A stretch of DNA of 64,000 nt from Pomacea canaliculata (taxonomy: Eukaryota > Mollusca > Gastropoda > Architaenioglossa > Ampullariidae), in assembly GCF_003073045.1 (NCBI RefSeq), contig NC_037596.1:7087416-7151415 (forward strand). Reading direction: 5' to 3'. Below, in pieces: positions 1 to 64,000 of this stretch. The stretch's first letter is position 1, and every line of letters begins with the position of its first letter. Position numbers and translations under genes: made by a program. Under the pieces are notes generated by a model. That model saw only the letters and a program-made list of their open reading frames with translations. It was not told where the DNA came from and ran no database searches.

Positions 1-103
1 CTTTTAACACATCATCGTTTGATTTATTCTTAGTGAAAAAAGATGGAAAACTTATTGACACCCTGAACACTTCTTGTGCTGAAACTCTTTCGCCACCCTA
101 TCA

Positions 104-104
<1 letters not shown>

Positions 105-200
<96 letters not shown>

Positions 201-217
201 CTGTCTGTCTGTCTCAC
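105..217. repeat. (CTGT)n microsatellite
   Basis: Nearly perfect tandem tetranucleotide repeat with one interruption near position 200. It gives long artificial open frames on both strands, none of which is a gene. Confidence 0.97.
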
Positions 218-560
218 TAGCAATCTCTCCCCTCCCCAACTCTCCAGTTTTGGTAGGCAGTGTTATTAATCTATGTTATCCATGAAGTTTGCTTTGTAAT
301 GAGATGTATAAGAAACAAGCGTTAATTAAAACAAGTTTTCTGTTGCAGATGATGGGGTCATTAGCAGAATAGAATTTCTGACCGAATGGGAAAGAGTATG
401 TACAAAAAGCTGTGTATATAGTTTCTTGACTCGTCCGCCTGTCGTCCTTCTCTGTAGATGTGTGCACATGTGTGTGTGTATGTCGCCAGAATCTATTCCC
501 TTTCATCTCTCACATCATTCTTCCCTCTAGTGTGCTGGCGTGTCATCATACCTATAATTG

Positions 561-606
561 CCCTTGTGGATGAATAAAGTTGTATTGAATTGAATTGAAT
601 TGAAAA
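561..606 (+). mobile_element. orphan LINE/SINE 3' end with (ATTGA)n tail
   Basis: The text runs from CCCTTGTGGATGAATAAAG into a short ATTGA repeat. This is the usual ending of non-LTR retrotransposons that finish in a short tandem repeat rather than poly(A). No coding part of an element is recognisable upstream, so it is either a strongly 5'-truncated LINE copy or a SINE using a LINE tail. Confidence 0.5.
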
Positions 607-797
607 TAGATAATGACACTCTCCATCCTCATTAATTCTTTTCTGTTTCTGCTTTTTGTTTTCTATGTTCGTCTTTGATTACTTGTCAGCATGATTGTTC
701 TCCTTCCATCCATCGTATTCTGCACACGTCACATACTTGCCTTAAACATTGAGGACATGCTCCTTTTTGAACGCGATTATGTGCTATGTATATCATG

Positions 798-856
798 GGA
801 TGATGATGATGATGACGACGACGACGACGACGACGATGATGATGATGATGATGATT
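798..856. repeat. (GAT)n/(GAC)n triplet repeat
   Basis: Tandem GAT triplets interrupted by a block of GAC triplets. Poly-His, poly-Arg or poly-Met readings across it are artefacts of the repeat. Confidence 0.95.
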
Positions 857-1696
857 TTTATTATTAAAAAAGCAAGACTTTATTTTAATCATCCACGATC
901 TTTTAATGAAGCGTGTGTGTGTGTGAGAGAGAGAGAGAGAAGGAGTGCATGATAGTAAGTTTTAATTACGACAGATGTAATTTAAAAAGAATTTCTACTT
1001 TCAGAAGGATTTACCTCTGAGATCACATGTCGCCACAACTGATGGAGTAGTTTAATTTTAGAAATAAGAATATAAAAAATAATGTTTTTCTATTTCTTAG
1101 ATCCACCCTGAACATGACAATTATACATCAAAACCACATTCTGTGACGCCAGCCCCAGGTAGAAGGTAAAGTTTTTACCACCTCATCTACTTCTACATTC
1201 TCCGGAGATGATGAACAAGAACATCTTGCGGGCCTGAATATGACAGGCTGGAGTTAACACTCAGGATGAACCCTGAAGGACAGAAACATCTGGAATAACA
1301 AAACTGAAATAAAATTTGGCATCAAGCATAGAAATGGCGTTATAACTGTTTGCTATCAGTGTAAATCTGTCATGTGTGTGTGTGTAAGTGTGTGTGTGTG
1401 TGTGGGAGGAGGAACCTTTATGCTGACAGTGAACGACACTCACATTCTTGTCCTCTCACTATCTTTTCTGAGGGGGGAGCTGAGCCACTGACTAGGGCCT
1501 CCTCCCTGTGTGTGGAGCTGAGCATCCCAGTTAGTTCAACCCGGTATCTACTTACAGCGGATGCTGACACTCAGAACTAAACTGTGTGGTGTGTTGTAGC
1601 ATGCCTGATTGAGTGTTGGAAGTCTGTTGTTGCTTTTTGCCTACTGATGAACAGCATCTTTGGTGGTAAAACTGTAAATCCGATACTGCTGTGGTG

Positions 1697-4281
1697 ATGA
1701 AAGCATCTGGAATGGAATACCTCGGTGGTTTGTTGTTACTGGTCCTGGCCTTTACTGTCACAGGTGCAGTACTGATTGTTTTCAACTACCTGGATTTATA
1801 TTTGAACTTTTATTAAAACCACTTCATTGTGAATAGAAAACGAAAAGATAATCATATAGAAATGTACTTACAGACTGATGTTAAATTATGCACGATCATA
1901 TAAGTAGTCTGCACAATTAACTTGTCACTACAGATAAAGTTTCGAAAGCTACAAAAGTAACCAAATTCAGCAATTTAAATTATTTAAGTTCTTTATTATT
2001 CTCCCTTTTCACTCCTGTTAAATATGTTTTTAGTTTCTGGAACACAAGCTAGATGTGAGGAGCGAGAAAGCAGCGCCGTTGGAGTTTGTTTTTCCCAGCA
2101 TGCAATGGCCTTCTCACCTTTGCTGCACAACTCGTATTGCGACAGAAAACTGATTACAGAACAGCTTTGCACGTAATGTGTTAATTAATCGAGTATTCAT
2201 ATCGTATGTAATTAATTAATGTAATGAGTCTGTGCATGTTTGTGAATGCTTCCAGAGAGGCGCAATAAACTGTCGTGTTTACCGGAATGGGCAATGGTGG
2301 TGGTTGTAGTAGTCATCCTGTAAATGAAGTATATCTACTAGTAGTTGTGATAATGATTCTTTAAAATTATTGGCAAGTATCTCATTACATGTGTTTAAAA
2401 TTTACTCGTTGGTGGTCACTGCAGGAAGTTTGTCTTCATCGTGGAGTGTGTCAATGAAATCAGAACCTCTCCGTCGTGCAGTCGGGCCAGTCTACTTGGC
2501 TCACAGATGAGTATGTGCTCACTCTCAAAGTATTCACTCTGATTATTACTATCCAAATGCCTAATATCTTAAAGTACTCTTTAGAGAAGTGAAGTTCTGT
2601 TTATGATTGTTTGGACAGAAGGGTATTATTGCTCGCTTCAGGGAAAATTCCAAACTCTCAAGAGCATCAGTGGAGGTGTACTCTCCATAAATAGGTACTT
2701 TTGATATTTTAGTTTTCTAGCTGGGTTGCTGGATGGTTGGCTGGTTAGTTGATGAAGAGGCTGCTGGTCTTGAAAATTGTTTTTTACTTCTCTAAAAATA
2801 ACTACTTGATGATTTATTGCAATTTTGCCTTTCACAATCGTCAACTGGCAGATTTCGCTTGTAACCTGACCGACTTGCAGGAAGAATGTGCAGACGTCCC
2901 TGAACTTGACACAGGTAACTAAATTCCTTATACTTTTCATAACACACTATGTAGCTTGTTTTACCAGTTGCTGTAGAAAATTTTAAATTGGGATTTTACC
3001 TCTCCTTCCTCTTTCTCATGTAATAACCAGTTTGATTTGAATTCTGGTGGCTTTACGTTGTCCATTGGTCGATTCATATGTCACCCTGTGTTTTCTATAA
3101 ACACTGTCAGAAAGGAAGTAGCTAATTGTGTAAAGGATATCCTGACACTGCTATTCAATTTGGCAAATCATTATTGCACAAGATGACACCTAAAGTGCTT
3201 CTCACTGCTACTCAGACAGGAAGGCGTCCTACTAAGTGAATATTTAATTTAGGTATTGTATCTGTCCTGTCTCTCTCTTGTTGTTTGTCTCACTCCAGAC
3301 ACCACCCACCCATCCGCTCGATCACACACACACACCAACACTCACACACAAACACAAACACAAACACAAACACAAACACAAACACACTCTCTCTCAGATA
3401 CCAACAAAGCTCATGCTGCTATATTATTTATGTTTCGCTAATACAATTTAAAAACTTTTTAGAGATAATATTCTGACGATGGCATCTTCATCTGGTAAGG
3501 GTGACTTCTGGTTAATAAAAAATCCTTAGGACTTGAGAATGTTTATGACCCGCAGAAAACAAACACAGCCATGCAGCATTTATGATCTCACAAAGAAAAA
3601 GTTAATTTTCGCTGTGATAAATTTATATAGATATAAGAAATAATCAACAGATCCTTTTTGCTTACACAATGAACTGTTTTTAACGGTAAATATTTATGTG
3701 GCATAGTAATTCCTATACAATGACGAATCATGGAATGTCTACTCACTTTGTGCTTTGTCTTTACAGCTTCCAATTTTTCTTTCTTTCTTTCTTCCTAACT
3801 TCCTCTTTATTATTTTTCCTTTGGACTACAGCTTTTTTGTTTGATTATCACTTTATGTTTATTTTTACAGGGAGTGGTAGTACAATGACGGAAGTGTCAT
3901 CTGGTAAGTAATAGAATAATATAAATAATAGAAGGCTGACTTTCAAAAATTTTTACTGAAACAAATACAGTTTTACATAAGAGATTTCAAAGGGTCATAC
4001 TTTTACATTTGCGGTAACTGACCAAGAGAAATGTGGGGTTGAAGGATGTTTGTGTATGAAGATGTGGATATAGATGTGTGTATAAGGAAGGCAGAGATAT
4101 GGGGGGATGTAAATGGGTATATATAGCCATTTGTGAGTAGGTTCTCGCACCCTTGCTTGAGTGCTTAAACCTGTAAAAGATATGTCTATGTCTATCACTC
4201 ATTTATTCAGCAAAAGATTTGTTTCATCAGCAGTTTGTGCTTTTTATTTTGCAGGAGATGACATGCTGACGATGGAACCTT
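1697..4281 (+). CDS. 8-Cys secreted protein, array copy 1 (3' end not found)
   Basis: Exons read as 1697-1763 (signal peptide, starts MKASGMEYLGGLLLLVLAFT), 2034-2172, 2425-2510 and 2852-2914. These four carry eight cysteines spaced C-x10-C-x16-C-x9-C-x8-C-x9-C-x13-C-x8-C. Three small phase-1 mini-exons follow at 3465-3494 (reads about DNILTMASSS), 3871-3903 (about GSGSTMTEVSS) and 4255-4281 (about GDDMLTMEP). They look like a duplicated Ser/Thr-rich stalk unit. All borders are GT...AG and phases run 1-2-1 and then 1 throughout, as in the sister copies. No last exon with a hydrophobic tail could be placed; an in-frame extension to a TAG near 4799 exists but is unlike the sister tails. The protein is probably extracellular. 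Copy 1 is the most divergent of the five, and its function is unknown. Confidence 0.7.
3324..3387. repeat. (CA)n / (CAAACA)n repeat in an intron of copy 1
   Basis: CA dinucleotides followed by a hexanucleotide CAAACA run. It lies between coding exon 4 and the first mini-exon of copy 1. Confidence 0.9.
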
Positions 4282-5985
4282 GTAAGTCTGGATGGGTGAA
4301 TGATGAGATTGAAGCTCTCACTAGTTCCTAGCCTTTGAAAACAAATTATATTTCAAGCTCTTTAGTTAAACTTTGTAGTAAAACAATATTTTTCAATTCG
4401 TTTCCATTTGCTTGCTGAAGACGGTAAAGCGTTTTCTTTTTTTACGAAAAGCATGTTGCCGAAAGTCAAATACACTTACTATTTATGTTGATACACAACA
4501 CACGACCAACCTTTCAACATTTAGAAATCTGATTAGCGGCATGTCATTGCACCTTTCTTTCCTTTCTTCCTTTCAAAACATCAACACTAAGATTGTTAAT
4601 AAAATTCTGCTGAAAGTTTGTCCCCAACAAAGCAGTTGAAGGGAGTGAGGAGAGAGAGAGGTGTTTGGGGTTCGGTCCCAACTCACGGGAGTGTGACAAA
4701 CACCGTGTAGCGGTCAATGACTGGACTGAAGTCTTGACTGTCATCGCTATGCTACGGATGCTGATGGACAGAGAGTCCCTCAGCACAGCTCAGGCATAGA
4801 CTGATGACCTTAAATTTCACGTAAAGCGTCTATTTCAAGAAAAAATACAAGCAATAACAAAACACCATCAGCGAATATTTTGTGTTAATTTTGGTTCTTT
4901 CCTCATTTATTGATGTATTATTTATCTTATATAATACTAGTAATAGTAAAAACAACAATACTTGTGCATTTACATCTACACAAATACGATTCTGTCTTTA
5001 ACAAGCTTTTGGTATATAAAATACACCTTTAACAAACCAAACATCACGAAAATAAATACATTAATATCACCATAAACATATATAATGTTGTGAGCGTGTG
5101 TGCACTATGTCTGTTAACACTATGTTCACGGATCCTTAACAAAACTATGGTGCATTTGGTTCTTATTTATCCTGTTTCACTTGTGTGTCACGTGTGTTGT
5201 TGGTCCGATACTCGGCGGTGAAGTTTAAGCAGGAGTAAGTAGATGTGTTTCGTGTCATCCTGTATCTCGCTCCGTCCGTGTTTGTGGTCTCTTGTCGCCT
5301 TGGTCCGTTTGGACAAGCAGTTGGACGTCCACGAAAAGCTGCGAGAAGACCGGCAGTTGTACAGTTACACATCATCAGCAATGTGGCCCCACAGGGGGGA
5401 TACAATGAAGTTTAAAAGAGGTAAATACAGGATGCTCGGGATTTTATCTGCTTCCGGCGTAAAACACGAGAAAAATATTTTATTGGAAATGGTAGTGTAC
5501 TGCGATCTTTCATTGTTCGTGGACCAAACCACTCTTGAAAGCCATTAGTCTGTTCTGCCGTGTCCAGAACAAAAAACAACGCTACCCTTTGATACAACCG
5601 TTTATTAATTTATTACAATAATAATCTGTATTTTGATCTTTGACTATTTTCGATGTGTCATTTAGCAGGAACATTTTTCGACATTGTCGCTGTTAATCCT
5701 ATAGTTGATGTCTCAGACTTTTTCTCAGACTTCTGGTGTGTGTCACTTTAAAGGGCAGAAACTCATTAATTTTTAAGCGATTTGTCTCCCTCTCCATTAA
5801 CCTTGCTGGTGACTCGCGGAAGCTGATGCCAGACGCTGGAACGAAGACTTACTTGAGGAGATCCCAAGAATACACCCAAGCACTTCATTTTGAACGCCTC
5901 GATCCGTCACTCCGATTCCGTAAGCAGGCTCTCGTCTCGGAGTAATACTGAGACAACGAGACTTTCAATACTAATAATAATAATT

Positions 5986-6030
<45 letters not shown>

Positions 6031-6391
6031 GTCTTCGTCGTCGTCGTCGTCACGAAACTCTTATAAGCCGTCTTCTATTCCAAATTTTGCTTAGCCTGTC
6101 CATCCCTGCTTCTGCTGCCCTGATTCTGAGATGAAGTTCCTGTGTTCAGCTTCCGTCGTTTGAGATGCTCGCGCTGAGTTCTTCATAACACAGTATTTTC
6201 ATCTCGGGCGGGTCTCCGGCTGCGCTCCGGAAACAGATGCTCTGACTCCACTTAACGTACACTACATATGTACACGATGGTAACATTTAACAGCCATTTC
6301 TCTGCACGCCAATTACTTGAGGGACGTTAGAACAAGTTACTTGCTGTTGTTTTCTTGTTTAGAAGCTAAACATTCAAGGTAAAGGAGAATC
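4282..6391. other. spacer between array copies 1 and 2
   Basis: No exon is convincingly supported. Open frames near 5243-5548 and 5736-5945 have no recognisable domain and no good splice context. A terminal exon of copy 1 may lie here unrecognised. Positions 5983-6052 are triplet repeat. Confidence 0.5.
5983..6052. repeat. (ATC)n/(GTC)n triplet repeat
   Basis: An ATC triplet run grades into GTC/TTC triplets. Simple repeat, no coding function inferred. Confidence 0.95.
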
Positions 6392-8388
6392 ATGAACTTT
6401 CCGGGCATCCTCATTCCCGCCATTGTTGTCCTCGGTCTGTCAGGTATGTTCGTGAATTAGCTGTTTGATGTAGACACGAATTTCGCTGTCACACAGACCA
6501 TATTATGTGCTTAACAAAGCCGGCAATACCTGATAGGTTTTAATCTATACTATATAAAGGAAATGAAGTTATATATTTTTATAACTTTTGTTTGTTTACA
6601 TGTCACTATTATTGGTATGCAAGTTACATTTGTTTTCTTTGGACAAATAATACTATAATAATGTTAGTAAAATGTTGCTACACTTTAGTTCTTTTGTTAA
6701 TTTTAGGCTATAACTTAAATCATAATGTCGTGAAAATAAGCAAATAATCTTTATATTTATTAACTGCGAGAAATTTTACTTTGTCAAAAGTTTATTAAAT
6801 GCTACTGTCGGTTACTTGAGTGAAAGGTTTGCTCGGGCTTTGTACTTACACACCCGCTTGCCTGCTTTCAGTGGACGTGCAAGGTCAGTGCACCCAACGG
6901 GATGTGGGCACCATGATGGCCTGCACCATGCCTCACGCCTTCAGATTGTTTCATGCCATTGGGACTGGACAAAGCTGTGACAGAAACCGCATCACGTCTA
7001 CGGTCTGCAGGTGGGATGCACTTCAGGACAGTGTGTGTGTGTGAATATATATGTGTGTGTGTGTGTGTGTTTCCAGATTTACGCTTCTTTTCTCTCTGTC
7101 TCTATATCATTATTTTGGTCTCTGATTCTCTTGTCTCTCAACCTTCGTTCTCTCTTTCTTTCATTCATTTTAGTACAAGTATACTAAAGTTACTGCTTTT
7201 TCAAACCATTACTCCACAGTATTCACCAGTACTCTGAGGTCCAAACAGGTCAAGTGTTGTGTGAATAACAGAGGTCTTTTTCATTACATTTTCATTGATG
7301 GACAGAGGAATACAAGTAGTGACGAACAGAAGGGTGGATGGATAGATAAATGGAAGAGATGGATAAATAGATCGAGAAAGAAAGCGGGGGTCCGGTCCCA
7401 ACAATTATTATTATTAAACCTCGCCACAAAGATAAGAAATTTCGAGTCAGAGAGTGTCACCACTTAGAGCTGAGAGTTGCACCCAGTTGCATGACCATTT
7501 TCTCGTACACTTGCCAGACAGCTGTCTGAATCAGACGATTGGCTAAACAGTTCGGGAAGAGGATGAATCGCCAACTGGGAAGTCCTCAGCGACTGGTCCT
7601 TGCCAACTGATTTTGCATCCGGCGAATTACTTGACCCAAGAAGTGCATCCGTGCCAAACATCCGGGCAACACGCTATTCAGGACAACTGGCAGGACGAGA
7701 TATTGCAAGCCTTCTGCGGGTTGCATGACTGTTGATGTCAACAAAAACATCTAGTTGATTGCAAGTTTTACTTAACGAGTGGGCAATGCTTTGTCAACAC
7801 TCTCACAAACAAGTATCCGAGTACTAAATGGTCGATTGTTAGTTAGAGTTGAATTAGCGTCAAAGAATGTTTCCTTTCTTTCATTAATTTTGTCAAAATT
7901 TTCTTCTGCAGTGACTATGCGACCGTCGTCGCCTGCATCAACAGGAGATACGTGTCCAGAACTTGTCGCCCTTACGCCGTCAGTGAACTCAACTCACGAC
8001 TCCGTATGTATTGCTATATATGAACTGATTCTTCTTTGATATGAATACTCAAAGAGTTCACCACATTTGAAATATAAATGAAGTAATTAACAAATATGTA
8101 TCGGGTTATCTGTGTAAGTAAAATGAAAACTAGTGGCAGAGACAACAGTCAATTAAAAAGAAAAACTGGAATTTTGTGTGGGGATACAACGGATAAGGAA
8201 ATTTAGGGCTAGTCATGTCAGAAAATTTTTCTTAGCATTCAGATATTATAAAACAATTATTATAAAACTGTGAATCAAGATACACGTGGATATTAAGGCC
8301 ACACTTTGTGTTTTACTGTCCACAGCGCTCTCGTGTAGTGTGTCCGACCTGAGTCAGGTGTGCACCAACGCACCATCGTTCTTATCGC
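6392..8388 (+). CDS. 8-Cys secreted protein, array copy 2 (last exon not found)
   Basis: Exons: 6392-6443 (signal peptide MNFPGILIPAIVVLGLS), 6872-7010, 7912-8003 and 8326-8388. Donors are gtatgt, gtggga, gtatgt and gtacgt; each acceptor ends in AG, preceded by a short pyrimidine run in most cases. Phases are 1-2-1-1, identical to the other copies. The mature part has eight cysteines spaced C-x10-C-x17-C-x9-C-x8-C-x9-C-x15-C-x8-C, the same as copy 3. Recognisable shared strings are GTGQSC and VSRTCRPYAV. No exon for the expected hydrophobic C-terminus was found between 8388 and the next gene. It may be too diverged to see, lost, or replaced by the retroelement debris near 9.6 kb. Secreted or anchored; function unknown. 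Confidence 0.72.
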
Positions 8389-8968
8389 GTACGTTTGTTT
8401 GATTACTCGTTCATTTATTTTGTTTTGTTTAGTTTGTTTATTGGCATTCTAGGCCCTTTATGTGTTAAAAATTATTTGATATTTTTACAATACAACTATT
8501 ATGTAAAGGGTGTCAACATTTTTGTTTAAGGTTTGTATGCGATGTCTCCCTTTGCACTCTTCGGGGAATTGCGATTTGAAATAACATTGCCTTTGCTGTA
8601 TTTATAAACAATATGATTTCTGTGTTGACAAAAGTGGATCTGTTTCAGGCTAAATGGACCAACAGAAGATTGCTTGAAGACCAACGAAAATGTCTCAACC
8701 TGTTTAGGGATGTACAGAGAATCTGTTAAAGATGATGTTGATGAGACATGCTGCTTTGAACTTTTATTAGCTTCAGACAAATATGCATTCTCTCTCATTC
8801 ATTGATATATGTGGGAATATAAAATCTAATCAAGTCCAAATAAAGACACAGAGGACAGTATTATTTTTGTACAATGTCAATCTGTGTGACTTAATGATCG
8901 ACGGGCTGTGGTAGAGAGACAAAGATGTATGACAGAAAGTATGAGGGGTGATTGTGAATGAAGGAAAA

Positions 8969-9068
<100 letters not shown>

Positions 9069-9639
9069 GTAATAATAGTAAAAGCGCATTTTCAAACCAA
9101 CAAATACAGGCTCAAAACGCTGTACAAAAATGTAAACACACATCTGGTCTCGAAAGCATAGTAAAAAACTAGTATGAATGCCATCAGCATTTATGCAATT
9201 CACAGACATTCCATTTTCCATTCCTGTTCTTTCGCTCTCTCTTTCTCTCTCTTTCTCTCTACGCACTACAGAAAAGTGTGTCCCAAGAGAACGACCCTAG
9301 CCTTACACCAATGACCCAACAAGCAGAGCAGGTGTCAGTAATAAGTGTCAGTGGAAAAGCTGAGAGAAGAAGGTTGTCTTGGAAAGAGGTGAGATGCCGC
9401 CTACACCAGGACCATGACCTTTCTTGCCTAAATGTGTATTATGTATTTTCAATTTTTTATTTTATCTACATGTGATTATAGTGATCGTTTCATCTTTGTT
9501 GTGGTCTAGAGGTTGGACAGGTAGGTCGTGTCCCGCCTCTGGCTGAGCGGGTGGGTGTGAGCTGTGTGAGCGGTTGTGCATCCGGGACGTTGGGGGTGAC
9601 ACGAGCCATTAGCGAGGCCTACGACAAGAATGTACAGCC

Positions 9640-9880
9640 AGTCCGACATCATTCTTACTTGTTATGAACGAAATAGCTGAGAAAATATTTTCCAATGGCA
9701 AACACGGAGTTGTACCCGGATCTGGTAGAATTATTTATCTTCATGTTTGCTGATGATCTAGCTCTACTATAAAGTACACCGATGGACCCTCAAAATCTCA
9801 TGAATTGCCTTGTGACATTATGTCAAGAGCTTGGAGTAGAAATAAACTGGGATAAAAGTAGAGGTCTTTAGAAAGGGTAC
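9640..9880 (+). mobile_element. LINE reverse-transcriptase fragment
   Basis: One frame reads about NEIAEKIFSNGKHG and then VFADDLALL, followed by CQELGVEINWDKS. F/Y-x-D-D is the catalytic box of reverse transcriptase, and the following text fits the thumb side of non-LTR retrotransposons. Only about 80 residues survive and stops occur. Clade not assigned. Confidence 0.6.
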
Positions 9881-10828
9881 CACGCCTTGTTTTGCACTTT
9901 AAAGTACATAAATATACAAAGCCATTTTTCTTGCTAGTAGCCGTGGTTATATCCCTGAATGATAAATACGATTTAAACAACAGTATCTCACTGCGTTTAA
10001 GGTCCCTGTCAACAATTAATAACATACCAGAAAAAGTTTCCCACAAGTATTCAAGCATCAATAGAACTATCCCAACACGACATCTATTTTTCGAACCTTG
10101 GTGCTTCAAAACTTCTTTTTTCGCAACGCTGATTTACTCCGGCTTTATGTTCCTGTACGTCCCATCTGTGTCAGAGTTCAGAGTGTACACAGGAGGATCT
10201 GTCTCGAACACCAGCCACGTGACTTTCTCTCACGACCGGTCTGGACAACGAGACGGACACATCGTGTTGTGTTAGTTTTAATGACGCCTGAGTGTTTGAG
10301 GGAATCTTTTTATGGTATGTTATTAAATGTTGACAGCACCCGTAAAAGCAGTTTGTTTTGTATTTTGTAACTAGAGCACGTAGACCTCAGCGCATGTGTG
10401 AGAGCAGGGGTGCGGCACGTGACACACCCTTCTACCCTTTGTGCCTATGTGTAGGTTGTAGAAAAACAACCGAGAGCTTATTGTTCGAGACGGATACATC
10501 TTACCGTCCTGGATCCTGAAAAAAGTCATCCGGGACTACCTATCTACGCACAAAATGAATCCTCTTCATTTTTAACCTTCTAGTATGTCATCGAGAAATA
10601 ATGCTGAAGTGGTTACTTTTATTGAAAGCAAACATTTGGAGAAAAAAGCACCCACCTGAAGTAAGGGGTTAACCAAAGCAGAACTTATCTCCCTAACCAA
10701 GTCGGAATGTATCCGGGCAGAGAACTCCTCATCCTTCACACAGTGAACAAAACACATTCGTCGTCTTTCATCGCCTCAGACACTTCAGTACAGAGGTAGC
10801 TGACAGTCTTTTTCATCGCTCATCAGTA

Positions 10829-13800
10829 ATGAGTCGGTCGTGTGGTGTGGTGCCGGTGATCTTGGTCCTGATCCTCACTGGTAAGTGTCTTTGCTTTTCT
10901 TCAGTATGAGCGGGGGAAGGGAGGAGTTTCTGTCCTTCAGTTATTCTTCCTGCATGTCTCCTGTTGTGCTGTTCTTCCTGTTCTCTGCAGTTTTTCTCTC
11001 TTCTTCTTGTCAATTTTCCTTTGTATTATATCTCTTAAATGGTTGTTTTTTTTGTTGTTTTTGTTTGTTTGTTTTTTTGTTTTTTTGTTGTTGTTTTTTT
11101 TGCTGTTGTTCCTCTTTGTCTTTTTTCTATTTGCTCTTTCTTTGTCTTTTTATTGTTATTTTTCTTGCTTTTCTTCTTTTAATTCCTTCGTGTTTTTAGT
11201 TGTTTATTGCTGGTTGTTTTGTTTTTTTTTGTCTGTCTTCTACTTTGCTCATATTCCTCATATGGTTAGTATTAAAGTGATTGTAACGGCCAAATAAAAC
11301 TGCTTAGAATCTCGTTAAGAGTAGGATCAGTTTGAATCTCATCTGTTTTCGCGTCTGTTCATGTGGAAAAATCTCTGAACTTTCCTTTTTTTTTTCAAAG
11401 TTCGTTCGCCTCACCCACCACATTATGAAACTATTACCCAGCTGTACTATGCCATGCAATTTACTTGCTAGAGAGACCAGCTGGGTAAGTAATGTTCTTC
11501 TGATCTTTATGCACAGAATAATTCAGCTGACCGGATGTTTTTCTGATTCTAGTGACGGGGACACAGGCGCAATGTACACAAGAAGAACTCTACACATTGT
11601 ATCAATGCATTCTACCTTACAACACGAAGTTCATGCTAACATTTGGAACCGGGGGTTCATGCAACCGAGCTCTTATCTCTGAGGACGTGTGCACGTGAGT
11701 TATACAGACTCTACTTTTATAATTTATACATTGAAAACATTTTCCTCCCTCTTTCCCTCTAACAGCTCAAAAGACTCTATATTTATCCATTTACAGCTGT
11801 ATCGCATGGGACCCGCTCATGGAAGAAATAAAATGCTTTATACGTGTCAAAGGTCAAGCTCTTTTTTTTTCTTCGGCGACCTGCCCGTGTTGGTGTACGC
11901 ACAATGTCTACCAACACAACGTAGAGAGCTCCAACACAATTTAAGCTTTCACACTAATTTTTTGTTCTCGTGTACACCAGTGACTTCACCGACATTGTGG
12001 TCTGTGCCAACCAGAAAGACATTTCCAGAACATGTCGACAATACGCTCTGGGACAGATCGACCAATCTATGGGTATGGATCTCTGGCTCGAAAACGAGAT
12101 AATGATGATGTGTGAAAACAGACATATATGTATGTAAATATATTTTAACATTTTTCATCTGCAGATAAAGTAAAAAAAAGAATATTGTGAATACTAATAA
12201 TTGCAAAATGTAATGAGCTGCTCTTTGGAACCAGGTTCGTGAGAAACGCACTCTTCTTGTTACAGAAATTCCTTGTAAAATCCGTGACTTTGAAGAAGTG
12301 TGCAAGAAAGCACCAGCAATCGACAAAGGTAAGTCTTGGGATATCATACATAAGCACACACACTCACAGTTTTTCGTGCTTGATGTAACTTTTAATATAT
12401 CAATCGCGCTGCATTTAATTTATTCTTACCTTTCTTAAATTTCTTTCTATATTCTTTAGATGAAATCTTGGAGGCCTTACTTAGCATGATATATGTTAAA
12501 ATGTAAAATGTTTCCCACCACAAAGAGTCTACTGATCAGTATAGTAGTAGAATATTTGCGTTACAGTAATACCTAGACAATCGATGTATTAATATCAATA
12601 ACAATAATAAACGTAAAATTTGGATAACCATTTAATACATAGAATCTTAATTATATAAACATCATATCGATACACTAATTAGTCTTCTTAAGTAATAAAA
12701 CTTGCTATCGCAATGAAGAGGTGCATTTTGCCTGAATTGTATATTTAAAAAATACAATAATTAAAAAAGGAAACGCTTCAAAAGGGTTTATATGATTTTA
12801 AGATATTAATAGCCTTTTTGCTTACTCTTTCCCAATTAGTTCATCTTATCTAAATCGATTCTTTACTATATTTCAGTAGATGGGACTCTTGTTATGTAAA
12901 ACATTGAAAGATTTGTAAGAATTTTTTATTTTAAAAAAACTAAATGATTATTTTTCGGCCACTTACGACTACGACCTATTGGGTGATAATCCAGTCAGTA
13001 AAATGACAAGGTGAGAAATGTAGTTGACTCTTCCGTGGAGGGAAATTTGAATCATAGAAACATCTCTATCTAAGGATCTATGTAACCGCCACTCAAGGAT
13101 GTAGCAATTGTCTTCTGTATGGTAGGTGTGGACGATACACAAAACGAAGTCCTCTAGATTGTAAACCGACCTCTTATTCTCCTATTCGTCCTGTTAAGGT
13201 TGTTATGAATTACAGGCAGGCCTGACGAGAGGGGGGGACAGGGGGGTCTGGTGTACCCGGGCCCGCGGCTGTCAAGGGGGCCCGGCCTTGGTCAGTGGAT
13301 TTTTTTTTTCTTCTTCTCCTTTTCTTTTTCTTTTAAAGAAAGGTCTAAGGACAGAACACCCAAGCATTACACATGCAGAAGTTGAGTTTGAGTGTAGATA
13401 TTGAGATTCGAATTGTAAACATACATTATATACTGGGAAAATAATTTACGATTACAAGTACAAGGGGCCCGGAGAGGTCTGTCCCGGGCCCCGGGCTGGC
13501 TCTCGGCGGCCCTGATTACAGGACACTAATTACAATTAATCTTTAAATAATCCTGGGGTAATCTGACTTCTGCTTGATGCGTACGACTTCTGATCATGTA
13601 ACTGCAAGCTGATGTATGGCGATTTCTGTTCCGTTGTCCGCTGACTTTTGGGGACATTTTTGGGATCAGTAAATATGGGAAACCCAAAACTAATGACCAC
13701 AGACTATGAGAGAAATTATTGATAATTTTTTTGTCCTTGTGTTAGGGTTCTCCAAAAAGACTGTTGATTCTGTTTCAGGAGGTTGTGCCAGAGCTTCAGG

Positions 13801-13858
13801 CATCTCGCTGGGGCTGCTGGGAGCGGTCATTATTGTGTCCCTGATAGTGCATATGTAG
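10829..13858 (+). CDS. 8-Cys GPI-anchor-like secreted protein, array copy 3 (complete)
   Basis: Five exons: 10829-10880 (signal peptide MSRSCGVVPVILVLILT), 11553-11694, 11981-12072, 12266-12328 and 13779-13858 ending in TAG. Phases 1-2-1-1; total 429 nt, 142 aa. The mature domain has eight cysteines, C-x10-C-x17-C-x9-C-x8-C-x9-C-x15-C-x8-C. The last exon starts small and polar (about GGCARASG) and ends in a hydrophobic run LGLLGAVIIVSLIVHM, as expected for a GPI-attachment signal or a single anchor. There is no cytosolic tail. Splice sites are good (gtaagt at exons 1 and 4). A hAT element sits in the last intron. Copies 4 and 5 are its closest relatives. The family is not recognised; an extracellular surface role is inferred from the layout only. 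Confidence 0.88.
13217..13514. mobile_element. non-autonomous hAT-like transposon with 8-bp target duplication
   Basis: A GC-rich 298-bp block in the last intron of copy 3. It starts CAGGCCTGACGAGAG and its other end, reverse-complemented, starts CAGGGCCGCCGAGAG, giving imperfect terminal inverted repeats. It is flanked on both sides by ATTACAGG (13209-13216 and 13515-13522), the 8-bp duplication typical of hAT transposons. The same intron position in copies 4 (near 16976) and 5 (near 34410) is unoccupied. No transposase is encoded. Confidence 0.85.
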
Positions 13859-14055
13859 CGGTCAGCGCGGTGAAGAAACGTGCAGGTGCAGCAAGTGTAG
13901 AGTGCAGAACTAATAAGAGCAGGCTGAGGTGTTGCATTTTTTACGTGAATCAAACAAGACTTGACATATATCCACACACCATCATACACAAAAATACGTC
14001 CTCACAGATAACTCTGTATTAATCTCTAAATTAAAGTAACCACGTTTGCATACTT

Positions 14056-14061
14056 AATAAA
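14056..14061 (+). terminator. candidate polyadenylation signal of copy 3
   Basis: AATAAA about 200 bases after the copy 3 stop. The same context (AATAAAAC followed by a TTTGA-rich stretch) recurs at 36541 downstream of copy 5, so it is part of the shared 3' flank. Confidence 0.55.
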
Positions 14062-14204
14062 ACAAATGTTCAATTCTTTAAATTTGACGTTTGGAGTTTT
14101 ATGTATGTATGTTATGAATGAATTTACAAGTTTATCTGCCTCTTATTCTGTCACTATTCGCAAGTTTGAGGTTTTGTTGTGTTTCTTCATAATAATGGCA
14201 ACAA

Positions 14205-14700
14205 CTGAACTGCTCGTCCTTTACATCCCAGCCAGACAACTCCGCTCCTCGTCTGATGATCGCCTCCTTACTCTTCCTGTCTACACAACAACATCATATT
14301 GACACAGGATGTTTAGTTATTGTGCAGCGAAGCAATTGAACTCTCTCCCTGTACATATCCGCCACCTACCCACTATTGAATCATTTAAACGTGCACTGAA
14401 AACACACTTCTTCTGTAAACATTGCTCCTAACAACCTTTCCCATAATGCTAGTCCTTTGTCACACCCTTCCTTTTGCAATATCACGTTACTCTCAGCTCT
14501 TGTTCTTGTCATTTGGTTCCTCTTTGTGTTTCCTGTATTTGAATTTATTCTTCGTTTAGTGCGGTTGTTTATTCTTTTATAGTTGATATGTTTTTTGTTT
14601 GTTTTCCTGTCCGTCGTATGTTGTCCATGTTTCGTCCTTGTTCTTAAGCGCTAAGAGCATGCTCCTTAGGAGTGTGAGTATTATGCTTCACAAATTTTGC
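14205..14700 (+). mobile_element. 5'-truncated LINE 3' end (copy A)
   Basis: Reads RQLRSSSDDRLLTLPV, then after a stop SAAK-like text and NSLPVHIRHLPTIESFKRAL, the C-terminus of a CR1/L2-type LINE ORF2. A 3' UTR follows, ending near TTTTGCATGCATTATTATCA. The same family is at 23985-24690. The frame contains a stop. Confidence 0.75.
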
Positions 14701-14967
14701 ATGCATTATTATCACTAGAAACAATATACAGGAACAGACAAACGCGCAGTAAGTTAAGTGTCAGTTGAGACCTGCGCCGTTTCTAACTGGACATCCTAGT
14801 GTGAGGTTAACCAGAACGGAACTTTCGGCCCTAACCGGAAAGCAGTATCTCCGGGAAGAGACCTTCTCATCCTTCACACAGTGAGGAAGACACATTTGTC
14901 GTCTTTCATTGTCTTAGACACCAGCACAGAAGCTGCTGACAATCCTTTCTATCGCTCAACTGCAGCA

Positions 14968-17236
14968 ATGAGTCGGTCGTGCGGTCTGGCGCCGGTGATC
15001 TTGGTCCTGATTCTCACTGGTAAGTGTCCATTGCTTTACTTATGTATATGGGTAGTTTCCGTTTGATTTTCTTCGTGTCTATCTACTATTGTTCCTGTCT
15101 CCTGCTCGGTTGTTCGTACTATACTCTGAAGTTTTCCTCTCTTCTTGTTATTTTGGGGTGGCCCGAAGGCTCAATGGTTACCGCCTGTCACCAATACTGT
15201 GAGGAAGGGCTGTCCTGGGTTCAGATCTCGTCTCGGGCACGCTGTTCTTTCTTTGCATGTGGTATCTGTTTACAGGGCTGGATACTTTTTACTTTTTACT
15301 TTTTACTGCTTTTTACTTAGCCTTAGTTGCTGGCTCGGCGTAAAACACAATTGACTTGTTAGAGACAAACTAGCTGTGGAAGTCACGTGCTTCTCATCTC
15401 TATACACAAAATAACTAAGCTTCCAAATCTTCTTTTTCTGCTTCCAGTGACGGGGACACAGGCGCAATGCACTGAGCGAGAACTCAATACATTGTTCCTA
15501 TGTATTGTACCTTACAATGATAAGTTCTTGCAGACGATTGGAACTGGAGATTCATGCAACCGAACTCTTATCTCTGAGGACCTGTGCAAGTGAGTTATAC
15601 CGACTCTGCTTCTTCATTGAATACTTTGTACATCAAAACATTCTCCTTGCTCTCTCCCTCTCTCTAACAGCATAAAACACACACACACACATACATTCTC
15701 TTGATAAATGGAAAACAGCACAATTTTCTTACAGTTATCCACTTATTTGTCTGTGCATGTGACCCGCTAATGGAAGAAATAAAAATTCTGAAAATGTCAA
15801 AGTTCACGCACTTTTCTTCTTTTTTTTTTTTTTTTGGCGCTCTGCACGTGTTGGTCTACGCTCAATGTCTACAAATGTCTAAAAAAATTAAGCTATTACA
15901 ATAATCAAATTTTATACTTGATATATATTCCAGTGACTTTGCCGCCATTGTGAACTGTACCAACCAGAAAGACGTTTCCAGAACAACATGTCGGCCACAC
16001 GCTGTGGAACAGATAAATCCAAATATGGGTATGGCTCTCAGTCTGAAAAACATAATGATGATCATATGTAAACACGCATAGATATATGTATATAAATAAT
16101 CCACAGAAAAAGTATAGTACATGTATGTGTAAATAGGTGTAAACATATATACAAGCTCAACACATCCAGCAAATGATAGATAAAAACTTTTTTTAGACTA
16201 GCATCTGTTGTTGTTGTTGTTGTTGTGGTGGTGGTGGTCTTTTTTAGTAAAGTGCTTTGCGCCCGTCTTTAACGGTGGGGAATATCGCTAAGCAAAATCA
16301 ACATATTAGTAGTAGTAGTAGTACTAATATTTCAAACACTTTACCTGCAGATCAAGCACATTATAAAAAGATTACTGTGAATACTAATAGTCACAAAAAT
16401 TAATGGGCTGCACTTAGGCCTCTTTTTATTACAGAAATTCCTTGTAAAATCCCTGACTTTGAAAATGTGTGCAAGAAAGCACCAGCAATCGACAAAGGTA
16501 AGTCTTACAAATAATGTACAATAAAACGTGAACTATTTCAAAAAATGGTTTATATGATTTCAAGATATCCTTAACATTTTTGCTAAATCTTTGCTAATTA
16601 ATTCATCTTTTTCTGAATGTATTTACAAAATCAAGCCATTATACGTGACTCTTCTTAGGTAAAACATTCGAAGATTTCTAATATGTTTCTTTTTAATCTA
16701 AAGAAACTCTAAATGCATATTTTTCTGCCACATACGACTACGAACTATTGGCGATAATATGGTCAGTAAAATGTGAAAGTTGAGAAAAGCATTTAACACT
16801 TCTGGGGATGTAATTTTTAAATCAGAGATCATCTGTGTCTGGATTTTATTTACCCCAACTCAAAGTTCTAACAAGTCCTCTGTACAGGTACGTTGACCAT
16901 ACACAAAACGAAGTCCTCTAGATAGTAAAGCGACCTTCTATTCAAGCCTCGAGCTGTTGAGGCTGTTTCCAAATACAGGACCCTAAATAACTTTCAATCT
17001 TTCTATAAACCTGAGATAATCTCACTTTTGCTAAATAAAAAGTAAAAACTCAAAACTGATGACCACAGACTATGAGAGTATTAAATTTTGTCCTTCAGTT
17101 AGGCTCCTCCAAAAAGACTGAAAAGACTGTTGGTTCTGTTGCAGGAGGTAATACCGGAGGAGGAGCTTCAGGTGTTGGCATCTTGCGGGGGCATCTGGGA
17201 GTGGTCATTATTGTATCCCTGATAGCACATATGTAG
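14968..17236 (+). CDS. 8-Cys GPI-anchor-like secreted protein, array copy 4 (complete)
   Basis: Five exons: 14968-15019 (signal peptide MSRSCGLAPVILVLILT), 15448-15589, 15934-16028, 16435-16497 and 17145-17236 ending in TAG. Phases 1-2-1-1; total 444 nt, 147 aa. Cysteine spacing is C-x10-C-x17-C-x9-C-x8-C-x10-C-x15-C-x8-C. Shared strings include GTQAQC, DSCNRTLISEDLC and EIPCKI. The last exon gives a Gly/Ser-rich segment (GGNTGGGASG) before the hydrophobic end HLGVVIIVSLIAHM, a plausible GPI omega region and anchor signal. The upstream flank matches that of copy 3 for about 170 bases, so the duplication unit included the promoter. A SINE lies in intron 1. Secretion is inferred; function is unknown. 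Confidence 0.88.
15151..15354 (+). mobile_element. tRNA-derived SINE in intron 1 of copy 4
   Basis: Starts tRNA-like: GGCTCAATGGTTACCGC matches a box A, and GGGTTCAGATCTCGTC about 45 bases on matches a box B. A T-rich body and a tail ending AAAACACAATTGA follow. CTTGTTA at 15144-15150 and 15355-15361 may be the target duplication. It shares the box-B-to-middle segment (CTCGTCTCGGGCA...) with the SINE at 23660-23946. Confidence 0.75.
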
Positions 17237-19560
17237 CGGTCAGTGCGGGGAAGAACTCAGGGAATCTCACTGCAATGATTTCCCCTGCCACAGCCACCCC
17301 TATTTCACGGACCCTCTTTTATACCCACTCGTAACCGCACCCCTAAAAAGGAAGCAGCCACAGATCAGAGACAATAGAGACAATGATTCATCTTGTTCAC
17401 AGAACAATCGTGACATGCGAGATTCAGAGTTGAAAACCACCGACGTATTAATGAGCTTCAACATTCTTTCATTCTCTTCCTTTTGTCTCTCGTTTAAACT
17501 TTAGAATTAGTGACTAAAGGAGACTACATGTCCCCAAGTATTGTAGTAAACACTTTTGAGACCAGTACTTGTGTAAAATTCGAATTTTGTGTGTGTGTGC
17601 AGCTGAGTTCTGGAATGCGACCAGTAGCGTGTGTTTTATCTCTCGATTTTTCAAGCTGTGAATGATGGATAATAAAAGAAAAAATTTGATGTTTTCGCAT
17701 TAAAAAATGTATCTTTATTAATGATAAGATTTATAAATCCATGCATAATTAGAAAAGTGAAACCCATCATTAACACAGCTTGTGATCTCCCATTTGCTGA
17801 ATTTCTATAAATGCATAAAATGAAGTACGTTAATTTATGTCTATATAAATATATGTTGCTATGAGCCAAAACACATAATAAACCTGCATGGATTGAGGAA
17901 GAAAATCATGTTGTTGTTTTTTTTCCTTTTTGTTTTGTTTTGGAAAGGGGTTATCGGTAAGACACCGTGTTCTTTGAGAGAAAACGGAATTTATCATTTG
18001 GAAGTCAACTGTGGTTTTGTCTCGTCTTTATGAGAAATGATATCGCAGGGACGACCATATTTCATCTGGGACATGACACATGAAGTAAAGAGAAAAGAGG
18101 TATTTAAGGCTTTCACTCAATTGTTTCTTTCAAACTGCTGATTGTTCAGTTATTACTTGGTTTACAGTGTGCGCTGAGTGCAAGCTGCCACTACTTAACT
18201 CTAGCTAGTAACAAAAAGTTTTGTGACCTGAATGAGCCGTTCAAGTTCAAATCTCAGATGTACCTATCATCGACTCACTCAGCATTTTTTCTACTCGCAG
18301 TTTGTTAAAAGTAGGTATAAACATGTATTTAACCCTCTAACAGACCCAAACCGAAGCTTCGATCGCTATTTATAAAACGTGAACCGTTTATCTCAACATT
18401 TTTAAATTTCTTGACCTTTACACTTTAGTGGTGGACTCATAGTGGACGATGAATTTGAGTGTTTTATGGTGTACTTATTTTGGCTGGTATCTTTAAACCT
18501 CAGGATGAAGCGATAGAACGGTTGTGGAGCAAGAAGCACGGGAAAGCTATTTCTTTTTCCCAGACGCCGTGCTCATAGCTAGATTTGTGTAATTGAGGAG
18601 AGGGCTTTCGATTTGATAATGTTGCTGAACGACGTCAAAGGCTACTTGAAGAAGAGCTATCACCAACTGGATTAATTTCTAAAATATTATGTTTGGGTAG
18701 ATAACTTAAAAGAAAGTTACGAATACGATTCCGCAGAAAATGTGACTGTTGAGGAACAAATATAGTTGTCTCCAGGAGCAGGTGTCCTTTAAAACAATAT
18801 ATTCCCAGCAAGCCAGGGAAATATAGTATAAAAATCAGCACAACGTCATATCACGAACTAATATATATGTTTTGAAGTATACATGGGAAGAGCTGATCAA
18901 CCCAGAGAACAGATCGAGCCAGGGTGAAAGATCAGTTGTGTTGGACAGGATCTCTGAGCTGGAAAATAGTGAAAGGAGTGCAACGAGTGACAACTTCCTC
19001 AACAGCTTGTGGATGGGAGAGAAACTTCTTACTAAGAAGCTTATCTTGCCGGGGACCATTCATAAAACCAGAAAAGAGTATATCCTCGTGCTCTTACAGC
19101 AACAAAAGGGAGGCAAATACTACACTCTTAGCTTTTCACGATCATGGGATGCTGGCTTCTTATTTCCCAAAGAAAGCCAAGGTAATATAGTGTACTATTA
19201 CTAGAGATAGTATAATTTCATTGTCTTGAATCTGTGTTTGCATGCATGGTCCACAAGGGCAAGATCGAATTCAAAAAGAACTCAATGCCACAGAAATCAT
19301 AGAAACCAACTATTTGAGACACAAGCGTTTCAGAATACAGGTCCAAGTAGGAACATCTCTCGAATATATGAGAATATGCTTCGTAGATAAGTATGTTAGT
19401 TCCAAAATCTAAATAAATATATGACATCTTACAAAAAAAACCAACTGTATTGTCGAAACTATCATTTTAATCAAATGGCTATTAAGACTTATTTTATTGC
19501 TAGCAAGCTGTATAGGAATGTATGGCAGTCAATCCAATATGGCTGACAACGTATAGCTAC
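17237..19560. repeat. duplicated block, copy A (partner at 37240-39545)
   Basis: Collinear, diverged similarity to 37240-39545 is visible in three stretches: 17250-17520 with 37250-37510, 17890-18200 with 38230-38530, and 19260-19560 with 39240-39545. The offset stays near 20 kb. The last stretch ends in CAATATGGCTGACAAC, which in the partner lies about 250 bases upstream of the zinc-finger gene. A 110-codon open frame at 18872-19204 has no recognisable domain and no counterpart in the partner, so I do not call it a gene. Confidence 0.65.
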
Positions 19561-20879
19561 TTTATTAGAAACAAGTCGCAATAGCTGGGATTCAAAGATG
19601 CGACTTGTCGCTTGTGTCTTCCCTGTGATAAATTTTATGAAAGCCATTATTTGTCAACAGTTTAGTAAAACTGAGTGAAATATTTAAAGAGTCCACAAAG
19701 ATCATTTCTTTGGTTCTATGCTGGCTAGGAACACGCCTCATGAGCTAATTGCAAATGGCAATTGCAATTTCGCCAGTGCTCAGATTTTCTAATGCAGCGT
19801 TTTGTGTTAGTACAGACGTTTTCATGGTTACCGAGAGTTGCAAGAGTTCTACATGGGCTACGTACAGAGTGTGAAATGTCCCCTAAAGGGCTGCTATATC
19901 CCCAGCCCAGTGGTGATTAAAGGGGGATGTACATGGGCCCTTGCAGGTTTTCAGAGGGCTGCCAGTAATTTTCCCACCCACCTCATCTACCTGGCTTTCT
20001 ATGCCTTCAGCCCTAACATAAATCTTCAAAGCACTTCACGGCCCTTGAAAACCCTGCTAAAAACCCTAATCAACCATTACTTTGTCCCACGTTTTCACTC
20101 TTACCATCACTTGACACACCAGAAAACAATCTTACATCTTCCACACCTTTCATTGCAGATTTACTCCTGGTGAATACCAGGAAGCAAAAGATATACATGG
20201 TTCAACAATTTATTGACATCATATATGCACATTCTCATATTCATACATAAAACAACAGGCCCCAGGTTTGTAGTTAAATTATCTGTCACCATCTGAGGAA
20301 GAAAACAAAAATTACAATTTGCAACTTAAACATCACTTCCCTCTTCACTATTCAAAATGTTGAATGGAAGGCTTTAGCGATGTTAAAAAGGAAATCTGAC
20401 AACTTCAATCTTTTGAAACTGATTTGAGTAGGCTTACCCTAATTTCTTAAATAGTAAGGTATGATTGCTATCTGCAGATAGCCAAGTTATCTTTAATGCA
20501 ACAAGACAGGTAAACTTGTTTCGTACATTAAAGCTCAACAAACCATCCCCACAAAAATCGATAAAATGTATTCTTTAAAAAATTGTTTAAGTGCACTTGC
20601 CATCAGATGGCATTGTCTTTTAGCCTCTCCCTCCCTTCCTTTCTCTTGTATTTGCAAACCACTTGCTTGCTATGCCATGTATGCCAGCTTTCAAAGTTGG
20701 AATATTTTTTAACTGCAGCTGCACATAGAAAGAAATTATAATGGTAGGACTCTAATGCTATAAATGTTATCTATGTCGTAATGTGTAAATGTAGAGAGAG
20801 TAATACTAGGAGTGACTACAAAAATCAGTTTGTAAACTTTATCCTTAATGCAGATTTTTGTACAATTCAAAGCAGTCAA
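19561..20879. other. no gene seen
   Basis: AT-rich spacer. An open frame at 19838-20173 has no recognisable domain or splice context. Nothing else supported. Confidence 0.5.
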
Positions 20880-21405
20880 ACATAAAATAAAGCCTTGGAG
20901 TTGCAGATAGGTTGCAGGGTGTGGAATGCAAGCCTGGCTTTATTTATTCGGCTTCTTACATATTCACCTTCATCTTTGCTGACTATGCTGCCAAGGTAGG
21001 TGAAGCAGTCAGTCTCTGTAATGCATTCCCCATGTAGTTGGAGTTGGGCTTTTCGTTTGGTGTTGATTCGCAATGCCTCCGTCTTCTTGATAGTCAAGCC
21101 AGTCATCACTGCTTCTTATGAGAGTCAAGTGAGCTTTGTGCATGTTGCTGCTTGTGGGACAACAAGCTGATGTCATCCACAAAGTCGAGATCCTCAAGTT
21201 GCATGGTGAAGGTCCACTGAGTGCCCATGTTGATACAACCTTGCCTCACTCCAGTCCTCACTGCGAATGGGTCAGTCAGCTTCCCATTGTAGATCTCCTG
21301 GCATGTCATGTCATCACACAGTAGCTGGATGATGGCAATGAACTTTAGAGGAAATCATAGTGCTGCATCAGCTTCCAGATAGTTTCCTTGCTTATGGTTT
21401 TTATT
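20880..21405 (-). mobile_element. LINE reverse-transcriptase fragment (minus strand)
   Basis: Minus-strand frames read TCQEIYNGKLTDPFAVRTGV followed by RQGC, then QWTFTMQLEDLDFVDDISLL (V-D-D in place of A-D-D), then TYLGSIVSKDEGEYVRSRIN. In order these are reverse-transcriptase palm, catalytic box and thumb. The pieces lie in different frames with a deletion between RQGC and QWTF, so the copy is decayed. Confidence 0.8.
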
Positions 21406-22484
21406 TATTCTTTGTCTAACATTAGTTGAAACCTTAATTGGAAGACTGGCGTCTCCACTTCAGATACATCCCCAGAGAATTTTCAGACTGCTGCTGTGCA
21501 CAGAGGGAAATTAGGATTGTTAGAAGTCAAATACAAATGTTGCTATGTAATACATTTGTACGTGAAGCCACAGTATATGTCAGGGTCATAAGCAAACCAA
21601 AATTACCAACATGATATTGACTTACAAAAACTTAAAAGTACAACCTTGTCAATGAAGTGTGCTCTAAACTATCCCACCCTTTGCCCTAAACACTTGCTTC
21701 ACCATTTATAAGTACCACTTATCTTGTTATGAGTGGCAACTTGAATCTCTCATGTATTAATGAAATGTCAGCAGTTTTCAGCATATGGTTAGATATGATA
21801 TCTTTCTCTCACACATACACACAAATCTGAATGTAAAGTATTCAATTTATTTGAGCAGGAATATAAAACATTGTAAGCAAGTTGAATTTTGACAAACGAT
21901 CAAGTGCAATGACATTTATATAAAGGTGGAGATCATTTCTCTTGTAAGGTTGATGTATAGTCAAACCCAGTTGGATTGAATGTCAGACTCACTGTCAGAA
22001 TCCCCCTCCCTAGAAAATAAAATCCTAAAGCTCACAAAATCATGAAAGTTTAAGAATTTCAGAAACCACTTCAAAACACTGGTATAGCCATAATCCTCTG
22101 TTTGATGTGCAGAGCGATGACATTTTTTTATATTATGTAACTTATAATTCCACACTTACCATCCATATTGTAAGTAGTCTTATCATATACGATGTCAGTG
22201 GATTTTCTTACAGCCCCTCGAGGATCTTGAATATCCTAAACAAAGAAAGGCATTCTACAGATCCTAAAGAACATGCTAAATTATAACAAATTTTCATGAA
22301 AAACCTGTAGTTACTAATAAAAAATTGTTATTGTCATAATGATGTGGCCTTGTTTGACATCTATTGATTGTGGTTGTATAGTCTGCTTCATTATTGCAAT
22401 GCTTTGACTCCTCGAACTTCAGCCTTTCCTAGAAAGTAAAGTCTATGTTATTATTATGTTATTATAATGTATATTGTTATTGTT
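21406..22484. other. no gene seen
   Basis: AT-rich spacer without a supported exon, RNA gene or element boundary. Confidence 0.5.
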
Positions 22485-22660
22485 TGGTTTATTTAGCAGG
22501 GACGTGCTTCCACCTTGAGGTGATTTAATTCGGAAAACCCCGAAGCCCAGCCCTGTGTGTATCGAGTATCCCGAGACGAGATCTGAACACAGAGCCAATA
22601 TCTGCAGTGGTGACAAGCGAGTGTTATCACCTCCATCACAGATCGCGTTACATAGCAACG
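22485..22660 (-). mobile_element. tRNA-derived SINE, minus strand
   Basis: Reverse-complemented, it shows GGTGATAACACTCGCTTGTC (box-A region) and GTGTTCAGATCTCGTCTCGG (box B), the same box-B text as the SINE at 15151. The far end, reading CCTTGAGGTGATTT on the plus strand, also occurs at 37150, so several SINEs here share a 3' module. Confidence 0.6.
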
Positions 22661-23646
22661 ATTACATCATAGTTCGGGCGATACTATTTGGACAAAGGGG
22701 ACGAGGGTTGGCACGTGTACGATCGATTTTTCAGAGGGGAGCACGGGTTTGCTTAGAGATGTAGGATGAGTCAATGATGGAGGTAGAGTCCCATATGGTG
22801 ACTTTTCCTCCGTGTGGTGGCTGTTGATGTGGTGTTATCCGTTCCCGTTGCTGCCGTTCTTTATGGCTATAGTTCCTATCAGCTTTTGTTCGATGTGGTA
22901 CTAGACGTGACCTCTCATGACCTCCAGCAGAGAAAGATTTACAAATAGTTTGCCGCCAATCGCCGACCATGCATCCAGGACGATTTCAAGCTGTTTATGG
23001 TCTCTGTACATTTAAGTTGGTAAGATCCTCGGTGGTAACCATACCTAACCGGGGCTAACCTCTTGAGACAACTTCGTGCTTTAAAGAACTCTGTCTCTGT
23101 CTTTACAAGAGATGAACTTCGATCAGTATCACTGTCTTGTCTTGGTCATTGAGTAACTTTCCAACTCGGTGCGAATCTGAATTTTAAGTGTGTCAATGCC
23201 CGATAGACCAAATTGCGACTGGATAACATGAAGTACTTTTTTCTTGATTCCTCTGCTTTTCACGTCTGTGGTCGTCAGGTGTTCCAAAGACCCTTACCTA
23301 TTCTCTCCGGGAATACTGCTCTAACAGCTATTTCCTCCTTATGTTCACATGAGAGACTCGTTGATCTGAAAATCTTTTTTTATTTTTTTTTTTTTTAAGC
23401 CATTGGTTTATATTATTGTCGAGTGTAGAGCACACGACAGAGGTCGAGTAACGTCTTTCTTTTTTCTTTTTATCCTTTTCTTTTTTTTACGGGGGGAAGG
23501 TGGGTTAATAGCTCCGCCTACACTTAAGCCATTTTTGTTGTGGTCGTGTGGTCGTCGCACGTTACCATATGAGAAAACTATGCTTAAAACACTAACTTTA
23601 ACCAAAGTTTGTATTCAAAAAGATTATTTTTAAAAACGGTTACTAT
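22661..23646. other. no gene seen
   Basis: Moderately GC-rich part near 22670-23050, then T-rich tracts. No splice-supported exon recognised. Confidence 0.45.
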
Positions 23647-23659
23647 AATCTTACAGTAT

Positions 23660-23946
23660 TTTTTTTTAATTTTTTTTTAGGCCCTTCGCCCCTCCTGGGG
23701 CATAGGCCATGTTTTGGTTGAGAGGATTTGTTTTACGGGGTGGGGGTGCTGGCCCCACGCCCAACCCTCCTCCTTTTTCAGCCGGGCTTGGGACCGTCCT
23801 TGGCGGAGAGCAGCCAGCTCTGTAAACAGGTGTCACGTGCAGAGAAAGAACAGCATGCCCGAGACGAGAAATGAACTCAGGGCAGCCAACCCTCACTGTA
23901 TTGGTGACAGGCGCTAACAGCGCTAACCGTTGCGCCACCGGTTCTA
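23660..23946 (-). mobile_element. tRNA-derived SINE with 13-bp target duplication
   Basis: On the minus strand it starts near GGTGGCGCAACGGTTAGCGC (box A), has GAGTTCATTTCTCGTCTCGG (box B), a GC-rich body and an A-rich tail. AATCTTACAGTAT flanks it exactly at 23647-23659 and 23947-23959, which marks a retrotransposition event and fixes both ends. Confidence 0.85.
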
Positions 23947-23984
23947 AATCTTACAGTATACGAGTGTTAAAATCTCGAGATAAG

Positions 23985-24690
23985 ATCAGGGCTTATACAA
24001 CTCCTTGCTTGCTGGATGCCCTGAATACCTTCTTCACAAACTCCACAAACTTCGCTGCACGTCTGGTGCTTAGAGCTAGGAAACGGGACCACACCACCCT
24101 CTCATTCGTTATCTGCACTGGCTTCTCATCCGTTCTGACATCCAGTACAAACTGTCCGTGTTGTGTTTTAATATCTTTGCTGGCACCTACCCTGATTATT
24201 TCTGTGAACTGCTCTTCCCTTACATCTCATGTAGACAACTCCGCTCCTCGTCTGATGATCGTCTCCTTACTCTTCCTGTCACCAGAACAACAACACATGG
24301 CCACAAGAGTTATATTGTACAGTGAAAAGATGGAACTCTCTCCCTTTCCATATCCACCACCCACCCACTATTGAATCCTTTAAACGTGCACTGAAAACGC
24401 ACCTCTTCCGTAAACATTACTCCTAACAACCTTTTCCATAATGCTAGTCCTTGTTCACACCCTTCCTTTTGCAATATCATGTTACTCTCAGCTCTTGTTC
24501 TTGTTCTTTGGTTCCTCTTTGCGTTTTCTGTATATGATTTTATTCTTTATTATTGCTTTTGTTTATTCTTTTGCAGTTTGTATATTTAATTATTTGTTTA
24601 TTTTACTGTCCCTTGATGCTAAGAACATGTTCCTAAGAGTGTGAGTGTGCGCTTTATAAATTTTGCATCATTTTTATTAGTAGTAGTAGT
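23985..24690 (+). mobile_element. 5'-truncated LINE 3' end (copy B)
   Basis: Reads FAARLVLRARKRDHTT and, in other frames, YISCRQLRSSSDDRLLTLPV and ESFKRALKTHLFRKHYS, the C-terminal part of a CR1/L2-type LINE ORF2. A 3' UTR ends in TTTTGCATCATTTTTATTAG with a short TAG repeat. Frames are interrupted. Same family as 14205-14700. Confidence 0.78.
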
Positions 24691-26293
24691 GCTATACTTA
24701 TAAGGACTGTCATAGGATAAATTGATTATACGAAATAAGAATTATTTGAGACATAACATTGGGCGTCCAGAATTTATAAATTAACCTTGTTACCCAGCGT
24801 CTTCCTAATGGTAGCAACACTACACGAATAAGTCCCACGTTATAAAACAATTGCTTTAGCTTAGCTACACAAATTAAATGAATGTGAGAAAGCACAATAT
24901 TGTACATGCAGTTTCAATTTGTATGAATATTTAATGCTATAATATTTGACAGAAATTTAGGGCACGCTTCTCACTTAATTTATCAACTCACTGCCGGTGA
25001 GATAGACAAGGCAGTTGTTCCAGGTGGCAGGTGCTGAGCGCGAGGTTAGTCTGGAATCCCACAGGTGGTCGGCGAATCCGTGCGCGAGGTCACAGGTCGG
25101 AGCGAAATGTAAGCGTAACGGCTAGGACCGTTGGGCGTTGGATCATTTTGGAACGCCACCAGCCGTAGCCTGTATTTTCACTCCTCTTCCCAATCAAAAT
25201 CCCGAATCTCTTGTAGGCTGGGATGCTTTTTTCGAGACCCTGGTAGTACAGCTTGCAAGCAAGAAATGAAATATTTAGCAAAGTAAATATTTTATTAAAT
25301 GGATTTAAAGGCTTCTAGATGAAACTTTATAGATTATACAGGATTTTTTTCTGATATTTACAAACATACCATTACTTACAGCACAGCAACAACTACTTAA
25401 ATATCTTCTTTACAGTACTGTATGTACATGAAACTATGTCCTTTAAAAAGTCTGTAATTTATAAGTTAATTTGATACCTTAGCCAAAGATAGACTTACTG
25501 CATGGCTGATTAACCTTTATTGATATGTAATTATATGACCTGGATATTCAAACGGATTACATATTCAACACGACTAGTATTAGACTTTCACTGACAACAT
25601 GCGTTACCTGTGAATCTGGGCACTCTGATTTGTCTGCTGACACCAAAAAATACTTTTTTGCCCAATATTCCTTATGAAGATCAACGGCTGAGGTGGACTG
25701 TGGCCTTTTGAAAACAATAATATTCGTGAAAATCTTCAATTACCTTTTTGGCTCCATCGACATCTGTTCCAGGCAGCCCTTATCAGCGATGACATGTTGT
25801 CCTTTGTGCAGATTTGGGGTAGTGAGTTATCTAAATGATATTACCTTGAACTCGTCATTCTGTAAAACATTCTGAAGACCTATTTATTTATATATTAACA
25901 CAAAAGGTCAGCGTTATTAAGCTTTCTCATTAATGGGACAAACCTTCATATCAACTGACTGCGACAAAGTGCGTGGACGTGTGTTTGAGTCAATGACTGT
26001 GTCCCTACTTGCTTTGTCCCTGCGCTACAACGAATTCGCTTGCATTGTCGGGAAAAATATCCTTTTTTAAAAATTTCTCTCATGTAGTATCGTTTAATCG
26101 CTATTTTTAACGCCCTCCGTTTTAGCTGGACAATGAGAGAGAGGCAGACGACATGAATTTGCTCGGAATCCGCCGAACAGTACCGAACGGGCCCGATGTT
26201 TGTTCCTTTACAGAAAAAAATTCCGTAGCCTTATAAGGCATTAGCCAGATCGGAACCAATCGTCATAATCAGGAAGGAATATCTCCAGGCAAA
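24691..26293. other. no gene seen; upstream flank of copy 5
   Basis: Nothing convincing. A CpG-richer patch at about 24990-25240 contains an open minus-strand frame without a recognisable domain. Confidence 0.45.
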
Positions 26294-26409
26294 GACGTAG
26301 TCATCTTTCTCACAGTAAGCAAGAAGTAGTCATCTTTCACACAGTAAGCAAGAAGTAGTCATCTTTCACACAGTAAGCAAGACGTAGTCATCTTTCACAC
26401 AGTGAGCAA
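26294..26409 (+). repeat. 4 x 29-bp tandem repeat upstream of copy 5
   Basis: Four direct units at 26294, 26323, 26352 and 26381, each around GTCATCTTTCACACAGTAAG with one or two differences. Copies 3 and 4 have a single unit at the matching position (near 10728 and 14867), about 100 bases before the start codon. The repeat is therefore an expansion inside the shared promoter/5'-UTR region. Confidence 0.9.
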
Positions 26410-26509
26410 GACACCTTCATCATCGTCCATCCCCACAGACACTTCAGGACAGAAGCATTTGATGTTCCTTTGTCTCGCTCGTCTGTAGCAAACCTGCCAT
26501 CAACGTGTC

Positions 26510-29500
26510 ATGGGTGGGTCGTGCGGCCTGGTGCTTGGTATCTTGGTCCTGATTCTCGCTGGTACGTGTCCATTGTTTTACTTCAGTGTTAGGGTGACTG
26601 CATTTTCCATCTAGTTTGTTTTCATGTCTGTCTTCTGTTCGGCTGTTCTTATTTTCTACAGTTTTCCTCTCTTCTTCTCGTCAATTTTCCTCGGTATTGA
26701 AAAAAAAATTTTCCCTCATTTTATGCATGCATATATTTGTGCCCGCATGCAGTCAACAGTCGATATGAAATGTCCGAGTAATGTATGCGAAGGAGAGAGA
26801 AGTAGAATGTGTGTATGTGAGTGTGCGAGAGAGAGATTGCATATAGAGATAGATAGGAATGTATGTCAACATGTATCTTTATATTATTTAATGTCTCAGT
26901 CTCCATTCGAGGGTGTAGGAATAATAAAAAATACCGAGACATCCTGACATCACACCATGCATCTGTTTAGCATAATTACGCCATCCAGCTGTTTTTCATT
27001 TTATTATTTTTTTGCTGTTTTTATTTTTCATTCACTTCAAGGGTTCCTGTTATTTGCCGCACATCTTCAGTATCAATATTTTGGGTACTGCGTCTTGTAT
27101 GTGTTAGTTCTTAGGATGGTGACCTAGAAGAGTTAATAGTACGTGTGTGAGTTAGAAAGGGAGAACTCAAACTCGAATTCTATATTGACATCTGGCCATC
27201 ACTACCAAAATCTTAAGGTGAGCCTCGTTTCCCTATATTTACACATACATATGCTCTAATTTATGTGCGTGCCTAATCATTCATTAACACACACACACTT
27301 AAGAGGCAGCGTTACATTGAGATTCTAAACGCATTACAAAGTGACATATGTTTCACATCTTTGTAGTTATTTTAACCCTTGTTAAACTGAAAGACGTGAA
27401 TAGAAATTTACATTATTTACATTTTTACATGTCAGAATTTCAATAAGCAGTTTGTTTTCGCTGTATAGTGGAACATTTTTAATGAAGCTAGGGCGAGGAT
27501 TATTGCACTGTGGTCAGTGAAACAAAAGGTGGGTTTCATCCTCAGTGGATCCTACACAAAATGGACGGTCAGGTATATTATCAGCCTTCTGGTTATAAAT
27601 AAATGTTTTTTGTGAATATTGATGTCACTGACTCCCAATCTAAAACTAATCAAGGCATCCTTAAAACATTTTACATTTACATGTTCAAAGTACAGTTCTG
27701 GTGTGAGGACATTTTTATAGGCACGATACAAATAGTCACAGTGTCTCATGGATATGAATGAATAATTATGTGTATGCATCTGTGACATAGGTAGGAAAGA
27801 GAGGGGGCAGAAACATCCCATGGTAAAAATGTATCCTTTGTTTGCATATATTTATGTGCTTTTGATTTAGTTGATTAAATATCCAGGCATACGTGAAAAG
27901 TCTAAGAGAAGGAAAGAATGAGTGAATGATACAGAAAATAAGTTTTAATATATTAGCTGTTATAAACCGACCAGTGTGTGTGTGTGTGTGCACAATCCGG
28001 TCTTTTTTAGAGGCCGGTTCTTACATGTCAGAGCTAATTTGTGAGCAACAAACCTAATATTTTTGTGGATACAAAAATTCTATATCCATTGATATCATTA
28101 TTAATCCAGAGTGCGTTTTGTGTCTATAACAAATTGCTTTTCACACTCGATTTTATCACACTTTCCTAATCAAAATTCTCAGGTTTCGTTCCAAGCCGCT
28201 ATTACTATTTATTTTGAATCTCTTCGTAAAGCAACCACACCATTTGACAGAAAAAGAACAAAAAATATTTTGCTTACATAATGATGTTAATAATGCAATA
28301 ACAAAAATGATAGTTTCTGGAAATAAAGGGAATATTCACAGAACCTATAATTCACAATATTCCATATTCACAAACACAACAGCTCTGATAGTTTGGAAGA
28401 AACAGAATAAACCTAGAGATAAACGCTGTGACCAGAAAATGGTTAATTATGTGAGGTCACATGTATCCATAGACATGCCTAATTACCTTATCTATTATGA
28501 ACCCGAACATTTCCACCAGCTGTCGCCTTGACGACAAAAACGGATCCTTGAATAATGACTGACCTCTGTTGTTGACCTCCTTCTAAAAATCATGATCTTT
28601 GTATTCGTTGATGTTGACAATGGAAGGACGTACTCAACAATTATTTGGGGAATATTTTTTTGTGCTAAACTGTACCCTTTTCTGAAAAGATCGCCCTTCC
28701 CTCCCACTAAACCATTGAACTGTTAGGTGATCGGGCTTCCCATCTTATCATTGTCAACTTTGCCAAGTTCAAAGACAAGGGAAAAGTTCGAGCACGACGA
28801 CGAAAACTGAAGAAAAGTGCGCCTGAAATCTTCATCTTGGAAGACTTTACACCCAGGGTGAGAGACATGCGTTGCAAACTTTGACCGTTTCTTAGACAAG
28901 CCATCGATGACAACAAGGGAGCTTTTCTTCGCTTTGACGCACTCGCCATTGACGATAGGACAGATGTGCTCGACCCCTCTATAAAGGGCTGGAAGGAAAG
29001 ACTAACCAATGACTGACTGCTAGGCCGGCATGAAAAGAAAGAAAGTTTTGTGGAGAGTTCAAGATCTTTGCCTTATTGGATACTTGGTCATGTCAGCTGA
29101 GTGATGTAGAAAATGCCTTTTGGGATTATGTTTTGTACCTATCCTCACGTGAACTGAGACTCAAGGGTGGTGTAGCTGTTTGTGTTCATAAAACTGTGTC
29201 TTCGGATATAACTCTACTTCAGCAAGCAAAGGATTTTATTTTTCTTAAAATAGGTAAGTCTGCTTTGAACTTTTTAGATGACATTATTGTTGCCTGCGAG
29301 TACGCTGCACCAGAAAAGTCAGTAATTTATGGTGATGACAACAGTGATGGGATAGAAAATATCGGTCACCATATGAACATGTTAGCTAGTGAACCCCCCT
29401 CACTTACCGTGGCTACTGTGAGGGGATTTCAACGCCCGTACAGCTGAGCTCAGCAATGTTGACAATGAAGAGAGCGACAAACATGTACACTCTCTAAAAG

Positions 29501-32500
29501 ACCTTGAAGGTGTGTTTGAAACATTTGTACTACCTCCTACCCGCTCCTCCAAAGGTACTAAAGTAATTAAATTCGTCCAGAAACTTATGAAGCTCTGGAA
29601 AGAATTTGATATTTTTATCGTCAACGATAGATCAACCTGGGATGAAAAAGGAGCAAATGCATGCATAACTAACAGGGGAAAAAAGTGTTGTGGATTATTT
29701 CCTCAGCTGAGGTTCAATATTGGACCTCATTTCAGAAATGAATGTGAATAATAAGGATGAATCAAACCATTTTCTTATCGTTATCACACTGTTAAAAGAT
29801 TCATGTACCCACTGTAGTGATACAAAGGATATCACAATTGACATAGAAGCTGAGGTTAGGTATATATGGCAAGACCAGTATGAAGCAGAATTTATGGAAT
29901 CAGGGCTTCTGCTTACGCAAAAAATTGCGTACAGTACGCATTAAAAGTTTGGCGGACCCCTTTAATTTTCTTCAATGGGGTCCCCTTCAAATTTGGGCGA
30001 AGAACAGGGACCCCTTAAAAATCTGAAGAAGGGGTCCCTGGGACCCCAAAGAATTTAGCCTTAGCAGAAGCCCTGATTGAATACTTGAAAGCAGAGACAG
30101 AACTACCTTTTTAGTCGCTCTTGATAACAGTGTTGGAGATGGGTCTTCCTGTTTTGTGAATTTTCTTCAGAAAGTGGCCTACCGTAAAATTCCTCGAAAC
30201 TTCCAAGAAAACCTTTAAAAGCCTGTGTAAAGCAGCACGGCAAAATTTGACAAGCGTATAATTAGTGACCTGAAAACCGCATGTAATGATTCTAATTCTA
30301 GAAATTTCTGGTAGAAAGTGAAAGCTCTTACAACAAATGCTTATAATTATTACAATAAAATAGCCTCCCCCTCCTCCCCAGACATGGTATACTTTAGGGA
30401 CCTCCTAAATATAATACAAACATCATGTGATACTGAATTCGACATAGAGGTTGAAAGCTGTTTCCTTGATCATAATTATGGGAACTGTGAGAAATGTTTA
30501 CATTTTATTGTAAACTCAAACTTAGAAGAGGAATTTTCCCTCTTGGAAATACTTGGAGCTATTTTTTCTCTAAAAAAAAGCAAAAGCATCCGGACCTGAT
30601 GGATTGCCCTCTGACCTTTCTAAGATTGCAGAGTGAATTAAAAATGTAATTTCCGATGTAAAAAGAAAGTATGCCCTCACTATGTACAACTTTAAGAAAA
30701 TTGGTGAAATACCCATGGAAGAAATTGAGTTTATCATTACTGACCAGCTTTTCTTTGCGATCCTTTTAATCGAGATTATGGGCAAAACTATCTCCCATGC
30801 ATCATTTAGAAAGAAAGAAGAAATGAGAGTAGAACATCAACTGTTAAATAATATAGCAAGATTGGAAAACAAAACTTTGGAACCTAACTTCACTGAAATT
30901 GAAGGTTTAAGAAAAGAGTTGCAAGAATTAAGAAATAAAACTATGGAAGGTGTGGCTGTGAGATATAGAGTAACATTGGTCATAAAAGGAGAAAAAACTA
31001 CCAAATACTTTTACAATTTGGAGAATATAAATTTTGTAAATAAATGCATAGGTTACTTGGATAAGGGAAATGGAAACCTTATTATGGATCAAGATGAAAC
31101 TTTAAAGTAAGTCGAACATTTTTATGGAGAACTGTACAAATTTCAATCAGTAGATAATGTGAAACTAAGTTGCCTGCTACATGATGCCCTGTGCTAACTA
31201 TTGAAACGTCAGAATCTTTTGCCCTCTCTTCACAGATTTTTCGAAAGCATTTGACATTATTCATAGATCCAAATACTTATATATCGTGTTAAAAAAGGGG
31301 TGTCCATGGAAGAATGTTTCAAACACTATATAGTATTATAAAAGTGTGAAAGCTTCTGTTAAGATTGGATTTCAAATAACTGACTACTTTTATTGTATAT
31401 CCGGTGTCAAACAAGGTTGCGTGTTAAGCCCTTTGTTGTTTTCTATCATTCTATCTAAGCTTTGGTCAGACTTAACATTACGTGGTGCACGTGGTATTGA
31501 CGTCCTGGCAGATCCACTTGGGATCTTAATTTTGATGTATGCACATGACATTGCCATTGTTGCTAATTCGCTTGTTGACCTTCAACGTAAAATCTACTAT
31601 CTAGAAACATTGTGTAACAAATGGGGACTTACAGCTAATATGGATAGAATAAAAATAATAGTTTTTTTAAGTGGTGGCTTTATTATGGATTGTGAAAAAT
31701 GGTATCATTTTGGGAAGAAGATTACTTTGGAGCCTAGCTATAATTATTCAGGCGTTATATTCACATCTACACTAAAGTGGCAAAATGTACTGATACTTTA
31801 TCTGGAAAGGCATCAGAAGCCTTTACAGGAGTCAAGAAAATGTATTTTAGATTTAAGAACCCCCAACAGACATAATCTTTAAAATATCTGATACAAAAAG
31901 AAAACCTGTTTTTTTCTTTATGGATCTGAGATTAGTGTGGCGTGTGTATATATATAAATAATATAGCTCAAATAAAACTCAGTAAAATAATTTTAAGTGT
32001 TGGCATGGATGTTAAAAATGATATAGTCCTAGGCGAATGTGGAAGGTTTCCTCTTGTATCTGACTCGTTTATAAGAATTATCCAATACTGGTGCAGATTA
32101 TATACTAACGTTACCTGAACGCAGGAACTAAACAATGTTGCAATATGTTATGTCTACAAGATAAGGCAGGCAAATGTAACTTGGCCTCTCAAGTTAGAAT
32201 TTTACTATGTAGCCATGGCTTTGGGTATTAATGGGAATGGCAGAAAGTTTATAATTTTCACTTATTCATCAGCACAGTAAAAGAAAGATTCGATGACTAT
32301 TTTCGCCAAAAATGGCACGATTCAGTGTCTACTTCTCATTATTGTTGCTACCATCCCGACCTCATTAAAGCCCCATACATATACCAGGTATAACGACACG
32401 AACAAGTACGTGTCCTGTGTTTGATAAGAAGCAACTGTTTACCGCTTAATGGCATCACTCATTGTCACCAAATCAGCAACAAACCTGAGTGTGAACAAAG

Positions 32501-33719
32501 CGTAGAAGACCTGTACGGCCATTGTTTGCTAATATGCCCTAAATATACAACCCTACGTAATAGATATATCCCCCTCTTTTATCATAAATTTTCCTTACCC
32601 TCAAAATAGGTTCATTTTTGTGTAAGAACCCAAGGGGAAAATAGCTACTAATGTTGCCCTCTCCATAACAGAATGCCTGAAAATGACACCATGACGGTAT
32701 ATATATAAAGCTCAGTATTGAATGCCATTATATTGTTTACTATTAATTTGAAACCTCAAACATAGCTAAAATGTTGATCTTGTGCAGCCACCCACTGTTG
32801 ACATGCATGTAACCAACAGTATGTGATGTTGATATAGGCCAGATGGCCTCCCAAAAAACTTAATAAATAATAATGATAATGTTATTGTTACACAATATCA
32901 CACATAAAAACACGTTCATTTAGATAATTGTGTATTAATCTCTATAGATAAACCCATGCTGACAGTGAGTGACGCTGTACATTCTTGCCTAGATGTGAAA
33001 GTAATGTGCTTCTGATCTTTATGCGTATAATAGTTCAGCTTGCCAGATTTTTTTCTGCTTTCAGTGACTGGGACACAGGCGCAATGCACTGCTGAAGAAC
33101 TCAAGGCATTGATCGAATGTATTGCCTTACGATAACAAATTCTTGAAGAAGTTTGGAACAGGAGGTTCATGCAACCGAACTCTTATCTCTGGCGACGTGT
33201 GCGAGTGAGTTAAACCTACTCTACCTCTTCAAAATATATATGAAAACATTTTTCTCGCTCTTTCAATCTCTCAACACACACCCCAACCACCACCACCACC
33301 ACACAAATAGACATTCTCAAAGTAGGGAACACAACACAATTTTTGCTACAATTACCCACTTATTGATGAATTGCATATGCTCCGGTAACAGAGGAAATAA
33401 AATGTTTTAAAATGTCAAAGGTCACACACTTTCCTGCTCTTTCTTCTCTGTTCTTCGGCGCTCTCTCCGTGTTGTTCTACGCACAATGTCTACTAACAGT
33501 ACTTAAAGAGGTCCAACAACAACAACAACAACAAAAAAGCTTAAGCTTTTGCAATAATTTATTTTTCACATGTACTCCAGTGACTTCGACGCCATTGTGG
33601 TCTGTGCCAACAAGAAAAACGTTTCCAGATCAGCATGTCGGCCACACGCTGCTTGCCAGATCAGTAAAAACATGGGTATGGCTCTCATGCTCACAACTGT
33701 GCTAGAAAACTAGATGATA

Positions 33720-33774
<55 letters not shown>

Positions 33775-34771
33775 ATTTAATAGATGTGTGTTTACACATC
33801 ATCATCATCTCGTTTAAACACACATCTATTAAATAAATCATCATCCTCGTCGTCGTCGTCATCGTCGTATATAAACACACATAGATATGTGTATATAAAT
33901 GCTCCACAGACAAAGTATAGCACCTGTATGTGTAAAAATGTGTAAATATATCCATGAGCTTGACACCTCCAGCAAATGATAGAAAGATCGCAAAGATTAT
34001 AACTGTCTAATATTTTGAACATATTTCCTGCGGATAAAGCAAATAAAAAAGAATATTGTGAATACTGATAATTACAAAAATTAACGTACTGCTCTTTGTC
34101 ACTATGTGTCGGTAAGAAATGCCCTCTTCTTGTTACAGAAATTCCCTGTAAAATCGATCAGTTTGAAGAAGTGTGCACGGATGCTACCGCAATCGACAAA
34201 GGTAAAATTAAGTCTTGTGAATCACTGTCTCCCATCTCATCTCTTCCGGGGTTGTAATTTTTGAATCAGAGATTCATTCGTATCTCAAGATTTTGCTTTA
34301 CCTCCACTCAATACTCTAGCAATTAACCTTCGACCAAACGAAGTCTTCTAGACTGTGAATTACCGACCTATTCTCCCATTCGAACCTCATGTTGCCTGTT
34401 TCCAAGTACAGGACACTAAATTACTTTCGATCTTCAAATAACCCTGGGATAATCTCACGTTTGCTTCATTCCTACTTTCATAGTCTCTGGTCACCTGTTT
34501 TGAGTTACTTTTTATTTAGCCCCCAAGCATCATCATAGACCGGAAAGAAAATCTGCTTTGAAGTCACATGTGTTTATATTTCCTTTCCGTTCTATGATAT
34601 ATGATGTGACCGGAGACTATGAGAATAACCATAATAATTTTTGTCCTTGAGTTAGGCCCATCCAAAAAGACTGGTGGTTCTGTTGCAGGATATGAAGCTA
34701 ATTGTGGTGTTGGCATCTCGCTGGGGCTGCTGGGAGCGGTCATTATTGTATCCCTGATAGCGCATATGTAG
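26510..34771 (+). CDS. 8-Cys GPI-anchor-like secreted protein, array copy 5 (frame break in exon 2)
   Basis: Exons: 26510-26561 (signal peptide MGGSCGLVLGILVLILA), 33065-33204, 33581-33675, 34139-34201 and 34689-34771 ending in TAG. Borders and phases match copies 3 and 4. Exon 2 is 140 nt against 142 in the sisters: a 2-nt deletion right after TGTATTG throws it out of frame and into a TAA. The frame recovers by length alone in the later exons. Exon 3 carries an extra cysteine (PHAACQI). Exon 5 gives a polar start and the hydrophobic end GLLGAVIIVSLIAHM. Intron 1 is about 6.5 kb, against 0.4-0.7 kb in the sisters, and is filled by LINE remnants. Either a decayed copy or an assembly indel. It is also possible that exon 1 and exons 2-5 come from different ancestral copies. 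Confidence 0.72.
28720..31150 (+). mobile_element. L1/Tx1-like LINE remnant (ORF1 end, endonuclease, pre-RT)
   Basis: In order: an ORF1-protein C-terminus (about 28720-29010; EIFILEDFTPRVRDMR, then AFLRFDALAIDD), an AP-endonuclease part (about 29080-29450; LKGGVAVCVHK, then GDFNAR in another frame), and the region before the reverse transcriptase (about 30580-31150; RKELQELRNKTMEG, KGEKTTKYFYNLE). Several stops and frame changes separate them. The order and motifs fit L1/Tx1-type elements. It lies in intron 1 of copy 5. Confidence 0.75.
31190..32895 (+). mobile_element. second LINE remnant (reverse transcriptase to 3' end)
   Basis: Reads FTDFSKAFDIIH, then SGVKQGCVLSPLLFSIILSK, MYAHDIAIVAN (H in place of the first D of the A-D-D box), WGLTANMDRIKIIVF, VLGECGRFPL, and a C-terminal zinc-knuckle-like HCLLICPKYTTLRNRYIP near 32520-32575. 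It ends around GGCCAGATGGCCT and an AATAAATAATAAT tail near 32840-32885. The sequence type differs from the L1/Tx1-like part just upstream, so two elements abut at about 31150-31190. Confidence 0.75.
33711..33772. repeat. (GAT)n triplet repeat
   Basis: Pure GAT run in intron 3 of copy 5, directly joined to an inverted repeat. Copies 3 and 4 have only two or three GAT units at the matching place. Confidence 0.95.
33767..33842. repeat. perfect 28-bp inverted repeat (hairpin)
   Basis: Arm 1 at 33767-33794 (GATGATTTATTTAATAGATG and on) is exactly reverse-complemented at 33815-33842, with a 20-base loop. Similarity continues a few bases further into the flanking GAT and ATC/GTC triplets. Copies 3 and 4 have only one orientation of this intron text. 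Confidence 0.93.
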
Positions 34772-35025
34772 CGAGCAGTGCGGGGAAGAAAAGTGCAGAT
34801 GCAGCAAATGCAGAGTACAGAGCAGGCTGATGGGTTGCATTTCTTGAAGTGAATCCAATACGAACTGACATATATATATACCCGCTCAGACACTTCTCAG
34901 AACCACGGATACAAAAACACACACACACATGGGCAAACACATATAACATAAACACACGCACAAATATTGTCACATGCGGTATGAAATACAAACACTCGTT
35001 CACTTAGATAATTTTCTATTAATCT

Positions 35026-36402
35026 TTCTGTGGCAACGAAAGGGAGACAATTGAAAATCTATTTTGGCGCTGTCAGGCAACCAAACTATTTTGGACAAGC
35101 CTAGAAAAGGCAATAAGGGAAAAATGCTCTAAAAATAATAAATTAGCACTTAACGAATCTGTAATACTATTTGGATATGAAGCAAACTGTCCAATAGATA
35201 AGAAGTTAGAGAATATACTACTAGAAGCAAAGTTTTTTATATATAAATGTAAAATAGAGAAGAAACAGCCAGACTTAAGAGTTTTTATTGTCCAGTTAAA
35301 TAGAAAATACAAGATTGAGGAATTTTGCGCACTTGTTAATATGAAATTGCAGGAATTTATAATAAGCTGGGCTGATTATATGAATTTTATGAGTTTATCT
35401 GAAAATATATAATTTCACGACTTTATATTAAAAACAAACAAACAAACAAAATCAATGTGACTGCCTGGTGGGGGGAAAGGTAAAACAAGAAAAGTAAAAT
35501 ACATTTAATTTGTTCTGCATTTAGTTTTAAAAGTCCTATTTTCTTTCAACAAACAAACATCTGGGAGGTTCAGAGAAAAATAATTAAATGTTAAACGGAC
35601 ATTATTTCCTCCATATTCTACCAATGATCACGTCAACTACTGTGCAACTTCTAATTGCTTTTATTGATCTGTTATTTATGTGGGTATTGTTTATTGATTT
35701 GTTTGCAGTCCTATGCTCCAGTGGGGGTAAACAGGACTAAGTCTGTTTAGTAGTGATGCTACATATGTAAACTTTTGGAATGAAAATAATGATTTCATGT
35801 CAAAGTTTCAAAGACTAACATTTTGTTTAAGTTATTTTTGGTGTTAACTAAGATGGGTCATTTAATATGTCATTTCCAGAGTTTTTCTTGTGTGAATATT
35901 TTTTATGTGGATATTTTCTGAGTTTGGGAAATGGTCAAATTGTGAATGAAACCTATGAGTACTGCCCAAATTTTGTCACTTGTAATCATTGGTTGCCACA
36001 TGTTATTGGACAGTATTGGTGTTTTGCTTTCTTGGTGAAACATTTAATCTCTCCTACTGGTCAGTTGATACTTCAAACAGGAGTGCTTATGTCTGTGGGC
36101 TGCTGAAAAGTTTAGTACAGTTTACTCCTTTTGCATGTTTCTCAGTGTCTGTCTATGCTCTTTTGTGTGTGCCTGCACACCTTTCTTTTTGAATGCTGTA
36201 TAGATGCACATTGTTCAGACCTAAACAAATTTTTGCATTAAGCCTTTTTTTTTAAATTACACATTTATAGGTCAATTTTTGCCTGTGAATTTCTGCTACA
36301 AAGCAACTTTTGTGTAATATTCAGTGTTTCATATTATAAGATACATTATTGGTGGCGAAAATAAAAACTTAAAAAAAAAACAAAAAAAAAATAAACAAAA
36401 AA
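35026..36402 (+). mobile_element. 5'-truncated L1/Tx1-like LINE with 13-bp target duplication
   Basis: TTTCTATTAATCT flanks it exactly (35013-35025 and 36403-36415). Inside, an uninterrupted reading frame from 35029 to the TAA at 35410-35412 encodes an ORF2 C-terminus (CGNERETIENLFWRCQATKL at its start). A 3' UTR of about 0.95 kb follows, ending in an AATAAA and an A-rich tail (36362-36402). The intact frame and exact duplication suggest a fairly recent insertion. It sits in the 3' flank of array copy 5. Confidence 0.9.
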
Positions 36403-36540
36403 TTTCTATTAATCTCTAAATAAACCCATACTGACAGCAAGTGACGTTCACATTCTTGCTTCCGCGGTATCTTTCTTTGAGCGGGCAGCTGCCCCCTATT
36501 CCCCTTTTCATTCTATGCCACTGGCATGTTGGCACACTTG

Positions 36541-36546
36541 AATAAA
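36541..36546 (+). terminator. displaced polyadenylation signal of copy 5
   Basis: AATAAAACG followed by TTAAATTTGATGTTTATG matches the context of the signal at 14056 downstream of copy 3. The LINE at 35026-36402 lies between it and the copy 5 stop, so copy 5 transcripts may instead end at the LINE's own signal. Confidence 0.45.
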
Positions 36547-36889
36547 ACGCTTCATTAAATTTGATGTTTATGATTTTATGTATGTTTATGACTGCATTTT
36601 TTTCAATTTTGTTTGCCTCTTTTTCTGTGTCCTATTCGGAAGTTTGAAGGTTTGGGCTGTGTTTCTTAATTAATAATAATGACAACAATTAAGTGCACTT
36701 TAAGGTGAGCTTATTGCGCTTGAAAGAAATATTGCTAAAAACACTAATGTTAAACCATTGTTAAGAATGTGATTGATGGTGGCTAAGATTTTCGAAGAGT
36801 AGGGCATGGTTTATCCAGGAAAAAAATTAATTCTTGTATTTTGTTTGATACCATGAGTGAAAGCTAAAGCACCAACATGGACAAGCATG

Positions 36890-37105
36890 TTCACAGGTAC
36901 ACCTGGCTCGCTAACGGTGAGCTCACACTATAAGGGAAGAAGGAGGGGAATGAAACCAGAAAACCGCGAGAAAACTCCCAAAGGTCGTCCATGTAAATGT
37001 GTCAAATACAGTGTTCCAAGATGAAATATAAACACAGGTCTCAGCAGTCATGATAAGCGAGGATTTTAACCACTGCACTACTGGGCACCCTCACGGCCTG
37101 GTTGG
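36890..37105 (-). mobile_element. tRNA-like SINE, minus strand
   Basis: Reverse-complemented it reads GGTGCCCAGTAGTGCAGTGG then TTAAAATCCTCGC, a box-A-like start, with a weaker box-B-like stretch about 35 bases on. Ends not fixed; no target duplication found. Confidence 0.5.
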
Positions 37106-37114
37106 CTGCTTGCT

Positions 37115-37290
37115 TACTTGCTTACTAGCTTTGGCAGGAAAGTGTTTCTACCTTGAGGTGATTTTGTACTATAAAGGAAGGAAACCAGAAAAAAATATTC
37201 CGATGATGGACCTGCAAATACAGATAGTTTACGGAGATGAGTTATGAACCCAGAGAATCTGACTGCAGTGGCTTTGCCTGCACCAGGCAC
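37115..37290 (-). mobile_element. tRNA-like SINE fragment, minus strand
   Basis: Shares CCTTGAGGTGATTT and a box-B-like TCTGGGTTCATAACTCATCT (reverse complement) with the SINE at 22485-22660. Its start overlaps the beginning of the large duplicated block, so part of this SINE was probably carried in the duplication (compare 17250-17290). Confidence 0.45.
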
Positions 37291-39545
37291 ACATATTTCA
37301 CAAACCATCGTCCTTATACACACTCGTAGCCGAACCCCTGAAAAGGAAGCAGCCAGAGATCAAAGAGAATAAAGCCAAGGATCCCATTTTGTTTGTAATG
37401 TGGTTGACTGGACATGCACAGTTCACAGAACAGCCACGACATGTGAGATACAATGACCTAAAACCACTGATGTATCTACATTCTTTTATCCTCTTCCTTT
37501 TGTCACTCATTTAAACTTAAGCTTAACAATATATGGAAACTACACGGTCAATTATAGAAAAGTGATATTTAAATAATGAGAGTACTTAAAGAATTAAAAC
37601 TGGAGATTGTAACTATCTATTATTATAGTTTGATATTAGACAAAGAATGAGATTCAAATTTTTATAGAAAACAGTAAGGAACAACAAAAGTGATCAACAC
37701 ATGGTGCTAAGCACCTTCATTACCTAGTTCCAGGAAATAAGATTTCTTGCAATCAGTCGATCATAGCTATAGTGTATCTGCTTATACTCATTAATCTGCT
37801 TGCGCAGTCTAAATCGTAAAACTGTTTTGTAGAGACAAATTTAGATTTGGTGAAATTGCTTTTGATCCGTTTTCAAGTGCTATATAAAAATTGTTAACTA
37901 AAGACCTCTATGAGTTTAAAATTTGAAATGTCTTTTGCAGCAGAGCAGTGGAATGCTGCTGAGGCATCATCACTTCTTTGTAGCTCACTCAAGTGTTCTT
38001 TCTCTCCTTTCTTTTCTCTAAAAGTGGGAATAAAAAAGGAGTGGTGAAAAAGAAAGAATAAGATGTCTGCTCATAAAAAGTTACTATTTTTAAACAGAGG
38101 ATTAGTGAACCCCTTCACAATTAGCGAAATAAACTTCATCCTGTCTGCTGAATATTTGTTTAAAATCATGTGTTTGTCTATATGAAAGTATGCTATTATT
38201 AAAAAAAAACTCCCCAAAATAATGAATCTGTCATTGTCCAAGGCAAGAAAATCTTGTTGTGGTTCTGTTTTTTTTTTTTTTGGAAAGGGGCTATCTGTAA
38301 GATCCCATGTTCTTTGAAAGAAATTTGAATTTATCATTAAGAAGTTAGCTGTGATTTTCTGTCATGTCTTCATGAGAAAAAATAATGCAGGGTTGACCAT
38401 ATTCTATCTGGTAAAGAATGACACAGTAAACATGCAAACAGAGGTATTTAGAGTCAGAGCGTCTCTTTAAAACTGCTGATTGTGTAGTTATTGCTGGGCT
38501 CATCGTGTGCACTGAGTGCAAGTTGTCACTACTGACCTATTGAAGAGTTGGTGGGTTCTTAATTCAACTAGCGCTATGGCTGAATAAATCGATGTTTAAA
38601 ACCAATCAGAAGCAGAGTTTATGTGACTCGCACATTTGTCTACTTGAACTTTGTTGAAAATACCCACCTTTGTTATGAGACTATTTTACTACAACAATTG
38701 TTACATTAAGGCCTGTGGCTTTACAAAATACTATAGCCTAGAAGCCTCAGCTAGTGGTGACACTGATCTCAAAATCTGTTTGTTGGAACTCTCCATACTC
38801 GTGTGATCTGTCACCAGCAGACATTCGAGCCATTTGACACTATTCGGGCACATCCATGATATATATGTCGCAATGGTCGTTTCAGTCTGGCTATTGTTCC
38901 AATCACGTTTCCTGTACTGTTCATGTTGTTATGTAATCACTTCACGTTGTCGTAGAGAGCGTTGTACAAATGTGCATGTGCTATTATTAAAAGTAGCATT
39001 ATTTCAATGTCTGGAATCTCTGCTTGTAAACATAGTTGATTACTTGATTCAATAAGATGCAGCACAAAGAACTGCAGTAATCCAAATGCTTGACACAAAA
39101 TGTTATTTAATGTCTTTCAATACGTGTAAAATAGTCTGTGCATGCGCGAAACTGCTTTATATTCTCTGTGGCACATTCCCCGACCAAAATAATTGTTGCC
39201 ACGTAAGAAAAGACTCTGTTTTCGACAGATTTCTTTATAAAAATTGACCTCAACTGCACAGATACCGCCGACTTCGAGTTTATAAAAGTTAGCGACTTGA
39301 GACACAAACCCTTCAGAATATAGGTCTAAGTAGGAATATCTCACGAAACATTTGAGAATACTTTCGTAGATAAGTATCTTAGCTTACAAAATTCTCTAAA
39401 TAAATATACGCATAATTTTAGAGCAAACCACTGTGCTGCAGTAACTCCCATTTGAGTTAAACGGCGAGAGAAAATTATTTTACTGGTAACAAACTATTTG
39501 CGGATGCATGGTAATCAATCCAATATGGCTGACAACATTGTTATT
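37240..39545. repeat. duplicated block, copy B; upstream flank of the zinc-finger gene
   Basis: Collinear with 17237-19560 in three stretches. The final 300 bases, ending in CAATATGGCTGACAAC, lie directly upstream of the Mutator/zinc-finger gene and may contain its promoter; CAATATGGCT resembles a YY1-type ATGGC site. No exon seen inside the block. Confidence 0.65.
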
Positions 39546-39790
39546 CTAGTAGAAACATAGGAAAGAATACTCATCCGTGTCATCGTCATCGTCTGTTTTT
39601 ACTTTTTTTTAAATAGTAAGCTATATTGTTACTTTAATTGAGTACAGAAGAACTTCAGTGATCGTGGCAGCTTAAATCTTCACCGTTTGAAAGAAAGTGA
39701 AAGTAAACTTTTTTAAAATTTTGTGGGATCAACCTGAAGAAAGTGAAATTCATTAGCGATCTTTACTATTATCTCATTTAGTTATTTAAA

Positions 39791-42700
39791 ATGCTGTCTT
39801 GGAATGAAGGAAGACGGATAGTTGAATTAGCAGTTCTAGCAGAAAATTTGCATTGCAAGCAGTGCAGTTCTTTGCTTGATTTAAGTAAGACTGTCAGAGA
39901 GACGCGACAAGGTCTTGCCAGTGTGCTGTACATCGTTTGTTCCTGCGGCGTCGCCAACGACGTGCACACGAGCTCGAAGCAGCGAGCCGCAAATGGCAAG
40001 CTTGCATTTGGTGTCAATATCATGGCCTCAGCAGGTGGGATAATGATATATTGGCTTAGTTTTGGTTTCTGTTAAATAATAGAACTAACGCATCTCCCGG
40101 TTTCATTTCCAGCATTTATACTATAAATGCACATGCCTTAAAATCATATGTTTAAACATTTTGTTGAAGAAAATATTCAGTTGCTATGGTAAAAATGCAC
40201 ATATCTTGCAATCACACATTTAACGTTTGTTGTAAAAAGTATTTCTCGATGACTTTTATGACACAATTCCATGCTCTAAGGTATGACCTGTTAATAATTT
40301 AACAAATCATTTAAGACTGTTTGTCATTTGCAGGCTTATTACAGATCGGTATGATGGCCTACATTGTACAGAACTTTTTCTCAGCTCTGAATATTCCTAT
40401 GCCAGTCCCACCTTTTGAGGATGGGTCATATGACACATCTTCAGGGTTCATTGATCCTCTGGGTGACATCAACTTTCAAGCAGCCATGAATACTACTGTA
40501 AGTTGTATTCATAACAAAACATTATAAATGCACTTTAAGCAAAGAAAATGGATGTGTTGTGTTTATTTTTGTTCCCATCAAATCATTTTTTGGTATTGTT
40601 GTTATTAATGCATCTTTCACGGTCGTTCTGATGAATTACTAGCTCAACTGAGAATATCCAATCTATCCTAAGAAACAAAGATGGATTATCATGCTTTATT
40701 ATAGGTGCAAGAGTACATGTGGAGAGATTTGGATAATTTAGGAAGAGATTTCTTGCAATCTCTGACAGAAATCAAAGAAATTTATTTACAAAAACAAACC
40801 AAAAAAAGTGTTAGTTAAAGAAGGTTAACAGCATGCATATTGTTATTATGCTAAAAATAAACTATTAGTGGGTTACATGCTAAGGGCTGGTACAAAATAA
40901 AAACGGGGAGTTACCCATTAACTACAAACAGTACTTGATTGAAAGTCCCACTTTTCACGTAAATGCTAATTCATGTGCTTATTTAATTATTTATTTTGTC
41001 TAAATAGTAAGCTAAAGTATAGAGTGTATTTAGCTCAGTGTTTAGTAATCAGATTAGTTCATAACCGAGCACTTTTTAAAATATACTGGCAGACTATTGG
41101 CTATTAGTTGTTAGATAAAGCTTTTTAGGCTGGTATACAAAAGAATTTATTCTATGTCACAGGTGACAGACACTGGCGACAATTCCTATATCAGCAGCAA
41201 GTCTTCAGATAATTTAGGTATGACAGTAAAAAATAAAAGAAGGACACAAACAAATTTTTTGATAATAATGATGATGGTTTCTTCTTTAGTACAAGTAGTT
41301 GTTTGACATGAAAATGCTTACTTAGATGTGAGGATTCCGAGACATTAACTGGCCGTGGCCTGAGAGAAATACTAGAAAAAGTACATCATTGTCAGTAGAT
41401 TTAATAACATTCAGAAGGATTTCAAAGAATATTTGCTAGACACAAGGATAATATTTGTACGTAGCATGGAATCCAGTAACCAGCTTATGCTATCATTTAT
41501 AGTAGATGTAATGTTGTCTCTTGAGTTAAGAAAGATTTTTTCTTTTCTAGAAGTTGACTTTTAGTAGTTCAGTAAAGATTATTAAAAAATATAGTTTAGC
41601 ATACATTTGAGTTAACTGATAGTTTTTTTTTCTCTCTTTGGAAAGCTGAGACAGAAGATGCAGATGATGATGATGAGGAGGAGGAGGAGGAGGATGAAGA
41701 GGAGGATTCATCTGCAGTGGACCCCAAAGAACAGGACAAAAATGGTCACAATAAAGTCTGTGTCAGTGGAAATGATGAGCCAGCTATTTCACTACCTGTC
41801 CCTGTTCTCCGTAACAATAGATTATCAGGAATCCAGGTGAGATTTGATTTCCTTTAAAATCAACTTTTAAACAAAAAAAAGTAGCAAAATCCAGGTAAAT
41901 AACATTCAAAAGGAGTTACATCCCCTAATATATGATCAGGAAGATGTAAGTTCAAAGATTTGAATTTTCTGGATGGCAACGTGAGTGCACACACGAAGTT
42001 ATCTTATAATTTTTTTAGCCTATTTCTGACACAAAACTTGTTCTTTATCATCGTAAGTTATGTTTATTCATTTCTACATGGTGTGTAGAAATCCACTGAG
42101 TATCAGAATAAGATTCCAGTGATGATTGAGATGATTGTTGTGCCTGTCTTGAAATTTTCTTTTTGGAGATTTGACATGCTTAATTTTCTTTGGATTTACA
42201 AGAAAGTGAAATTTTCTTTTTTTTAACTGCAGTTGATTCAATCAGATTCCTGTGTACCTGAGTATCAAAATCAAAGGTCAAGGTTTGGTCTCAATGTGTG
42301 AAAGACCACATTTATTACAGCCAGCTTTTTCATAGTATGCTATGGAAGAAAGAAGTAGACTGACCTCTGGCATTTGATTGCTGGTGCTCTAACCACTCAG
42401 CTATTTACTTCTTGATCTGTATATCTTGTGGGGGATGAGCTGCTTCAGCTGATTGTAAAGTCAGTATGTTTGTAAAGACAGTGGAGTTGAGGTTGTAGAG
42501 GTCATGTGAACCACACAACATGGCAGATGAACCATTTAGTGTTCAGAGTTTCTTGCTTAGCCATTGAAGAAGCATTCTTTTTTAGTCTATACCTATTTCA
42601 CTGAAATGTAAAGAGTGAAAAGGGAGTTAAACACAAAATAAATAGGATAATTATCTGTACATAGCATGTTGCAGTCTCTAAGCAATACAAAAGCAAAATT

Positions 42701-43707
42701 CCACTACTAATATGTTTAAACGATTAATGAAAAGTCTTGTGTAAAGATTTTTTTCATGATCTCACATATTTTGTTTAAAATATGTCCAGGTCCAACAGGC
42801 AGTTATCATTGTCAATGCCTCAGCTACGGAGAATCGTTATGGCTGTGGCAAATGCTTGAAGGCTTTTCCTACAGAAGAGACCTGCAGAACCCATATAGAG
42901 GCACATGTGGGGTCCAAGCCTTTTCTTTGTGAGGAATGTGGTAGAGGGTTCACCTGTAAGTACAACCTAAAACTGCACACAAAGCAGCACACCGGTGAGA
43001 GGCCATTCAAGTGCGTGCAGTGTGGAAGGGGCTTCATTCGTGAGTTTTCATTAAAAAGACACATGCTGCGACACCTTGGGCACGTCCCTTATACCTGTCA
43101 GGATTGTGGAGAGAGCTTCTCGACCCATGAGAGTCTCAAGCGCCACAAGCGCCTGCATACTGGCGAGAAACCATTCAAATGTGACCAGTGTGACAAGACA
43201 TTTCGTGGCGAGAGTAATCTATACGCACATCGGCGCAGGCACTTTGGTATAAAACCTTACAAGTGCCAAGACTGTGGCGCAGCTTTTGTGGAGTCTACAC
43301 ATCTGACTCGTCATCGCCGCAGGCACACAGGAGAGCAGCCATACATTTGTGACATCTGCGGTGCCCGCTACACCCAGTCAGGCTCGTTGGCTGAGCACCG
43401 TAAGAAACACACTGGAGAGCCCAAAACAGTGCGAGTCCTGCAGTGTGCTGACTGTGGCAAAATTTTTAATAGCTACACGCAGCTCAAAAGACACAAGCGA
43501 GTGCACACAGGTGAAAAACCTTACAAATGTGATGACTGTCAGATGGCCTTCACGCAGTCTTCAAGCCTGAAGGCACACAAACGAATTCATACAGGAGAAA
43601 AGCCATATCGATGTGATGAGTGCAATGAATTGTTCATGTATCAGAGAACACTGCAAAGACATAAAAGAAAACATTTGCTAGAGGATCAAGCTTTAACATC
43701 TCATTAA
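39791..43707 (+). CDS. Mutator-domain / ten C2H2 zinc-finger fusion protein
   Basis: Six exons: 39791-40034, 40334-40497, 40705-40809, 41163-41217, 41646-41836 and 42790-43707. Every junction is GT...AG and phase-compatible, giving 1677 nt (558 aa plus stop). Residues about 1-135 match my memory of the N-terminal part of the Mutator-like transposase domain of molluscs and lancelets: EGRRIVELAVLAE, CKQC, GLASVLYIVCSCG, then SALNIP. The DDE catalytic core is absent. Exon 5 encodes an acidic run (DDDDEEEEEEDEEED). Exon 6 carries ten C2H2 fingers, mostly with TGEKP-type linkers (for example KCDDCQMAFTQSSSLKAHKR); finger 1 is C-x2-C...H-x3-H from about residue 271. Likely a nuclear DNA-binding regulator with a domesticated transposase-derived module. 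The start ATG has no upstream competitor in its exon. The duplicated block lies just upstream. Confidence 0.85.
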
Positions 43708-44996
43708 TTGTGTCTAAGATAGGTTTTGTCTGGCTTTTCATTTGCAAAAAACCCACTCCTTTTAATGATGTACATGTCAGTTACCTAACTCAGATCGAGT
43801 TTGGCAATGTTTTATTTCATTTAATCAAGTAAATAATATTTCCTTTAGTAGATCTGCTTTTGAGTAGAAAAACTAATACAAAAATATGATTATTGTTTAT
43901 TCTTGATTTTTGTTTGTTTTTGTTCTGGTAAAGGGAATCATCCTTTTCAGTTCATTGATTTGGTGTATAGATTTTAGGCAAAATAAAAAAAAAGTATTTT
44001 AATGATATGATATATTTCAGCAATTAAACAATATTTTGTTTAACAGTATTTTAATAGTACAATAATAATATTTGAGTTTGAACCTATAATCTATTTCCAG
44101 GAAATAGACTGTAATGAATTATGTCCCTTAGAAGTGCTGTTTCTTTGCCATTTAAAATGCCTGGTGCATAGTTCCTAGTGAAGAACATATTTCTGATAGA
44201 GCTTACTCTTTCATGATATGTTTTGTATTTTTAATGGACTGCAGCAAAGTAGTTCATAAGCTGAAATATTTTATGTTCAGTTGAAGACATTTGTGTTTTG
44301 CAAGAACAAAAAACACTTTAAAACCCATGCCTCAAATATCTAAATGGATGGATATTACAGAGTAGCCTGCATGATCTGAAATATGAATCTGTACATGTTT
44401 CATGACAGAGCTTGGAGATATATTTCTAAAATTCTTTTGTGGAATACATATCTAATTGATGGGTACAGGGAGAGCTGATTTTTTCTTTTCTTAGGTCAGA
44501 GAGCTATCCACCATAAGATCTATTTCTAACAATTGCATGCAGTAAATGATAATAACTATTCCTGCATATCTGTTTATCCTTTACTATGTTTTCCATCTTT
44601 TCTACCCCCGTCATCTCTTCTTTCTCTATTACTATCTGTGTGTGTGTGTGCACATGTGCGTGCATGTGCATGCATGAATATCAGTGTATGTAAAGATGCT
44701 TTTTAATCATTTTATTAGTGGTTATTCTGCCATAGAACTTTGTCATAATTCAATGTGAAGAAATGATACTCTGTAGATTTTCCGTTATCCTGAACCAAGA
44801 TCTGTTTGCTGTTTATTGGTACAGGTCTTTGCATGTTGAGGCATCAGTATGTGCAGCTACGTTTTATAAGCATCAAATGTAACAAAATTTGTTCTGCAAA
44901 AAATTCATTAACAGTAACACTTCTTATATTTTTATTGTTCATTTTTTAATAAATTTAAATTCAGGCATGTGCATTCTGTGTACAATGATAAATAAA
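43708..44996 (+). other. 3' UTR / flank of the zinc-finger gene
   Basis: No further exon. The stretch is AT-rich with a TG run near 44639-44652. AATAAA signals stand at 44948-44953 and 44991-44996, the likely polyadenylation region. Confidence 0.5.
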
Positions 44997-45851
44997 TATT
45001 TATGGTGAGTTTTGGATTAACAGAGGGAGATAAGACAGTGAAGTTTTTCATTAAATCATCATGTGTTCATTTAAGGCAAACATTTGTTGGTGATTGTTGT
45101 GGTAAATCCTCTGATGGATTTATTTCTTTCAAATATACTAGCTGTCTTCATTTCTGTTCCTCTATCATCTGCAGCTCATTCTCTCTCTCTCTGAGCAGTC
45201 AAACATAACATTTAACCATGGGAAGTCTCTTTTTTTCTTTAGATACAGCTCTCATCAGTTTTATTGTAGATTAGATATTTTATTAAATTTAGTTATCTTC
45301 CAGATTTTCCCATGTAACAAAGAAATAGGGAGAGGCAGGGGTGGGGGAGTACATCATTTCTCTGGGTCATACACTCAACATTTAACCATCTTTGACTTCC
45401 TTAGAATACTGAAATGTACCTTTCCCTCCAGGGGTAAGAAATAGTCTTTTGTCTCATTCTCACTGCGACTAACTTGAAAGCTTGTTTCAGTGGCTCTTTC
45501 CCCATTGACAAGCTTGACTTTTGTTAGTATCATAAGCAAAGAAGAACAAGATAAACGGATAATTCAAGATATCATGAATTATGTTAACAGATCACAGACC
45601 TGTTGAAGCCTAAATTGAGCGACCGGTTCTCCAGCTCAATAAACTGTAGAAGCTTTCTGTTTAGCTCCATTATTAGGAAAGAATGTGAAATACAAAGGGA
45701 AGAATAAGCTGGAAAGGAAATGTAAACTCAATTTCTCTTATAACAACAGCTACATCAGCATCGTCATCGCCAGCAGCAACAATAAGCTTTATTTTTAGCT
45801 TCCGCTTAGCTAATGTCGCAAAGAACCTGAACTAATGCGTGACGTATTTAC
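44997..45851. other. no gene seen
   Basis: No supported exon. The last exon of the minus-strand gene beginning at 46465 should lie here or beyond, but I could not place it. Confidence 0.45.
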
Positions 45852-46465
45852 CTCCCCTTCCCCATCGCTGGTACAAAGGGGAGCCATCCGTTCGCCGCAG
45901 TCGCTCTGGGTCGCGTTCAGCGTCTGCCTTGTGACGAGGGGTGAACCGGCGTGACCCTTCACTAGGGCGTTTCTGCGGCAACGGAAAGCGTGAGGTCGAA
46001 ACGTCATGGACTGACGTACGCACGTCAGATTCTTTCACGTGCGTGCAGCAACTTTGAAAAAAAAAGGAGGGGGAAGGGAGGGATTCTCCACTCACTCTTG
46101 CCTCTATGTTTAGTGACAACTGTCCATCCATCATCCACATTCGCACACATCATTCTGTCGTCATCAACTCTTTCCACACCTGCCCGGCCACCACAACGCC
46201 GATGGTCTGGTTCGTTGAGGACAAAGATGGGAGCCTGAAAAAGTTTTGGGAAGCAGAGTGTATTTCGTCTGACTAGCATGTAAGGTAGGGTGGGAGGGGG
46301 TGAGTTCCTAAGGTAACAGTTTTATTTTTATACCAGAATTTCCCACTAATCACCCCCTTTCGTGCGTCTTAGTTGTCTGTCCTTTTAATCACTGTCTCTT
46401 GGTTGCAGGTGACTAGGCGCCTAGGCTTCCAGCCATCATTATCTCCATAGGGGTCGGCTTTGGAA
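45852..46465 (-). CDS. three compatible minus-strand exons, unknown protein (partial)
   Basis: Minus-strand exons: 46465 to 46393 or 46414 (reads SKADPYGDNDGWKPRRLVT; enters in phase 2, leaves in phase 0), 46234-46096 (PIFVLNEPDHRRCGGRAG, later DDGWTVVTKHRGK; phase 0 to 1, donor gtgagt) and 46010-45852 (HDVSTSRFPLPQKRPSEG, later DPERLRRTDGSPLYQRWGRG; phase 1 to 1, donor gtaaat). Acceptors ttttatttttcag and actttttcag are good. The region is CpG-richer than its surroundings. The predicted protein is basic, with two D-D/N-D-GW motifs, and belongs to no family I recognise. First and last exons are missing. It could also be a CpG-rich promoter region that happens to be open. Confidence 0.35.
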
Positions 46466-48516
46466 CTGAAAAATAAAACAAACAAATAAAACACATGAGC
46501 TGGATTGTGAAACAGAGAAAAACAATATAACAAGGTTTGGAATGTAGTAAATTAAGGGTTAATTTCGTGAAGGGGTAGATAGATCAATTGATAGATGGAT
46601 TAATGTATGAAAGCCGATCGCTGTACCTGTCAATGCAAGTTGCATCAGGAGGTTAACAGTCCACACAACACACGAACAGTACAATATAGCTTGCTAGTTT
46701 AGGTCACACTACAGATGGAGTGTTCAAGTATTATTTATTAACTTGCCGCAATCTCTTATCTCAGAAGTATAATGCTTAAGGAGGTTTAACCTTTAACCTT
46801 CTCTGACGTCAAGAGAGCCACGTGCGCGCATCCATCATTGGCTATACACTGTACAACTGTCTCCGCGAAACCGTGAAGACAAACCTGTGGCCATAGTTAT
46901 GAAGGGAAAGTAAGTCGTTTCCTCAGGGCAAAATTATCAGCTCAAGGAGAAGAGTTTCATTTCCGAAGATATAAAGCGGTGTCCAGATTCCGCAGACACT
47001 GCCTCATGTTTTTTTGCCTCAGGACACCTTTGCCACCGATTTATACCTAAGGGGTTAGGACGCTTTTCTCAGTTCAACGACTTACCCTCGCTTCGTGACT
47101 ACGGCTTTCATGAAGAGTCACGCTTGGTTTGTGGGATAGATGGGCTCTTCATATTTCCCCTGCTGTATAGTAGTTAAAATCCTTTGGGTTTTGGGGTACC
47201 AAAAATGTGAAGCTCATAATAAACTTGCAAGTTTCTATGTGATCTTTTAAAATTGTATATCCTTACTTCACAGTAACTTAATTGTACGCAAGAATCCTCT
47301 GGAGTCTTGGTAAATGGCACCTATCAGAAATTCGATGATCAATAAATCTTGAAAGTTTATATAAAATGGTATCAATTAGTCTTTAAAACTGATGTATTTC
47401 CAAAACTATCTTTTGCGAACTGAAGATTGGCTTAGCATTCGCAGCTAATTCTGGTTGTCACGTGGATTAAGGATCTTAAGTAAGCATCCTTACACGCATG
47501 CGCTGAGTATGCCGTGATAATACGATAATCCATCTTGTACGAGGATTCAAAAATTCTCTTTGTGACAGCCGTCCCCTCCTGATCTCCCCTAGCAGGCTTG
47601 TTTTCAGTGTGACGAGAGCAAGTACATGTCAGCACCACACCTTAAATGATAATGGGATTACACCCTTGTTTACCAACATGTTGGGGCTGCAGGTGTCTTT
47701 TTTGTCACCATTTCATTTTTTTTTTTTCTTTCTGCGCTTTGTCATTCCTGGCTTAAAGGCTTACTATAGTCTTAAACTCGTGACGTCATACATGCCAACG
47801 GACACGCCTAATATAGGGTCCAAATTGACCCATAGGATGTAGCCATGATGTTGTAGGAGCATCCGATGTCGGTCCCTCCCCATTGCCTGTGTTTTTCGAC
47901 ATTTTTTTAGCGCATGGCGGTGTTTGTTAGTTTGCATCTGGTGATCAGTTGTGGGGTGTAAGGATTTGTCCACGTGTGATGAGCTCAACCGCGTCGTTTG
48001 AAGCAATGATCGAATTATTTTACACCCGTAAGAAGCTCTAGTGGCGTTCTTTCCTGACGAGACAATAATCAGTGGAATCAAGAACAAGGGATATTTGCAG
48101 CAACCGAGGAACTGAAGTTAGATGAGTGACAAAAATTATGTCGTGGTGAGTTCAAAACGATGATAACATTTCGGTTAGTCCCAGACGAGTTTTAACAGGG
48201 TAAGGATACAAGAATTGTTATGTTGTGGTTACCAGAAAGGGTTTAAGGAATAAGATTGTGTGGTTAGTGAGAAACATCATTTTAACAGGAAGAGGTAGGA
48301 ACAAAGGTTATATCAGGAACTACAGTCAGTAGGAATTTCGTGCCCAGAGAAGTGACCAAAAGAAAATCACTTCTTTAGGTCTCACGGTTACAAGACTACA
48401 GCACTGTCCTAGTTACCCGTTCCCTCCCCAGTTCGTCATGGTAACCAAGTTCACTTCACGCGCAGATTTACACCATGAAGGACGAGGTGGAGCACACACA
48501 AACACAAGGAAGATAA
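46466..48516. other. no gene seen
   Basis: Open frames at 47432-47638 and 47764-48087 on the minus strand have no domain I know. The 5' exons of the gene at 45852-46465 may be hidden here. Confidence 0.4.
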
Positions 48517-51367
48517 CTACGAGCCTTGTTCACACAAACCCTTGTTCACACAAACATTTCCCTCACCTTTGCCTGGGCAGCACATTCGGAATGGCATGAA
48601 CCCGGCAGTAATGTCTTGACAAGAATAGGGCAGCATCTGTTTCCTCTTGTCGGCGATCAGCTCTACCGCCTCTGGGGACAAGAGGCCGCCGTCTGCTCCC
48701 AACACTTGCGTCAAGACCATCATGCACCGCTGTGTCACGCTGGAGTGGCCCACGCTTCCGGTCGCCTGTCCGGGATTGCCGTAGGTCTCAAGCAAGCCTC
48801 TCGGAGCCTGTTGCTGTCCTGCTGGCATCGGTGCTGCCGCTGGCGTCTTTCTCTGCATGGCATTCATCATGGCCATTGTCATCATCATGTTTTCTCCCCC
48901 GCCACTCCCCATGAGGGACGCCAGCAGCAGTGGGTTCATCCCTCTCCCACCGTTCCTATTGCTGCTCATCTCTGAGATCACCTTGTTGAGGGTTTGATGC
49001 GACAGACACTCCTCCAATGTCTGTTGGAAGCCGGGTGACATGGCTGACATGATGCTGGCCATGTTGGACACGCTTCCGCCAGCCAGGACGCCAGCAGCCT
49101 CGCATGTGTGCTCGGACTGAGGGTGGTGGCAGCTGAACATGAGCCCCGGTACCTGGGCTCCCGGGGGTGCGGCGGCCGTTGGGTCCACGCAGCCATGAGA
49201 CTCGTAGTGCTGAGTAATGCCCATGCGGCGGCCGAGGTTCGAAGCTGCCATTTGGATCTCTGGCGGGATGATGGCGTTGCTGACAGGCGCCTCCTGATGG
49301 TGAGGCTGCGGCTGTTGTGCTGGCGGTTGTGGTAGGAGTGATGGTAGGGGTTGTTGCCCCCAGGAGCTTGGAGCAGGAGGCTTCATTCCAATGGCGTTGA
49401 CAGCATCAAGGTTTAGTCCCATGGGGCCTCGGTTCACCACTGGCATGGGCATCTGCACAGAGGGTGCTGCCGGCGCCGGAGTCCCTCCTGCGTATGGATC
49501 CGACCCTGCCGCTCCGACATTGCTAGGAGAGCCTCCTGAAACTCCTGCCACGCTCCACAAGTTGTTGTTTTGGTTAGGATCGAGTGTGGGGGCATCTACA
49601 ATCACGCCATTCGTCGTCGGAAGAACGGGCAGCTGTGGTGTTCAGGAAAAACTGCCCGAAACCTCCGAGGTCTGGACCAGCGGCAGAGACAGGAGCAGGG
49701 ACCACGGTCGTGGCGTTCTGCTGCTGCGACAGGGTGCTGCCCTGCGTGGTGACAGGATTCAGCAAGCCCATGACATTTTGTAGGAAATTCATTGGCGACT
49801 GGGGCTGACTGTTGTTTGTGGAAATGTTAGCGACTTCCACAAAAGGGTCTGGCAGCTGCTGCGCGGAGATGTTGAGTGGCAGGTCAAGGGCTGAGGGAGG
49901 TGCAATAGGAGGATTCAAGGAAGCTGAGACTGGATTAGAGACAGAGCCGGAGTTGGAGGGACCACTGGTCAGGCTGTACAGATACTGAAGTAAGGAGTCT
50001 GGAACTGTTCCCACTGATAACAGAAATAACTTCGGTTTTCTTTCTTTCTCATGTGCTTATTTCTCTAGATGTTCTTGATGTTTGCGCGCGTGTGTGATTG
50101 CTTTAATACTTGCAATTGTGTGTATGAAAGGTTTTCTTTTTTCTTTCTATTGTTTTTATTTGCATATATGTTCTCAGTGTGAGCGCGCACGTGTATGTGC
50201 CTGTGTAAGTGCATGTGTGAACGCGCGCGAGAGAGAGACAAATGATAGAAAAAGAGAGAACAGAACATTCCCTTTCTCTCCAATATTTTCCCTAGCTTTT
50301 TTTCTTATATATGGCAAAATTCTGTTTTTTTAACTTTTTAAATACTTGCACACAAGATCATTTACGACATCATGCATTTGAATGCTTCATCGTTTTTCTC
50401 GTCTGATGCACAAAGGAGGGAGGTGACAGGTCTAAAGGCATATGGCAATCGATGAAGGATAAAAATCACCAATGGTCTGGTCCTTACCTTGTGCTAATAC
50501 TTGTACATCTGGAAGAAAAATAGAAATTTCATTAATAGCAAAATATCAAACAACCAACTTACTTATTTGGGTGTTTCCGTTTGTTTTCATATGCATTAAC
50601 ATTGAGTTTAAAAGTCTGCTTCAAAATACAGAAAGAAAAGAAGACTGGAAGGATTCAAGAAAGAGACTGAAAAAAAAACCAGAACAGAAATGAAAGAAAA
50701 ATAAAAAAAAAAAATTAAAAAAGCAAAGTAAGATATAAGCCATACTTCTGGGCTTGTGCACATTTGTTGTTGGGGGAAATCGAGCAATAAAGTAATGTCA
50801 AATGGAATTGCAGACTTTGTACACCATTTTCACAATATTCGTACATACAGGTATACGTAGAAAAGAGTTTACACTAGTTCACTAGTTGTTGTATATTCTG
50901 TTGCTTGAAATAAGCAATCACCTTTTTCTGGATATTGTTAGGCCCCTTAACAATCTATCTCTAAGGCTGGCGATCTTTCATTGTCAGTTAAAAAATTGAA
51001 AACACTTTTTATAGATAAATGTTTACAATTTCGTGACCTAGATTTCTATATTATTTATTGTTTCTATATATTTACAATACTTTAATTTATATTTGCATAA
51101 TCAAATACAGATGAAAAGCAAGTTTCTTTTTAACCGCTAATTACATTTAAACCATTATTTGTTTTAAATGCAGATGCTAAACACAATACTTCATAAACTA
51201 TTTGAAAAATGTGCTTGTGGCAACCATCTAAGGTAACCACGACACTGATGTAGTGTCCCAGCACTTCACCTGTAAGTGACTGTTAGACGGAGTTTAGACA
51301 TACCTTGTCGAGAAACAAATAAAAGCATTCCAAAGACGACCACGTGAAACTGCCTCGCTTCCATCAT
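48517..51367 (-). CDS. secreted Met/Pro/Gln/Asn-rich protein, unknown family
   Basis: Minus-strand exons: 51367-51304 (signal peptide MMEARQFHVVVFGMLLFVSR, donor gtatgt, phase 1), a 21-nt micro-exon 50508-50488 (acceptor ttttcttccag, donor gtaagg) and 50013-48517 ending in TAG. The joins read ...RQDVQVLAQVGTVPDSLLQY, in frame. The body is rich in Pro, Gln, Asn, Ser and Met (GENMMMTMAMMNAM). Cysteines are confined to the C-terminal half, ending in a cluster FRMCCPGKGEGNVCVNKGLC. No transmembrane segment after the signal peptide; probably extracellular. Near 49630-49655 the coding frame switches: the text ...GQFFLNTTA continues sensibly only one frame over as LPVLPTTNGVIVDAPT. This may be an indel in the assembly, a decayed gene, or an unusual short intron (TTTTTCCTGAACACCACAG resembles an acceptor). 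The composition recalls matrix-type secreted proteins, but that is only a guess. Confidence 0.72.
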
Positions 51368-54300
51368 TTCGAAAAGATGAACAGACACGGGCCGTGACAC
51401 CCAACAAACACTAGTCTGCACAGAAATGAGCTTTGATGATGTTAGGTGCAGACTTTGGGCATGTGCCAAACGGTGTTCGTGGAAAGTGCCAAAGGATTTT
51501 CTACTTATATATGCATATATGTGTATATATCATCCTGATACTCTCTCCGCATTTTCCTTGGGTTGGTCCTTCCCTCGTGTGTCACATACGTCACGCCATC
51601 CCATCAATTTACAGTCACGAAGGGAAGACTTCTACTGGTTTTCGACACACCCACTCTGTTCTCACCTGACGTCTGACTCGCCGAAAGCATCATGTCACCA
51701 GCTTCCAGTGTCCTTGTTTTCTGTCCTTTCTCATCTTGTTTTTCTTCATCGTGTCAGCTCTTGTAAATATCTTTTTTTATTTTTACATTGTTTTTCACGA
51801 ACCTTTTGAACTTTTAAAATCTGTTTTTGTAAGCGTTTGTTGTTTTAACCTGTTTGCATCTGACTTCAGGCACACCTTGCCTCCCTTCCCCGAATAATTA
51901 GAGAAATTCAATATGAGATTATATTAGAAGTTGTAACATATGTATTATGACATTTGAGATGAATTTTTGGCATATTTCCCTCTAAATGTAAACAAAAGTT
52001 GTTGACTGTGTTTTTTTTTACGTTCTTTTATTTATGGTTTTGAACTTGTTTTGTTAATGGGGTTTTGTTGTGTTTTCACCGGGTTGAGAGCAGTTAGTGG
52101 GTAACTAAGAATGACCTGATTATTATGATGTATAACACTTCTAGAGGCGCTACAGGGATTTCATATTTGCATAAATATAGAGTAACTTGTCCAGAACATT
52201 GTGAGTACTGTTCGTTAGAAAAAAACAATAATTATAATAATTATAATATTGCGTTAACTAGAAAGCTGGGTACCTTTTTGAGACCATGTATGCACCGACA
52301 GACTAATGAGCAACACAAAAACGCAGAAAAAGGGGAAATAGGAGACTTACCGAAAAAAGGTGTTTAACATTTTAATATTTTGCATATACTTCTTCTTAAT
52401 CCTCACACACAGATAAGGAATAACTCTGAAGGGATCAGGAAAACACCTATATACATTAACGCATATAGACTAATATGTAATACAGAAACATGAGGAATAT
52501 CAAAAACCAAAAGTTTCAATATGCTTCGCAAAAGAAAGTTTAATGAAAAAAGAAAGACACAAATTCACACAAAACACATACCAACACAGACAAACAAACA
52601 AACAGACAAAAACACATCGACAGCCATAAACACGTATACATTCGGACAACGATAAAATGTGCGCAGTTTTAGATAAATGCAAACATGCATGACAGAAAAA
52701 AGGGCGAAATGAAGCCGCCATCTACTGATTTACTAGCTTACTATGAGATTTTTTTATGCTTTTAAATAAATAACAGCATTAACGAGTTGAGGAACCGCCT
52801 AAGGACAATTAGGACACAGCTTGAAGGGTGGACTGCAGTCATACGTCACCCACACCCCAAGCGGTAGTGCAGGTGACATAACGAATCTCAGAAAGCTTTC
52901 ATAAAGATTTTTTTCCTTGGGATGCTCTACTATTATGCACTGCCCGTAGTTGAAAAACGGTACAAGGTCTTGTGGTGTTTACACGCAGCTACACCTTGTC
53001 CTGAAAGTACACCTAAACATTGCCCTTCTAACCTAGCTGTCACCGGAAAATAAATGATCAGACAAAACTACATTGCTGACGATGTTTCACTCCTGGTGCT
53101 TTGCCCTCTTGAGTCTTACTAGAAAACTGATGGGATACCAAACTTTGTAAACACATTTTTTTAAAAGAGGTATTGCGAAGAAAAACATGAAAATAAGTTT
53201 TTTTCCTCGACTTTGTGTCATACACTTCTTCACTCTTGTTTTCATGACAAGGACTCAAGAAATAAATAGCCCAGGATTGATGTGACATAATCTTTTTTTA
53301 TATAAGAACTGGGTTTTTTTTATTCAGTAGACACAAATAACAAAATATGGCGTTGCGTATCATTCAAAAACATCTTTTATTCTTAAAACATATTCGTTCA
53401 GTACAATGGGAGAGACATTTAAGACTGTAAAAGTTTAAGAAAGGAATGAAAAAAAAAAGGGAAATAAAAAAAAAAGTCCAAGGTTCAAGGTATACCCCAC
53501 GGATTGTCTGTTAAGAAACGGTGACTTAAAGCTTGGTTCTAATTTCTTGCCCGGAACATACATCTTTCAACATAAGCCGCGGACATGTCGAGTTTACTTT
53601 ACCGCCTTCCTGACGGAACAGGAAAGATCACTCTGCGGTATATCACTCGGCGAGGAAGTGTTTGAGTTACGTCCCCTGGAGCATCGTAACGATTATGGTA
53701 ATTTGCTATGGCTGAAGGGAAAGTAGAGACTGATTTAATCTAAAAGCCTCATAAAAAATGCTTGATAAGCTTGTTCGTCATCATGTCAACTATATCAAGT
53801 AGGTCCTCTCCTGAGATGACAAGACAGACTTCGGTTTTCTTTTTCCTTGGGTCTTATGAAGAGGCTTTACTCTCCTTAAAAATCCCCCATTTCTAACTTC
53901 GTATGCTTACTGGTACTGTACTAGCCCTAAGGAAACCAGTTTACACTCCCAAGCCTACTAGCATCCCATAATACTCGTCATGTCATAACACATCTTTTGT
54001 TTCGTCCTTTACGGAAATAGCATCTTGCCCTACACCACTGAATCATTCTCTTAATAAAATTCTAAAAATATAAAAAAAAACTTTCCCCTTTTAATAAGTG
54101 GCATCATTAGTCCACTCCCATTAGTGCACTCCCATAAAGTTGTCAGTTATTCCATTCTACACAAAATAATTCATCATCCTTTTATAAATTGCTGTTAATT
54201 ATAAAGGGATTCAACCATCGCGTGTTTTCGTTTTTCTTCATTCTGTAGACAAAAGCATTAAAAGAAAGTAGAAAAGAGTGAAGGCTTTTCCCGAGGCTGT

Positions 54301-54816
54301 GGTCTTGAGAACTAACCAACAATAAATCCAAAAAAAAATATTATGAAATACAATGTATGTAATGTTCTTAAAATGTGAGCATCGCATTGTAAGCTTTTAC
54401 GAAGGTAATACAACTAAATGCTTGCTGTCGTATTATGGATATCGACTTTTTAATCAAGTTTTAATGAAAGTCTAGCAACGGAACATGTTTACTAATAGCA
54501 TTAACGACACCAGTTAACACAGATATTAAGAATATCCGAATTATTTACTGGTATGTTTTTAATTTAGAAGTCTGTCTGATGAGAATAACTATTCTATAAA
54601 CAGATTATTATTTTATTTCAATTAATTGATTAACTCTTAAGTTTTCAATTCAGTCTCGGCCTATACATCTTTAGAAACTGACTTCGGTGAAACACTCTGG
54701 TGAAGTATAAGTGTAACGATCTCTGACCAGCGTTACCAGTAATGCTTGCTGTAGGTCAAAGTTTAGAAGCTTTGATAAAGATATTACTTCATTCTCAAGA
54801 CACTGTACTGAATTCT
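51368..54816. other. no gene seen; upstream flank of the secreted-protein gene
   Basis: AT-rich, many short open frames without domain or splice support. The promoter of the minus-strand gene ending at 48517 should lie just above 51367; no clear TATA box was identified. Confidence 0.45.
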
Positions 54817-54879
54817 TTTGTTTGTTTGTTTGTTTGTTTGTTTGTTTGTTTGTTTGTTTGTTTGTTTGTTTGTTTGTTT
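54817..54879. repeat. (GTTT)n microsatellite
   Basis: Perfect GTTT tandem run; the poly(NKQT) reading on the other strand is an artefact. Confidence 0.96.
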
Positions 54880-57800
54880 ATTTAAATTGTTCAATAAATT
54901 TTTTCTTGTTGTTTTTGATTGCAAAGCCATGGATACAAAACCATGGGTATAGCTATGACAGTGATAATGACGGTGGCAGTGACAACTAAAATAGTAATGA
55001 CAATAACAAAACATCAACAATCTTTCTAAAAATTATATGGAAACATTTGCCTTGGCATTTAACCTGTGTTTAGTTTCAACCGTCACTATTCTAGTTATCG
55101 AAATAATATTCCCACCATTTTCCTCTCACTCCTTTATCTCCTCTTTATTTTAAAATTATTAAAAGTCTCGCCTTGTTGGATTTTGGCTACTAGTTGCCCA
55201 TAAAAGGGCAGCAACCCTATCTTTCCCTCCCTTGCTTATCGTGTTATCGTGTGACCGCGTTATCATCCTCTCCCCTTCCTCCCACTCCGCTCCCACGGCA
55301 ATTAGCCAATCAAGAACTGGGCAATGAAAAATGGGCGCAAAATAAAAATAAAATTTGTGCCTAAAAATGTCTGACATTTATCACACACAGAGTTTGCGCT
55401 TACGAAATCTCTTCCACGTCTTTCAATGGCCTGACTGTTCTCTACTCAGCCTGCCTACACCTGCTCGTCAGCCTGCCACGTGGCACATTGTCTTTTGATG
55501 TTCACCGGCCTCGTGAACAGGAGCAGCGCAGTGATGTAAGCAGCTAGCGTATGGGTTAGCACAAGTAGATATGCAAGCACCTTCAGACAGCGACAAGGTG
55601 GACAAGGGGGGGACACCTGCATTGTTAATGACATGCTCACATCGGATGACTCACCCCTTGCAAATTATTATTAACTACGTAGAATTCGTGACTAGCATTT
55701 TAAAGAAAATACTTTTTTCTTTATTTTATCTAGAAATTACTTGAGAGGATGCACGCGTGATGAATGCTTTGTCTAAGACAAGAGCAAAGGACACATGTTG
55801 GAATCACCAACGAGTACATCCGGGTTTCGAATGGCGACAAAAATCGAGTGCAAGCAACAGGATTTGATGGAATGCGAACACCATTTTGTCTTTCCTCGCG
55901 ACATTAACAGACGGTAACTTTATGTTTTATACAAACATGCAAAACTCATTTTCAAATTGAAATGATTTATAAACACGGGGGCAGCAGCTGCTTAAATTTA
56001 ATTTTTGTGGAGGAACAGTGACAAGATTAACTAACGACTGACTGTAAATGCAAACTGACTTGTCTCTTGTCTTGATGGAAACCTATCTGATGCACTGATG
56101 CTTTTGGTGTAGACAATGCATGAATCTTTCTTTTGGCGAGGTGTCATCCATAGCAGAGGAGGCTCTCTTCTTTTAATTATGTCAGTCCAATATCAAAGAG
56201 AAAATTAGCGATACATATATGGAAAGTTTTAAAATGTGAATTTATAGACTTTGGTTCTCCGGGTTAGCAAGGAGCAACACAAGTAGGCCACTCTGTCCCT
56301 CTTTGTGTGTGCCTGCGAGTGCATGTGTGTGTGGACTATATTTTGTGCATTTAGTTATGACTTCAGCCCAAGAGTACGCATCTAAAGACTTAAAAAGCGA
56401 ACATTAATAGCACAACAAGAACAAAGAAAAAAAGATGCCACAAATAATTCCTAGTCAACCAGAACAAACATTTTATTTTCCAAAAAAGCATCTATTTGTA
56501 CAGTCACAGACTATGTAATACCCGCTGGCCTAAGCTTTGTTAACATATTTTTAGAGCATCCTTAGTTTTAAGTTGAGAGTTATATAGCCTCTTGTGGATG
56601 TTGGTTCCCTGTTTTATCATAAGTTTTTTTCCCCTTCTTTTCCAGAAACTTTGATATTATGTCATCATCATTTTTTCTAAATGATTTTTGATACAATTTT
56701 ATTTTCGAGGACTTAAACACACAAAAAGCAATTGTTAAGCGTGGATTCATAATACCATCATTTAAAAAACTGCAGAGGAGTGTCAAGCAGTCTATTCAGA
56801 TCAATGCTTCTCAGAATTCGAGAACTGGTTGAACATGAACTACTTGGTTTGAATTTCGAGTATCTAGCTTTTACTGCGGACACCGGCAGTGCTCACCTAG
56901 CTCTCCAGTGATATAATTTTGAGAAAAAAATCACGCTGTATAATATCCATTCTACAGGTTTCAAATATAAATCCGCGGGTAGTTTCTAGAAAAAAGTATG
57001 GCTTATTAATTCATATTTAATTAGGTACAAACATGGATATTTATATACATATGGAACAATAATATAAAAGTCTTCAGCGACAGTGCATTCTGGGTAAAGC
57101 TACAAGCCTTCGAGTGTCACACCTGTACCAGCTACCTGTAATTATTACACCACATGCAATTTTTTTCTCAAAAAAAAAGAAAATAAAGAAAGAAAGAAAG
57201 TGAGGGTTTTTGTCAATGTCTTGTGACTAAAATAAGCAAATATACTAGTCAGCGCTCTGAAAGAGTCACCTTCACGGTTAGTCTCTTGCTCTCCATTTCC
57301 TTTCTCTCCAGTTTATCTTTATAAAGGCAGTCAGCAGTGAATAAGCAAGTATCGCAACAGAATAAGTGAGGCAGAGTTGGGTTGTTGTTTTTTTTTTTTT
57401 TTTTTTGTAATTTGGTGAATGGGACTGTAAAATCACTGTTAGGCAGAAGCACTTTCCCTGTTAATTTTTTTCTCAGCCACGAAGCGTGTAGCTCTTCTCT
57501 CTTCCGACTCTGCTTCTTCTAATTCTGTTCCATCATCGTCGTCGTCGTCATAATAATCCTCACAAATCTCATCCTTGCATTAACAAAGTCTACTTCATTA
57601 TCAACGTGGTGCAATACGTTTTTCGTGATTAGCAAGTACAGTTTATCTCTGATCTTCTGACAGACACAACAAGTGAACTGTGCTACTAAATTCTCTAACG
57701 AAGCATAGAGATCTTTCACCGAAAAGTGTAACTTGGAACTAAAAATTTCATGGGTAAACATTCCATCAACATCAACTTGGCTTCTACTGTCCACTGGACT

Positions 57801-58964
57801 AAAATTATATTAGGAATTTCAAATTCGAAAACAATCCACATCTGCTTTACTTTAGTTAACTAGACAGCCTTCAGGTAATATCTATAACAGTCTATGTAAC
57901 AACTTCCAGGTTCTGCCTACATCACAGCATGCACACACCTTATACAAAATTCAAATGAAATACGTTGGTTCTCAATCTTTTCTGCTCAAATCGTTAAGGA
58001 TTACAAAGAATTGCTTACAGGCGTGTCTAAAATATATCTGCAGGTCGGTTCTCGGATGCTGACATGTTAGCATTTAATAGAATAATAAAAAAAATCAGGA
58101 ACCATACGTCCATAAAAATTTGTGGACGCTTTTGCGAGACCTAGGAACAAACTGGCAAAAGCACAGTAAAAGTTTTTTCCTTAGGTTCTTCGAACTGAAA
58201 GTTCGGAACTTCCGTGACGTGTGTATTTTCTTCCCAAACATATTTCAGGCAACAAACAAAACTGGTCCCGTTGATCAGCTCACTGGTTCCCTTACCAGTG
58301 GTCTCAAGTTATTGCAACTCTGTTTATCATTATTATGTCAGGTCCTGGAAATGCAAGTCCGTTTATAAATACACTCGCGAATTCAGGCACATATACATTC
58401 TTACATTCATGTACATACATTATATAAAACATCGTTGAAAACTCTTGGACTTTTTGAAGTTAATTTTGCGTGAATCCATTGTTCATCCAATGCTCAGCTC
58501 TGAAATCCCATCACCACCCGACTTTCCATCGGGTAGCTAAATGTTTGCACACGACTTTTAAGGAAGTGAAGCGAGTGGGACGTCGTTCCTGGATCACTCA
58601 GTTTATCTGTGAGTAGCTTCGGTGCTACTCGAGTTCTGAGCTGTGGGTAGCTCTCTTCATCGTGGGTTATTCACGGAGGGACCTGACAGGTAGACAAATA
58701 AGCCTTCACCTGTTTGTATGCCTCCAGTCTCCAATCAAATAATAACATCTCTACCAACAAGCCTTCTTCAAATCTTGTAATGCAAACTGTTGACTATAAT
58801 GATATAAAATAGCAAATTTTTATGTTTTACTTTGTTGTTTGTGTGTTTGCATGAGTGGGGGAGTGCGCATGTGTTGGAGTTAGAAACGAGGTGAACTGAG
58901 TTACTTAAAATTAACTATTGTCTTATTTGTAATCTGTGATTTTCACTTTCAGAGTATTTTACGA
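54880..58964. other. no gene seen
   Basis: AT-rich spacer. Possible islands are 55180-55330 (GC-richer, with CCAAT-type AGCCAATCAAG) and 57480-57790 (open minus-strand frame without a domain). Short A and T runs. No splice-supported exon. Confidence 0.4.
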
Positions 58965-59215
58965 GTAGAAGAACAAGGCCATCATCTTCATTAAACTGGA
59001 CACGTGATCAGAAGCGACAATTGGATCCATCACCAGAAATGCTTTACACTCAATTCTTTAAGAGGAAACAGCATGGAACACCTGGACGGTGGAGGCAGAC
59101 CTACACACCCCAAACTACACCCCAGAGCACTCAAGAAACAGGCTCAAAACAAATAGGAGGTACCTTTTCTACACGTCAGCAAGGAATTATGGGTAGTAAC
59201 TGATGTCATAAAGAT
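58965..59215 (+). mobile_element. possible LINE ORF2 C-terminal scrap
   Basis: Frames read about TGHVIRSDNWIHHQ and GTPGRWRQTYTPQT, loosely like the GHVxRxDN...GRPKTTWRRT ending of some LINE ORF2 proteins. Too short and too diverged to be sure. Confidence 0.25.
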
Positions 59216-59579
59216 AGGAAAAGCTAAAAGAATGAGGCAAACCTAAACCAAAAAAAAAAGAGCTGGGGGCAACTAATAAACTGGGAAAAATTAATCTTGT
59301 ATATATTTTGACTAAAAGACTATAGGGAATATTTTCTTGGTTTTAGTGTATATTTATATGAGGTTTGGGTGATGTTGAGGAACAGTTTCCTGAGAAATCT
59401 TTCAAGCTAACTTCTATTACCAAACCCAATAATAATGATGTGATTATGTTCACTAAATCTTCATCGTAGGATAACCCCATGTCAGCTGCCAGCAGGACAA
59501 ATTTTCACTGATGGGGGAGCCGGGGGATGCCAAGAAAGTCGCCTTGCTGTTCCTCCGAAATAGTTGTTGCTAGGCGACA

Positions 59580-61454
59580 TCATTCCTTTATGTTGACGAG
59601 GGATAAGCTGTATCCGGTTAGGTAGCTGACGACAGCGAATAATCCAATTGTCGAAGTTGAAATGCACTTGCGTTGACTTGAGTTTTTCTGAGACTTGGTT
59701 TCCGCTGTAAACAGGAAGAGGAATTAAAGACCTACTGGCTTGCTGGCTCCCTTCTTCACTTTCTCACCCACCCATCACCAACCCAACACAACATCACAGA
59801 AAATAAACAAAAAAATAAATAAATAAATAAACAAAATCCGACAAAGAAAGAGACTTAATACCTTATTGAAAGATAATAATAGCTTTGATTATTAAAGAAG
59901 AAGGAGGTAAGCTGCGTACCTTGCATCAAACAATTATCGTCCACACAGTTGAGATCTCCTGTCGCTTCTTTGATTGACACAGCTGTAAAATCAAGAGAAA
60001 GTAAATAAAAATGAATTAATTTAATGCTGTTTCCCTAGAAGATCAAATAATCACTGTCATCATCCTGCCGACCATCATTACCTGGAAGCTGTTCCACTGT
60101 GACCTCATCGTAATATCTGTCATCGTCCACATGGTCGGGCAAGGCGCACCGGTACATTGTGCCGCGGTCCTCAGTAGCCAACGACACCAGCAACGCCCGC
60201 CGTGACATCACCCTGCAGCCGTCATTGGTGAAGTACTCGACTTCCGCCTGGCCCTCGGCGATCTGGAAGTGACGCATGTCTGGTGCTTTCACGTACCACT
60301 GGAACTCCTGCGGCGGGAGGCCGGCATCCGCGTGACAGCTCAGCCGCCAGGTGGCTCTCCTGTGTCCGGGAGTTTCGTGATCATACGTCACTCGGGGAGT
60401 CCCTGGAGGCTCTGAAGAATATGAAAGAGTTAGTAAGTAGTTATATATATAGATATTATTATTATTATTATATCCTCTTAAAATATGTTTTTGGGATTTG
60501 AACCTTTATAGCTCACGTATGGTACTGTAAAATGGTTGGTTTATTAAACTGAACGATTACATTTTACGAATAAGCGAATGAGTGGATTACGTTTGCGTAT
60601 GCGTACGAGAAAGAGTGTGCGTAGATGTCAGGAGACGTGTGAGTGTGTGTTTAAGACAGAAAATGCAATGTGTATGAATGTGCTTATGCCTGTTTGTGTT
60701 TTTAAAACAAAGATTATTTGTGTATACGTTTGTGTGCGCCAGCGTGTTCACGTGCAACATACGTCGCAACTGAAGGTCTGTGTACTCCGAGGAGTCCTCA
60801 GTAGCACCGAAGACTCCACGACACCGGTATGTCCCCATGTCGGCACAGGTGAGGGCGCAACCACGAGGTTGAACTCCACCAGCCCCGCCTGCACCGTGAT
60901 GAGGGCTGGAACCTTTCCCGCACCGATCTGACATCCGGGTTCCAATCAGGCACCTGTGGAAATTATAAAAGAAAATGATTGCAGCATAGACACGTATGTC
61001 TACAAGCTTTGCAAGCGATGACTGCTGGTGAAATTTTAAGACACAAACTTCTAAGAATTTAGACAGGAATGTCCATGACTGTTGATGGTGGATGCTTAGA
61101 TGTTAGCGTCTGGTAGTTGACATTGCTAATCTTGTTGGTTTGTAAACTTGGGTTAAACTGTAAACCTGGGGTAAACCTGGTGAACACACCACAACAATCT
61201 TTACAATTAAGGAATCAGGGTGTTAAAGTTCAAGTGTAGTGTACACCGAGGTGTATATAAATGTACAGATGTACAGGAAGTAGGTGGTCGTACCATTTGT
61301 CCTGAAGGGAGTCTGACGATCACCGTTTCTGTGCCGTTGTCATGGAGTCTGGACCAGGAGATGACGTACCAACGGTCAGAGGTTTCCAGACGGCAGCGCA
61401 AGGTGGCGCTCTCGTCCAGCTCACCAATCGTAACGCTGGGGACAGTCAGCTCAC
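59580..61454 (-). CDS. two-Ig-domain surface protein (5' end outside or not found)
   Basis: Minus-strand exons: 61454-61294, 60953-60763, 60411-60082, 59982-59920 and 59704-59580 ending in TGA. Ig domain 1 is split over the first two: core Cys in ATLRCRLE, Trp in VISWSR, then DMGTYRCRG with the second Cys. Ig domain 2 is one exon: RLSCHADAG, FQWYVK, DRGTMYRCALP. A short linker with two Cys (DLNCVDDNC) and a C-terminal hydrophobic stretch (STIGLFAVVSYLTGYSLSLV) follow; the last could be a membrane or GPI-anchor segment. Phases agree except inside 60953-60763, where good text appears successively in three frames (DWNPDVRS, then KVPALITVQAGLVEFNLVVA, then CADMGTYRCRGVFGATE), so the exon has about two small indels. 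Exons with the signal peptide were not found up to 64000. Ig-type surface proteins of this kind are often recognition molecules in gastropods; that role is inference. Confidence 0.75.
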
Positions 61455-64000
61455 CTGTAACACCGCATGAACACCACTGGTCTGATATCACGTGACTCAA
61501 TAAAGGAGGAGCGGCAGAGAATTGGGGAGGGGAAGAGGAAAGTGACAGGAGGTTAACTTCGGAAGTGAATGAACACTGGAAACTTGACTGGAAAGAAAAC
61601 CTGTTTAACTGTTTGGACTATTTCTTAATTAAGGAGTTTAGATTTCTTTTTTTTAATGTTTAATATTCTAATTATTTGATTGAAACTTTTTTAAAATTAT
61701 TTTTATCTTTAAATTTAACTGTTATTGTTTTTTTTATTATTAGATCTTCTGAATGCCACTGTAGAGTGCAGGTGACAATGTCGAAATATGATAAAACTAC
61801 TTAATTTTAAATATTAATAATATTAAATATTTTTAAATAAAAGTATTATAATCAAAATAACTGTCTTTATTTTCTGTAACTACATCAGGGGCTCTGAAAG
61901 GCGGTTGTGGTGGACACAGAAATTAATCTCTCCTTTATCGTACACAGTTCTCTAATAGCATAATCATTGGAACAATCTTGTAAAGTATAAAACATTTATT
62001 TCAACACACTCCACACAAAATACATTTTTGTTTGGTTTTATTAATGCTTTTAAAGCACCGTAACCAAATAAAACCCGTTTGTGACAATACCATTTCATTT
62101 TAGCCACACAAAGGAAACCTCATAACACCCTTTATGACAAACCCTGAAGGTTATATTCGGAACCCTTCTTTTTTCTCGTCTGCTTGCTGACAAAACGAAC
62201 TGTAATTATGAACCGGTTTCCACTGAAAGCCCAGCAAGCGTCCATCGCTGGTGCCAGGCGCTCGACTGAGTTTGTCTCCGGCGATCGAAGAGAATAATTA
62301 TGATGAATAGCGCCTCGACATTTGCCTCCCCTTTTGTGCGCTCTTCAGGCTCTGCCACCTTCTAAAGGTGAGCCGGTGACGTCACTGCTCCTTCCGCCAA
62401 CTCGAAGGGACTGTGTACCTTGATAAACACAGTCGCAGACCTGCCATTGTGGTTTGAAAGTCTCCTGTGCGGGAAAGTTCGATGGTGTTTAGTAGCACGT
62501 GTACTAACAGTCAAAAGGAATGTTGGGACTAATGTGAGAAGAGAATGTGGACAACTGTAATAATAGATTGTTACAACAGGAACAAGCGAATGAATGATCG
62601 TTAAGCTTTTAAAAAAGAAGGGAAAGCAACCGAAATGAGAAGATTTATGAATATTTACTGTAATGCAAAAGATCCATTGACTAGATTCTAGATGGGCAAT
62701 AACCTCTGAGTGATTCACCGTGCCTAGGCCCCAAAATATGGAAGACCATGCTGAGCCTTCTGTTTCTCCCACCCCTAACCTTCATTAAATCAGGCAACTT
62801 ATTGGGAGAGAGGTTTGCAGTCAGTGGAAGAGCAAGTTTCGAACCGACGACCTTCTAAAACAAAGTCTAACAACGAGAGAGGGAGGAAGTAACAATGTCA
62901 AATTTTTATTTACAAGTGTTTACCATACTAGGCTAAACAGGCAATTGTTTTATCCAACTCTCGCCTTATATAATTCAAAAAATAGATGGACAGAAATAGA
63001 CTGTGAAATATATGAGAAATATGAGAAGAAATGATATGCATTTGTTATCGTCTTCCTTTTTTTTTCTCCATTCTTTCCTTCCTGTATCCCTGTGATTTGC
63101 ACTAGTACTTTGAACTCAGTCTCCAATCTATAACTCCTAATAAATTTATTAAGACCTAATGAAAGGAAACGCACTGTCAGTTATTTTTCCGCTTTTCAAT
63201 CAATTTTACAAATAAGAAAATTTTTTTTTTTGTTTAGCACGATTAGGACTTCCGTCATTTTCTTCAAAAATTCACATGAAGCTTACTACTATCGACCAAA
63301 AACATCGCTTGTATGTGCATGCTAGACTTACTTTAGGCTTCAAAGGATTTTTTTTAGTGTAAAGCGAGCGAAGCTCATTTTGTTCGCTGAGATTTTAATT
63401 CAAGTGAATAATTCCTTCCATCACAATTAGAAGCAAAGAAAGGGAAGGTGTTTCCCAGTACATTGCATTTTCAGCCACAAGCGTTTTTCTCTATTCCCAT
63501 CTGTCTTAGTTCTAATTTTTCTACCCATCCCGTCTTCTTCTTTTTTTTGTACCTTAGTGAATAGGAATATTTCGTGTTGGTGTCATTTGAGTTTGGAAGT
63601 TCGACGTTTACTAAGGGTAGCCAGTGTAACGGTTTCTTTCTACATCTAGGAAGAGAATGGGCAGATCAATTTTGTTACGGGGCAGAGGGAGAGAGATTAA
63701 AATACATTCACACACCCACACATAGGACAAACGCATACATTAAATTTCACACAAAGAATTATACAACTACAACCCACTCACATCATAAACACAAACAACA
63801 ACACGTCACTGAATCGATTAGTTAGAGCGACAGGGTTCAAACCTATTAAAATGCACACTGCCGTGTTCAATACTCGTGTGAATCAGTGTATTTTTTCCAG
63901 CTAACCAAGCAGTGAAATGAGACTGAAAGTAAGGCAGCGATGAAAGTGGATGGGTACCATCCTCAGAAAGGTTGGCCATGAGGTAAGCAAGGGCCTCAAC
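61455..64000. other. no gene seen; should hold or precede the 5' end of the Ig gene
   Basis: AT-rich with short open frames (62362-62772 and 62950-63174 on the minus strand) that show no domain. No signal-peptide exon with a phase-1 donor could be identified. Confidence 0.4.

Follow-up and report, generated by a model that had tools for sequence, protein, structure and literature searches.

A Mutator transposase N-terminal domain probably joined to C2H2 zinc fingers in a family of ten Pomacea canaliculata genes

Overview

Positions 39791-43707 on the forward strand of the window, i.e., the whole 64-kb stretch of Pomacea canaliculata DNA analysed here (C7 7087416-7151415), probably hold a single gene belonging to a ten-gene family of this snail, in which the N-terminal domain of Mutator-like transposases is fused to C2H2 zinc fingers in what would be DNA-binding proteins. 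A family of DNA-binding host proteins appears to have arisen from a fragment of a transposon. The evidence comes from the domain composition of the window protein, from its nine paralogues, one of which bears the second half of the domain and the fingers in one uninterrupted frame, and from the selection acting on the domain.

Domain composition of the window protein

Six exons can be outlined on the forward strand. The start codon lies in exon 1 (39791..40034), which encodes most of the Mutator N-terminal domain (EGRRIVEL..., CxxC, CxC), while exon 2 (40334..40497) encodes the remaining part, a helix-like stretch with LNIP that extends to about 40404, after which the linker begins. Exon 3 (40705..40809) is doubtful: it could be a cassette that keeps the frame but has a weak donor, or the last exon of a transcript. 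Exon 4 (41163..41217) encodes linker, exon 5 (41646..41836) an acidic linker with a run of D/E residues, and exon 6 (42790..43707) ten C2H2 fingers (42844-43674) together with the stop codon. All six exons spliced together give 558 residues without a single internal stop.

The original prediction, made from the sequence alone, saw a likeness to Mutator transposases in the N-terminal part and proposed a Pfam search as a check. The search bears this out: spliced exons 1-2 match the PF20700 (Mutator) family over residues 7-105 with 59.1 bits (E 4.7e-16, cut-off 26.5), which corresponds to profile positions 1-102 of 357. As had also been predicted, the remainder of the transposase is absent, no Pfam match to profile positions 103-357, where we take the DDE core to be located, being found in the window protein. 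Hence, the protein does not have the make-up of an active Mutator-like transposase: the match stops at position 102 of 357, and fingers come next. The domain consists of approximately 100 residues and bears four cysteines in a zinc-ribbon-like pattern followed by a helix-like stretch that ends with LxIP.

The ten-finger array of the original prediction was recovered by a motif scan of exon 6, and C2H2 families are also matched in the C-terminal part among the best 25 of 45 Pfam families listed for the finger-containing window protein. The tandem fingers follow the CX2CX12HX3-5H pattern, with TGE[RKQ]P present in 5 of the 9 inter-finger linkers, so that the product can be classed as a C2H2 protein. 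KRAB, SCAN, BTB, and ZAD domains gave no Pfam match either in the protein encoded by exons 1-3 (E values up to 10) or in the N-terminal parts of the nine paralogues (up to E 0.1). A profile built from five exon-1 sequences found no match among solved structures up to E 1, and 16 pattern matches of the same profile in viral contigs yielded none that was confirmed. Single-sequence fold prediction of exon 1 was poor (mean pLDDT 46.5).

Within the 64-kb window, no other frames with two or more fingers were found. The window also bears a reverse-transcriptase fragment at 31334-31879 (+) (RVT_1, 48.9 bits), perhaps a part of an old LINE element; a proline- and glycine-rich open frame of 374 codons at 48517-49641 (-), for which Pfam gave no match at E values up to 0.01; and, at 61207-61617 (-), a weak immunoglobulin V-set match that scores 19.2 bits against a cut-off of 26 and may mark an exon of an Ig-domain gene.

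A family of ten genes on one contig

The genome searched comprises 440,159,624 bases in 24 contigs. A protein search with the N-terminal part of the window protein revealed this N-terminal exon in ten genes, each of them on C7: J (4.19 Mb), the window gene (7.13), A1 (7.742), A2 (7.748), A3 (7.756), H (16.36), I (18.60), B (20.756), E (20.763), and F (20.779). The sole further match, on C2, had an E value of 1.08, and the identical ten members were recovered when the search was seeded from paralogue E. If close neighbours are counted as one, the members occupy six places over 16.6 Mb of the 30.9-Mb contig; their location on a single contig suggests that the family spread within one chromosome.

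PF20700 is matched above the cut-off in the window gene and in eight of the nine other members, with paralogue I scoring 25.3 against 26.5 for exon 1 alone. A phase-1 donor is present at the homologous end of exon 1 in all ten members, the boundary being shifted by one codon in I and J to reach GT. Exon 2, with its matching acceptor phase, helix-like stretch, and LxIP, has been found in eight members including the window gene; in I there is a weak candidate, and in B none was found. Where exon 2 is present, in eight members, the PF20700 match goes no further than profile positions 102-109 of 357. Identity of the domain within the family is 39-67%, and the nearest relative of the window domain is that of paralogue E (60% identical in exon 1).

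Fusion of the domain to the fingers

The Mutator-N/C2H2 fusion is supported in the family by paralogue E, which carries the second half of the domain, the linker, and the fingers in one frame: its 404-codon frame runs uninterrupted from the LDIP stretch, across a linker rich in proline and glutamine, into six fingers, and exon 1 spliced to exon 2 would give a protein of 477 residues. Likewise, the frame of exon 2 extends from LxIP into a first finger in paralogues F, H, and J. Thus, the predicted joining of the domain to C2H2 fingers stands, but on the frame of paralogue E and not on the matching exon phases that had been offered as proof for the window gene itself, where exon 3 may be skipped or terminal.

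In every member, one or more finger motifs follow on the same strand, and in eight of the ten there are four or more. The counts are 10 in the window gene, 4+2 in A1, 14 in A2, 11 in A3, 5 in B, 6 in E, 1+8 in H, 1+6+2 in J, and 1 each in F and I, where 6 kb of sequence was scanned for each of F, H, I, and J. The single finger of paralogue I is out of frame with its weak LxIP segment, and for the array of paralogue B, proximity is the sole link to exon 1, since no exon 2 was found there. A control scan covered 11 separate PF20700 loci of the transposase type, taken from the 38 non-family PF20700 matches in the genome (some sharing a locus), with 1.5 to 10 kb per locus; none had a frame with two or more fingers.

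Selection and origin of the domain

The Mutator N-terminal domain is clearly under purifying selection in the family. A test for such selection had been proposed with the original prediction, and when it was run among the paralogues, pN was lower than pS for the exon-1 part in 45 of 45 family pairs, which are non-independent. In 44 of these pairs, synonymous sites are at or near saturation; A2-A3, the lone pair with dS below 1, gives a dS of 0.81 and a dN/dS of 0.29. The four cysteines are kept in all ten members.

The family domain is 14-30% identical to that of two transposases of the same genome, L001 (a 651-codon frame) and L006 (a 709-codon frame), where the region is present without the intron found in the family. 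Many PF20700 fragments, some with stops, also occur in the genome. A domain tree of the family and the two transposases has supports from 23 to 74 and places L001 beside the window gene at a support of 23; it shows neither the family as a clade nor the direction of transfer. Nevertheless, the absence of the intron from both transposases and the low identity fit a passage from transposon to host. The idea of a domesticated transposon module, put forward in the original prediction, is therefore probable, its direction not being polarised by the tree.

Finger arrays and exchange of modules

The finger arrays do not simply follow the N-terminal domain. By identity, the window fingers are nearest to those of five finger genes on C2 (42-47%, 224-276 bits), which are absent from the PF20700 matches and have no detected Mutator domain. 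Against members of its own family, the window array gives 37% identity with A2 and A3 (221 and 219 bits, respectively), 37% with E (124 bits, a shorter array), and 42% with A1 (151 bits, a short match), so that the contrast between the C2 genes and the family is clear by identity and weaker by bits. The best match to the first finger of the window gene is the finger that opens an array at C7 7790736-7791671; first fingers of the family rank 6, 11, 55, 70, and 95 among 149 entries, with a few entries counted twice.

The array of A2 is 71% identical to that of A3 and 59-63% identical to two adjoining arrays on C7, at 7765510-7767559 (in several frames) and 7774402-7776164, neither with a detected Mutator exon; the best hit of the exon-1 profile at the arrays beside A2 and A3 had an E value of 0.65 in 110 kb searched. 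Finger genes cluster on both strands of the region C7 7.744-7.813 Mb (L015-L017, L025-L029), next to three Mutator-domain genes. The mismatch between arrays and domains is explained by exchange or loss of modules. At the same time, the window fingers are nearer to C2 genes devoid of the domain, and this keeps a two-gene reading of the window locus under consideration.

Splicing of the window gene and rival explanations

The claim that all six exons join in phase holds only with the exon 3 donor after 40809, and that donor is weak: it scores 2.5 bits on a simple matrix of consensus frequencies, where the four remaining donors reach 6.5 to 10.8. Another exon 3 donor, after 40807, was rejected as it is out of phase and scores 0.8 bits. 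If exon 3 is skipped, the frame is kept and the protein has 523 residues; the donor of exon 2 is fair (6.8 bits) and phase-compatible with exon 4. Judging from the family, the window gene would most simply be spliced as exons 1-2-4-5-6. Its own fusion has to be inferred from the family in this way because a short transcript could terminate in exon 3 and exon 4 is preceded, just before its acceptor, by an ATG in frame at 41154.

Exon 3 has an AG acceptor and remains readable as far as a TAA stop at 40816-40818, behind which AATAAA occurs at 40856 and 40896. Together with ATG 41154, these signals mean that the phase argument alone leaves room for two neighbouring genes, exons 1-3 encoding a 173-residue Mutator-domain protein whose frame closes at 40818 and the fingers belonging to a gene of their own that starts from about ATG 41154, and the resemblance of the window array to genes without a detected Mutator domain points the same way. 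Such an arrangement is nonetheless unlikely: the exon 2 donor leads in phase to exon 4, the end of the domain and a finger share one frame in E, F, H, and J, and AATAAA/ATTAAA is frequent locally, with nine matches in 5.1 kb at this locus. The same open exon 3, with its acceptor and a frame that survives its skipping, would also allow both forms to be made, a long regulator and, with exon 3 last, a short protein of the Mutator domain only that competes for partners. We give this little credence, as exon 3 has no relatives found in the genome, query residues 136-173 having matched only themselves in the protein search. It might finally be supposed, given the many PF20700 fragments in the genome, that exons 1-2 stem from a transposon inserted recently, or from a transposase in decay, and lie before a finger gene by chance. 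The family largely refutes this highly improbable reading, since its ten members are diverged, share a common donor site, and are under purifying selection, and the two transposases have long open frames in which that intron is missing. A single fused gene is thus the reading that we retain for 39791-43707.

Proposed role

The family proteins would be sequence-specific DNA-binding regulators. By analogy with other C2H2 proteins, the fingers would select where on the DNA the protein binds, and the transposase domain, now outside the context of an enzyme, might pair copies of the protein or recruit partners. N-terminal domains of other C2H2 families do pair proteins or recruit partners, and on this analogy a role of the Mutator domain in dimerisation or recruitment is put forward tentatively, at a little under even chances. 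It is a much bolder and rather improbable proposal that the domain founded a C2H2 class of its own in gastropods, comparable to KRAB or ZAD, with modules exchanged between arrays, and that some members may bind and silence the donor Mutator elements, the shared domain pairing with the transposase.

Comparison with known systems

C2H2 proteins expand fast in many animal lineages, and their families are distinguished by the N-terminal partner domain, as in KRAB, SCAN, and the insect ZAD. The snail genes follow the same plan of an N-terminal module, a linker, and a C2H2 array, with lineage-specific tandem duplication, and differ in that the N-terminal module is a Mutator domain. A transposase N-terminal domain under selection in ten snail genes would be an added C2H2 partner domain, and the family offers a clean case for asking how a transposon module turns regulatory. 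No account of a Mutator N-terminal domain paired with C2H2 fingers was found among the papers listed in the literature searches, including the accessible text of PMC12062965, PMC10027918, and PMC10294476, with subscription journals and protein databases outside the scope of the search.

With the Mutator-like transposases of PF20700, the family shares the N-terminal region of about 100 residues, the paired cysteines, and an LxIP-like end; it differs from them in that the match ends at position 102-109 of 357, C2H2 fingers come next, and there is an extra intron that the two local transposases lack. According to the accessible part of PMC10027918, six families of transposon-derived factors exist in animals, FLYWCH and FHY3 coming from Mutator-type elements, and such factors of other families have expanded in molluscs. 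FLYWCH and FHY3 are also DNA-binding and Mutator-derived but are named after other domains, and C2H2 is absent from the main text of that paper.

SETMAR and KRABINER are named in the accessible text of PMC12062965 as host-transposase fusion genes. As proposed for the snail family, they bring together a transposase domain and a host domain in a gene-regulatory protein. Their transposon superfamilies and partner domains differ from the Mutator/C2H2 pairing. In the literature searched, the nearest printed parallel is provided by the BTB-integrase proteins with finger arrays, 808 of 828 of which are from chordates (PMC12062965, accessible text). These are likewise multicopy and combine an N-terminal domain derived from a mobile element with a zinc-finger array, but they bear an integrase rather than a Mutator domain, and BTB is present.
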